Below are positions 1-64,000 of a stretch of 64,000 nt of DNA, one piece after another. The notes below the pieces were generated by a model. The model was not told the origin of the DNA. It worked only from the letters and a program-made list of their open reading frames with translations, and made no database searches. Position 1 is the stretch's first letter, and each line of letters starts with the position of its first letter. The position numbers were made by a program, and so were the translations under genes. The DNA is from Chloromonas sp. AAM2 (lineage: Eukaryota; Chlorophyta; Chlorophyceae; Chlamydomonadales; Chlamydomonadaceae): positions 1-64,000 of the forward strand of contig QAXH01005078.1 of NCBI GenBank assembly GCA_004335635.1. Reading direction: 5' to 3'.

Positions 1-856
1 TGCAGGTGGACGTAAGGCTGGGCCAGCAGCACATGGTGGTGCTCTTTGACACCAAGGTCTTCATGCAAGGCACCCTCTGCAGAGAGGTGGATCGGCCAGG
101 CTGCACATGGTTTGTAGGTGAGACCCCATGCGAACACCACATGTTGGTCAGGTCACATGCCACTGTTCTTGCTAGCAGCTGGCACGGCTAACGATTTGAT
201 TCCATTCCCACATCTTTCACGTCCAACAGTGCCCCTTTCAAAGGTCATTAACAAAGGCAAGGCAGATTCTCAGTCCAGCCGCACGGGTGACCGCCATGCC
301 TCCCCCGTCCACATGTGTACCTGCTGTGGAAGTTTGACTTACCACGTGTGAGACCACAAGCAGTGCACTGCATGTTGCAGATGTTGAGACGGGTATCCTT
401 CATATACAGTTGCTCAAGCGCAGCAGGTGGGGCAGATACTTGACCTCGTCCCAGATATCTCCTATCGCACGCCTTCCCCATAGCACAAGCCACACACTGC
501 GCCTCACACCAGGCACAGACGACCAGCGGGCCCCTGCTGGGGAACAAGTGCCAAGCATTGCGCCTGCGCTTCAACAGCAGCTGATCAGCCTGCCCGACAG
601 CAAAGATGACCAGCGGAGGTGCAGCAGGGCGCCTGCTGAAGGTACTGGTGTGCCATCCCACGCCCTAAGCAGCCCGGTGCTAGCAAGGCCTGTGGATGGT
701 GCTCAGCAGAGTCAAGAGCAGATCAAGCCACGTCCGGCCACTGCAGCTGATACATACTGGCGATCGCTTCTACAGGGCGCATCGCATGAAGAGGTGGCGT
801 CTGACCAGTATGCACCGAGTGCCTACTACACAGCAGGGCACGAGTCCGATGACTGA
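1..856 (+). CDS. CS-domain (NudC/p23-like) protein, 3' part only
   Basis: Two terminal exons are visible: 6-117 (after an AG at 4-5) and 381-856, joined in phase 1 (G + AT gives Asp). The joined peptide has the pattern of the second half of a CS domain: a strand with QQHMVVLFDTK, then QGTLCREVD, a C-x-W strand (PGCTWFVD) and ETGILHIQLLKR followed by W-G-R. CS domains of NudC and p23 show the same order of G-x-L, a Ser/Cys-x-W and a strand ending in L-x-K. They act as Hsp90 co-chaperone or dynein-cofactor modules. The remaining ~130 residues are Ser/Gln/Ala-rich and without recognisable domains, and run to TGA at 854-856. The gene starts to the left of the window. The family call rests on the pattern only. 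Confidence 0.6.
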
Positions 857-2081
857 TGACAGGGCCAGAAGTTCAGGTAACCTTTGAAGCTGCCGTGTGC
901 CGAACAACAGGTACAGGCAATGACACTACTTTTTCTCCACTGACTTCCTGGATGCCTGAACTTCTCCACTGAAAACCTGGATACCTGCTTTGCCTCGATG
1001 CTAGGTGCTGCGTTCAGTCCTTGTAGACCTGTACTGTAGCAGATGTGTGGGTATGCACATACTGAGATGCCAAGATCGTTGCGCTCCACTGGTGTTCCTG
1101 GTCAGCAGCTACAACCAGTGCTCTTTGCACGGCAGGCGGCTGTTCTCATGCATGGTGACGCTGGCGATTATGCAGTACATGGGCCAGATGTTGAGTTCAT
1201 GTTCCAAGAGGACATCATGCTTCAACGCATAAACGTCAATGTGCATTTATTATTGTCCCAACCCTGACACAAGTGCAGTGGATGGCAAAGTGCATGGCTC
1301 GAGAACCAGTGGCGTGGCCCATACCGAAATGTTGTCATGTGATGAGCATCCCAATGTGCAATCCGACAGTAGTATTCTATACGGTATGGTGGATCATCTC
1401 GTGCAAGTAGCCATCTGGGAAAAAAAGAAGTTCGCCAGTTCTGGGACAATTCCTGGAACCGGTGTTGTAAGTGCCCGTTGTGGGGAGCAAGTGTCAGCCT
1501 GGGGGTGCAAATTGCTGTGCGTGGTTCTGAGTCCTAAGCTGAGGCATCAGATTGAGCAGTGGGACAGGGGTTGGCAGTAAGTCCTGATTTTTCGCAACCA
1601 GTCCACTGCAGCCTACTGCTGTGTGGTTTGGCTATCTCCTCCTTTTTGCTCCTGCTGCCTGGGCTCGTTCATTCCCTGCTCATCTATGAAGGGCAGCGAT
1701 TGCTGGTATTTCCATAGCAGGTCATGAAGAGAACCAGCTGCAAGCGTGCACTAAAATTGTGTACAACAGTGTACAAACAACGGTAAACGGGAAATCCATT
1801 CAGTAGTTTGAATTCACACCACTGCTGGTTCTGAGCCCACTACGCTCCACGTCCGACAGTGTGAGAGCACCACACGCAACCTTACTTTCCAGCACGTAAC
1901 TCTGTGCCACAGACAGACATTGGTTGTTTGGTGAACCGTTGTCGTACAAATCGCATAATCTGAGATCAACTCACAGAACGAGAAATCACCATTGCTACTA
2001 TTGCTACGAAGCACAAGTCAATATGGTTGAGTATAGCACCACCTGACGTACAACAACGTCCGCGTGTCTGGCGCGCACACC
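857..2081. other. Spacer with no convincing gene
   Basis: The open frames here are short, unsupported by splice signals and lack domain-like sequence. The only structured element is a solo MITE end at 1419-1462. A TAG at 2034-2036 precedes the open frame of the next gene, so an extra upstream exon joined through an acceptor at 2035-2036 is possible but not shown. Confidence 0.5.
1419..1462 (+). repeat. Solo end of a MITE-like element
   Basis: A-run followed by gaagttcgccagttctggg, acaattcctggaacc. The same string with few changes opens the element at 9518. No matching inverted end was found nearby, so this is a solo or degraded end. Confidence 0.6.
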
Positions 2082-5000
2082 ATGGCGCACATCGCTTCGC
2101 AGCTCTCAGTGCACAAGCTGGTTAAGACCGCAAAGGCCCTGACCAAGGAGTCGACGCACATCACTGGCTGGACGGTGGGTCGAGTGTGCAGGGGCAGGCA
2201 TGGGCAGAATTTGAAGAGCACAGAGGCAGTCCTGGTGCGGCACATGGTACGAGCACTGGGGCACATGCGACCCCTACTCACCATGCTACGAGTCCTTGGA
2301 CTGCAGCCGACTGCGGTTCAGCCTCATACCGTGTTCGGTTGCTGGAAGAGAGGGGGGTACTGGACCTCATGGTTGAGCATAGGTGTGGTGCGACTGGCTC
2401 CCTGAATTTACCACATAAAATTCCTAGTCTAGATAAACATTGCCAAGTATGGTAGTCCTAATTTGCAGGCAGGCATATCCAGCATTTTGATGGCCGCTTT
2501 TGCAACAGTCCTTGAATGTTCACAGCACAAGGCGAGAACCCTGGCGCATGTTCAGCACTGTTTGCTCACACGTGACGTGGATCTATGTCCTGCCCGGCTT
2601 GCAGGCATTCAAGAATGCTCTGTTTGGCCTGGACGTTTACGCATACAAGCCGGAACTGGTCACTGCCACCTTCTCCACCTTTGTGTCCCTTGCCATGTCT
2701 TTTGCCGTCATTGCACTCTTCCTGTTCTCAGTTGGTGAGGCAGATTGGGAACGGGTGACTGACACAAGAGCCACCAGCAGATGGTGCAATTGCAGGCATC
2801 CATTTGACATCCCACATGCAACTCATGTGGGAACACCAGCAAACCACAGTTGCCTCATGTCCTCGAGCTGGAATGATTGCTCCAGTCACGGTATGTTTGA
2901 ACAACATAGGATTTGTATGCTGAACCCAATGAAAGAAAGATTCAAGAACAACCTTTCTGCGTACGGCCCATCTAACCGCTGATGATCAACGTGGGAATTC
3001 AAATCCGATGTCGTCCTTGCTGTAGATACATAGCAGGCCGCTGACCTGCAAAGCCAGTCCCAGTTTGGGTCATGCAGTGAGTTGTGCTGCCACTTGTTGC
3101 AGCGTACACGACCGTCCTCTGGGCCATCGTTCCCTTATCCATCAGCCAGGGAGAGATGGCACATGACAACAGCAGCTGGCTGATTGCACCAAGTCAGATG
3201 AAGACCGGCATGATGCCTTTGCCCAGGGCTGGGGTGAGTGGAATGGTTCCAGTGGCGATTGAGCAGCAACCTGATATCATCCTATGGAAGGGCATGCAGA
3301 GTGACACTTTTCACAGGCCTTAAAACAGGCGTTTTCTACAGTTTTTCCGCGTTTTTGCATCCAGCACAGGTGTGTTTCTGGGGTTTGGCGCCCCCTCCAC
3401 AGGCACGCAGCCAGGTACCCATTTGGTAATCACCCAAGAGGCTCATGCAATCAGTCGCATGTGCATTCCCCAATCATGACCCAAGAGGCTTGAAGATTGC
3501 CAGGCACGTAGTTCTTGGAGAGATAGTGTGTCTAGCTGCAGTACCGTGGGTCAAACCATGGAAAGCCATGTAATGTGATGATGATGAGGATCCCTATGTG
3601 TGCACATGCTTTCAGGTGTTCATCATGATGGATGACGGCTCTGCGCCAGCAGACACCAGGATTGTCCGTCATACTTGGCAGCAGAGCGTTATCTGCAGTG
3701 GCGGTGCGCTTCGCAAGAAGTCTGACCCCATCCCGTCAATCCCGTGCTCCTTCCACTCCGCGGAGGATGGAACTCTTCGCACAAACGCTACAACGTGAGG
3801 AAGCATAGGGAGCCAGTTGTCGTAGTCAGTTCGGTTGGTGCCTTTTCAGACTCCGTTTAGTTGATGCCTGAGCACATGAGCTAGGCAAGGACATGTCTCA
3901 CCCATATAGCTGACCAGATCGGTGGCACAGGTGCAGGCTATGAAAAGTGAGTGCATGTGCAAGACCGCTGGTCCAGCCCTTGGGTTACCCTATCCACCCC
4001 TAGTTTTGCTGTTGCCTAAGACGCCTGCGCTGTACAGGCGAGCCATTGATGCGCTGTAGTGCTTGTCCCTGATGGCCAGGTGTGCGGACTGGGACAAGGC
4101 GGTTCTGAATTTGAAGGCATTGAACAACACTGCTGCGGATCCTTGCGGCCTGGGGGATGACGATGGCTATGACGTCCCCCGGATTGCAGGGACGTTCTAC
4201 AACCCAGAGTATGCGTATGTGATGGCAACTGCCAGTGTCAATGCGACGCTGCTGCAGAACGCCAGTTTTGCATCAAATTTGTTCAAGGGTAGGTGAAACG
4301 GGGTCGCTGCTACGCTCCAGCCAGCCGGCCCCACCGCTCAAGCCGCTGCTGCGTCCCTGTGTGTGCCAGATTGCCTCTCCCCGCCAGCACACAGCGGAGT
4401 GACAAGGTGTACAGCCAGTCGCAGGGCTGTGCCTCCTGCAGTCAACCCCCACTGGGTGAACTGTGGCGTCAGACGTATGTGCCACCGCATCTCCGTTGCA
4501 GGCCAAGCAGCCAAGCAGACAGGCCAGTGTTGTGCAGAGACTGGAGCTCAATGTAACGTTTGAACCATACGACTTAGTTTTCACCTGATTTTCACCTGGG
4601 TTGATGTAATGGCTCTGGCGCCTTGGGAGCCGTAATGATACTGTTCTGGCAGGTCGGCTTGCCATGTCTGGCATACTCACCCCTGTTTGGCAGGGTTCTA
4701 TAAGCTTTTTCATTGTGCTCCATGCTTTGCTGCAGGCAGCGTGCAGCTGTACCTGCAGTTCCCGTACACAGGCTCCTCCAGCCTCGCACAGGGTCACTGG
4801 CCTGATGGGCAACAGGTGGTGTGGTCGCGCCGCGTCAACCTGCTCGCCAATGCCATGATGGTGCGTACACGCAGCAGGCACCAGCAAATGCAATCAGAAA
4901 TCAGTCAGAGACAGCTTGCACCCGTTCGATTATGTTCAGTCTTGATAACAGCTTGACGGTCAGCGACAGCCGACAATTCAAGCAGCAGTTCAGACTCTGA

Positions 5001-8000
5001 AAGCGGCACGTATGGCAAGAATGTCCTCTTGTCCTTTGCCGTAGTCATAACGAGTCATAATGTGCTTCAATCTGGCTGCCAGCGTGCGCCGCCACATATT
5101 TGAGCTGTGACATCCCCTGATTATGATACGATGTTCGTCATTGCTTGTTGATGCAGAAATGGGAAGTTAGTCTTCGTGTGCGGCAAGTGGACGCATCATC
5201 TCATGTGAGTGGTCTGACAGTTCTCAATTTCTCCCGGGTTCTGAGGTTGGGAATGTGTGGAACACTTTGTGCGGGCACCGACAACTGGAATCTAATTTGG
5301 GTCTAAATCTGCTGTTTTTTGCGTGCTTTTGAAAGGCACTGAAGTGCAGTACCAGAGCTCTCCAGCTGGATGCAGACTCCGAGGGAGGCCTGCTAGAACA
5401 GCTATTGCCACTTCGTGTATGTTGATGCACGACTAATTCAACGGGCTGTACTCCAAGTGCCTACCAGCATGTGACCGTGCTTTGCCCCCTTGCAACAAGT
5501 GTTGCCACTCATCGTACCTCGCCCTGCTGCCTTGCCTTGGCTCTGCAACAGTTCTGGGACATCCCCCAGCTTGAGAGCGAGGCGCTGGACTACACCGTGG
5601 AGTTCAGCGAGGTCAGCATTGCCACGGGGGCGGCCCCGGGCAGGGACGGCTTCCAGGAGGTGGCGAGGGTGTACCTCAAGCTGGACGACAGGGACATGAA
5701 GGTGCGGGCCGTGTGGTGCACAGGGGCCGGTTTGGCAGGGGGTGCTAGCACATGCACGGCCGGCATAGGTCCGGTCTGCAGGCAGTTCATGTCAGTGATC
5801 TTTAGGGGAGAGTGGGAACCTGTGCAAGCATGTCTGTGATGACGCTTTTCTGGAGCTCTCCAGGCATGAAGGCTTTCAGCAAGCCCTGCAAAGTGCAGTT
5901 ATTCCAGCCTCGGTAGGGCCTGTGTGCAAGCACACCAGTGATGATCGTCGCTACTGTCAGTCAGCCGTCTGCTGGGCTGTGCTGTCCGTGACAACCACCA
6001 CTGACTTCTGCTGCCACTGCTGTCACAGGTCACCATGTCTCCGTACGCCACAGCTTTCTCCCTCTTCTCCGACTGGGGTGGCTTCTTGTCCATGCTCATG
6101 GTAAGGGCGCAGGCGCACTATCAGCCAATCAACCCTGACCTGACACTTGGCCAGCATTGTATGCAGCCAGAGAACCCCACTTTAAAAACTGAGATTTGTT
6201 TGTCCACAACGCGCCACAACACAGCTTTAATCATTGTGAGCTACTTAGTTGATTGGGAACTGAGAAATGCCACTTTGCTGGGCATTTTGTCGTGCCTGGC
6301 ATCTGAATGTAATGCTGTGGATGTCACCTTGTCTGACATTTATGCCCACCATGCCTTGATGCAGGCCATGGGTGTGCCAGCGATGCTGTACAACCAGGCC
6401 ATCTTCCGGTGAGTGTCTGCTCCTGTGTTGAAGCAACACTGTGGAGAGACTCAAACGTGCTGGTTCATGTGCCAACACGCAGCTATGCGTCTCAGCGCTT
6501 CTTGAGCTGTCGCACATGCACTGCGCAGGCGCACTGTGGAGGACTTGATGAAACGAGGCGACATCGCTTTTGATGAAGAGCTGCGGAAGTCAAGGTCCAA
6601 AGTGCGTGCATGGTGTGCCCATTGCTCAGCCATGCCGGTTTCGCCATGTCCAGGCTGCGTTCTCGAGCTCACGTTCAACTTCCGGCATAGTGGTGCGTAT
6701 CGGTACGGCTGCTGCAGGCACGTCTGCGTTGCTGTTTGATAGTGTGTGCCAATCCATGCCGGTCTGCGCAGGCTATCGCGACCTCTTTTGCAACAGCCAT
6801 GCGTAACAAGGAAACACAGGCGCGGCGTCGATCGGTTCTACAGTTTGCCAATATGTATGACGGCACCAGCAGCGAAGGAGGGCCCGACTACCTGATATCC
6901 GCGCACAGAGCTGATATGGGCAGCATAACGAACGCCGGAACCGCAGGTGTTGTTAACAGCGGCAACAGTGAGACGGCGGGTGGGCGGCGGGCGCCGCGCG
7001 TTCGACTGGCGGGCGAATCGCCAGTTTTGCCCGCAATCTGCAGCAGCAGCATACTGAAGAGTAACCGTGTTGCGCCCGCTCTCACAGCGGGCACTGCCAC
7101 AGAGAGCTCTCACACGCCTGCACCAGAGCCACCCCCAGCCCGCCAGAGGCAGAGTAGCCAACGGGTTAGCCCAGCTCACAGCCCTGATGCTGCTGTCATG
7201 CAGCACAGGAGTGTGGCACCACAGCAGTCAAGCACAGAGCTTGCGCAAAGCCTTACAACCCAAGGCGATGAGGCAGAGGTGTCTTGGGCGGCTGGCTTGC
7301 TGCCTCAGTCACCAGAATTGCAGCTGCCAGGTACAGCTGACGATGGGCCAGCCATGACTGTCATCGCAAGCGTGCACAGGGATGATGCGCAAAAGGCGGC
7401 CCAGCTCAGAGCCTGGGCATCTGGTGGTAATGATGACAAGGCAGAGCCAGGCATCCGCAGCCTGCACTCTGCCTGGACAGCTGCTCCAGAAGTGCAGCAA
7501 CAGTCAGCGGGTGGGCCACAGCCGGTTGCCGAATCAGTCCAACAACCATCAAATCCTGCAACACTTCCATCTTTGGAAGCAGCTGCTGGCTCAGCTGTCC
7601 AGCCCAGTCCAGGCACAGCTGCTGCAGATACGTCTGCATCTGCCAGGCAGCCGCACCTGAGTCCAGCTACCCAGTCCGGAGCAGGTCCCGTGCCCATGAG
7701 CCTCCCATCCACCCCCCTGATGGCACATGGGCCTGCCAAGAGTAAGCCGCAGTCCGCGAAGCCGCCACTGCCACACAGAGGGTCATACCTAGCGTCACAG
7801 ACCAGTGGGCATCGGCGGACGAGCAGCGAGTACGGATATGGTGACGGCAACATGAGCGCAATTTCTGGGCGTGTGAGCGATGAGGACGGAGAAGGGAGTC
7901 AGGTAGGTTGCTGGTGGAGACTGAGACCTCTTGGGCACACAGGCTATGCCATGGAACACCGTATGTGCCAGCCCACGAGGCCAATTGCACAAACCGAAGT

Positions 8001-8988
8001 CGTCAGTTCACAGTTTCAGGCTGCCTGCAGACAACGTGTTACAGAATGCAAAGATGTGACGCAATGGCATGCCATGCGCCCTCTGTGGCTGCCCAACACC
8101 GCCCCACCAACCGTGCGCTTGATCAATCAAGTCAGCAGCGACGCTGTAATTGGCACTTGTGCAGAAGTCCTTCTACGAGGCGCCCCAGGCCACAGGCACG
8201 GCCTCCATCCTGGTCAAGTACCACCACGACATCTTCGAGGACTCAGACCAGGACGAAAATGATTTTGATGACGTGGTGCGCGTGCAGAAATTGCTTCAAA
8301 TCGCACATACGGAGACTACTGGCTGCTTTTGTTTCATTGACATGAATGGTTGTCAGCGTGTTCGCTGCCAATGCCCCATCACACTTGAGATTTGATTGGC
8401 CCGTGTCGCTGTCTGTGCTCTTGACTATGCTTGCAGATACGCCATTGCACGTCAGAATGTCATGCGCTGTACCATCTCAGACAGGTGCGGCCGTGGCTGT
8501 GAGTTGGCTTACTGCAGGCAAACAATCCAAATCAAGTCTGGATACCCGTGTGCAAGGTAGTGAAGGCTTATTGAGCCAACCTTGTTGGGCACTGCCCTCA
8601 GCGCCCGACAACGCCACACTTACTGCTAGCATAGTCAGCACAGTGGCTGTTTCCACGGCTTTGGTATGCACTATGCCAAGAAACTACCTTTCCAACGCTG
8701 TGGAGTATGGCTGACGCCTGCCTCAGTGTCTGCTTGCACGCCTGCATGGCATGTCTTCATTCGCTACCTGCCTTGCATGCACAGGTGGTCAAGCTTGTGC
8801 AGCACGAACGCTCCTTCCTGACATGCGGCATAGAGCGGTACCAGACCGTTACAGAAGAGAGCAGGAGGCGAGCAAGCCCTGGGACTGCAGCACCAATCAG
8901 TACAAGAGGAAGCAAGGAGCCCTTGCCCCACAGAGGGTCAAATGACGAGCTGCAAGGCCAAGCACTCCCTTCAGCGCAAGCTGTATGA
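2082..8988 (+). CDS. Two-transmembrane protein with a long Ser/Pro/Gln-rich tail, unknown function
   Basis: Fourteen exons join in phase to 901 residues: 2082-2174, 2605-2734, 3103-3233, 3616-3794, 4080-4288, 4736-4860, 5157-5204, 5552-5701, 6029-6100, 6365-6408, 6529-6601, 6772-7902, 8165-8281, 8785-8988. I do not recognise the family. A hydrophobic segment at about residues 54-85 (FSTFVSLAMSFAVIALFLF) is followed by a ~270-residue region with several N-x-S/T sites (NNTA, NATL, NASF), probably lumenal or extracellular. A second hydrophobic segment at about 360-393 contains SDWGGFLSMLM. A basic stretch (RRTVEDLMKR) then starts a ~500-residue, probably cytosolic, low-complexity tail. The peptide PLPHRGS occurs twice in the tail, in exon 13-side exon 6772-7902 and in the last exon. 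The first exon and the 8281 donor are the least certain; a donor at 8272 would also keep phase. Confidence 0.72.
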
Positions 8989-9819
8989 AGATCTCGGTGC
9001 ACAGCAGGCAGCGGGCTACGTGGGCAGTTGTGAATTGTCTCTGTTTAGTGCGTGGGAAAGAAGCATTGGCGCTCAAGCCTGCAGTCGAATGTCCATGTTT
9101 TTCTGGGCGAGCACAACATGCCGGGTAGCGGCTCCTCAGAACCTGGGCTGCCTGGCCAGTAGGATATGCCGGAACACATGGAATGCAGCGTACGTATGTG
9201 TGCATCCTTGTATGGTTATCACCTTGACAGCGGAGAGAAGCAGGTGTGATTATAAACTGTACTCCAAAGCCTGGAACGAACCCATAGTCTCTTTCATCTT
9301 GCAAACTCACTGGACAAGCAGGTTTCGCCACCTTTGTGCTCATTTCATATCTCTTTGTATGCTCCGCACTGATACACCTACTTCTCTTATGTCGCTGAAA
9401 CTGACACATGATATAGTACTACCTACCAGCCCGTGTTCTGTTTGGGGTGAACATCACCCACTGCTCAAGTGCTGCACATCCTTTACTGCCTTGGCCACCA
9501 TTGCTGTACACGAACGCAAAAAAAAGAAGTTTGCCAGTTCTGGGACAATTTCCTAGAACGCCTCTGGAACCAGTGTAGGGTCTGGTAATAGTGAGTGGCT
9601 CGGTGGGTCTTGGATTTAGGCCGTTTTTAGGGTGTGATTTCTCGCAAATTTGGTGTGTTCAATGAGATGTATACTTCAATATGGTCACCCAGAACTGACC
9701 CAATATGGTCAGTCAGAACTGGCAAACATCTTTTTTTTTTGGATGTGCTTGCTGCTATTTGTGTTTCCCGGGGTCGTGTTTGGTTCTTACTCGGTTGCAC
9801 TTGATGCATTGCTCTGTTG
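8989..9819. other. Spacer holding a MITE-like element
   Basis: Nothing coding is supported between the stop of the two-TM protein and the next ATG. The main content is the terminal-inverted-repeat element at 9518-9740, which ends only 80 bp before the next gene's ATG and so may carry or displace its promoter. Confidence 0.55.
9518..9740. mobile_element. MITE-like non-autonomous element, ~223 bp
   Basis: Left end: an A-run then gaagtttgccagttctggg. Right end: cagaactggcaaacatc then a T-run. The right end is the inverted copy of the left end (core GTTTGCCAGTTCTG). Internally, atatggtcA-type 24-bp units are repeated near the right end (9680 and 9704). There is no open reading frame. No clear target-site duplication could be fixed because the ends are homopolymers. 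Confidence 0.7.
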
Positions 9820-12800
9820 ATGATGGCTGCTTGCTGGCGTGTCAAGCACGAAAAAGTAACGGTGTCGGTACAAGACATGGCCATGCCAGAACCTGGCATA
9901 GGAAAAAAGAAGCTTTCCAGTGAGGTATCCAGTTCCTCTGGATGTTCTTTGAAGTGGGAAACCGAGAATCATCGCCCGATCAAGGATGCCCTGCAGCTGT
10001 CGTGATGCATGGCTGTCCACCAACTCATTCACCACTCTCAATGCGGTCTTCGTGACTCCCAAGCCACAGTATTTCTTGTTCAAAGGCCTATCAGTGACAT
10101 CATGATGTTTCACTCAAGTCAACGGAATATTTTTGAGCCTGCAGAGGCAGGCGACACGGTAGCGGTTATGGTTGCAGTTGGCACTACACAGAGTGCTTTC
10201 CAAATTGTTGTGGTAACTCTTTAAGCGACTGCCTCTAGCCCTGCTGTAACTTTTATCCTGGAGCACAGTGTTTGGTGATGCACAGGTTGACAAGTGGCTA
10301 GCAGTCGACGCACTCAACACCGAGCGTGCACCAAGGGGGTATTGGGAGAAGAAGGTAGACGGGTTCAATGCAGCATTTGTACCAATGCATTCAAACGCTA
10401 AGCAACTGGTCAAGCGTCGGCACGAGGCGAAGAAGAGGGGCATGGTGAGTACTTGACCAACCTTTGATTTGAGGGCGCTGTTGGTCATAGAGTACAGTAG
10501 TGACGGTCCCTTTATCCGACTAGATTCCATCATCCACTTACTGGGTGGAAGTTCTGACCCTGCCAGGGTCAGGGTCAGAACCCTGTCAGGGTCAGGGTCA
10601 GGGTCCTGCTACAACTATTGCAACCGTTTTTGCAATGGACACAGTATTGGTGGTTAACAGACCCACCAATGGGTTGCAACTCCCCTTGCAGTTGAACTCT
10701 ATAAGCTGATCGGATACTAGGCCGATTGGATATAGGGCATGTCACTGTATTGGCCATCATTCATGCCGGGGTCCATTAGTGTTAAACTTGACATGTGAAG
10801 AGAGGACGCGCCGTAAGCGAACAGGCTACTTCAGGCTGATCATGCTGCTTGGCTGCTCATTCAGGGCGCATGCATCACTCCTCCCTGGCATTCCGCTTGA
10901 CTGCTGTATGTATTGTCTTCCTGGCACCTGACCACGCAGTACACTATTCCAGCAAGCATTGCGGAACTGCCACTGCACATTATAGCATAGAGCGTTCAAT
11001 TTGCAGTTTAGTGGCTAAGTGGCTGATGGCTGCTGATGGGTCCAACCTCCACGAGCTAGCACGTGAGCTGTCAATTCAAATTTCGCCCGCTCGATGTAAA
11101 TTTTCTGCGGAGCATCCTTTACAAGCGCACATCATACGCTGGCTCTTGGAGCCACGCGCAAATAGCTAGTTAGACCAATGACAAACCTGCTGGGCAGGGC
11201 AAAGCGAGCCAGTGTGCAAGTGCCCAAGGTTCTTGCTCAGAAGCAAGCAAGTGCTGCTGAAGATGACCATAAGCCCGATGGCGCGACGGCTAGCACCGTG
11301 AAAACTGTCTCCAAGGCTTTGCTACCTTCCTGCGAGCCCCGCACACATGACATGCATGCAGCTCAGCCCAGGGAGGTGCTTCGCCTGGTAGCCAACAAAG
11401 CTCGGCGGGACAGACTGGTTTCACCAGTTCACGAGGAAGAGATCACGGTTGTGGACATGTCAAAGCCACGAGAGCAGGCTTCAAAGGAAAACATTGTCAC
11501 GTCATGGACACAAGCCAAGACCAAGGCAGACCCAGCACATCGTGCTGCAGAGCCTGCTTCAATGCCTCAACAGCTAGCACAGCAGCCAGAGCCTGCAAAA
11601 CAGCAGCCGCAGCAGCAGCAAGAGGTGTTCAAGGATGGTGATGCAATTCACCAGTTTCTAAACGTAAGTGAGGGCTTTGTTTTATTTGCTTTGGAGCGTT
11701 GACAGCCATCTGGTGAACACTATTGGCATCACCTTCAAAACGCCTGAGCTGCCATGCACATGGCCAGCATCTGCTGTCATGTTGCTATGCCTGCTTGACT
11801 GCATGTAGTGGTATCGAGTAGGTTGGGCTTTGTCAGCCCAACCTAATAAACATGCGCCAACAAGTGCATGCCTGCATTAGGTTCGCCAACGTTTGCCAAG
11901 ACCCACCAGCGTCAAAGGCAACCAATCAAGGTTTGCCACATGCCCTCCACACGCACACATGCATGCATGCTGCAGGGTCTGGCCGGCGCCATGCCCTTGG
12001 CAGAGGAGGAGGCAGCCCAGCGCCCCAAGGGGAAGCGTGGCAGGGGGGCAAAGACCAAGAACACATCTCCTGTTCAGGTATCTCCACCAGCTGAACCATC
12101 ACAGGCATTACCCTCAAATGGTGGGCTGGTGCTGTTAAAAGACAAGCTGTGTGCATCCAGCACATCACTTGGTTCAGCATACCTGCTTGCAGGGATAGGT
12201 CTGTTCCATGTAGGCATGACCTGCTCGCAGACTGGCCGACACGTGCCTCGGTGCAACACACTTTTTGAGTCACAGACTACAGCAAATCAGTTTTTTTACA
12301 TCGTGTAGCATGTGCAACAACTGCTACTCGTTTGCTTACACTGTGTCTGTTGGTTTGCATCAGGGCGCCACCCTGCAAGAGCAGCTTCACAACGCGTGGG
12401 GCGGGAAAACCTACCTGGATCGGCTGGACGCAATTGTGTCCGAGGACCCTGCCACCCAGCCCAGCACCCAGGAGGAGGAAGAGCCCGCCTACAAGCCAAT
12501 GGACTTTGACAACATGCTGGCCAGGGTTCCTGGTGAGAGGGTTGAGCGGGCCATGTGCATGAACAGGCTGGCGGATGCGTGTACAGGGCGCCCTCGCCGT
12601 ACTTTAGTACGGCCTATGTACGCCCAATGTAAAGTAGAATCGCCTGTTGCACTGTAGCTGTGGTAGCGAAATGCTTAGTTCCAACACACTGTAGCAGTTA
12701 TGGCATGGCATCACGTCCTCTGGGCGTGTCGCCGCTTGAAGCGTTCAGTGTGCACTGCTTGAAGCGTCCTGAGCAGCATGCAAGGTTATTATGTGGCGTA

Positions 12801-15076
12801 AATGTCTGGTTCGCCAGCGGCCAGAGTCTAACGATCCTTTCCCATCACATTGGTGCAGACGAAGTGGATGATCAACTGCCTGACAACCACCAGCAAGAAG
12901 AGCCTAGAGATTCAGCAGAGCCAGAAGAGCCAGGGGAGGAACAGGATGTGCCAACGGCAGTTGAAGTCAAGGGTCCACCTCCTGCCAAACCCAGACGTAG
13001 GCAGGCAGGCACCAGAAGGCAGCAAGCTACCAGCACTGCCCCTCAGGTGGAGGAACCAGGCCCAGTGCAGGTCACGACCAAAGCTGTAGGCAGAGGAGGG
13101 CGGAAGGCAGTTGCTGCAACGCCTGCTGCAGAGCTGGCCAGCAGGCCACCTTTTTCAACCACAGCTTCCACCGTTAAGCCCAACCGCGTCAGTCAAGCAC
13201 CTGCTGCAACAACCCGCACCCTGGCACACAATGCCAGCGAGGCAGCGACTGGCACTCGACCTGCTGCTGCGGACCGACAGTCTGTCCCGGCAAGTGCAGC
13301 AGCAACAGCAGCACCACCACCAAGCACGTCAGCCAAGCCAGCCAAGCCAGCCGCCAGGAATGGCCCCAGCAGGGCCACCGCCAAACCTTTGTTGCCTTCT
13401 TCCGGAGGGGAACCAGAGCTGTGAGTGCCATCGCCAGGGCGCAATAGGACGATTGCCAGCACTGGTTTACACTCTCTTCCGGCCAGCAGCCAGAACATGT
13501 TGAAGGCCAGAGCACCAAGCATGCACAATCGTATCGTGATGCATGTGCTGCGTGCACGGGCTTGTTATGTACAAGATTGGCTGCACACACTAATTGTGCG
13601 CTCTGAGCAGCCTGCTGCACGCCCCTCTTTGCAGCACGCAAGCAGCTCCTGCTGGGGAGGATAACACTCGTAAACGGCCTCGCTCTGCTGCTGTTCCCCC
13701 TCCTGCTCATGTGCTGCGGCACACCGCTATCAAGGCGTTGCGGCCGGCCCCGGCGCCACTGGTAGCCCCTCAGTCCATGGCTAGTTGGTTCAGCGAGGCG
13801 CCTGAAGAAGTGCAAGAGGTGAGCTTGATCGCAAGTCAACGGGGGGGTCGTCTTTGCCACTGGGTGCTCGAACATGGGCTTGAATACACTGCCAACGCCC
13901 ACTTCAGCTCAATACTTATCTGGCTGTATGGGAAGTGGCACTTGCCATAACACATGTGCCTGTGTCGTCTTACAAGGAGGGAGTGCACACCATGAAGCAC
14001 GTCCAACGCAAACACCAACTTTTGCGCTAATTGCATAAATTTCTGGTAGTAAAGGGGAATATGGCCGTGTCAGCAAGGGTTGGTGAGGCCCTTGTGGCCG
14101 TCACCCCACAAAACGCCTTCCAACTTCTGGGCATCAGACTTGTGAACATCTCAATGCGTAACCCTTGACAAATTCGTCATAATATTGAGTGCCAAAGTGC
14201 GAACGTGGTGCACCTGTCAAGAAGAGCGCACGCCCAGGCTTTCTCTGCATGCATGGCCCAGGACATGGACCCAAGTGGTGAAGAGGTTCCACTACCAGTT
14301 ACCAGAATCTCTTACATGGTACACGCTATGCTGCTATGTTATGTTTGACAACCCCATGTGCTGAGCACGTGACAAAGACGCTTGCTTACACAGGAGATTG
14401 AGCGTCGTGTTCACGTGGAACGCATTCGGGGCGACAGACTTCAGGCAGAGCTCGACGAGCTGCGCTTACTGGCGCAGCAGCTGCAGCAAAACCAAGGGAC
14501 AACGGCTGAAACGGCTGCACAGGTGGGAGCATGGACACAGTCTTGCAAAAAGGCAGCTTGGGCTGCTTGCTTACTTTCCACATGCCTCACGACATTTGCG
14601 ATAAATGAGGTGCTGATGGTTTGCCTGTGATAGCTATCAATTCAGTCCCGCTCAATACAGCCCACCTTCGCGGTATGTCAATAGAGTATAGTACACACTA
14701 TTCCGTGGCATCAGAAGCCATGTACCAGACATGTGCAATGTAGGCATGGTTCAGATGGCTAACACTCCCGACAGGCTGCCTAATACATGCGTCACACGTG
14801 ATTGGGGCCATGATGCAGTGAAAGTGTATGGAAGTAGCGATGCACTGCACATGCTCCTTGTGCCGTGGTAGTGTTGTCACGTGTGAGTTGAGGGGTGCCC
14901 GCTGACCGCAGGAGCAGCAGCTGCGGGAACAGCTACGAGCAGAGCGTGACGCACATGAAGAGACACGCAAGAAGCTCAAGAAGACAGAGGCCAACTGGTT
15001 ACAGAGCCTTGATACATTGCAGGAGAACGTCAAAAACCTGTGCCATGACGCTAGAAATCAATGCAAAAATATGTGA
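9820..15076 (+). CDS. Coiled-coil protein with low-complexity middle, unknown function
   Basis: Nine exons join in phase to 665 residues: 9820-9924, 10286-10444, 11241-11663 (start of this exon least certain), 11976-12077, 12364-12532, 12859-13420, 13635-13818, 14394-14522, 14912-15076. The N-terminal part has a compact stretch (VDKWLAVDALNTERAPRGYW) ending in basic KQLVKRRHEAKKRG. The middle is Ala/Pro/Gln/Lys-rich with two basic RG motifs (KGKRGRGAK, GRGGRKA) that look like AT-hook-like or nuclear-localisation patches. The last ~100 residues (EIERRVHVERIRGDRLQAEL and on) form a charged heptad-type coiled coil ending at TGA 15074-15076. This architecture suggests a chromatin or cytoskeletal scaffold, but no family is recognised and I assign no function. 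Confidence 0.72.
10551..10608. repeat. GGGTCA hexamer tract with inverted half
   Basis: About seven imperfect copies of AGGGTC/GGGTCA, beginning with an inverted copy (TGACCC), in the intron after exon 2 of the coiled-coil gene. The inverted arrangement can fold on itself. Confidence 0.7.
13971..14027. repeat. 57-bp dispersed repeat, copy 1
   Basis: tacaaggagggagtgcacac onward to tttgcgc. A copy with about 10 differences lies at 33483-33540 in an intron of the SET gene. This copy is in an intron of the coiled-coil gene. Confidence 0.75.
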
Positions 15077-15843
15077 AACCATTCAGAGGCGACAAGTGAT
15101 AACCTGCCAAGATGACAGGACTCTGGCTTTGGAAAGCACGGCATTGGACTCGCTTCGCTTATCATGAAGCGGTGGTGGTGATTACCTGCCAAACTATGCA
15201 GATACCTTGGAATAACTGATTAATATAAAGATGTGCCAGCAAAAAAAACCTGTTTGCCAGTTGGTCCACCGCGTGTCTCGGACCACACCACCCATACTAC
15301 GACACACAAAACGCAGTTATCATTTCGGCCAGGCAGCGGCACATGCCTGTTTCGAGCTACCAAAAGACATGACCTTGACGTGAGCTTCAGAGCTATCAAA
15401 AGACATTGCCGACACGCACAGTCTGGCCACAGCCCCTGTGACAACCGCACACATCACAGTATACCCAATCACAGTTAGCAACTACAACACCCACACTGAT
15501 TCGTGGCGGTATTCCCACAGCGCACTGAGTCGCTCAGGACAAGTGACACCAACACGTTGCCACTGGTTTCAGTGCAAGACACAAGTATTGTCCCAGAACA
15601 GGCAAACATCTTTTTTTGACACGTGATGTGCAACAACATAGAACGGTATGTGCTTGATGCTAAGCCACAAGACAATGCCTTGGGAGCACTGACTGACTAC
15701 AGTCTGCTTCATCGGCATCAGCAGTATCAGGAGTAGAGCATGCCATGAAAGCCTTTTGTGAGGGCTCATCCATCAATTTAAATGAATACCCTTTAATGGC
15801 TGACTCAAGGCTACCTGTAAATGTGTCCAATATGCCCTGGAGT
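15077..15843. other. Convergent spacer between the coiled-coil gene and APC10
   Basis: 3' ends of two converging genes with a MITE-like element (15241-15617) between them. No gene seen. Confidence 0.5.
15241..15617. mobile_element. MITE-like element, ~377 bp, same family as 9518-9740
   Basis: Left end: A8 then cctgtttgccagttgg. Right end: tcccagaacaggcaaacatc then T7. The ends are inverted copies sharing TGTTTGCC and the agttctggga-type inner part. The interior differs from the 9518 copy and has no ORF. A short direct repeat inside (gagctaccaaaagaca / gagctatcaaaagaca) lies at about 15355 and 15390. Confidence 0.65.
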
Positions 15844-16937
15844 TCAGCGCACAACAGCGTACATCCTGAACTCAGGACTGGTTACATCCATAGGCATGCC
15901 CAGCAGGCTCTTCACCGGGTCAACAGCCTGTCCGAACACCTTTACCTCCCGCACATGGGTGTCTCTGCCATTCTGGTGGTTGGATATGATAGATAGCTGG
16001 AGCAGAAACGCCTGCAGAGGCAAGGTATGAACACTGCTCTCGTCCGTATCTGGCTGCATATCTGCTGCTGGCTCACCCAGAGGAATGATCACCCAGCCAC
16101 TGGGTTCCTCCATGTCGACCATCTTAATCTCCTGAACGTGCATGGAGCCAAGAAAAAGGGTAGCATGGCATAGCATCAGAATGTTGCTGTTGCAAAGCTT
16201 GCACTTTGGACAAGTCGACCAAATGACTGTATTCCATGTTAATCCCTGGTGGGCATAACAAGCTGCAATTAAGCTCAACTCTGACTACTGAGACCACAAG
16301 CTTGAATGCCGTCCTTCCAATGTTTGCACTGAGCTTGCACGAGTCTGCCTAGTGCCTACCCATACACGCTTGCTAGCAAGACGTACCAAGACAGGCATGC
16401 TAGCAAACGAATGCAATGTCTGCTCGGACCAGCTCACGTGTGACCCTGGCATGTCAACGCTACCGTGTGCTTGCCTCACTCACCTTGACGTCGTGGGGGC
16501 ATGAGCCTGCTTGCACGGAGATCTTGTTTGGTGTGTAGCTTTCGTCTAGCTTGTAGTCCACGTACACATGCACTTCCTGAGCGAACGTACAAAGTACACT
16601 GAGTGCTCCTCTGTTCATGCGGCATGCACCCCTACCCTTGCCCCAGGTTGAAGCGCGTCAAGTGTTTGCTCACCGAGAGTGCCATACGTCGATTGAACTG
16701 TATACTGATGAGGTGCGGTTGCAGCCCGTCGGACCTGCAGTCGACGATTGAGCAACAAACGTGGGCCGTGATTTCAAAATTGCGCTGCAAGACAGCGGCA
16801 GTCGTCACCCACTGCCAGAATGTGTCAGTGCGTCCATCTCGCAAAAGCTCTACCCCGTTGCCAGGCTTGGCGCTAGTTACGCTCCAGCATGCCGTGTGGC
16901 CAACCTCGCGAAGCCCTACTCCCTTGTCCACACCCAT
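15844..16937 (-). CDS. APC10: Anaphase-promoting complex subunit 10 (DOC domain)
   Basis: Four exons on the minus strand, 16937-16813, 16734-16674, 16576-16484 and 16131-15844, give exactly 188 residues; human APC10 has 185. APC10 is the DOC-domain subunit of the APC/C ubiquitin ligase and helps bind D-box substrates for mitotic exit. The core signatures are all present in order: REVGHTACWSVTSAKPGNGV, LRDGRTDTFWQSDG, QPHLISIQF, YVDYKLDESYTPNKISV, EPSGWV and SNHQNGRDTHVREVKVF, ending near EFRMYAVVR. The ATG at 16937 leaves an N-terminus about 13 residues shorter than in animals. A ~20-residue acidic insertion (EPAADMQPDTDESSVHTLPL) lies in the loop after EPSGWVIIPLG; splice-like sites around it would remove 65 nt and break the frame, so I keep it as coding. 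Confidence 0.96.
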
Positions 16938-18360
16938 TTTCCCCCGGAATCAATGCAGCACTCCGTGTGGCAAGCTCTGCTCATCTGTATGCCACTCTTC
17001 CCTGCGCAACTTTGGCAGACTCAAGGTTAGAAGACGAGGTGTGATGAGTGTGTGACATTCCCATTCCCATACCTCTGCTTACCACAAGTGGGCCTGCGCT
17101 TGTGACATTACCTTCCTGGCGTGTGAACAACCCGCTGGAATACGTTTGTGTGGCTCCTGATGTGTTATTGAGCATGATGTGGGTTACTCTGGATGATTTG
17201 CGTAGCTTGAAACACGGATTGTCACTGTGTGAGCAGGGCTTGTTACAGAACTTGATGTGAAAGGGCATGTCTACTTTGTCCCCGGTACAGTCTGGTACAT
17301 GCGACCATGCGGTGTGTTTGATCATCACGCATGTCACTCATTTTTGCATCTGCCCAAGCTCACTTCTTGGGACAAGAGCCAGCTTATTGCACGGAGGCGT
17401 TATGTATTCACGAAAGCTTCAGCACAGATTCATTCATGGCAAACAGTTGTGGCAGGCTTGTCCTATGATGCACACCCAAGTGCTTGAAGCAACTTCAATG
17501 TCATGTGAAATGCCCATGCCAGGCTGGCGGAGTCTAGAAGCCAGTCAGGGAATTCAACCAGATGATGTTGTCCCTCGGCCCAGTCCGTTCTTGACTTGCC
17601 ACACCATATCATGTGGCAACTTCGAACTACATGCACGGAATTCAGGCCAAAAGGTTCTCTGCAACCGTGAATTGTCAGCCAATGTAACTAAAGTACATGA
17701 AAGAGTGAAGTGCACAAGAGGAATCTCGCATTACGCAAGAACGCCGGCATGGCACAGTCCTCCATCTGCAATCATGTTGCGTGCAGGAGGCAAAGCAGGG
17801 TGCAGATGCCAGCTGCCGTCTACCAAAGCCAGGCAACAGCTCGCAATGTGAAATGTGTCATTGCGGCTCATTGTCTCAGTGCTGATAGACCCAGCCGCTC
17901 CTAACTATCCTCTCTGGAGGAGTCCAGGGCTAGCCAAACAGAGCAGCGTTGATTTGGGGCTTCGCCCTGGGCTCCTCCAGAGACAATTGCCATGTCAACA
18001 AACTGTCATTGGTGTCCAGTGATTCGGCCTGCTGTTCGCAAGAAGAACAAGTGCTCACTTCCAACTCGGAAACAAAGAGTCTAATTCGTACCAATATCAT
18101 CAAATTGATCTCCTCTGCCACAAGTCCATGCAAGTGGCGTACTAGCTGGTGATCTGAACGTACCCAAAACTCGCATGCCAACCGTGTGGGGAGGTACACT
18201 TCTCTCCTGCTCCACATGACCGTTCAGGATATCGTGCAGCCACCTCGGCAGTCTGGAAATGCTATACGGACCAGTGCGGTCAAGACACTCTATCTACATC
18301 ACGTAGCTTCAGCAACATACATTCATAGGCCGGTCAGATGGCAGGGTCCAGTGATCCCCA
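16938..18360. other. Spacer upstream of APC10 and downstream of the kinase
   Basis: The longest open frame (194 codons on + at 17267-17851) has no domain-like sequence or splice context. This stretch should hold the APC10 promoter and the kinase 3' UTR. It contains one strong hairpin at 17912-17982. Confidence 0.5.
17912..17982. repeat. 18-bp inverted repeat (hairpin), 35-nt loop
   Basis: ctctggaggagtccaggg at 17912-17929 pairs with ccctgggctcctccagag at 17965-17982 with one mismatch. It lies about 380 bp beyond the stop codon of the kinase gene, possibly in its 3' UTR or past it. Confidence 0.8.
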
Positions 18361-21300
18361 TCAGGTGGCTAGCACTGTGGAGCTCATACCATTGCCCACA
18401 GCAGACGGACTGATATTCACTGCTGCAGTTGCGGCTGTAGCCAGTGCGGCTGCGGCCGGCAGTGCCTGCGGAGTGGCAGCCGCCGCGGCTTGAGGCGCGC
18501 AGTGCTGGATGCGTGCAGTGGACTGCATGACCCGCCGTAGGTCCTCAATGCGGAAGGGCTTGACAATGAACTCCTCAATACCAGCCTCGCGACACCTGCG
18601 CGCCAAGCAGGCGACCAAAGCCGATCAAGAGATGAAGCAGGAAACTTTTTGTGCAGGCAACTAGAACTTGAACTGGCCTGATGCATTCGGCCACTCAATA
18701 GCAGGGCAGAATAAATTGAGCTATATTCCCAGGCATGCAAATCCTTATACTGCTATGCTGCTCTATTGACTCTGCATCAACAACCCCTACTCTGCCCATG
18801 CAGCCGCGTTTGGCTTCCCATGTTTTCCGCTGCATACCTGTCATGGAGTGCTTGGAGCGTGTCCGCTGACAGCGCAATGATCCTGGGCCTGTTGTTGGGT
18901 GGGTAGGTGGCCACGATGCGCCGTGTGGCCTCCAACCCGTCCATGAGAGGCATGTGAATGTCCATCAGGATGATGTCATAGCTCTGAGCACAGGGCAGCA
19001 GCAAAGCGTACACTGGTGTGCAACAGATGGGGCGTGGCGTGCAGCAAAGCACAGTGCAAAAATGAATGCACAAAGTGCAAGGCTTGTACAAGGTGGAGGC
19101 AGGTCGCAAACATGTACTGCCATCATGTCACTAGCAATTGAAAGCAAGGGCCGACCGTTAAGTAAAAGCCGCAGGGCAGATGTTCAGTGAACGCAAGGGC
19201 TTGATCTTAAGGATAACAGAGAAGGACTCCTCACCTTCTTCTTCAGTGCCTCCAGGACTTGCAGACCGTTCTCCACAACATCGGTGACCGCTCCTCCAGA
19301 TATCTGCTGCAGCACCTTGAGCACTACCTTCTGGTTCACCTTGTTGTCCTCGGCGATCAAAATACGCAATGCAGGTGTCGCTGTTTGCTGCTGCTGCTGC
19401 TGCTGTTGTGGTTTGCTGTTGTTGCTTGTTGGTTGCTGTTGCTGTGCAGGAGGGCTGGGCTGTGCCTTGCCAGCCTGTGGCACAGGGCCAGGTTGCAACC
19501 CTGATGCCTGGCTAGGCGTCACGCCGTTGGATTGATGGGTTGGCTTGCTCGCTGCACCAGAGGCCGTGCTGCTACTTTCGTCCTGTAGCTCAGTGTTCTC
19601 TGGAATAACTTGGGGCAAGTTCATGCCGGATCCATGCGAGCGCCAGGGCAGAGCAGTGCTGTTTGGCTGCCGGCCAGACGAGCCTGTGTTGGCTCCCGAT
19701 TCAGCTGCACCCGTGCCGTTCATTGCGTTGCTTGACATAGCCGAGGCGCGGGCTGCCGCCGTTGCTAGCATCTGCTGCACCAGCGCACGATCCAGCGAAC
19801 TGCACCCAGTGGCACAGGAAACAACGTGAGTTGCTGGAAGGGTCGGCAAAGCTCACTTGCAGAAACAGCATCACGTCATGTGTTCTTGCATGCATCTAGC
19901 TCGTTCTCAGCACAAGGGAGAGAAGAAGACAGTGGCAAGACTCGGACTCGGATCGTAACCAGTGCCGAACAAACGCAACGCATGATAGCAGCAGAACCAG
20001 TTGCAATCATATGAATATATATTTCAAAATCTGTCTCACCTGTTGTCCAGGCTGCTGCGCCGTGCAAGTGCCAGAGGGTCGTACGCGTAGGGTCGCATGA
20101 ATCCTCCAGAGAATCCTAACGCGCCATCGGTGCTGTTCAACACCGCCAACTGCCCGCCTACGTACTGTCCTCTGAGCTGCTGCTGCGGCTGCTGCTGTTG
20201 CGTCAGCAATGCAGCGGTCAAGCTGGCACCATGACCTCGGTCGCGCCAGGATTTGAAATCCGCGAGCTGCGCGGGGCTGATCGGCTGAGGCGTGACTTTG
20301 GGCCCTGCCGTCTTGCTACCTGGCACCCACTTGAGCAACACTGTCGACTTGACCAAGGCATTGGCCAGTCGTGCATGCAGCACTGGCTCGGGCACTATGA
20401 CGACCAACGGGTGAAGGTTGGCAGTTAGCAGTTGCCGCGAACCCACCGCAACAACCGGCCGGCCCTTCCATCCCGACCGCAATGCGGCTGCAGCCTTATC
20501 AGTTGAAACGACCAACATGTCTTGCGGTTCGCCTTGGGGCGTGGTCGCACCTCCGTTCGTGTTTACAGATGCGCTGTCTGCTGGGCGATTGCACAGACAC
20601 GGCTGCATGCCTAGCTGCTTGCAGCTCTGGCTGATTTGTAACGCCAGGCCTGGGTGACTGACATCGACCAGAACCCTGCGTCCCTCCAGTGCCAAGTAAT
20701 CATCAGGGGACAGCACACTGAACTGGCCCTGGCTCACAGTGATGCTGTTGGTGGCTTCCCCAGTGGTGTTGGTGCCAGTTGAGGCTGTACTGCTGGCATA
20801 GTCATTGGCTGGAGCACGGTGTACGGATGACCAGTCCGCATCCTCTGCCGCAGCAGGGGCAGGGGGATCTGACTCAGTTGAGGAGCGGCCTGGAGCCCGG
20901 GGCGTCTCGCTCGGGCTGTCCAAGTGTACCGAAGCTGCAGGAACTGAGTCAGTGCGCAGGTTTGAAAAATAGTCTGCAGTGTTGGGAGTGGCTGGGTCCT
21001 GCTGGCTTGGGTTTTGGAAGTCGGCTGGCACGCAGAAGTGGAAGGTGCAGCCCTTGTCTGGGCCCGCACTCTCCACCCACACTGTGCCTTGCATGAGATC
21101 AGACAGCCGCTTGCAGATGGCCAGGCCCAGCCCTGTGCCGCCATACCGACGAGCCATGGTCTCAGAGCCCTGCTTGAAGCACTGGAAAAGACTGCTAGCA
21201 ATATCAACAGGAATGCCAATGCCTGTATCGCGGACGCTGATCCGCACACGCCGGCCGCATCCAAGCTGCAGGCCAGCCGCTTCGGGGGCTGCTGCAGACT

Positions 21301-24300
21301 TCCTATTGCTGCCTGTGGTCGGCGAGTCCTCTAAACTCTTCCGTCTGATCACCGCTTCAGCCCATGCCTGCTCCTCTTCTTCTAGTATAGAGGAGGTAGG
21401 CCCCGATGTGGACCGGCCAGCGCCTGCATTGCCGCCCATCAGCTTGTCTGCAAGCATGCTGCATGCCGCAGGCACATGCACGGGGAGAGCACGGGCTGAA
21501 CACTGCTGGTTGCAGCCGTTTTCCTGACAGCAGCAGGGTTGCCGAGCGGGTAGCGGCTCAACACACACATCCACGTGCACTTCCCCTTTCTCGGTGAACT
21601 TGACAGCATTGGAGAGCAGGTTTGTTAGCACTTGGCGCAGTCGTATGGCGTCTCCCATCAGCAGGTGTGAGACGGACTCGTCGTCACATGTGTAATAGAG
21701 TGACAGCCCCTTCTTGAGCGCATCGGGAGCGACAATCTGCGTGCACAGCAAGGCATGAACGTTCACTCCCAGAATTGCGAGTCCACTCCCCACGCCCTCA
21801 CCAAACTGTCCTGCCAAAACATGCAGCCCAGCAGTTCAACACCGCATCATGGTGCACCATGCTTTTTGCAGCATTCCTTCACCTGATACTTTGATTCCAT
21901 GTACGCAAGCCAAAGGCTGATTCTCCCAATGCAGCGCATTACATCTTCCATCAGCTGTCACATGCTACCTTGAACCTCAGCAAGGACTGGCAGCGCCCCT
22001 TAACCCACCTCTATGCACGCCTCGATAGACCTCCTCAGGCATATGGGCTCGTGGTTCAGACTGATGGATCCCTGGTCAAGCTTGGAGAAATCCAGAATAT
22101 CACCTGTCAGCACAACGCCAGCACAGCACATTCAAACACCTACAAGACTGTACCATGGGCAGAGGATCATATGGGACAGGCGACGTTGACTGGCGTGCGA
22201 GTAGAGCTGATCTCGGCTGCATAACATCCGTCAGTTTTGCTTGGAGTGTGTGCCTGCTTGTGTCCGAACAAGCATGAGAGCTCTTTTGCACACAAAATTG
22301 TTGGCTTCCCGCTCACCCAGGATGCCGAGCAGTGAGTTGCCGCTCTCCAGAATGGTCTCCGCAAGCTCCCGCTGCTCGGGGGTCAGGCAGCTGGCCAGGA
22401 GGAGTTGCTGCGGTCAGTAACACCCGCACAGGGCAAGGGTCTGGTACTGGAAACAGGGCGGGCTGTTACGAGCTGTTCTGACTGCTCCTGACACGCACCT
22501 GGTATAGCAGGACAGCTGCAATTACAGCAGGCAGCAGCCTGAGGGTGAACCATCACGTTGCTGTTTTGTAACCTATGCCATTGGGTATGCATTGATCGGG
22601 CATATGCACGCACCTGCCCATGTCTGCGTGCCGACACTCACCGCTGTGGCCATCATGCCATTGAGTGGCGTGCGTATCTCGTGGCTCATGTTCGCAAGGA
22701 ACATGCTCTTTGCTTCCATGGCTGTCTCAGCGGCTATCTTGGCAGCCATCAGCTTACGCTCCTCCTCCTGATAACGCCAGTCAATTTCAGCAATAATAAT
22801 AATGATGTGAATGTATTGTTTTTATTCTTCCATCTTCCTGCAACACACATGCATCGAGTCTGTGCCAGGACGCGTTGCCACAGCTGCTTTACGCACAGAC
22901 AAAGCCATCTTTCAGGTGTGCAGTCCGAAAAAAAGATCTAGATCAGGCAGGTTCGCAAGCGTCGGCAGCGGGAAGGACGCGGGCAGGTCATTTTGAACCA
23001 AGCCCACGACTACCATGCAGGCCGTATATCCAGTTTCAACACCACGTGCTGGCCACTCGTTGTGTTTCCTTGCCTACCTTGCGCCTGATGAGCTCTGTTA
23101 CGTCACTCTGTACTCCGATGTACGACACCAGATCGCCCACTTCGTTCAGCACCGGTGTAATGCTCAACCTATTCCAGAACGCCTCGCCTGCGCACAAATA
23201 CACAATAACCTGATTACGATAGAACAATGCACGCAAATCAAATGCTCTAGGATCTTGAAGCCGTCCTGCAAGGCGATCAATTCGCATGCTGCTCGCTTCC
23301 GCGTTTGCTGCGGCATCCGTCTGGCCCACCTGTCTTCTTGTAGTTGAGCAGCTCCACCGTTGCCTTGCGCCTGGCTGCCACAGCCGCCTTGAGCGTGGCC
23401 ACAGCATCTCTGCTGGTCTCCTCGCCCTGTAGAAAGCGGCAGTTGCGCCCCATGACGTCCTCTCGCGTGTACCCGGTGATCTGAAGGAACGCGTCGTTCA
23501 CGTAGATCAAAGGGGCATCCGGTTGTGAAGGATCGGCGATGGTGATGCCCTCGCTGCAGCTGCTCAGCGCATGGTCACGTAGGCGCCAGCTCATCTCCTC
23601 CGACACTGCGAGGGGGACAGGAGGGTATGGATACTATAGACAGATATACTATATGGACAGGAGGGCAAGACAGGACGAGTCTGCCAATGTCTGCCACTCT
23701 CTGCCCAGTCAGAGGCTATGCACCTCGGCCAGTCAGAGGCTATACACCACCTTTCAACATGCCAATCAGAGTAGCATAACTTATCATGACTGCTTGCAAC
23801 AGCTACCCTGCCTCCCGGCAACATGCGGAGATAGAACACACATGCAGCCTGCAAAAGCCATGCCAGTGGGTCGAAATGACTCCTGAGCTGCATCATCACG
23901 ACTACAACACGACCCTGGCAGGATCAAGTATCGCCAATTGCCTGGAAACTGCCCCACAACAAACGTACAGCAAACTCACTGCGTGCACTGATGTCCTCGT
24001 GGCAACACAGGTACTGCACAGCTGGGGGCCGGCGGCAGGCATGGACACTGCCATTGGCTGCCAGGCCACTGTCGCCACGGCTGTCTACAGGCCGTGAAGA
24101 CAAGGCACTCTGCTGCGGCGGCTGAGCCAGGCGGAACATCGCGGCAGCCAGTGCGTCCCCATTCTGCTGATCATGGGAGGTAGCACTGGTGTCCTGCTGC
24201 ACAGATTGCAGCTGGCTGCTGGAACGGTTGAGCAAGTATCCAGGTGGAGGTTCACTACCGTTGCTGCAGAGGCTGTTACGTGAAGTTGTGCCGCTGGCTG

Positions 24301-24760
24301 ATGGAGGTGACTGTGCAGGCATCCATGCAGCTGTCATCCAGGGAAGCTGGTTGATAGGGGTGATGGATATAGCACTGCTCCACGATGCCGACGACGAGCC
24401 AGGCCCACCATCCCGCTTGTAGCACATGCATCGGATGGTCGTGGCTGTGTTGCAGTGGAGAGCTGCTCGCAGTGCGGCCATGTCTGCAGGGTTGCTGGCA
24501 GGGCCAAGTATGGCGCCCAACCCGCCAGCTTGCAACTCCGTCATGGTCAGGCCTGTCATTTCCTCCAGGGCAGGGTTTGCGTACAGAACGCGGCCCAGCT
24601 CGTGCTGGCGCAGCTCTTCCACATCCTCAGTGCTAACAGGGTCGGCGGCACACCAGTCTGAATGGTGAACCACCTCTATCAGGGATATACCCTGCCTCAA
24701 GCACGCGATGCCTGATGTCAAAAGCGAATGCAGGTCGTCTAGGCTTGGCGTGAGGCCCAT
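18361..24760 (-). CDS. PAS-LOV hybrid histidine kinase (probable blue-light photoreceptor)
   Basis: Ten minus-strand exons join in phase to 1373 residues: 24760-23980, 23605-23330, 23187-23078, 22767-22642, 22407-22317, 22103-22009, 21736-20040, 19799-19235, 18983-18838, 18595-18361. Domain order: divergent PAS (~20-150); Ser/Gln-rich linker; LOV (~275-385) with the flavin-binding signature GRNCRFLQG, its photoactive Cys at about 316; HisKA with [13 protein letters not shown] (phospho-His ~418); HATPase with [25 protein letters not shown] and GGTGLGLAI; a receiver-like domain lacking the Asp; a true receiver (~1200-1330) with [10 protein letters not shown], acceptor Asp ~1255 in [12 protein letters not shown], and FIVKPF. 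Known for the family: blue light forms a flavin-Cys adduct that controls autophosphorylation and relay. A ~110-residue Cys-containing insertion sits inside the HATPase between 543 and 655. In-frame codons continue upstream to 24958, so a longer N-terminus is possible. Confidence 0.96.
23705..23750. repeat. 24-bp tandem duplication in a kinase intron
   Basis: ccagtcagaggctatgcacc is followed directly by ccagtcagaggctatacacc in the intron between kinase exons 1 and 2. It looks like a simple slippage or duplication product. Confidence 0.7.
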
Positions 24761-26427
24761 TTTTGTTTGCTGGCCTGCATGGCAGACCCACAGGCTGGCA
24801 GGATGCGTAACCCAAGGCCCAGTCGGTGTGCAATCCCAGTAGTAAGGCATCATAAAGAATGAATTAATAGCCTGCGAAGTTGTCATGGATGCATGGATAT
24901 CCTGCAAACTTGTCATTTCAAAGACAAGGGGCTGGCATGGGTGACAGGCTGGCTTCACCGAGTCCGTCCGTCCACTGGATGAGAATCCTTACCTTTTAGC
25001 GCAAATGGCTACGAGCCTCCCTGGATAAGTAGTATGGGTGCGCGATGCTCGCAGTGGCCGCGCACGGGCCCCATGCGAAGAAGGCAAGACCAGAAAGCGC
25101 TGCAGAAGGATGAAGCCGGACACTGATTGCTAAGCAAGCTCTGCAAGACTCGCGCCGGGCGGTATCAGTTACGCAGTGTTGTTGGTTAAGGGTGCTGGAG
25201 CTCCTCCTGGTTCAGCTTGGTTCGGCCTCGGCCGGGGGCTAAAGATGCTGACTCATGAGCCTCTGGCGTGCGTGGTTACAGCGGTCGTCGATGTGTTGAT
25301 GAACAGTTATGGGATACTTGTTCCCAAAAAAGGGTGGCTGAGAAAAAAGTGACCAAACCGCGAAAAAGCGCAGATGCCGAAACGTGCCAATACTTGCAGT
25401 GTCAGGTGGTCTGCCACACTTGCAGCTGTTGCGTTGTGCAAGTTGCTTTCCTGTTTTGGCGCGTATCCCAGTTCATAAGTAAGGAAAAGGCTCATGCCAG
25501 TCCCGTGAACATGTCTGAGATGGGATGTTGCTTGCCTTGTCAACAGCCTCTATCTGCCACTCACATGCAAACATTTCAAGTCACCATACCTCATGGAATC
25601 ACATCAGGTAGTTCGCTTTCCCAGAATTGACCCTGTGGTACCGTGTACCACAGCACCCCATATCCATCCCAGGTGCAATTGACGCACATAAGAGTACACC
25701 CGTGTTTTCCGGACACGCACAATATGCCCAAAGTACTGTGCTGTACGTTACATGTCTGTCGTTTACATGTCAGTCGAGCCCAGGTCTAGGGTTGTCTAGC
25801 CAATCTGGCCCATGCAGCAAGCACCCAGCAAGGTATTCAGGGGTCAGGTTCTTGACAATTCTGACCGCCCGCCTGACGAGGACACCAAGGCATGCAGGTC
25901 ACAAGCACTAGGTCAGGGCAGGTCAAGTCACACATTTCAAGGGCAGCGGACTACAGATGTCATGGCGATGCTATCCGTGATCCTGTACAGCTGAGTCTAA
26001 GCCGAATGCAAGAAAGGCATCTTTGCATCAGGGAACATGAGTGTTACGTCTTCGTGTCTGCCGGAAAGACGCTGCTCATGTCTTCCGCCAGTTCTGGTTT
26101 CTCGGCTTTTGCATAAGCTTTATCAAGGAGATAGACGCCGCCATCCAACCGTCAAGGATTGTACAAAGCTGATGCGAGAGTAGCCTGGTCAACAGTTCAC
26201 TCAAAGGCAACCACAGGACCAGCAAGCAAACTCATCATCAGTCAAAAGCAGCCCAAGCCTCGGGTACGTGTACAAGGGCACAAGAAAATCTATCTGTATG
26301 CTGTACAGGGCTGAGGCATCCCCTAGACCCTGACATTTATACGCAGGCGGTAGTACTTCTTGCAGAACGTGGATGAGTGCAAGGTATCAAAAACTTTTCA
26401 CCCAGACGCTGGTCCACTGAATCGTTA
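24761..26427. other. Spacer upstream of the kinase and downstream of ULP1
   Basis: About 1.7 kb without a supported gene. It must contain the kinase 5' UTR and promoter and the ULP1 3' UTR. The only repeat recognised is the 87-bp element at 26169-26255. A direct duplication of atggtgtgatgttgtgtt at 26430-26466 sits within the last ULP1 codons. Confidence 0.5.
26169..26255. repeat. 87-bp dispersed repeat, copy 1
   Basis: ctgatgcgagagtagcctgg onward to gcagccca. An equal-length copy without indels and with about six substitutions is at 28727-28813 in the same orientation. This copy is downstream of the ULP1 stop. Confidence 0.85.
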
Positions 26428-29400
26428 TCATGGTGTGATGTTGTGTTGCATGGTGTGATGTTGTGTTCCTTCTTGGCTTGATTGGTTAGGCGCTAGCACC
26501 CCCTTGCTGCTCGTGATGCCGCCAGCACACATGATTTCTGCCGCCATCCCTGCTCGCATGTCAGGAATGTCCTCCTGCATGTGCCAGATTAGCACGTTCA
26601 GAATACAATTGGAGCTGCGAATTGATGCGCATCATTGTGGAGAGCAGCATCGTATCAGAAGTATGCTACCATCTGGAAGCGGCTTTCACAGCACTGCCTT
26701 GCCATCAGAGATTCTCTCCGTAAACTGCAGTCAGGTAGATAGTGTCCAGGTTTTGCCTGTTATCAGTTCACAATGTGCCTGGATTGTTGTCATGCTGCCC
26801 CTAGCAACGTCCTTACATTGATGCACCCTGTGGCTCTGCACCGGTTCATTGTGGCCTGTGTCGCTGACATTTCTGTTCCAGTTTTTTAACCTGCCCGCCT
26901 GCAGTGCCTCGGCACCTGCCCGCCTGCTTGCTGTGGACTGGGGGCACAAGCATGGGGCGCAGGAAGGGGTGGGAAGGCAGCTCTGCCATTGTGCCATGTC
27001 TCCTCTGCTGACTGGTGGTGGTTGTAAGCGGCTCGCACAGTAGATAACCCTGCCTTGTAACAGCTACAACGTGTCCCAACGTGTTCTCATGCTGCCCCTA
27101 GAAACGCTTTGTGTGTACGTAAGCAGGGCCTGTCATCCCTCACCTGTGAGAAGCGAAAGGGTGGCTGCACCCCTCGCGCCAGCAGTTCCGCATACGCACA
27201 CGTGAACACCCCGCAGGCGGAGCCATCCCGCTGGCAGGGGACGCCCTTCACCACTACTTGCAGCTTGAACATGCCACCGTGCCTTTGTTGTTGGCGCTCC
27301 TGCTGCTGCTGTTGCTGTTGCTGGTGACTCGAGCGTGCAGAGGACTGCATGACGCCTGGTCTTGAGCGTGAGTGGTTGAAAGGCCCAGGGCCCAGCCGTA
27401 ATGAAGGCGCCACATGTTCGCCTGCGTCTGGCGCCTTGGTAGCAATGCCCTGGGGCATGTACTCTGCCTTATCCAGACAGTCCTGGTGGTACCAGCGCTC
27501 CAGCGTGTTGAGTATGTGCAGGGACCTGGGCGTTGGGCCCATGGAGTCGTACAATTGGATCAGCCGGCGACGAGTCCATATGGCCGCGAGGCACCTGAGA
27601 GCGACGCAGGACGCTCAAAGTGAGGCCAACACGGCTATGCTGAACACCTGTTCCTATGATTGCATGCGTTTCATGCTGTGCATGGACGCTACACAGTCAA
27701 TCCGGTGCAGGACGACTATGAGCCGTGTCAGCGACATATGCTTGCTGGCAGTCAACAGCTGGGCACACGACGAGCAGCCCGCCAGACACTGGTAGATCAG
27801 AAAGGTAGCAATAAGCAGCCAAAACACGGCAGTATAAATCATAAGCCATGACAGACTGTCCACTAGAAAGAGAGCGGTAAGCAGACATGAGGGCGGGTTA
27901 CCAAAAGTCACCTTCTTAACACGTCTGCTACTTCCCCATGTACCACTCACCAGTGAGACGCAACAATATTGATTGGTACGAGGATCAGGTCCCGCCACAG
28001 AATGCAGTCAGGTGTGTGTGTCCTGGAGGGCCGAGTCCACCTTTGAACGTTTACATACTGGTATGGCACACGCCCAGCAACTGAAGCACTGCCTTTCCTC
28101 TGCTGGTTGGAAAGTGCGGCATGTTCTTGAGCTGGACAGCAGCCCCTGCCTGCGCCTGGGCTGCCTGTGTGGCGCCCCTGGGGAAGGGTTAGCTGGGTCC
28201 AGAAGAAGGAGCTCAGCACGTACACCCGCGGTGCACATGCACGGGGCTGCTGGGAGTCTGGCTGTCTGCCCCAGGAGCAGAGCACGTGAGCATGATTGCC
28301 GTGCTGTTGTGGCAGTGGCTGTTGCACCTGGCACTGCTGGTGATGCTGTTGGTGCCATTTCCGTTTCCAATTGCGTTCCTGCTGGCCCTGGCATGGCTGC
28401 TGTTGGTTTTGTTGGTGTTGCTGCTGCTGCTGCCGTGGGTGTGGGGCTGCCTGGGTCAGAAAGAGAGCGTCATTGCGAGCCTGCGAGGTTTTACACAGCA
28501 CATCTTATGTAAGGGTACGTCTTAAAAGCTGCAGGTCAGAAGTCACACAATTTCTGCAGTATAAATAGTGCCTGTCACCCTTTTTTATATAATTTTTTTT
28601 ATATACGTAAGCCTATCACTAGAGGGGAGGGATTCCAACCCGCCCAACTCACAAGTGAAGGGGATTGCGGCACACCCGGATAGTAATGGTGGTGGTCACT
28701 CCTTGAGGTACTATCCTGACCGCAAACTGATGCGAGAGTAGCCTGGTCAACAGTTTACTTGAAGGCAACCACAGGACCAGCAAGCAAACTCATTATCAGT
28801 CAAAAGCAGCCCACATCTTATGCACAGTAGTTTACACCTTCAACGCCGCATGCAAACAAACAGAAGTGTTTGCCACACTTACTCTCCTGTTACATCCTGG
28901 GAGGACAAGTCAATTTCAAGCGTCCTGCCAACACATGCACAAGTCTCAAGTCGTCAGCGACTTCCCCAACATTGTGTTTGATTGGACATTCAGTTGATTG
29001 CCCCCTTAGCAGGCACAGTGTGGACGGTGGTCACCTGCAGGAGCTGCATGTAGAAGTTGACGACCTCATCGTTCAGCCAACCGTGCGGCTGGAGCAGCCG
29101 CTGCATGTCACGCCCGTGCACCTGCATTGTCAAGCAGATGGCAGGACGAGTCAAACGCAACGGCATGTGTACGTTCTGAGCAGCGAACTGCTGCATCTGA
29201 AGCCGGCTCATGACTTGCCTGCAAGGCAATATGATGTGGGACGAATGCAAGCGAGAGCACAGGTCACAGCGGGGAGAGGGGCATGTATGATACATCGCCA
29301 AGTGTGAGGCTTGGCCTGATAATTGTCATGATTAACCACTCGCCTGATGTGTCAGGGGTCCTCTTGTGATGCTGGCCAAGCACTGGTCTGCCTTCCTGTG

Positions 29401-29964
29401 CAGTGCACCCTTGGCCAGCAGCAGCTGCGCCTGCCGGCCTTGCTGCCACCTAGCTACCAGTGCAGCGCTGGGGCACAAACCACTGTGTGGAATCATAAGA
29501 ACTTGACCGTGCAGCAGCTGTATTCTGTGCGGCGTGTCTTGCTCTGGGTGCTGACAGCTTTGCTGGACTGCTCGTCCGGGTGGTTCTGATGTGCATGGTT
29601 TTGCGAGTTCTGGGCTAGCAGGTGCCTGGCATTGCGTCTGCTGCCGTTCCCTAGTCTGTGCTATCACTGAGATGGGCTGCTGTGCAGGTGTCGGGCTTGG
29701 CTGGGCAGTTGCTGTGATGGATGACTGTGCGGGTAGCTGCCGCGGTACTGACTTCAGGAGACGCACACAAGTGGACGCCTGGGCATGTAGCATGCGCAGT
29801 AGGAGCCTGTGCTTTGTGCTATGTCTGTGTGTTACCAGACGCAACTGAGTGTGCAGTGCTTGAATGCGCCGCATGAGTGTACCGAGGTTGCCCTTGCCAT
29901 GGCCTGTCGTGGGCCTCGTCCTCAAAGGGTGCTGCTTGGGAGCCTGCTGCCTACTAGCTCCCAT
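26428..29964 (-). CDS. ULP1/SENP-type SUMO-specific cysteine protease (C48)
   Basis: Five minus-strand exons give 611 residues: 29964-29344, 29121-29035, 28480-27951, 27594-27144, 26574-26428. The family matures SUMO and removes it from targets. The catalytic domain is complete: QPHGWLNDEVVNFYMQLLQ; VYVLSSFFWTQL; YVNVQRWTR; LILVPINI followed by SHW with catalytic His ~412; LYDSMG with Asp ~429; and VPCQRDGSACGVFTCAYAEL with the oxyanion Gln ~534 and nucleophile Cys ~540. The end (EDIPDMRAGMAAEI) matches the usual terminal helix. The first ~207 residues are Gln/Pro/Thr-rich, likely a targeting region. Two Gln-rich insertions interrupt the catalytic domain, one after ARNDALF and one between Asp and Cys, where the distance is ~111 instead of about 50 residues. 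The first intron uses a GC donor (CAG|gcgagt) in this model, which is the least certain junction. Confidence 0.94.
28727..28813. repeat. 87-bp dispersed repeat, copy 2
   Basis: Copy of 26169-26255 lying in the intron between ULP1 exons 2 and 3, about 110 bp from a T/A-rich block (28581-28607) that may mark the edge of a larger inserted element. Confidence 0.85.
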
Positions 29965-30168
29965 TTCTACAGCACTCAACCAGGGCAAGAACACGCTTCA
30001 AACCATCGGCAACCGGCCACTACTAGTCAGTCAAAGTCAAGCTGGCGGCTCACTCGAAGTCACACTTTACACACTTCGCCAAGGATTGTTTGACGGGATG
30101 CCGCTAGTGTGCCGGCGGTCCGTTGGCAGCACTCGTCTGGTCCCGTCAGTTCCCGAACAAACTCTCCC
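29965..30168. promoter_or_regulatory. Divergent promoter between ULP1 and the SET gene
   Basis: The ATG of ULP1 (29964, minus) and the ATG of the SET gene (30169, plus) are only 204 bp apart, so both 5' UTRs and a bidirectional promoter must fit here unless upstream noncoding exons exist. I see no clear TATA box. Confidence 0.5.
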
Positions 30169-33100
30169 ATGCAGGCCGGGGTACTTCTTTTGAGTCAAGG
30201 TGTTGTGACTGTAGCTGCACCTGTGGCCCGGAGGAGACATGCAACAGTTTCACAGCGCTGCCGTGCCTGTAACAGCGCACCCCAGCCTGGTCAGCAGGCT
30301 GGGCTTGGGTCTGATGGGGAGGCCCAGGAATGGTTTATGGAGAGAGTGCTCACACCCCATGTGGGCCCGGTCGAGCTGCAAGTCATCCCAGGTCAGCAGA
30401 GCCTGACATCTGCACCCCACTGATTGCATCATGACCAGTCAAGGTTGGCTAACCTTCCCAACACTCAACCTGACACCCTGGCTTACATGCTGTTCGCCAC
30501 TGTGACGCCTGACCCATCTCCCACACACACCCTTGTACGAACCCTGTAGGCAAGGGCCGTGGCGTTGTAGCCACACGAGCTGTGGATGTGGGCGAGCCAT
30601 TGCTCGTGGTGCCTGCCTTAGCTATTCTCAACACCCCACCCGGTCTCCCCAGAGCAGGAGGGGATGAGCTAGTAGATGTGATAGTGGATCAAGGGGTGTT
30701 CAAGAGGGTCTGGTTCCAGGCATTGTTTGACGGCACACCCAAGTCGTGCGCTGCCTGCCCGGACCTCAACACGCCAGTGGACGCAGTACCGCCACAAGAG
30801 GCGGAACAACAGCCCACCACCAGCGGCGCAGACAGCAAGCCGCAAGGGTTCACAGCAAAGAAGGCCGCGGGCCCCAGGGGAAGGTGCGCGTGCTGAGCAC
30901 TGCTGCAGCGGGAGGCTCAGATTACTGCAATCATTGGTGTGCTGTTGCATGCTGCACTGTCTATGCTGTAATTTGATTATTTCAAGGCGAGAGTGAAACC
31001 CATTCTGGTACGCAGTCAGGAGCAGCAGGAATGAATTTAAGTCATAATGGCACCAACAAACCTCACCCCACAGAACAGACAGGTGACGAGCTGTCAGTTG
31101 ATGTAAATTGTAAAATGGGGTACTGTTGGACCGGGGCAGAGCCCATGCCGCGTCAAGCCCCCCCTCCCCCACCATCCGGGTATCTCAACCCCAGACCTGG
31201 GATGCCCATGACAGAGCAGTTTTTCTATGTCCCAACCAAGCCCTGTTAGGCTGTGATGCCCATGTACATCCCTGTTCAAGTTCCTTGTGCCTGTGATGAA
31301 CGTTCGTATTGTTGGCGTTTATAGCAACACTGTCAGCAGCACAGGCGTGCAGCACTGTGGTGCTGCTATGCAGTCTGAAGTACCTTTGTCACTGATGCTC
31401 ACTCACACGGGTGCCTGCAGAGGGGCCTCCGTCCTTCTGTATGCCTTGCAAATGATTAATGATCAGGCGTGTACAGATTGAGACTGGAGGTTGTGCCTCT
31501 GTTTCTTTTGTGCAGGAAGTCCGGCAGCAAGGCCACGGGCCGCACTGCCACAGGGCTAGACAAGAAAACCTTGAGGCGCATTGCACAGGTCGGGCAGCAG
31601 GAGGGCAGCCCCAGCAAGTGATTGTTAGTAGGTAACAGCTGAGTGTGCTTGTTCGATGCTTGTTGCCTTGCTGGCTGACTTGCCCTGTGTGTGCGCTTTA
31701 CCTCGCAGATAACCAAGCTGAACTGTTACGGTGCGTGTGATGTGAGCTGTACGTTCAAACTAGGTGCAGCTGTCCGCTATGGATTCAACAGAACAGCATC
31801 ATGACTTTGCTATCTGCACGATGCCCAAGCAGGCCCCGTCTCGCAGCCTGGATTGAGGTCAGGCCAGTGCTGTTGCCTCCGCCTGCAGGTGACAATCACG
31901 AGGATTTGGCCCTGTGCGAGCTGAGGGGAGAGCAGGCCCGGGGACACATTGGCGTCTGGGGCGCCTTTGCCATGTTGAACCACAGCTGCGCACCCAACGC
32001 CATCAACTACGTTGTGGACGATGCCATCTGTGTCCGTGCTGCCAGGTGAGAATTCCAGGCGTTGTGTGTTGTGTGTTCCAACAGTGTTGTTGTGGAGCAC
32101 ACGTGAGCAGCAAGCACAACTACCATCAGCGGTCTCATGAGTTGACAGGGCGTGGTCTTGATTGTTAGCCGGGCGTCCTGTTACTGGTTAGTGCTGTGAA
32201 CTGCAGTAGCAATCAAAAGCGTCCTTTCTACACCTCGCCTGACAACATACGGAAGAGTTACCACCAACGTTGAGTCAAAGTGTGTAGGCAGGCGGTCACT
32301 GTCGCATAAGCATGGCAGGAAGACAGTCTGTGGCGTGAACGTGTGCGTCTCAATGTTGTCCCTTGCCTGCTCAGGCCCATACTCTCAGGCGAGGAGGTGT
32401 TCATCAGCTACCTGGGCCGGCCGCAGCTGTGGCCTGTGCAGGCAAGGCGGGCCGAGCTGCAGGAGAACTACGGCTTCCAGTGCGCCTGCGAGCGCTGCAC
32501 CATGGAGCTAACGCATGTGGACAAGGTGAGCTGTCATGCATGTGGCACGGGGGATCACATGAACGCATGTGCTGCAGGAAGCATCATGTGCGACTGACTG
32601 CAACCAACAATGTGACTTGCCATAGGAAGCAGTGGAGAGCGCAAGTAAAGTGCCACTGGCCGGAGTAAGGCCCTTACATGGCCACGGCTTCAATGCATCA
32701 AAAGCCCTTGTGATTGTGTGCATACAAACACTGAGCATGCTTTTGCTTATCATGCCTGTGTGTGCGTGTGTGTGCCAGTTAGATGCATCGCAGTACGAGG
32801 AGCTGTATGCAAACGTGAGCAATCACATGCGGGATCAGTTTGAGGAGGCAGTGAGGGGCAGCGACCGGGAGGAGATGGAAACTCTCCATTTTCAGCTACA
32901 GGTGCGCACACAAGCCTGGGGTGGAAGCGGACGAATGGGGCGGGAAGGGACAGGGCTAGGCGGGAAGGGCTAGGATTAGGATAGCTAGAAGCGCACAACT
33001 GCAGACTCCGCCAGAGTGAGTCTGTCAGGAGGCCGTCCTCCCTGTGCAAGGCCGTTAAAAGGCGGGTCGCCCTCGCGCCCTGGCTGTATGGCCAGGCCAT

Positions 33101-33958
33101 CTGGGACCAGTTGTGTCATCGGGCAGCGTGTCCACTGGCCACCTTGCCCTGTTGAGACACCTACAGGCCTCCCTACAGTCCGTGGCACAGCAGTTCAGGC
33201 GAGCGCTGATCAGCCCGCGCGCCCGCCACCACATCCTGGCCTCACTTCACGAGGTGTTTGAGCTCATGGTACGTCCGTAATAGTTTCCTGTTTTTTTCGA
33301 ATACTGCAGCCCAGAATCCAACAGATTCTGATGCAGGGACCAGGCACGCCTTAACGCTGGTCCAGCTTTCAAACTGGTGCTGAGTTCTATAGCTGGGTCA
33401 ACTGGTGCTGAGTTCTATAGCTTTGCATGCACCCCCATGCCTTGGCAATGTCAAGCCAGCACAGTAGCAGGATGGTAGTCTTTACAAGGAGGGAGTGCGC
33501 ACCAGGAAGCGCGTCCAACGCAAATATCAACTATTTGCGCGACTAGTCATCACTGGCTGACTGGATTCAGCCCTTGGCATCAGCGACACAGGGTAGCACA
33601 CAAAGTGTGGGTTACTCGCAGGTAGTCTTTACTGGATGAGAATGGGGTTGCAAAAGAGATCAAGGTGCGTGCGTGCATGCAGGTTGACTTGTGTGGCGCA
33701 CTGGGTTTCCATGAGGAGAAGGTGTACTATCAAGCCCAAGCCCTGAAATTCATTGAGACGGTGACTCCCGGCAGCGACCTGCACTGCATTGTCGCGTCAC
33801 AACACCATGCAGCAGTGATGAGTGTGCATGGGCCGGATTCAGAAGAAGCGGCACGGGCCCTGGGACAAGCACAAGCAGCTACCTTGGCCAGATATGGGCC
33901 TGTGCAGAAGCACTCCATGGGTCGATTGATAGAGCTCAACCGTACACTGTATAAATGA
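30169..33958 (+). CDS. SET-domain protein (SMYD-like lysine methyltransferase)
   Basis: Nine plus-strand exons join in phase to 482 residues: 30169-30391, 30550-30883, 31516-31588, 31709-31730, 31889-32045, 32375-32525, 32779-32901, 33179-33268, 33683-33958. SET proteins transfer methyl from S-adenosylmethionine to lysine. The start of the SET fold is GKGRGVVATRAVDVGEPLLV (~75-95). An insertion of ~90 residues follows, with one CxxC (CAAC) but no full MYND zinc finger. Then come KLNCYGDN, LNHSCAPNAINYV (SAM and catalytic core), SGEEVFISYLG and a post-SET Cys cluster YGFQCACERC. The C-terminal ~160 residues are helical and resemble the helical repeat tail of SMYD proteins. Exon 4 is a 22-nt microexon required for phase. 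The substrate, histone or not, cannot be told. Confidence 0.9.
33372..33422. repeat. Tandem duplication of a 23-bp unit in the last SET intron
   Basis: aactggtgctgagttctata plus gct occurs twice, separated by gggtc. Confidence 0.7.
33483..33540. repeat. 57-bp dispersed repeat, copy 2
   Basis: Copy of 13971-14027 (tacaaggagggagtgcgcac onward) in the last intron of the SET gene. The position inside introns of two unrelated genes suggests a short mobile or non-coding repeat. Confidence 0.75.
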
Positions 33959-35551
33959 TAATGGTCTAAGAAGCCATATCGGATTATTTCCTTGCACAGG
34001 GCGTTTGAGCTAAGGCGTTGCATTTGCCATTGCGTTTGGCGGATGCCTTAGCCTGATCGCTTGATAGCTGCGGTGGCAGTTGTGTGAGCCTCGCGGTACT
34101 AGTTGTACAAATGAACTAGGTACTGTAGTACATGTAGCTGTGACGTGATTGTATGGAAGCTGTACGATCCATCTGCGGTGATTGCTGAGCAAGGGGTGTG
34201 TGAGCTGGGCTCTAGGCCGTATGTGCACGATGAGTAGGGATTTCGTGGACAAATGCCAGCCTACTCCTTGTGCCGATTAATGAGAGTCAGCACGGACGGA
34301 GGGCATCCTAGTAACAACTGCATCCGTCAAGTTGTTTTGCTGCACAACACCCCAGCAGTAGTAAGTAGCTTGCCGTGTGGGACTGCCTGCCCCTTGCATG
34401 GTGTGTTCAGAGAAGCCTGGTGGTCAGTGCTCTGGTGTCATGTGTGGGGTGATAGCCTTGTGTGGTCGTTGGTACTCGCATCTTCAGAGGGTTTCCAACC
34501 CACCCAGCACAGTGTCACTCGCCAGGCCTGTCAGTACTGATAACAAGCAAGTAGCAGGTGTCTGTGACTCATAAATAGCTGAAGACGTGGAGGCGCTAGT
34601 AGGTTTGAATGCAGTGAATAGAGCCACGCATGCAACGCGTCTGTTTTGCGTGATGGAACGCTGCATCAGCCACCCGCCTCTCTGGAAACCTGCCGCCACC
34701 TCCCACGCCCCTGAGCATCATTGCGGGGTGCTGCGCTCTTTCCTTCTTTATCTGCAGTTTGGTGAATGTGATGCCAAATCGGCCACTCAACATTTCATCT
34801 TACAGATTGAGCAACACAGTCAGCCTGTTGCTGGCCAAGCAACTGGTGTCAGCCCTCTGCGCAGCTGAACTGAACTAGAGTGGGCCAACTGAACTAGAGT
34901 GGGCCACAGTGTCAAGTAAACGCAGCGGGAGGCGTGCCACCGCAAGCACTGCCCGGAAGGAACCTCACAAGACCTTATGCAAAGGCACTGGTAAAACCAC
35001 TAAAAACCAACAAAGGTTTGCATGCAATGACAGTGCCACGTTCAGAATAACTAATAAACTATACGAAATAGTCCCGAACTGAGGGCAAGCAGCCGTGTAT
35101 GGGCCATGTTGCAGGCATCAATACCTTGCACTTGTCCATGGCGTCCATGACACTGGTGGCAGTAAAACACAGTTTGGTACCCAACTAGGTTCGTATCCAA
35201 AGCCAATGACCTGAATCGACGCAATGGCCATGTTCAAAATCTCAGCATACCTGCAGTCTACCTGCTTGCGTGCAGCAAAGGCAGGCCTCACTTGCATCTA
35301 TGCAAGAATGACACATAGACACAGCAAGCAGCACTGGCTCATCAGATGCGATGCCGCGACGTGAGAGCATATGGAACATAGCTGAACAGGAGCCTGGTGC
35401 GAATGCTTACAAACAATAGGAGGTCATTTTGTGCCTCCCGGCCATGTCCGTTTGTGTGCGTGTGTCCAAAGTCCATGTTGCAGCCGTCCAGCACCCCTAG
35501 CATGTGTGGACAATGTCCGACTGCATCAACGGCATGTTGATCCCTGCTGCA
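33959..35551. other. Convergent spacer, 1.6 kb, no gene seen
   Basis: Lies between the stop codons of the SET gene and the 502-aa gene. Open frames are short and lack splice support. A 17-bp tandem duplication (tgaactagagtgggcca) is at about 34869-34902. Confidence 0.5.
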
Positions 35552-38500
35552 TCAGTAGCCCAGCTGCATGTGCATGAACTGGCGTGGCTCACACGCAACC
35601 ATGTCCACAGGCTCAAACCCAGGTGGGTCCGGCCCGCCAAACGGCGATGCCAGCCTGAAGTGGCCGAAGCGCCAATCACTCTTGAGCAGCTCTGTGTTCC
35701 TGTGCGCTTTGCTCAACTCCTTGAAGGAGCGGTCCACGTGGTCAAACGCCAGCAGCAGCCGCTCGTCATGGCTCAGGGCGCCCCGCCCGCCCCTGCCACC
35801 GCCCCGCCTTGAGGACCCCCCCGAGGGATCATCGGACATGTCATCATGCCGCCTGCGGCCCCGGGGCCGGCCCATGCCCGGCACAAAGCCAAGCAGGCCT
35901 GTGCGCTTGACCAGCATCAGGCCTGCCACGCCCGCTGCCGCCATGAGCGCCATTTTGCCGTTGCTGTTCTGGACAGCCTGCAGTGACAGTCAACAACAGT
36001 CAAGATGCATCAGATAGCAGAAATAGAATGATGGATAGCGGTCACAGCTGTTCACAGTATTCAACCGTGACTGGGTCCGATCCAAGTGCAACCTACCTTG
36101 GAGGCCGCCGCTGCGTATGCATGCACTGCATTGGTGGGCTTGCTGCTCACTGTGGTCACCTGCGGGCAGAGGTACACTGGGTTGGGGTGGCATTCAAGCA
36201 AAGGACCTGACAAGTTACACTGATTGGTGAAGCAATTGGCATGCCGCCATGTTGGCTTGTTGCCACAATGCAGTGTCAAGCAGGGCGAATTGGGCGAATT
36301 ACAAGTCATGACAGCTGTCACCATTCAACATGTTGAGCACAGCTCCAGTCCATGCTGCCAGCGCCAGCCCTGCTGTGCCAAGTGTGATGTGCAGCTTGCG
36401 ATGACTCACGGGGTTTGCCGTAACCACACTGGTGTTGTACACCACCGCCCCCTGGCCGCCGCCCGGCTCCAGTCCCACGTGCTTCATGAGCTGGTCCTGG
36501 ATGATCGCATTGGCCTCAAAGCGCACGATCAGCAGGCCGCGCACAGTCCACATCTCATCCTGCATGGGCTGCACAGCCAAGGGACAGCAGGGCAGCAAGA
36601 CTCGACAACATTACTCAAGTATCACCTGAAGGAAGGCATGGCACGTGAAGCATGCTTGCCCCATTCTACATCGGCTGAAAGGACAGTCTGGATGTTCAAC
36701 TTGCGCATGTAGCCTTGTTCCTCGAACCCTGAGCGCCTTGCTCACCCTTCTAATGCACGCTTCACCCTGCCCAGCCCTTGAGGCCCAATGACAAGCCCTG
36801 TCGTGGGTCATATCGAGCCTACAATTGGTGCCATCCATGCTCAGCAGTGCGGCCTCTGGAATTAGGATCACAACCAATTTGTATTAAACCATATGTTGCT
36901 AACTTGAATGAATGCAAATGATTGGGCCCAAGGGCTTCAGGGAAGCTTCCTCTTCGTTGTCTTGGTCTTTCTCCTCCCCCCTCTTCTGCTTCAAAGCCCT
37001 ATGAGCCATGACTCACGTGCGGCATGGCGTCAATGAACTCCTGCCGGTACATGCCCCAGTAGGTTTCCCCGTAGTTCTTCAGCAGGTAGGCGTAGTCCTT
37101 GGTGTTGATGGCGCGGCTGCTGTTGGACCGCTCGCCAAAGTCAGCTGTGCCAAACCCGGACAAGGCCTCGCCAATCTCGATAATCTGCAAGCACAAAGAC
37201 ACGACAGTGGATTGTGACATGATACAGAGCTTGTGCCCTTTGCCACTGGTCCCACTGGTAAGCTCTGTCTACCCAAGCACGAAGAAGTGTCTGAGATCAA
37301 AGTGCCTGCAATAGCCTTGGCCAAAGTCTTCATTTCAATACCTATGCCACGCTGCTGCCAACTGCACGCGCCGAACCCAATCTCGCTGCAGAGCATTCCC
37401 AGCGAGTATACAGAGGAAAGGATGAACGATCCAACGAACGAATGGACAACTGAGTGTTGATGGTACTGAAGGTGATGACATGAGCCCCTGCTTTGTCTTT
37501 GGCACTAACCCTGCATAGCAGCTCATGATTTGCCACGCCCCAGGAGGCCGCCTTGAAGGGCTGTTCGATGCCCACTGCCACCATGTCGCGCTTCATGCTG
37601 CTCAGCAGACGTGTGATAGCCTTGTACCTGTGCACACAAGAGCCAGCAGGAACAGATAAGAACAAGTTTGTCACAAATGTCCGTCATACACAAGCTGTGG
37701 GGCAGCAAAACATGGGAATTGGATCTAAGCTGGGCTGGCGAATGCCGGGAAACAGGCACATTATAGCATATATATAACAACGCATGCCTGAGCCGCTGGC
37801 CAATAATATCTCAACATTCAGCAAAGATATCCGTCTGCCCCAGCCACTCATGCTGCACGTATGAAATGCCACATTGTTGCAGCTTCCGATTAGCTTGTTA
37901 CGTGCGGCATGCGTGTTGGTAGGCTCACACAAATTGATAACATGTGCAAGTGCCTGGAATAGCACGTGTGCATCGCCAGCTCAGCCTTGCATGCATGCGC
38001 ATGCCCACCTGTCCATGGCGTTGCTGCCCGTGCGTGCGACCATGAGGTCAGTTCTGAACTTGGCAGCAGAGGAGCGCTCCACAGAGGGTCGGGCATTAGG
38101 GTCATAGATGGAGCCAGGGCCCTGGCCAAGCACAGACAGTGCACCTGTGTCCCTTGCTGCGGCAGTAAGGGTCTGCACATTTCGCGCAAGAGGAGCTACT
38201 GCCGAGCTGTTGTTTGACAGGTGGTGCTGGGCTACTGCCTGATAGCCTGACTGATTGTAGGGGTTGAAAGCAGACGCGTTCTGCATGAGACTGGCATGGC
38301 TGCTGCTGGGCGAGATGGGAGGTAAGCCAACGTTGCCATATACCTCACTGCCAGCGTCGGAGTCGAAGTCATTAATAGGACGGCTGGAGGGGCTGGGGTA
38401 CTGAGGCAGGTCGTTGCCAGCCTGGCGGTGGCCACCCATGTCTGTCTGTGGGGGTGGAGGGCCCACTCGCTGCCAGGCCTTGTTGCGGGTCATGTTGCTG

Positions 38501-38592
38501 GTCTGTGGCATTTCAAGGTATGAAGGGGGTTGGAAGCTGGAATCGCCGCGCAGTGAGGGTCCCATCATGCCCCGAATGTCGTCTGTCTGCAT
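35552..38592 (-). CDS. Unrecognised 502-aa protein with one hydrophobic segment
   Basis: Six minus-strand exons join in phase to 502 residues: 38592-38009, 37627-37510, 37184-37017, 36559-36410, 36159-36097, 35977-35552. I do not recognise a family. The first ~190 residues are disordered, Ser/Pro/Asn-rich (MQTDDIRGMMGPSLRG at the start). A structured region follows: YKAITRLLSSMKRDM, then IIEIGEALSGFGTADFGERS, then NYGETYWGMYRQEFIDAMPH, then DEMWTVRGLLIVRFEANAI. A hydrophobic stretch (MALMAAAGVAGLMLV, ~370) is followed by a Gly/Arg-rich basic linker and a last segment containing LSHDERLLLAFDHVDRSFKE. The regular exon phases and conserved-looking core suggest a real gene with one membrane anchor. 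Confidence 0.72.
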
Positions 38593-39139
38593 GCTGCTCA
38601 GGACCGCACAAGCCCCAAAATGCACAATCGGGCAAAGCGCTGCACCAATGACAATTCTGGCAACCTGAACGTTCCCCCAACTGCAGCAAGGCTGGCAGCT
38701 CAGCTACAGTCGAATAGAAACCCCAAAAGCCGAGCTGCAACAATTGCGGCTCAAGGGCCCCGAGTCGCAGGTAAGGTTGGACTGGACGTACTCGAAGAAA
38801 ATATCTCCTTCTTGGCGTGAGCCCTCGCAGGTCTGAGTCACAGGTGGCTCGAGCCTTGGCCTAGACAGCCAGGCAGCAGCTTCGGCTTCGCAGCTTAACC
38901 TGCTGACCCGTGGGACGTAGCAGCGCCGGTGACGGCCAACAGAGGCTTTCACACGCTCAACCTTGGGCAAAGTAACGTGCCGAAACGTGAACACATAAAG
39001 TGGCAAAGAGTGCACAGGGCACTGGCTGGTCCGTCCTGTGCATATTTTTGCTAGCTCACGGCTACTTAGCCCTTCGGCATGACAAGTGTTACAAACTTAT
39101 GAAAGCCCGCAGGCCAAACTGCCGGTCCGGTCTTGCCAA
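38593..39139. promoter_or_regulatory. Divergent spacer between the 502-aa gene and AUG3
   Basis: 547 bp between two ATGs facing away from each other, so it must hold both promoters. No known motif recognised; a coding-like stretch at 38716-38772 ending at a GTAAGG could be a 5' exon but gives no clear protein. Confidence 0.45.
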
Positions 39140-42100
39140 ATGTCCAGCCAGACTGTTGCTAAAGCGCAACAAGAACAACTTCAGCAGCGGCTGGCACAGT
39201 TGGGTTTAACCGTCCCTCTCGGCAGTGTGCCAGCCTTTCCTCCTGGCAGCCAGCTTGGTCAATGGCTGCTGCAGCAGACAGCAGAGCACATTGCGTCGTC
39301 CAAAGAGCGTACAGGCAGTCGGCTGTCGGATGAGAAAGTTTCCAGCGACTTGTCTGCGGTCGCTGACCAGGGCTCAGAAGGAGCAGTGAAGGAACAGCCA
39401 TGCTGGATGCAGGACAGAGCTAAAGAACAGCAGCAGCTGGAGGATGCAAAGGCGGTTGAGCGGGAGCTGCAAGCCCAGTTAGCTGAGCTGCAAGCAGTGG
39501 ACAGGGCCATGAGCACCAGCTTGCAGGGCACGCATGCAGTGCATGCAGAGCTTTCGACTCTGCTTAGTCATCAGACCAATAAGCTCAGGCATCAACGGAG
39601 CGCCATGCAACAGTTGAACGAACAAGTCAACCAGCAACTGCAACTTATGCTCACAGCGCTTCAGGTAAGGCAGTTGCATGGCCTTTGACTGCACGTGCAT
39701 GCACTATTAGCCCTGGCACAGCATGCAGCAGCGGGCTGTACAAGCGGGAACAAGAATGTGCAAGCCGCATGGCAGCCGCGTGAGCTGCAGACTCTGCTCT
39801 GTTTTGCAGGAGGTTGAACAACTCATTTGCACACAAGGCAGTAGCTGGCTGGTTGTGTCAACGGACAGGGCACAGTATAAGCGAACCGATGAAGTCTACA
39901 ATCACCAGCTCAATCGGTGAGGCATGCATGGCCTAGTGCCTGCATGGCGGGAATCAGCATTCGAGTTCATGACAGCTGCATGCAATGCAAGTGCCATGTA
40001 GAGCAAGCCAGCCACCTGCGCCTGTGTGAACCCACATCAACGTCATAACACAATGGCTTGCGATTACAAATGGTAGGAGTGTGCATGGAGCTGTGCATGG
40101 GGCACTTCGCCAACGCTTGCCCTTCATGCTACTAGACATTGCGCATGTGCCAATAATCTCATGCAGGCTACTGGATCGCATGGACCTGCGTATGCCTGGG
40201 CGGCGGGGCCCTGTCAGCCACAGCCTGGGCCCTGAGGTCAACGGCTCACAGGAGGCAGGCCAAGTCAGCGGGCATGACAACGGCCTCGTCACGCATGCAC
40301 ACAGCCTGCCCGGTGGTATGGAGGCACGGCAGTTGATTGACATGAGCCAGGAGGAGTGTGATGCCATGATGATGGAGATGCAACGACTCAAGTGGGTAGA
40401 CAGCGCCAGACGGGGCAAGACTTGCCCTGCCGCACATGCAACCACGGGGGCAAGGTGGCATGAGGTCAAGATTATGCACAAAGACCTGCTGGGCAGGCGA
40501 CCTTGGACAGGAATGGGGTGTGTGAACAGGACTGCTGTGCGTCAGACAGGAGTCGGAGTGATGCGTGAGGCTAGTGCATGGAATGATATGGTCACATCAT
40601 TGCCAAAACTCCAGGGGCAGGCCAGGTATTGCTGCATTAGAGACGTTGAACAGGAGGATCAAGGACGCCATTCCAGACGATGGGTGCCCCGTCTCACACT
40701 GCAAACTGCCGAGAACCATTTTGGCGTTTAATGCCCTGGTCGTAGGGCCGCTTACTGTCTGGGTGAGATGGAGGAGGTGACAGCCAAGGCCAAGCTGTCA
40801 GGTCTACAGGCGCAGGTGTGGCTGCTGGTACTGCTGTGCGTGTGTGTGGGCACAAACCTTGTGTGGTTGCCTTAGGTCACCTTGCGACAGCCTGTCTTTC
40901 CCAGTCGGACCAAACCTGCTGCCTCTGGTACTGTTGGGAAACTGCATGCTAGCCGACGACTCATTTTGTGGCTGGCTGACGCGCCAGGAACCGCATGCAG
41001 GAGGGAAGTCTGGTCGCACGTGTCTGCCGCTCCATGTGTTGTTCAGGTGGCCCAGTTGCGGCAGATGATTGCCGAGCAGCAAAGCGCTGTGTACGAGCAT
41101 GGCTATGCACCCTGGCTTCAGCCCGCTGAATGCGAACGGCTGGCCAGCAGAGTGCATGAACTGCATTACGAGGCAACAAAGTGAGTGTGACCCGAAGTTT
41201 GAAGTTAGAGCAAGCATGTTGACAGGAATCAGGGCAAGCAGGTGGCCATAAAGCACTGGAGCACGCCACTTGACGCAATCAAAGGTCAGGCAGTAAAAGG
41301 TCTAGTGACCATGGATGTCTCCACATAAGCTTACCTCCTTGCCAGATTTCCAAGACGCGGCGCTACTGGTTTTGGTTTTGCTGTCACTGTCCGGATGCCA
41401 ACCGTGTTGTGCTTGCAGCCTGTCCAAGATGCGGGTGCCTGCACTCATCGACGAGGTCGGCAAGTTGCAGGACGTCCACATACTCTTGGTAAGTGGATTG
41501 AAGCACAGTCACCTGCACCGGAATCAGCGGCTAGCTGCGCTGTGCCCGCATTTTAGCCACAATGAGTTTAGCATTGGTGAACGAACTGTTGCTGGATGTC
41601 CGCTGGCCAATCAGGGTGTGTATCGGAGGATGCGCATTGTTCACGACACATGTTCTGTGACTGCGTGCTTGCCTTTGACCCGCAGGGCATGTACGAGCTG
41701 CGACATGTGCGTTGCGTGGCTGCCATCAGGGATCGTCAGGCCGTGGTGGCCGCACTGCAGGCCTGGTGTGCGCAGAACAGGGTGCTGGACACGCTGCGAC
41801 GGGCCGAGAGACAAACGCTCAATGTGAGTCAAGGACACTCGCCGACCTGGGTTCTCCATCGGGTTGCTTGGGAACGCACATGGAGATCTGATGCTGGTTT
41901 GAGAGTTATCTCTGTTTGGATGCAGTGGCTAGGCCAGATGCACTTGGTTTTCAATCTGTGGGTGCGGTGGAAGAGCTTATGGTTTGTATTCCCCAATCGA
42001 TCAACAGAGCTTTGGTGCATGCGCTGTGCCGTTGCAGGGTCTGTACATGATGATTGAGGACTTGAGGGAATCTCTGGAAGGACTGCAAGTTGCAGCCGAG

Positions 42101-43276
42101 ACCCGATGTGCACGATACAAGGCAACAACAAGCATGAACGCAGTGGCCTCCCCTCGGCGTGCCCTCACACCCAGCCGCTCGCCCGCCAGCAGCAAGTACG
42201 AAGATCGGCGTCACAACACAGCTGTCGATGCACAGATAGCGCGTCAAAACTTGCAGCTACGGCAGCAGTTAGACGACGGTTCGTATCTGGACACCCTGCT
42301 CGGCGTGCTACAGCAGCAACATTTGCCTGCCGGGGCGTCACAGCAGGGCGGTGGAGTTTCAGTCCCCGCTCCTGCGACCATTCGCGCGCTGACAGGTGCA
42401 GTGCAAGGGTTGCAGGCGGCCCTCGGAACTGCACAAGACACAGCGATGCAAGCATCAGGCGACATCTTGCCGCAGCTGGTGGAAGCGGCAGGGCGAGAAG
42501 CGAGAGCAGCACATGCCACGCTCTGTGGACCTCTCAGTATGCGCACGCAGCCAGTGTTGATGGACCCGCAGTTGGTGGCAAAGCAGGAAGAACTGGAGGC
42601 TGTCAACGTCCAGCTGCAGGTGCGAAATGCGGACTTTTCCTTCAAGCGCTGCAGGGCTCAAGCGCTGCAGGACTGTGTGCTCGCATGGCTTCAATGCACA
42701 TCTCTAGAACATGGCCAACATCTGTTGATAATATGCTGTAGGAGTTGTGGTTAAATAGTCTGCTGAACCAGCCAGGTGCAAAATGAGCTGTCTAATGGCA
42801 TGCATGCCCTGCACTGCAGACCAGCGCAAATGACATCGTGAACGCCAGCAACGCAGTCAGTTCGTACGTTCATCGGCAACATGAGAATGTGGAGCTTGAA
42901 CGGTCTGTCCTCAAGCTCTTCCACACAAAACCGGAGAAACTCAATGTGAGCTGGCCAAGGGGAGATACACGTGCACATCACACTGCGCGCCTCACATCCA
43001 TGTCCCTGGCAGATAGGCATTGTGCTGCTGATTCTCTCGCTCTGACGTGCGTACCGAGTGCACGTTGAATAAACGCATCGTACAAGCGATAGAATCTCAA
43101 AGTGGCCCTTCTGGCACTTGGCTAGCATGCACGATGGATGCAGTCAAATCTGCTAATCAGGTCGTCCGTGGAGCCCTTGCTCAACAAGCCCACCTGCCTG
43201 CACGTGCCCGTCTGTGCAGGAGGCCGTTGAGGCGCTTCAGGCACGCTTGGACGCCTTGCAAGCCACAGCCTTGTAA
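39140..43276 (+). CDS. AUG3: Augmin complex subunit 3 (HAUS3/AUG3-like)
   Basis: Ten plus-strand exons join in phase to about 671 residues: 39140-39664, 39810-39916, 40167-40395, 40768-40815, 41047-41180, 41419-41488, 41686-41823, 42038-42619, 42820-42945, 43220-43276. Augmin recruits gamma-tubulin to existing microtubules to nucleate branches in spindles. Evidence is resemblance in order to plant AUG3: an N-terminal LAQLGLTVPLG and GQWLLQQTAEHI; long coiled coils; then the distinctive block VPALIDEVGKLQDVHIL plus MYELRHVRCVAAIRDRQAVV; a late QPVLMDPQLVAKQEELEAVN; and a terminal helix HENVELERSVLKLFHTKPEKL. Exon 4 (acceptor at 40766-40767) is weakly defined, and an extra exon around 40620-40690 cannot be excluded. 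Plant AUG3 is about 617 residues, so length fits. Confidence 0.84.
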
Positions 43277-43520
43277 ACATCGTATTGTGTCTTACAAGCC
43301 ATACACTGACGGGCAGGGTACTAAATCGTATGCTTGTGTTCAGGCATTTTAAGAGACCACTTGACGTTCATACTGCCACGGCATCGACCCCTGGCTAATC
43401 GTATGCCTTTACTTGCAACTTTCTGGCCCAGACTTACATCTCAATGCAAGCAAGTGTTTGTGAGTAACCAGAAAGAGGGCAGCTGCCTGACCGTTCAATT
43501 TTGATGTTCAGTGCTGCCTC

Positions 43521-44569
43521 TCATGGCTTCGACTCCTCCTTCCAGGGCTGACCCTGCATGTCCACCTGCGGCGGGTGACCGACAAAACATAGCCATGATG
43601 TTTGCATGGGCCACGTTGTGATTCCACGTTGCGATTACCTGTACATCTTGACTGGACTGGGCCATGCATAGCAGTGGCTATTAACATCACCACTGCGTGA
43701 CTGGGAGCTAGCCTGAATGTGATGTAAACAACATGGCTGTATCATGCGTGGTGCTCACCGGTTGGTCTAGCTTCTTGAGCTGCGGGGCAGACCAGGGGTA
43801 CTCCTTAACGAGCGCCCACTCAACAGGCCGACCAAAGTTCCTCTGCAAGCAGCGGCACACATGCCCTTGACCGTGTCTGTGCAGTAAGCAATGCTATCAG
43901 CATGGGACTACGTGCGTGCATGGATAGCACAGCAATTGCGGAACGAGCATGCAAACATTCACAGTTGCTTCTGTCAGACGACGGTCAACACCAGTCTTGG
44001 TGATTCTGCAATCTACAGCTTGTGACAGCCATGATATACAACTACCGAACAGCTTGCAGCAGTGCCAGTGCGATTGCTGACCTTGAAGCCATCAGTGAAG
44101 ACGCGCTGTGCGTCCTTGAACTCGGGTGTGGAAAAGGAGAGGCGTGGGTCCTCTGCCCGCCGCATGTCTTGCAGCTGTGCACACATGCACAACGGTGCTG
44201 GCTTGAGCAGACATTGAGCAGACATTGAGCAAATTGATGTCATCTTACTTGTGCTTAGGTGCATTTACTTGTGCCTAGGTGTGCATATGCTGCGTGAAAG
44301 GGTGCACTTGCGTCGCTGCCCTAGCAGCAGAAGTGCATCGGCAGCCATGTGGTACCTTCTTTAGGTGGGCTTTCATCTCCTTGACCAGCTCCTGCTGCTC
44401 GGCGCTTGCCGGGTCCGCGGCACCCTCGAACTCGGCCTGCGTCGTGAAACAGCCGTTAAGCATGTACGTCGTGGGCTCGTTCAGGAAGTTAGTTCCTTCC
44501 CGCAGCCGTTGAGCATCAAGCGCCTCGCACCGTTCGCTCCTCCGTCTCACGAGTGAGTTTGGATGCCAT
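43521..44569 (-). CDS. Small unknown protein; start in conflict with reading frame
   Basis: Four minus-strand exons: first ending at 44356, then 44174-44082, 43842-43759 and 43565-43521, all joined in phase 0 with good donors. The peptide reads REGTNFLNEPTTYMLNGCFT, QELVKEMKAHLKK, DMRRAEDPRLSFSTPEFKDA, RNFGRPVEWALVKEYPWSAP, LDQPVDMQGQPWKEESKP, then stop. I do not recognise it; the basic, tryptophan-containing short form is reminiscent of small organellar subunits, which is only a guess. The best ATG (44569, context accATGG, reading MASKLTRETEERT) is in a different frame from the rest of exon 1 and runs into TGA at once. Either one base is missing or extra in the assembly near 44520, the start lies in an unseen exon, or this is a decaying gene. 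Confidence 0.55.
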
Positions 44570-45928
44570 GGTGCGGTCCTCGCGTTCGTCGGCGGGGGAC
44601 TGCTTCTACGACGGGCAGGCGCTTGAAGGCCGCCACAATCAAAGGCACAGTTGAAGGCCTCATTGGCAGTGCTCAGACTGGTCAACGCTTGACACCGCTG
44701 TCTTGGACATGGCGAGTGGGCGTTGGTCAACCGCGGTGTGCGACCGCCATTCGCAACTTATTGCAACAACGGAAGTCGTGCATCAATTGCGATCAATGCG
44801 ATTGAGTTCGCCACTCCACATATTCTCCGGCAATAGTCGCCACTGTGAAGCACAAGACTGAACCTGCCTAGGGATTGGCTGAGATTTGCCGAGAAAACCA
44901 TCTCTGACAATCATCCGCAATCCTAACTGTTCATTCTGTGCATACTGATGCACAAGTTGCCTCGCCCTTACAGCTGACAAATGGGACTACGCTACTGGTG
45001 CAACCAGCCGGCCTTCGCTGTTGAATGACTTCAAATGACTGATTTATGCGGCTTACTATGTACCAACCTCACGTTAGCTTTCTCGCATAGCTTTCTCATC
45101 ATGAGAGATTTTACACGTCAGTCAGGGAATCACCGCTGAAGCAGTGGCATTTCTCAACCTCACTCCAGTTTTCGTTAATTTGGGCTACTGTGCATCATCA
45201 GAATGTTGTCCCAGCCAGTGCAGATGGCAAACATGGCTCTGCAAAACGTGCATGATCAGACATCGTCCAGCAAAAAAACAAAGATGTTTGCCATGTTGGG
45301 TTAACATCCACAGGTTTACATGGGCTGACTGAATATTTGCCCAGGCACATTTGGCAGTGCTGCTGCACCTCATAGAAACGTCAGACCATGCGAAACTGAA
45401 AACAACTCCTGCTTCTGCAAAAATGAAACAGCTTCATCCTGTACCTGGGCAATGATATCCCGACACGTGGCTAAAGAACTATCACGAACCTACCTAAAGC
45501 ATACACCAGCAAGGCAGCCCAGATGGCCAGACAAGTCTGTAAAAAAGCCCGAGACAGTTCAACACAGCGGCGCCTCGCACCAAGGTCAACATGAAAGCGC
45601 CTTTCACCGTTCACTCGTCAAGTCAAACTGTGAGTTCACACGGTGACTGGATGCACTTGCTAGCTCGACGTAGGCTCGCTACACGCAGTGCCTGTTCATC
45701 TGTCTTGAGTCACACTTGAGCGCATGTACTCTCATTCTGCACCAGACGCATGCCCTTCAGCACAATTCAACAACACGCGGCCGCCATTCTTGCCCTCTCG
45801 ACTGTCCAATACACAAATTAGGCAGCAATCAACGCCCTACTGTTGATGATCACAACCGTCAGAATGCAAACAGCCAGTCGTGCTCCCTGTGTTGACCGGA
45901 CCAGCCTTGATCTCACGAGACGAGTGAA
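44570..45928. other. Spacer, 1.36 kb, with a solo MITE end
   Basis: No gene supported. At 45269-45300 an A-run followed by caaagatgtttgccatgttg matches the MITE terminal motif, and an inverted relic with tgtcccag and atggcaaacatgg is at about 45206-45236, so a shortened, rearranged copy may be present. Confidence 0.5.
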
Positions 45929-48900
45929 TCAACAGCCAGGATCCAACTTTGGGAGCTCTGCCGCTGCTGCTGGCCCGACCACCTCCACCAGCCGCTCATG
46001 CAAGTACCGGGCAACAGCCCCACCATCCCCCTCAATCGCTTCCCATTCCCAGTAAGGCACGTTGAGCACTGCATAGCCTCGCGCTCGCACGAACCTATCA
46101 CGCAGCACCTTACTGCCCAGCATGGATCGGGGCCATGTGCGTGTGTAGTGCCTGGGCCCGTTGGCTTCCACAGACACGTAGCACCCCCCAATGTGCACCA
46201 CTGTGTCCATACTGAACATGCTGTCAGCAGTGAGCTGCTCCAGCTGGCAGCGAACACCCAAAGCCTGCAGTGCCTGCAAAACAGTACATGGCACGTACAT
46301 GAGTTTGACAACGTCCTTATGACTGTCGCCTGGTTGCGGCGCAGCGCTCAGATGCAGGCAGTTCACGCCCATGTTTGAACATTCCTCATCCCTCATCTAA
46401 TAGCCACATGATCCTTGCTAGAACTGTGTGCCCTCCTAAGCGGCCAATCAGCAGGTTCGGGTGCGTGCGGGTGCAAGCCAGCACACACAATGAAGCAGGG
46501 TGCTCAACACCTGCGAATGCACGTGCTGCTTGCATACCTTGTACAGTTCGTTCTGGAATGAGCTGACCATGCACTCCTTGCGCGTGTAGTCCTGCCACAC
46601 AGCGGCGGCCATGTTGTGTAGGCTCTCGGGTACAAGCTCATGGACCAGGGCTGTGCCTTGGCTGCCATTCTTGTCCTGCAACACGAACACGGCACACACG
46701 TGCGATGTACACAAGCACCACCAGCAGGGCCAGTACAAGGCGGTACCACATCTTGACCGTTGGATGTGGTCGACGGCGATGTACAGAGGCACATCACTAG
46801 TCATCCAGGGCCAGTACATGCTTACGAGCGCTGAACGTGGTTCACAATGTCTTGCTTGTCCTCGGGAGGTGCGCACGACCACACGACGATTAATTGAGTT
46901 TATGCATTCTCCATGCTACACTGGTCACAACTGGTCGCGGTCAACATCCTTGCAAGCAGCACGTGCCTGTGCACTCCAGTACATGTAATGCTGCACAGTG
47001 GAGGGCGACATCCCCACAGGCAGGAAAGGATTGTCTTTCAATGACTGCTCACCTGCAGCCACATGATGAGCTGAAACAACTGTGACATCTGCTTGTTGTA
47101 GAGGTGCTCGCCATTCAAACCGATGCCCTGCCTGGGCACTGCAGCAGTGTCCTCCTGCAAGCTGCCTTCCCCACCCATGGCTGCCTCGTTCGCCATGCCC
47201 TGTCCCCCGCTTGTGACATCTGGCGCCTCATTTCCAGGGAACCCCACTGCCTGTGCTGCGACCACTGCAGCTGCATCACCCTCAGGCCATGCATCCTCAT
47301 CCGCCTGTGCCCTGCTGCTCCGCAAGCCTGCGGCCCGGGATCTACGGGGCGGCGACTGCAGCATGTAGACGCTCTGAATCTGCCACCGCTGTGCAATCAG
47401 ACCGAGGGAAGCGCGCAACAGCGACTCGTCTGCATACCCAAGCAGCATCAGCGCCCAGAGCACTGTCATCAGAGTCGCATTGCTGACGGAGCTGGCCCGC
47501 TCACAGCAGGCCGTGCGGAAATACGCCGCCACCGCTGCACAGGCAGCTGCATCAGCGTGCTGCACCTGGGCCAGGGAAACCAGCACGCTGGCAATCTGGG
47601 AAAGTGACATGTGTGTGCAGCTGGGTGTGAGACTGGCTAGCTCCTTTGCTGAAACTTGAAATAGCTCAGGGTGGTAGTGGCCCGCGTATCCAAAGGACCA
47701 GATCAGACTCTGAAAGGACGCAGGGGAGGCCACCCACGCCTGAGGGTCCGCTAGGCACACCTGCTGTGCCAGACGGAATAGCTCTTCATCGTAAACATTG
47801 GCCATGGCATGTGCCCACAGCACCTGACTAACATCCTGAAAGCAGACAGGCGCCTGTGACACTGCTGTGTGCCCTACGCCTTGTCCCTGTTCTTCCTGCC
47901 GTGCTTGCTGGTCGTGTATGCGCCTGAGGCGTTGCGTGAGCAGCGGTGTGAGGCTTGAGAACTGAATCGAGTCTGTCATGTCGCCCGCTGCCAGGGAGTA
48001 CAGTAATCGTGCCAGGTTGTGGGTCTGCCATGACTCGTGCTGAGCGAGGGCGGAGGCTATGGCCGCATGCACCACAGGCGGATGCACCTGCGAGGTGTGG
48101 CCAAGACATGCTTCCCATCAACTGTGGGGCTGAAGGTCAACCCTGGCTCATTTTGAACTGGGGTCTCATCTCAGGCTGTGACTCGACTCTTCATTTGTGG
48201 TGCCAGCCCTGATGCTCAAGGTTGACACAGAGAAGCAAGGACCTGATAGTTGTTGCAGCTTGCCTCCTGCCAGTCATGTTCCTGCCTTTGATTCTGTAAT
48301 GCTGGGCACGTTGCAAAGTTGGTGACATGCATGGCCAACCCTGCGAACAGTGTGTAGAATGTCTCACCTGCTTGGCCCTGACCATGGCCCATACGAGCTG
48401 TGCATGGTGTGCAGGTTGCAGCTGCTCCCCGTGCTGCTGCGCCCGGCGGCTAAGGGCAGAGAACACGTGTGGCGAGGGGACACCTGCTATTGCGTACGCC
48501 CACGCTGTGTTGGCAACGCCTTGCGGCGTGAAGCCCGCTATGCAAGCGACGACGGCCGGAGCTGCCGCCACAAACATACCCCGCGGTGTGTAGCGCATGG
48601 TGGCGCATGCCCACAGCACATTGCACAAGTCGATAGCACAGAATTCCTGTACTTCGCTCTGCGCGACACAAGCACAAAGAGACATTCGGGTGGGCAGCAG
48701 TAAACGTGTTCCCATGCACCTTGACAGCGCCCAGCCCGAGCTTGTGATTGCAAGTCTGTCAAGACGTATATGCCCACATATCTGCCGCAATTCCGCCGTT
48801 CCCCCGAGTTATGTGCACGAACTGGCCTTGCAAGCCAAGGATAGACAGTCGCCCGCACTCGTTTAGGTATAATAATAACAACCAGCCGTTTGCGTCCTCC

Positions 48901-50595
48901 CCATCAGTGATGTATGCTTTCACTCACAATGATTGTGTGCAAACTGGCAAACAGCCTGCTGTATTGTGTATTATGGTATGCATCGTTGCTGTGCGCCATT
49001 TTTTGAAGCGAGTATTGCCCTCACCTGTGCCACTTCTATGAGCGTGGCAAACAGCTCCGCCTCGCTGCGCCTTGCAGAGGCGTATGAGAAGGCAAGGCAT
49101 GCCACATCCACGGGCGCAAACCACCCTGGGTCCTGCACTGGGCCTGAGGACCGCTGGGCCCGGCTGCCTGCACTGCCCGAGCGGGGAGCGCTCCGCCAAC
49201 GGCCGCTGTCACTGCCGCCGCCCTGCCCTTGCCGGTGCTGCTGATGTCGACGAAGGGACGCGTGCACTGCAGCTGTAAGGCAGTCCCATACCCCTGCGTC
49301 TGTCCATTTGAGGCCTGCCAGCCCCCATGCAAGGTTGGCCAGCGCTTGTGTGGTGCATGCATGGTGGAGCAGGAGGGCGCCGCTCCTTGCAGTTATGGCT
49401 GCTGACATCATCTGCTTGGTGCTACTCCTTGGCTGGTGCGAGACTTTGGCCCAGCACCATAAGGCATTGGCTACCTACAAACCAGACAGTACAGTGAGAG
49501 CAACTGGCCTTGGCTCAAGTCACAATAGTGGGGATGATAATCACAGCGTTCTCATCCTTAATCCCCAAGTAAAGGCCGTCTTCATCTGTCCCTGCCTGCA
49601 CTGTGCGCTGTACAGCAGGGCACATATTGCTCACCTCTCGAGCAGTGTACTGTGGTAGATGATGTACAAACAGCACCTCCAGTGTTTGCATCATGCCGTT
49701 GGCAACGACTGCATACTGTGGCTGTGTGACTTCTGGGCATTTGGCCAAGCGATTCATGGCACATGCCACATGAACATGGTTAAAATTGTCCAGATGCTTT
49801 CGGCACTGCTGCTGCAGCTCGGACAATGACTGGCACCGTGACAGCACCTGCGTCAGCTGTCGTGGATGCATAGCCCGAGAGTCTGCGCCCTGATCGTGGC
49901 CTGGGTTGTGCTGCTCAGGCTGCTGCTGTTGCTGACTGACATGGCGATTAGGAGGGTCGGACTGACTGCGACCAGACGTGGTGTTGCTTAGGGTGTGGTA
50001 TGACCGTCGTTGGCTCCTGCGTGGCTGGCTGTCATTCCATCCCTGATTTTGTTGCTGTAATGTGTCTGCCTGAAAGCTGTTCACTGGCTGTGCTGTGCCA
50101 TGCAGGCGAGTGTGGTGCATTGAAACACTGCTACGGTGCTGAGGCTGGGTGGCTTCCTGTGTGAGGTCAAGCTGGGATTCCTGCCTGGTTGCTGCTTGCA
50201 TTGAGCCCAGCAGCCTGTTCTCAACGGGATCAAGCGTGTAGGGCATGTCAAGCTCGTCAGCAGTGTGTAGGCTGCCTGGGATAGGACTGCTTGGCAACTG
50301 ATAGTACAGCTGCTGGCCCTGGTCTTGCTGTTGCCTACGTTTCTGCTGTGCATGTTGCACTCCACGGCCACTTCCGCTGGTGCCCGCTGCTGTGGTGGCA
50401 GCAGGTGCGCCTGATGAAGCGAGGGTTAAAAGTGATCGACCCTGCACAAGGAGCAATCCCGCCTTCACTTCGCTCAAGTGTAAACTTTTGTGGAAAGAAG
50501 GCAATGACCCGCGTGTATCAATCACCGCCGGGCCCTCTGGCTCTTTTCAATACAATCCTTTCTCACACCGACCTGGCACTCGGATCCAAAGGCAT
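45929..50595 (-). CDS. OPR/FASTK-like repeat protein with C-terminal RAP domain (organelle RNA factor)
   Basis: Seven minus-strand exons give about 1030 residues: 50595-50569, 50441-49635, 49474-49025, 48658-48368, 48087-47053, 46675-46538, 46273-45929. After a Gln/Ser-rich N-terminal ~190 residues come degenerate helical repeats of the algal octotricopeptide/FASTK kind: VANALWCWAK, ALANLAWGLAGLKW, LCNVLWACATMRYTPRGMF, GVANTAWAYAIAGV, HAQLVWAMVRAK, DVSQVLWAHAMANV, SFQSLIWSFGYAGHYHPELF. The C-terminus is a RAP domain: VEANGPRHYTRTWPRSMLGS, KVLRDRFVRARGYAVLNVPY, WEWEAI and YLHERL. In Chlamydomonas such proteins act in chloroplast or mitochondrial RNA processing, stability or translation. The first exon (9 codons, MPLDPSARS) is chosen because it restores phase with the acceptor at 50442-50444; a Ser/Ala/Arg-rich start is compatible with an organelle transit peptide. 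The target RNA is unknown. Confidence 0.88.
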
Positions 50596-52083
50596 GCCTG
50601 CGCGGTATGGGTACTCCAGTGCTGCCGACTCTCCTGCAAAGCATGTCAAACCCTTCAGGTAACAGGACTTTTTTGCACTAGTTGGGTCGAAAACGGGCAC
50701 TGATGCAGATTGCAGACGCACCCTGGCGAAAGTCCGAGAGGGCAAGCACTCTGGAGTTGCCTGGGCACAGACATGGCTGCAGCGTGGCTGGTCACAGGGT
50801 CATTCCATAGCCTCCAAGCATTGCGCTGCCGCCGGCGTGAACAGTGACTCTAGACGTGCTGCATTGAGCTGCGATTGAGGATTCTTGCCCAATGCGTGTA
50901 CGCGGTGCTGCTTGTGGGCCACGGTCTAAAAGTACGCAAGGCCTGCGGGCAGATATGGCCAAGCTTGCGATCGAGCCCGACAGTGATGCGTAACACGTTA
51001 AGTTCAGGGCGCTGGGCTGCTTGCCTGTCCCAAGATCCGTGCCCATGTGATCACAGCCAACGGCGAAACGGGTGCATATAATTGATGTACCCCTTGCACG
51101 AGCCAGTGCTGGTGCTTGTGCGCTATGAACCCGTAACAGAGCTCCAGACTGCAGAGGTTGAGTTTCTGTCAGCTCTGTAGACACCTTGGGTCAGGCAGGT
51201 GTGCATGCCTGGTAACAAGAAGTAAGGCTCAACATATGGCGTTATCCGTCGGACACCAGGCCCATATCAGTCCTATATATGCAAAATCAGTCCTATAATA
51301 TGCAAAATTCGTACCGCAAGTCGTCAAAATGGTCCTGCAAGTGTCAGCATGCGACTCTGGTGTAGACCTTGCCATGTCTGGTACCACTTGTGTGGTAGTT
51401 TGGTTGACATACTTGCATACCCTTGGTTTGCTTGCGGATGCATTGTTTGCGCACAACGTATGCCTGCCAGGCCGGCGAATAGAAGGGCACAAACATGAGA
51501 ACCAGCCTCCGAAACCATGACCGGAAGTCAGCAGTCTGACAGTCAGCACATGTGTCTAAGCATTGAGTCAACCTATCACTGATCACAGTTCTGGATTGCC
51601 CCAGCAATACGCGGCAGCCTGGGGTCATTTGCAAAAGCAAACTGCAGGTGTTGGCAAGTTCCTTTCGAGAACCTTCAGACCGAGAGCCCTTCTCGACACA
51701 AGAGACAAGAACCCTTCCTGAGTTCCGCACAACTTGTGGTGGGTTTCCATGCGCGGTTTATGACAGTAGGTAGCAGGCTGCAGACATGCAGCTTTGGCAC
51801 GGCTGTGTATACGCCCAGCTGCAGAGCTGACGCACTAGCTAGTACAGGGTTTTGCGCATTGAGCAATTCCAGTTACACAGGCAGTTAACACAGGCAGCTG
51901 AGCAACTTCTGTCCCTCCGCGCAGACCAAGAGCCAAGAGCTTTGCGACAAGAACTTTGAATTCAAAGCGTCACGTCAGCCGGTCTGTCGGTGTGTCGCCT
52001 TGTCTAGTTTGGACTGTGGAGCTGTGGCCCACAACAACCTGACGTGAGGGTGATCACCTGACCAGTGAAGTGTGCGTGAGACC
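50596..52083. other. Spacer, 1.5 kb, no gene seen
   Basis: Contains the promoter side of the RAP gene. A short direct repeat (atcagtcctata plus atgcaaaa) occurs twice at 51266-51307. Nothing else is supported. Confidence 0.5.
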
Positions 52084-52118
52084 CATCCACACCCACACCC
52101 ACACCCACACCCACACGA
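52084..52118. repeat. (CCCACA)n microsatellite
   Basis: Five tandem hexamers of cccaca. It sits at the left edge of the repeat-rich region. Confidence 0.9.
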
Positions 52119-52929
52119 TTAATCAAGCCAAACAACCGGATCATGGAAGTGCCGACCTGCTGCCAGCGTGTGTCCTGGCCAGCATCCAGGCCAGCTCCAA
52201 ATGCAGCAGAGAGTGCACCAAACGATTGAGCCAATTACGAAGGCCAATTGAGTAGCAGCACAAGCAGGCTGCTGATGGGATCCAAGCAGGCGGACAAGCT
52301 GAGCCTGCAGATGGCACAATGCACATGGGTACAGTGCGGATGCGCACGACATGTGTGCATGACAGCGGTCCTAGCGCAACACAGGGCCCCATCACACACA
52401 CAACACAAGCACCACACAACACGGCATGCACACACAATGCTGAGCTGTGGCCAGGTCTGGGATAAAGTACTCGGGCGCCAGGGTACCTGGATACCTGGTG
52501 CGACCCATGGCTGTAGGTTTCCAATGCATGAGTCGTGGCCGAGGTTGAGGACTACTGGCACTTGAGTCCTCGAGTATTGGGGCGGCAAATCATGGCTATG
52601 TTGAGCATGGGCATCGGCCCGTGCGTGAAAGGATCTGAGCTCAGCAGTTGGACACCCGAGTACTTGAGTACTTGGTAGTGTCGTGCTGCACACACACATG
52701 GACGCCGTCCGAATCTTGTGCAATGGCGTGGAAGTGCGGCACTTGGACACCTGGTCCCTTGGGTACCTGATGCATGAAACGGACCAGCTACAGCCATGGT
52801 TACCATCAGGAATCCTGGCACCCTGGGATCCCAAGCCTTGCCATGGTGTCCCAGGCCTTGCCAATGCATAACCTTGTGCCGATGCATTGACACTAGCAAC
52901 ACACCCGTACGATTGGTCAGTGTGGCTAT

Positions 52930-53400
52930 CACACATGACAGATGGACTGGGATGATTGACGTGGATGGATTGAGTGGGATGATGGAGGTGGATGGATTGA
53001 GTGGGATGGGTGAGATGGATGGATGGAGTGGGATGATTGAGGCGGATGGATGGAGTGGGATGATTGAGGTGGATGGATTGACTGGGATGAATGAGGTGGA
53101 TGGAGTGAGTGGGATGATTGAGGTGGATGGTTGAGTGGGATGGGTGAGATGGATGAAGTGAGTGGGATGGGTGGGGTAAATGGATTGAGTGCGATGAATG
53201 AGGTGGATGGAGTGAGTGGAATGGTGAGGTGGATTGAGTGAGTGGGATGGGTGAGGTGGATGGAGTGAGTGGGATGGGTGAGGTGAGGTGGATGAATCGA
53301 GTGGGATGGGTGAGGTGAGTGGATGAAGTGAGTAGGATGGGTGGGATGGATGGATTGGGTAAGATAACTGGGGTGGACAGTCTGATGGTTTGAAGGATAG
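52930..53400. repeat. 27-bp minisatellite, about 17 units
   Basis: Imperfect tandem copies of gtgggatgattgaggtggat followed by ggattga, mostly 27 bp long, with shorter and variant units at both ends. Because 27 is a multiple of three, long open frames run through it on the minus strand (His/Pro/Ser/Thr repeats); these are a consequence of the repeat, not a gene I can support. Confidence 0.9.
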
Positions 53401-55240
53401 ATAAGAAGGTCTGATCTGAATGTCGGGGTGTGCCAAGGCATGGATAGGATGCGTTGGGTGGATGAATGCAGTTGTGGCGATGGCTGTTGGATGGGATGCC
53501 ACTAGTGGGTGGGATGGGATGCACCACTGGGTAGCTGGATACAGTAGCTGCAGTTCTGGAATTCACTGATGCCATCGAACCTGTGCCATGCCACAGCATT
53601 GGTACTGGTGCTGGCAGCCTGGTCAGGTTTAGATCATGTCAGGCCATTGTCTTATCTAGCCTTGCGCCATGGCACCCATTCACTCACTCACTCCATCCAC
53701 CCGCCCATACCACTCAATGCATCCACCCCAATCAGATCACAAGCAGATCACTCAGGCCAGTCCAGTTGTCTAACAGTGCCATGCATCCAACAGTCCAGAA
53801 CAACTGCGCAGTCCACTCCACGTGTTCAGTCCAAGCAAGCACCAGTGCTCACTCAGTTCATCCACTCAGTAGTAGATGTGCGTGCATGCTCAGGAGAGAG
53901 CTCGGGAATCATCCCAGGTATGCCCAGGCGATGTCGTCTCTGCTCAGTGCGTGCGGGTGTTCAAGTGATGTGCATGCCCAGAAGCCAAAGCCTAACCTGA
54001 GTGGTTACCATGCATCGAGCTGTGCCGTAAGCAAGAGAATTGGCATGCACCCACCAGTCCAAGCACACACAAAGCCTGGCTGTTCTGACCGCCCCATGAG
54101 CTGCCTGGTTCACAGGCCCCCTTGTTCATGCGCTGCGTGGTCCATGCAATCCCTGAACCATGCGCTAGGCCTTCCCTGGTACATGTGTTCCCTGACCCAT
54201 GCGCTCGTTCTGACCCATGCGCTCCCTGATCAATGCGCTGCGTGGCCCTGTGCAGCTGTCCCTGGCCCATGCACTCCCTGGTCCATCTCAATCCAGTCCC
54301 CGGCCAAGCACATGCAAGCAAGGAACGTAGCCTAGATGATCTGGGCTGCGCAGCCCATGCTGGCCCTGCTGGCCCTAGTTGTGGTGCAGCCCAGGCCAAT
54401 GCTGTGATTGGCCCGCTGTCCTTGGCGCATGCTGGCCCTGGTTGCGGGTGCAGCCCATGCTGCCCCTGGCGCATGCTGTCTATGGCGCATGCTGTTGTGT
54501 CCTGGTGCCGGCAGGCTTGAACAGGCTGGGCTACTCTTCTGCCAGCCCTCATTGTTTGCTTGTGTGCGCGACGCCGACGATTGACAGCATATGTGCGAGT
54601 GTCTGCAGGCCGCGAGGCCGCATTGCGAGGCCGCATTGCACAGCAACATCGCAAGTAACTACTCGCCAAGTAACCCTCCCAGTGGGATACTCGTTTCTCA
54701 GAAAACTGGGGCACTCTTACGAAGGACTTGCCTGCCACATGGCGGAGACAGAGAACAGACAATACAACGGCAACCGACAAAACGAAGGCCCTGACTTCCT
54801 GACGTCTGACGAGCCCTGACTTCTCGGACGACCTGCCGATGTCGCACAGTGTGTACTGTGTGAGAGTTTTCAAATCATCAAAACTTGCCGCACCACCCAA
54901 GCCTGCAAAATGGACGCAGTCATGAAAGGCGGGACTTCACCAAGGGTTTTCTGACAGTGCTGGCGCTGCCTGCCTTCCTTGTCAAACTCTGACCATGCAC
55001 TTGCGGTTACAGGGGCCTACCGTTGTGCCAAGTCGATTGCACCAGTTGCAAGGTGCGTCCGACACGGTCACCGGGACACGCTGAGGCAGGGTTGTGCACC
55101 GTCATGTTCTGGTTCCTCTCTTGCTCACTCCTTTCGGCTTGCCAAGGGCAAGTCAACAGCATGCGCAGTAGCGAGCTATCCAATGTGGATGTTCCAGGTC
55201 GCGGTTGCAAGCCCGTGCGTGCAGGCCTTCAAACGCGCGT
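53401..55240. other. Low-complexity region rich in CCATGCGCT-type repeats
   Basis: From 54100 to 54320 there are degenerate copies of gacccatgcgctccctg, and from 54350 to 54500 degenerate copies of ggcgcatgctggccctggt. Long open frames on both strands reflect this repetition. No domain or splice pattern seen. Confidence 0.55.
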
Positions 55241-55440
55241 CCTCTGGTAGTGACCATGGTGGCGATGCCGTGTCGCCCCAAGCGTCTTGCAGGTAAGCTG
55301 GCTGCTTGAGGTGCCTTGGAGTGACGTGTAGGGTAAGGGTGAGGTGGAGTGTGCAGTCAGTTCAGTTGCACTTGAAAAAGGAAAAAATTCTGAAGGGAAT
55401 GCTACCTGAAGTGATGCCATTCTGAAAGGGCGGTCCTGGC

Positions 55441-55828
55441 CTCAGCTGACGCCGACCTGAAGCTGGACCCTGTGTACATGAAAAGCACACGTGAGTCAAT
55501 TACTTGCTGCATGCGCATGAAGTGCGCATGACGTGCAGACATACGTCTTGTGGTAAGCACTGATTGTCATGAAAGGTTGTCATAACATGATTCTGACTGC
55601 AATGCGCCTGTACTGACATCAAGACCGGCATGCCTCCCGCTCAGGCGGGAACCGCGGAGGGGCGGACACTGCTCGTACCACGGGGAAAGTCAGTGGCGGT
55701 TCCTCCAATGACATGAACGAGATTGCAGGTAAGAGGCCTAACCAAGGGTTGTTGTAGTATCAGGACTGTGAGTCCGGCGGAGGTGTGGGGATGGGCAAGG
55801 ATGCCGTCTAGAAGACGTTGCTGCGGGA
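55441..55828 (+). other. Possible exons of an unsupported gene
   Basis: Two stretches look like exons: 55441-55490 (GCT GAC GCC GAC CTG AAG and on, donor gtgagt) and 55626-55734 (ending ATGAACGAGATTGCAG, donor gtaaga). They join in phase 1 to an Arg/Gly/Ser-rich peptide without a domain. A further 19-nt piece at 55810-55828 is flanked by ag and gtaagg. No start or end could be found, so this may be a gene fragment or chance. Confidence 0.25.
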
Positions 55829-55982
55829 GGGTAAGGTCACCAGGTACCCAGGACAATCGTACGTTCTCCTCGACATGTACGGCAGCTGCTTTGGCCGGCT
55901 GGTGTGTTGCCTCCAGACCCCAGCTGACCTGCCAGCGATCATGTCCACAGCCTCCTAACTCTTCATGCGTATGACCATACAC

Positions 55983-56205
55983 ATGCATCCTGGGATGTCA
56001 GGCATGGCAAGGGATCATACGCATGCATCCTGGGATGGCAGCGCATGGCAAAGGATCATACACATGCATCCTGGGATGGTAGGGCATGGCAAAGGATCGT
56101 ACGCATGCATCCTGGGATGTTAGGGCATGGCAAGGGATCATACGCATGCATCTTGGGATGGGAGCGCATGGCAAAGGATCATACGCATGCGTCCTGGGAG
56201 GGCAG
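55983..56205. repeat. 41-bp minisatellite, about 5.5 units
   Basis: Units begin atgcatcctgggatgg and contain gcatggcaaaggatcatacg; the spacing is 39-41 bp. The array ends about 30 bp left of the inverted repeat at 56237. Confidence 0.92.
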
Positions 56206-56236
56206 GGCTTATCCAAGCACCTTTCTTTTCCAGACA

Positions 56237-57275
56237 TGTCTTCTAAAACGGCTCCACAAGCTTGACACAACCGAGTATGGAGGTGATGGGGGTGGGTATG
56301 ATGTACCAAGAGCGCTTGCAGAACGTCATCAACGCCTGCCACCGTTCCTCCCATGCATTGGCTGTGAATATCATGTTGCTCATCGGCTTGCCGTCTCCAT
56401 TATCATCACCGGGAGTAGTCCCTGTGGGCGTCCCACGGGGGGGCTGACCACTACCACCACCTGAGCAGGCAGGGAAGAAACCGAATGCAGTCACAAGCGA
56501 CCATGCTTGCAGCATGCAATGTGAACAGTAGCACAGGCATTGGAGAGCTCTGGTGCCAACTCACAGACCAACTCAACAGGGTGCCAAGTCAAACCATCCA
56601 TTGTTANNNNNNNNNNNNNNNNNNNNNNNNNNNNNNNNNNNNNNNNNNNNNNNNNNNNNNNNNNNNNNNNNNNNNNNNNNNNNNNNNNNNNNNNNNNNNN
56701 NNNNNNNNNNNNNNNNNNNNNNGCCAAGTCAAACCATCCATTGTTAACGGGAAAGGGAGGGCAGAGCTGCAGAGAGCATGCATTCGTTTTCTTGCTCTTG
56801 CCAATTACTTGCTGCACAGAGCATGCAATCATCTGATGAGTTGTAATGATCTCATTGCATGCTCTGTGCAGCAAGTAACTGGCAAGAGCAAGAAAACGAA
56901 TGCATGCTCTCTGCAGCTCGCCCTCCCTTTCCCGTTAACAATGGATGGTTTGACTTGGCACCCTGTTGAGTTGGTCTGTGAGTTGGCACCAGAGCTCTCC
57001 AATGCTGTTCACATTGCATGCTGCAAGCATGGCCGCTTGTGACTGCTCAGGTGGTGGTAGTGGTCAGCCCCCCCGTGGGACGCCCACAGGGACTACTCCC
57101 GGTGATGATAATGGAGACGGCAAGCCGATGAGCAACATGATATTCACAGCCAATGCATGGGAGGAACGGTGGCAGGCGTTGATGACGTTCTGCAAGCGCT
57201 CTTGGTACATCATACCCACCTCCATCACCTCCATACTCAGTTGTGTCAAGCTTGTGGAGCCGTTTTCAGAAGACA
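56237..57275. repeat. Large inverted repeat (palindrome) with 24-nt loop
   Basis: Left arm 56237-56829 and right arm 56854-57275 are inverted copies around the loop 56830-56853. The right arm is 422 nt. The left arm is 593 nt, which becomes 422 after subtracting the 116 N, one 24-nt duplicate flanking the N, and two insertions of 9 and 22 nt; the two single-base differences cancel. The arms carry the first exon of the coiled-coil/TM gene in opposite orientations (right arm plus, left arm minus). Confidence 0.93.
56607..56722. other. Assembly gap (116 N), probably spurious
   Basis: The 24 bases immediately left of the gap (56583-56606) and immediately right of it (56723-56746) are identical, gccaagtcaaaccatccatt plus gtta. 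The opposite arm of the palindrome has this sequence once and continuous. Confidence 0.95.
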
Positions 57276-57620
57276 AGGTCAAGGTCAAGGAGCTAGAAAC
57301 CCAGGTCAAGACCTTGGAGACGACCCTGAGCAGTGAGCACCAAAATCACGACCTGCGAGACAACCCTCAACACGAAGATCACGACCTGCGAGACAACCCT
57401 CAACACGAAGATCGACACCAAGTTCAGTTCACTGGAAACCAAGCTGGATGGCGTGGTGAAGGAGTTGAAGGAGCACCTGGACCTCAAGGTCACGCCTATC
57501 AGCGAGCAGCTCAGCAGCCTGCGAGCAGGCCAGGACACCGTGAAGGCCGTCTGTTTCACGTTTGTGGGAGGATCAGCGGTGACTTCCGTGGCCGTCATTG
57601 TGTACTTCGTGTCCAAGTAG
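57029..57620 (+). pseudogene. Coiled-coil protein with C-terminal TM segment, frameshifted
   Basis: From ATG 57029 the frame reads MAACDCSGGGSGQPPRG, then SNMIFTANAWEERWQALMTF, CKRSWYIIPTSIT and KVKELETQVKTLETTLSS. Near 57330 the coiled-coil pattern jumps to another frame: TKITTCETTLNTKITTCETT, then KIDTKFSSLETKLDGVVKEL, and a C-terminal hydrophobic anchor AVCFTFVGGSAVTSVAVIVY with stop at 57618-57620. The heptad-like TLETTL / CETTLNTKI series continues across the jump, so a small indel around gagcagtgagc is more likely than an intron. A 33-bp unit (atcacgacctgcgagacaac onward) is repeated twice there. A truncated minus-strand copy of the first part is in the left arm of the palindrome (about 56240-56495). 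Tail-anchored coiled-coil form; function unknown. Confidence 0.6.
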
Positions 57621-59336
57621 GTTTAAGTGAGGTTGTGGGTAGAAGTTGAAGCATGGTGAGAAGGTGAAGCATGGAGCGGCGTTGCACAACAGTCTGAAGG
57701 GGCAGCTGCTTGCCTTCATAAGCTGAGCCTATGAGCATAGATGTACTGATTGGAGTTGGGACTCAACAGCAGCAGGGATCCACGTAACCAAGTTTCAGTG
57801 CTGAAAGCAACCGTTACAAGGTTCTTGCTGGCTAAGTGAACTCCAACACCTCCAGCAACAAGATACTTTGATCAGACGGTTGGTTATGGCGAACTGCACA
57901 CCTGACCTGACCACAGGACAAGTCTTCCCAGCCCTAGCCCTTTACTGACGTTATAGGACACACTTTGTCTTTGCCTCCACGTACATCAACCACAACAAGC
58001 GTTAAGCTCACTGCGGGGTCAAGCAACCGAGACTGTTCTTTCTGGATATCGTACCAACACCACCTTCCCTCCGCATCTCATGTGTACTGCATGGGCAAGG
58101 AGAAGTAGGAGGCAGCCCTGCACAGCTGCTGATAACCGTCTGGTCAGACACAGGCCATTGGCGACACATATTGGCAAACACACAGCAGGAGCAAGTGCTA
58201 TTGATTGTCATCAGACCTGGCACTGGACATAGGCACATACCCGACCATGTGCCTCAACCAGGCAGCCCACAAGCTGCCGAATCCGCAACAACATGGTTTT
58301 GCAACAACTGCTGAGTGTGTGTCGCTGTTCGGCCTAGGCTGCTGATGACACAATCTTGGTAGGGAGAGTCGGAAGCTGAGAGTTCGTGGCAGTATCAGCT
58401 TGCTGGCGCAAGGGTTAGGGTTTCAGAGCAGCATTGCCAGCATCTCAGCTGTGCAGCTGTGGATTATATTCATGATCTGTCCACTTATCTATGGTTAGGA
58501 CTTGCTTGCTGAGTGTGTCGAGGTATACCTGCCGGCCGGCTGTTGCGCGTTCACACATACATCTTGTCAAGTATGTTCAATGTCCGAGCAGTGGCCCTGC
58601 TTATCAGTCCTCCTTATTGCCGTGACTCATCAGTGGTGGGTTATGCCTGGGTTACCCTTTCCCTTTCTTCATGATGCTTCATGGTCCCATGCAACTGTTC
58701 TGAAGCCAAAGCTGTAGACTACCATAACCATGCCGCCTTATGGCCCGGTTGCTGACAGTCAGATACACATGATTATCTGGAGTAGTACATATCCGCTTGG
58801 CAGAATTTCGTAGTCCACGTGTAATGGAACAAGGATGTAATGGAACGAGCGTGCTGAATGCAACAGAAATCCGACTACTCATAGCATCACATCCTCACAA
58901 TGCTGCATTCGGACCTCACCCGGGCAGCGGGACTACCACATATCTATTCCAGAGTATTCAGTCCAGTAGGACGCAGTAGTCCCAATACAGTAGCGGCATG
59001 TAGACCCACGTAGAAACCGATGCAGTCATAATGCGAATTCGCACTAGGCATTCTCGTGCAGTCATGGACACTACACACAAGGCAGGTGGGCACTACAACA
59101 AATAAACCTGTGCACGTTGCAGTTGTCAGCGCACTGACAAGGGCATGCTATTGCAGGAGCGCATGGCTACACGTGACGCCTCAAAGCTGCCCCATCATCA
59201 GGATGCCCATCATCAGGATGCTATTTCACACTCAAGAGCATTCTCGCCAGAACAGAAAGAAAGAAAGGGGACGCCGGTAGGCGCAAGTAAGGAGGCCAGG
59301 TTTCAATGCCCAGCCCCCATGGTATATTAGTTACTG
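57621..59336. other. Spacer, 1.7 kb, no gene seen
   Basis: Only short unsupported open frames. Small direct duplications occur (catcatcaggatgc at about 59195-59222). The right end may include the 3' untranslated part of the adjoining retroelement. Confidence 0.5.
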
Positions 59337-61158
59337 TCATCCTCCTGACTCTCGCTTCCTTTTCCCTTTTTGCGTATGTGTGTGTTGTGTTGTTTTGGCT
59401 CCTGCCACCTGAGCTTCTAGCTGCCTTCTGATCTGCATGATGGAGTACCCACAGTTTGCAGTGTGGCGCACTAGTTTGTTGGCCGTGGCCCTAGCTTGGC
59501 TGCCTGTCGCTCCCATCTCTCTAAGCAGGTCTCCCATGCTGTTGTACACTGAGCCTCCATGGCCCAGGGGTATACAGTGCTTTTGTTTATCGAACTTGAC
59601 ATTAAACCCCAGCTCTTTCAGGCTGCTGATCAGGCTAGCGTGCTGCTGTGCTTTTTCTTCGCGCTTCTCTGCAACTTTGGTGTCCATGCAGTAGCCCACT
59701 TCAATGAGGGTGATGGATTGTCCCTTAGGGAGTTGTCCTCCCATCTGGCGGAGGTTTTCCATGTGGTGTTACACCTTCCATGATCACAATGTCGGGTTTA
59801 GTGATGGTTTGCAACTGTTCCGGGGTGGGTGTGATGGGAGCCACTTGCAGCCAATTCCTGAGATTGCTGCCTTTACCCACTCATGCGGGGAGGTCCACTC
59901 TTTTGCCGGCGTCCACTGGCACTGTTGGCACTGGCCCCGTGTGGGGTGTTACAAAGCGTGTGGAAGATAGTCTTGACTGCACCATCGTTTCTATGGATAT
60001 ACTGGGCGTGGAGGGCTGCGGTGCGTGTGCATCCTTCAATGGCGTGCGGGCCAGAGTCAGGTTGCTGGCTAGGGGCTTCCAGCCAGGTAGTTGGTTGGTC
60101 GGTTGGTACGGTTGAGGTGGAAATCTATATACAGAAACGCTGCAACCCCAAAACATGTACCAGTCATTTTGCAACATACCGTCTGTCAGGTTTCTGAGGG
60201 CCTCATCTGTCTCGTCTTTTTCTTAGGCCAGTTGCTCCCGGCCGTGCGCTTCTTTGGCGCTTTCTTTCCTGGTATGTAGGGCCCGATGAGGTCCTTGTGG
60301 GATTCAGGGGTGGTGGTTTCGTGCCTGTCCTCGGCCCCGTCGACATGTGCCCCTTTGGTTGTTTCCCCTGCTACTTCATCCGCCTTCTCGTTGCCTATGA
60401 TGCCAATGAGAGATTTGACCTTACGGATGTTAACTTTTTTACCTTTGTTAGCAAGTTAGTCGAGGATTGTGGTTACAGCATCCAGAAAAGCTCCCGTGAA
60501 CACTACATTTATTAGCCTTCGGGGAGTACAGATGCTTTCTGCTAGCACAGATGCTGACCTGACTGTCTGTGTAAAGCGTGACTGGTGCTGCTTCCCCTTC
60601 ACTGGCGTGCTTAAGGGCTTGGTGGACAGCAGAAACCTCGGCACGGTTGATGGTGTTCGTGAGTCCCTCGCCGTCCTGCAGGATGTCAGTCACCTGGTCT
60701 CCCTTGTAACAGATGGCGGCAGCTCCAACCTTGCGTGGACCTTGCTCAGTTTTCTGGCGGCTGCCGTCCGTACAGATGGTCAGGGCCATTGGGTCATTAC
60801 CTAGGCGGCCCCAGTGGGCAGGGTGCTGGGAACTAAGCTCGTGAATTTCGCTGCATGTGGCTGGTGCTGCTGCTTTGGTACCATTCCAATCCGGTGTGGT
60901 CGCTTCATCTGGCGGGTTGGGGGAATGTGGGGGAGGGGGGGCGGGTTTCAAGGAGCCCGTTCGTAAACATGACCGTGGGGCCCCCCGCCCCCTGGGGGGT
61001 GATGGGGGGTGAGTTCGGGTCGGCAGAATTTTGCATGGCGCCCCCCCGCCCCCCTGCGTGTATTCCAGTATTCTTTGGCGTTGTGTGTCCTGGCTACTTC
61101 TTCCTGAAGCGTTATTGCCAGTTGCCCAGGACAACACGTCATGGTACACCGTGGACAC
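59337..61158 (-). mobile_element. 5'-truncated, decayed non-LTR (LINE-type) retroelement with RNase H
   Basis: Reading the minus strand: an RNase H domain from about 60785 to 60350 with TDGSRQKTEQG (first Asp), INRAEVSAVHQAL (Glu), VTLYTDSQVSI (second Asp) and, in a shifted frame, NIRKVKSLIGIIGNEKADEV. Downstream, 59762-59337 carries a C-terminal domain seen in algal LINE proteins: ITLIEVGYCMDTKV, KAQQHASLISSLKELGF, HGGSVYNSMGDLLREMG and IMQIRRQLEAQ. The usual His before IG is Leu (KSLIG), the RNase H part is split by a frameshift near 60520 and an in-frame TAA at about 60459, and no reverse transcriptase is visible upstream. The copy is therefore dead and lacks its 5' part. Confidence 0.82.
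60916..61015. other. G-run cluster with G-quadruplex potential
   Basis: Four or more runs of 4-7 G lie within 100 bp (gggggagggggggcggg, ggggcccccc, ggggggtgatggggggtgag), at the left edge of the RNase H segment. Confidence 0.6.
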
Positions 61159-62461
61159 TCGCTGCTCTCAGAGCACTCCTAGTACTTAGCGGTCCATTTC
61201 GGGGGGCGCAGTGAGGGATCTGCCGGTCTGCTGCAGGCGTGCAGTGTGGTCCCCATTCCTCTCCGCCTTCTGTTCCTAGTTGTTCAACTAGGTGGGACAC
61301 CTTCTCTTTGGCAGTGACTCTTGGCGTCTGAGGTCGCCTGCGTCATAACCCGAGTTGTACCCAGAAGTTCCAAACGACATCAAGCCCAATTCCCTGTTTG
61401 AGTTACAGGTCAGTGTTTCTGAAGAGACTACAAGCTAGATGTTTGCTCAGCCTTGCTCTCACAGCAGTGTCAAGTATTCTCACCTGTATTCGAGATTTCC
61501 CAACTACTTCCCCTGGGTGTAAGGCAACTTGGCTGTTGCTACTTTTGTTACATTTGGTAGACAGTTCAGTTACGAGGCACGACAATCAACTGGTCCGTTT
61601 TTTGCTCATGGCCTGTCTTTGGGAAAGCACTGCTGTGCCTTGATTGTTGCTCACATTTCAATACAAGTGCACTTGCACCACTTGGAGCGATATCTCTGGT
61701 ACGTTTAGGCGGCTGCAGGAGCATTGTTACGGCAGGCGAAGCAAATGCTGACTGTTGCTTTCTCATGCATATTTCGCACACTCAAGTGCCTACACTGGAC
61801 CGTTGATCATTGTGAGTACAGTGAATACAGCATTCGGTGACCAGCGCTTTCCCACAGGATGAGAATGTCAAGCTCAGCGCTACTCACACCAGTGAATCAC
61901 CTGTTCCTTTCGTCTGCTGCTGCTAGTTTATATAAGTCCGGGGCGATGCAGACCAACGGGGTGCTAGGCAGGGAGGAAGAGTTCGAAAGCAGTTGACGAC
62001 GTGTTTCGACAGAGTTCAAGATAAGGAAAACAGACTGAATGCAGGTGAGGACACATAATTGAATGCCAACGAATGACTGGCTGGGTTCACACCAGACAGG
62101 TACACAGAAGGAATAAGGAATGAATGTGTCGGGCATGCCAACATGTGTCGGCAGCCAGCAGGCAAAACTTGTTTCATGTCCAGAGGGCTTGAGTTGATGC
62201 ATGCCGAACCGTCAGGCTTCAATCTGAAGCTAGCAGGGCTCGCCATCAAAAGTGTCATCATACCACCAGCCGGATCCTATGGACCTCCAACTGAAAGGAT
62301 GTACCTTTCTTTCCGCTTAGCCATCGACCAGTCAAGACTGCCTAACGCCACACACAAGCACATGGCCGGAAAAGCAAGTCACAGGTGCTTGGCTGTGCCT
62401 TGCCTGGGGGCGCCTCAGGACATGAAACGTGCCAGGACGGTGTGGCTATCTTGCAGTAGCC
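61159..62461. other. Spacer, 1.3 kb, no gene seen
   Basis: Separates the retroelement remnant from the EML-like gene 3' end. No repeats or coding stretches supported. Confidence 0.5.
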
Positions 62462-64000
62462 TTATATTCCCTTGAACGTTTGACTGCCATGGGCCTTGAA
62501 CGTTCCGCTGCCATGAGTTTTGAACGTCTGACCGCCTGCCCCTTTGAACGTCTGGCCGCCCACAGCCTTGAAAGTTTGCCGACCCATGTCACTGAAAGAC
62601 TGTGCACCCAGGGTCCTCAAGGGCTGGCTCATGGACTGGGTCAAGGCGGCCACCTCCTGTATTTGAGCCTGCACAGCCTTGGGGCCAAAGGTCTTGCCAG
62701 TCTCGTCCAGTGCAACCCACTCCACGCCGGGATTGGGTTCCAACACGCTGTCCTTTTCACCACGACGCTGCACGGCTGTGTACCACGCTGCCAGGATTTT
62801 CTGCAAAAAGCGGGAAGGTTGTGCGCACAGATCAGCATGTATGCCATTGCTCAGACGTGATGCTGTGCGTTTCTCACTCAGTGTGCGTATGCCTTTTCTG
62901 CACACTGCTTCTGCAAGAAAGTGTGCTATTGTTGATGACATGGCATCATGGTTGCCACTGCAGTGCAGCTGGCTACCCAGAGGGACCGCTGTGCCTGCCT
63001 TCACCTTGCCTGTAGGCAGCATTCTATTAGGGTACTGCCCTTTGTACTGCCTTACCTTATCCTCCTCTTGGTCCTTCAACGCGATGCCACACGTGCGCCA
63101 CTGGAAGATGCCTCGGTCGTGGCCGCCCGCACTCACAATGTAACGGTCGTCACTGTTGAACCGCACGGTCATCACATGGCTCGCATGCCCCCTGAACATG
63201 GGTCACAAAGTCGGAGCATTACTCAGTGCATGCAAGCCTGCATGTCCTGTACCTGACTGCCCAGTCGTCTCTGCCCTGCTCTCTGCCTCAACAACACACA
63301 ATCTCAACTTCAGTGCCTGAAGCCATGATGACAACCAACTTTCAGTCTGAACACGCATGCTGTGAGGAATGAGTGCACACCTGAAGGCCTTGTATGGTGC
63401 GTCGTCCCAGACCACGGGGTAGTTGAACAGGCGCACTGTGGAGAAATCGTCCCCTGTGGCTAGGTAGCTGCAGCCGGGCACCCCGTCAGCGCACTCCTCC
63501 TCGGGCGCAGGCAGCACAGCACCGGCCCGGTCGGCGGCAGAGGCCTTCTGCACACGCAAGCAAGTCGTTGATGCTCATGAGCAAGTGCATCTTGTGAGGA
63601 TATATGTAACAAAGAACCAGAGGGCTACAAAGAGCAGGACGGACAGGCTGCATCCTGCAGAAAGCCTCATTGCGCTACTCTTGTGAGGCGGCACGACACG
63701 GCCCGTAAGCCATAAACGCCAGCAAACTACTCGTCGGTGCTTGGTGTGAGCCGGTAGCTCTGCATCTAGCCATGCAGTCGTGCAATTAAGCTGTGGCTGC
63801 GAGCCAATCAAAACATGCCTGCATCTAGTTGAGCATGCCAGGTTATCATTACACCAGCGGCACACAACTCACACACAACAGTTCCCTGAGCCAGCAACTG
63901 CGCCTGCCAAGGCAGTATGAAATTTCTGTCACAATGACCTCACAATGCCAGCAGCCCCACTCACGTCGTAAACATCCTTTGGCGGTGTGTAGGCGGGTGC
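62462..64000 (-). CDS. EML/EMAP-like WD40 protein, 3' part
   Basis: Minus-strand exons: 64000-63965 (cut by the window edge), 63547-63381, 63191-63056 and 62800-62462, all in phase. The sequence matches the last WD40 blades of the echinoderm microtubule-associated protein-like family: PGCSYLATGDDFSTVRLFNY, APYKAFRGHASHVMTVRFNS and DDRYIVSAGGHDRGIFQWRT. These proteins bind tubulin or microtubules through tandem beta-propellers. Beyond the last blade the protein adds KILAAWYTAVQRRGEKDSVL and a terminal run of about five 8-residue repeats of the form G-G-Q-T-F-K-x-x before TAA at 62462-62464. The start and the N-terminal propeller are outside the window. Confidence 0.86.
62465..62610. repeat. 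24-bp coding repeat giving GGQTFKxx units
   Basis: Tandem imperfect 24-bp units inside the last EML-like exon encode (M)GRQTFKAV, GGQTFKGA, GGQTFKTH, GSGTFKAH and GSQTFKGI. The period is a whole number of codons, so copy number can change without frameshift. Confidence 0.85.

Follow-up and report, generated by a model that had tools for sequence, protein, structure and literature searches.

Does the gene at positions 18361..24760 of this window (the whole 64,000-nucleotide stretch of Chloromonas sp. AAM2 DNA that we analysed) encode an intact blue-light phosphorelay sensor, and how is it related to the algal LOV-histidine kinases (LOV-HKs) already known? The gene lies on the minus strand and consists of ten GT-AG exons (24760-23980, 23605-23330, 23187-23078, 22767-22642, 22407-22317, 22103-22009, 21736-20040, 19799-19235, 18983-18838 and 18595-18361), whose phases fit together and which encode 1373 amino acids, from MSFSPSLEDLH to STVLAS. 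The product is collinear with P0001 of Pleurastrum insigne (972 identities over 1363 aligned residues) and with P0002 (858 identities over 1283); 9/9 splice junctions are gap-free in the alignment to each, and the start and stop agree with those of P0001, which ends in STVLAT. The coordinates, strand, length and exon number of the earlier note proved correct. An alternative acceptor for exon 7, at 21805 (1396 aa), was discarded because the relatives read ...SIEACIEIVAPD...; the acceptor at 21736 (1373 aa) fits both P0001 and P0002. The nine introns argue against a bacterial origin. Judged from its sequence, the gene is real, intact and green-algal, and its predicted product is a blue-light phosphorelay sensor. 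Elsewhere in the assembly (G000), contigs C1417 and C2267, which are probably bacterial, have histidine-kinase, PAS and receiver matches in unbroken frames of 1400 and 1046 aa. Scanning 10 of the 61 neighbouring stop-to-stop frames of at least 150 aa gave one sub-threshold Pfam match; the open frame at 47041-48117 of the window (minus strand) matched FAST_1 with 24.9 bits, below the cut-off of 27.4.

Profile searches against LOV and HisKA, which the earlier note had proposed, bore out its list of PAS, LOV, HisKA, HATPase and receiver domains. The proximal LOV domain scored 217.6 bits against a LOV profile whose training set includes the window protein, and Pfam returned PAS_9 (95.6 bits, best stretch 279-384), HisKA (75.8 bits), HATPase_c (90.8 bits in two stretches) and Response_reg (78.5 bits, aa 1205-1318), all above their cut-offs. 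The key residues C316, H418, N536, D663, D1255 and K1308 were all found. The domain order is ex-LOV, LOV (C316), DHp (H418), CA, pseudo-receiver and receiver (D1255, K1308), and an informal look noticed no membrane part.

The photosensory LOV domain, matched by both the LOV profile and PAS_9, covers residues 261-389 (exons 2 and 3, 23078..23605, minus strand). It contains the adduct-cysteine motif GxNCRFLQ, in the form GRNCRFLQG (23424-23450), with the C316 codon at 23439-23441. The flavin-contact positions are filled by N348, N358 and Q379 (codon 23108-23110), which we take to be the Asn/Asn/Gln flavin contacts of known LOVs. Across 29 proteins of clade B, the group to which the window protein belongs (see below), the proximal LOV has the Cys in 28/29, both Asn residues in 29/29 and the Gln in 28/29, the exceptions being P0014 of Parachlorella kessleri (Ser for Cys) and P0028 (Leu for Gln). 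The proximal LOV of P0014 reads GRNSRWLQG, without the Cys; its preceding LOV retains the Cys. Of the 29 proteins, 16 have a distance of 104 between the first residues of GRNCRFLQG and SHEIRTP and 10 a distance of 105, the others being P0028 (106), P0031 (118) and P0034 (131); such near-constant spacing is what a helix in fixed register needs. In the structure model of P0013, a single helix (H321-374) runs from the end of the LOV into the DHp. Foldseek with this model gave the LOV-histidine kinases 4gcz and 8a6x as best matches (E 4e-30 to 2e-27), with overall TM-scores that are low because the domains are differently placed, and phmmer with residues 261-553 of the window protein ranked 4gcz first.

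The N-terminal region (aa 10-260, 23980..24733, minus strand) had been described as an extra PAS domain. The extra unit is there; it is not a plain PAS, and its sequence marks it as a decayed LOV with a long insert before the last strand. It scored 18.0 bits (E 3e-6, 36 proteins searched) against a LOV profile made from the same family, and AGGLGAIL occupies the place of GRNCRFLQ, so that Leu81 (codon 24518-24520) replaces the adduct Cys, which is absent. The corresponding unit in the P0013 model has PAS-type strand order and a disordered insert. A comparison by hhalign of the region with LOV gave 99.8; we prefer the window protein's own profile match, because the hhalign input contained the true upstream LOVs of relatives. 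Less decayed N-terminal units occur in P0008, P0011 and P0013 (47-66 bits to the LOV profile), and clade B elsewhere has up to five PAS/LOV units, of which three bear the Cys in P0003 of Myrmecia and two in P0007 of Elliptochloris; three Coccomyxa proteins have one Cys-bearing unit and one with Ala. In the family at large, many of the upstream units no longer have the Cys. To us this suggests an old array of LOVs in which decay spared the unit adjoining the kinase.

The kinase core and the C-terminal receiver are complete. The DHp/HisKA domain (aa 390-493; exons 4-6, 22009..22767, minus strand) carries SHEIRTP (22666-22686) with H418 (codon 22681-22683), a His kept in 32/32 aligned proteins. 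The HATPase_c/CA domain (aa 494-735; 21011..21736, minus strand), with N536, D663 and GTGLGLAI, is split between the N-box and the G1 box by roughly 90 residues of weakly conserved sequence (aa 560-650), an insert that counts against a working kinase, although the relatives vary here too. Of the 32 aligned proteins, 31 or all 32 keep H418 and each of the N, G1 and G2 residues that were scored. The predicted phospho-accepting receiver (aa 1203-1318; exons 8-10, 18529..19369, minus strand) keeps E1209, D1210, D1255 (codon 18960-18962), S1286 and K1308 (codon 18559-18561), and its Asp and Lys are present in 31/31 ungapped rows among the 32. With the HisKA His, the N and G boxes and the receiver Asp and Lys all in place, the domains and intact residues support the central claim: an algal hybrid histidine kinase with a LOV sensor and every part of the phosphorelay core.

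Downstream partners were sought in the same genome. A profile search found only one HPt-family match (contig C873 of G000, 49.7 bits); at this locus (L019, 1274-1812, plus strand) the reading frame contains HQFKGSSASLG downstream of a putative intron placed by eye, making it a probable HPt gene. There were also 21 response-regulator matches, some on bacterial-looking contigs, so that the parts needed for a full relay are present. We infer that the window kinase feeds the L019 HPt, a relay layout also proposed for Ostreococcus (PMC4343026, PMC12704426).

The earlier note counted two receiver regions. The C-terminal one stands, whereas residues 844-966 (20318..20686, minus strand) have no acid pair, no switch Lys and a Ser at the inferred acceptor position. 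When the region was aligned by hand to the model's strand ends, the acid-pair place (V852/S853) is acidic in 0 and 4 of 32 proteins, the acceptor place (S904) is Asp in 0/32 and the Lys place (E943) is Lys in 3/32; H854, W916, G925 and P944 are invariant in 32/32. One feature counts against reading this region as a pseudo-receiver: D906, two residues past S904 and inside a predicted helix, is Asp in 19/32 and Glu in 5/32. Comparison by hhalign of residues 840-966 with the family's own receivers failed as a sequence-level receiver test (probability 0.35), and that with the clade-A counterpart gave a probability of 27 over 19 columns. What supports a receiver here is therefore the AlphaFold model with its fold comparison, in which residues 844-966 have a receiver fold, Foldseek giving modest E-values (best 1.5e-4; 8 matches at or below 0.001). 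Pfam also weakly matched CbiJ here (20.1 bits, below the cut-off of 28.6), which we take as a shared strand-helix pattern. On the model, the region looks like a pseudo-receiver, and only the C-terminal region looks able to take phosphate. A homologue search with residues 836-1070 returned 4 proteins of 7878 candidates, each a named or Pfam-listed LOV/PAS histidine kinase; it depended on 5-residue words in common and overlooked members already known, and so cannot show the block to be absent elsewhere.

The linker of about 230 residues between pseudo-receiver and receiver is mostly unalignable, with one exception, RRSSLDNSSL (aa 1052-1061; 20040..20062 plus 19793-19799, minus strand), which is split by intron 7. 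In the column ranking (32 of the 33 clade-B-type proteins, without P0023), R1052, R1053, S1055, L1056, D1057, N1058, S1059 and L1061 form the sole cluster of columns at least 80% identical; only P972, R991 and R1112 reach that level elsewhere in the linker. The consensus RRxSLDNSxL, which was derived from the same proteins that it scores, matched at 8/10 or better in 25/33 and at 7/10 or better in 30/33. The 33 proteins are the 28 clade-B rows of the tree, P0014, and P0026, P0032, P0035 and P0052, the last four of which have no LOV and owe their assignment to clade B to the kinase and pseudo-receiver block rather than to the tree. The low scorers, P0026 and P0032 (6 each) and P0023 (5), are in or near the shuffle range (maxima of 5 to 7 across proteins). 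None of the 7 clade-A proteins scored above 5; among the 81 other listed matches, P0054, which probably belongs to clade B although outside the tree, scored 9, one scored 6 and none else exceeded 5. A text search of the literature for SLDNSAL found nothing, and this motif is the one point that is possibly new here. In P0026, P0032 (Chlamydomonas sp. UWO 241), P0035 and P0052, the start and the DHp His are at most about 60 residues apart and no LOV motif turned up, possibly through true loss or through cut gene models.

What might the motif do? RRxS is the consensus of basophilic Ser/Thr kinases, and the candidate site for Chlamydomonas or Volvox is RRTSLDNSALER. For the bacterial kinase ShkA, a short conserved DDR motif has been put forward as a lock that ties the receiver side to the pseudo-receiver and so keeps the kinase inactive (PMC7010744). 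The linker motif resembles DDR in position and differs from it in letters, and in the P0013 model the stretch 792-912, motif included, has pLDDT below 50, with no docking seen; a lock is therefore offered as a hypothesis only. As a speculation to which we give a small chance, clade-B kinases might be double-locked, by light on the proximal LOV and by the motif docked on the pseudo-receiver. Docked RRxSLDNSxL would then hold the receiver away from the DHp, as proposed for the DDR lock of ShkA, and phosphorylation of S1055 would open the lock, because the motif resembles a basophilic Ser/Thr kinase site. Such a receptor would be an AND gate for blue light and a Ser/Thr kinase (phototropin, PKA or CDPK, for example).

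The earlier note placed the protein in a small group, a description that does not hold: homologues sharing its domains are spread over Trebouxiophyceae and Chlorophyceae, and PMC6137987 had already listed LOV-HKs of Ostreococcus tauri, Chlamydomonas, Dunaliella and Coccomyxa in 2018. Local identities are about 43-66%; most matches span 1/5 to 2/5 of the query, P0001 covering 100% and P0002 96%. A tree of LOV-plus-kinase cores was made from the window protein and 56 hand-picked proteins of 120 listed (from 5797 matches), P0014 being lost through the G2-box pattern that we applied, to leave 56; it was built by a quick method with SH-aLRT support and without bootstrap, and has several long branches. 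The named chlorophyte proteins split into clade B (22 named rows) and clade A (7), each set apart by a branch whose SH-aLRT support is 100; as drawn, clade B has 28 rows (SH-aLRT 100) and clade A 19 (SH-aLRT 99). Within clade B, whose members extend to Chlamydomonas (P0024) and Volvox (P0015), the window protein groups with Pleurastrum, P0002 and P0004. An exon-by-exon search of this genome with one clade-A query found, tentatively, no clade-A gene. Two LOV-type units with SRFLQGxGTDP stretches, separate from the window gene, were seen at L010 and L016 (G000 C954) and are probable pieces of a phototropin; another protein with LOV-like units, L018 (G000 C1639), has LGVNCKLLQ and LGCSCLCLSGPDTS.

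We consider it very probable that the window protein is a chlorophyte clade-B LOV hybrid histidine kinase, a blue-light receptor that relays through its C-terminal receiver and an HPt. For its working we infer flavin binding, the sign of light control, the phosphate flow and the gating as follows. Blue light would form a flavin-C316 adduct in the proximal LOV, and the resulting change would pass through the helix into the DHp, setting the autophosphorylation of H418 by the CA domain. Phosphate would move from H418 to D1255 of the C-terminal receiver, then to the His of the HPt and on to response regulators. The N-terminal ex-LOV would not be photoactive and may serve structure or dimerisation, and the pseudo-receiver would take no phosphate and gate the receiver.

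Three rivals to this reading were weighed. That the LOV and the kinase are separate genes, mis-joined in our model, is barely credible, being largely refuted by the collinear relatives, whose alignments cross every junction without a gap, and by the fitting phases. It is very unlikely that the protein is the orthologue of the Ostreococcus LOV-HK with the same clock-input role. The two have the LOV-DHp-CA-REC order in common, and the O. tauri protein is described as a blue-light clock input (PMC4343026, PMC9612821, PMC12704426), but it (P0076) falls in clade A, not with the window protein in clade B. Moreover, Myrmecia, Elliptochloris and Coccomyxa sp. Obi each have one clade-A and one clade-B protein, and this co-occurrence in single algae makes the window protein and the studied receptor paralogues rather than orthologues. 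We also regard as unlikely a vestigial LOV, with the kinase sensing another cue through an upstream unit or the pseudo-receiver and light being secondary. The loss of the Cys from many upstream LOVs, the Ser in the proximal LOV of P0014 and the four LOV-less proteins with the same kinase and receivers (their gene models possibly cut) speak for it, as does the reported ability of bacterial pseudo-receivers to bind ligands (PMC7010744, PMC12632262). The proximal LOV of the window protein, however, retains every scored contact residue, and its Cys is kept in nearly all clade-B proteins.

The window gene is thus one more well-supported member of a widespread family, and its interest lies in clade B, a set of probable blue-light receptors. 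A term search for LOV-HK in a 2025 review of algal photoreceptors (PMC12558739) gave no occurrence, and a search by titles and abstract openings, with subscription papers mostly outside its reach, uncovered no paper on the function of any clade-B protein. Ostreococcus has the only algal LOV-HK that we found to have been studied, and this one belongs to the other clade, so that clade B is unstudied as far as these searches show. Its arrays display graded LOV decay around one nearly always retained domain, and it has a sharply conserved linker motif where a bacterial kinase has a proposed lock; both features are testable in Chlamydomonas relatives.

Among the closest known systems is P0001, the LOV protein of Pleurastrum insigne, entered in UniRef as A0A126X0S6 under the label histidine kinase, which matches over its full length with the same domain order and differs in species and linker lengths. 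The multi-LOV kinases P0003, P0005, P0006 and P0010 of Myrmecia and Coccomyxa belong to the same clade B and share the kinase, pseudo-receiver block, motif and receiver, but have four to five PAS/LOV units where the window protein has two. Caulobacter ShkA (6qrj, 6qrl) has the same order of DHp, CA, pseudo-receiver, linker motif and receiver; its Rec1 ranked fifth in the Foldseek search with the pseudo-receiver model (E 4e-4), and 6qrj aligned with the P0013 model over 701 columns (TM 0.52 by target, rmsd 19.9). Unlike the window protein, ShkA has no LOV, and it has the DDR motif and c-di-GMP described in PMC7010744, neither of which was seen here. The O. tauri LOV-HK shares the intact Cys and His and a C-terminal receiver with the window protein, whereas one LOV-type unit was found in it, with no N-terminal ex-LOV and no RRxSLDNSxL (best 4/10). 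In plant phototropin, finally, the likeness lies in the LOV core, which by phmmer is near in sequence to the LOV structures of NPH1-1, presumably the oat phototropin, and the difference in the output: phototropin is a Ser/Thr kinase, the window protein a histidine kinase.
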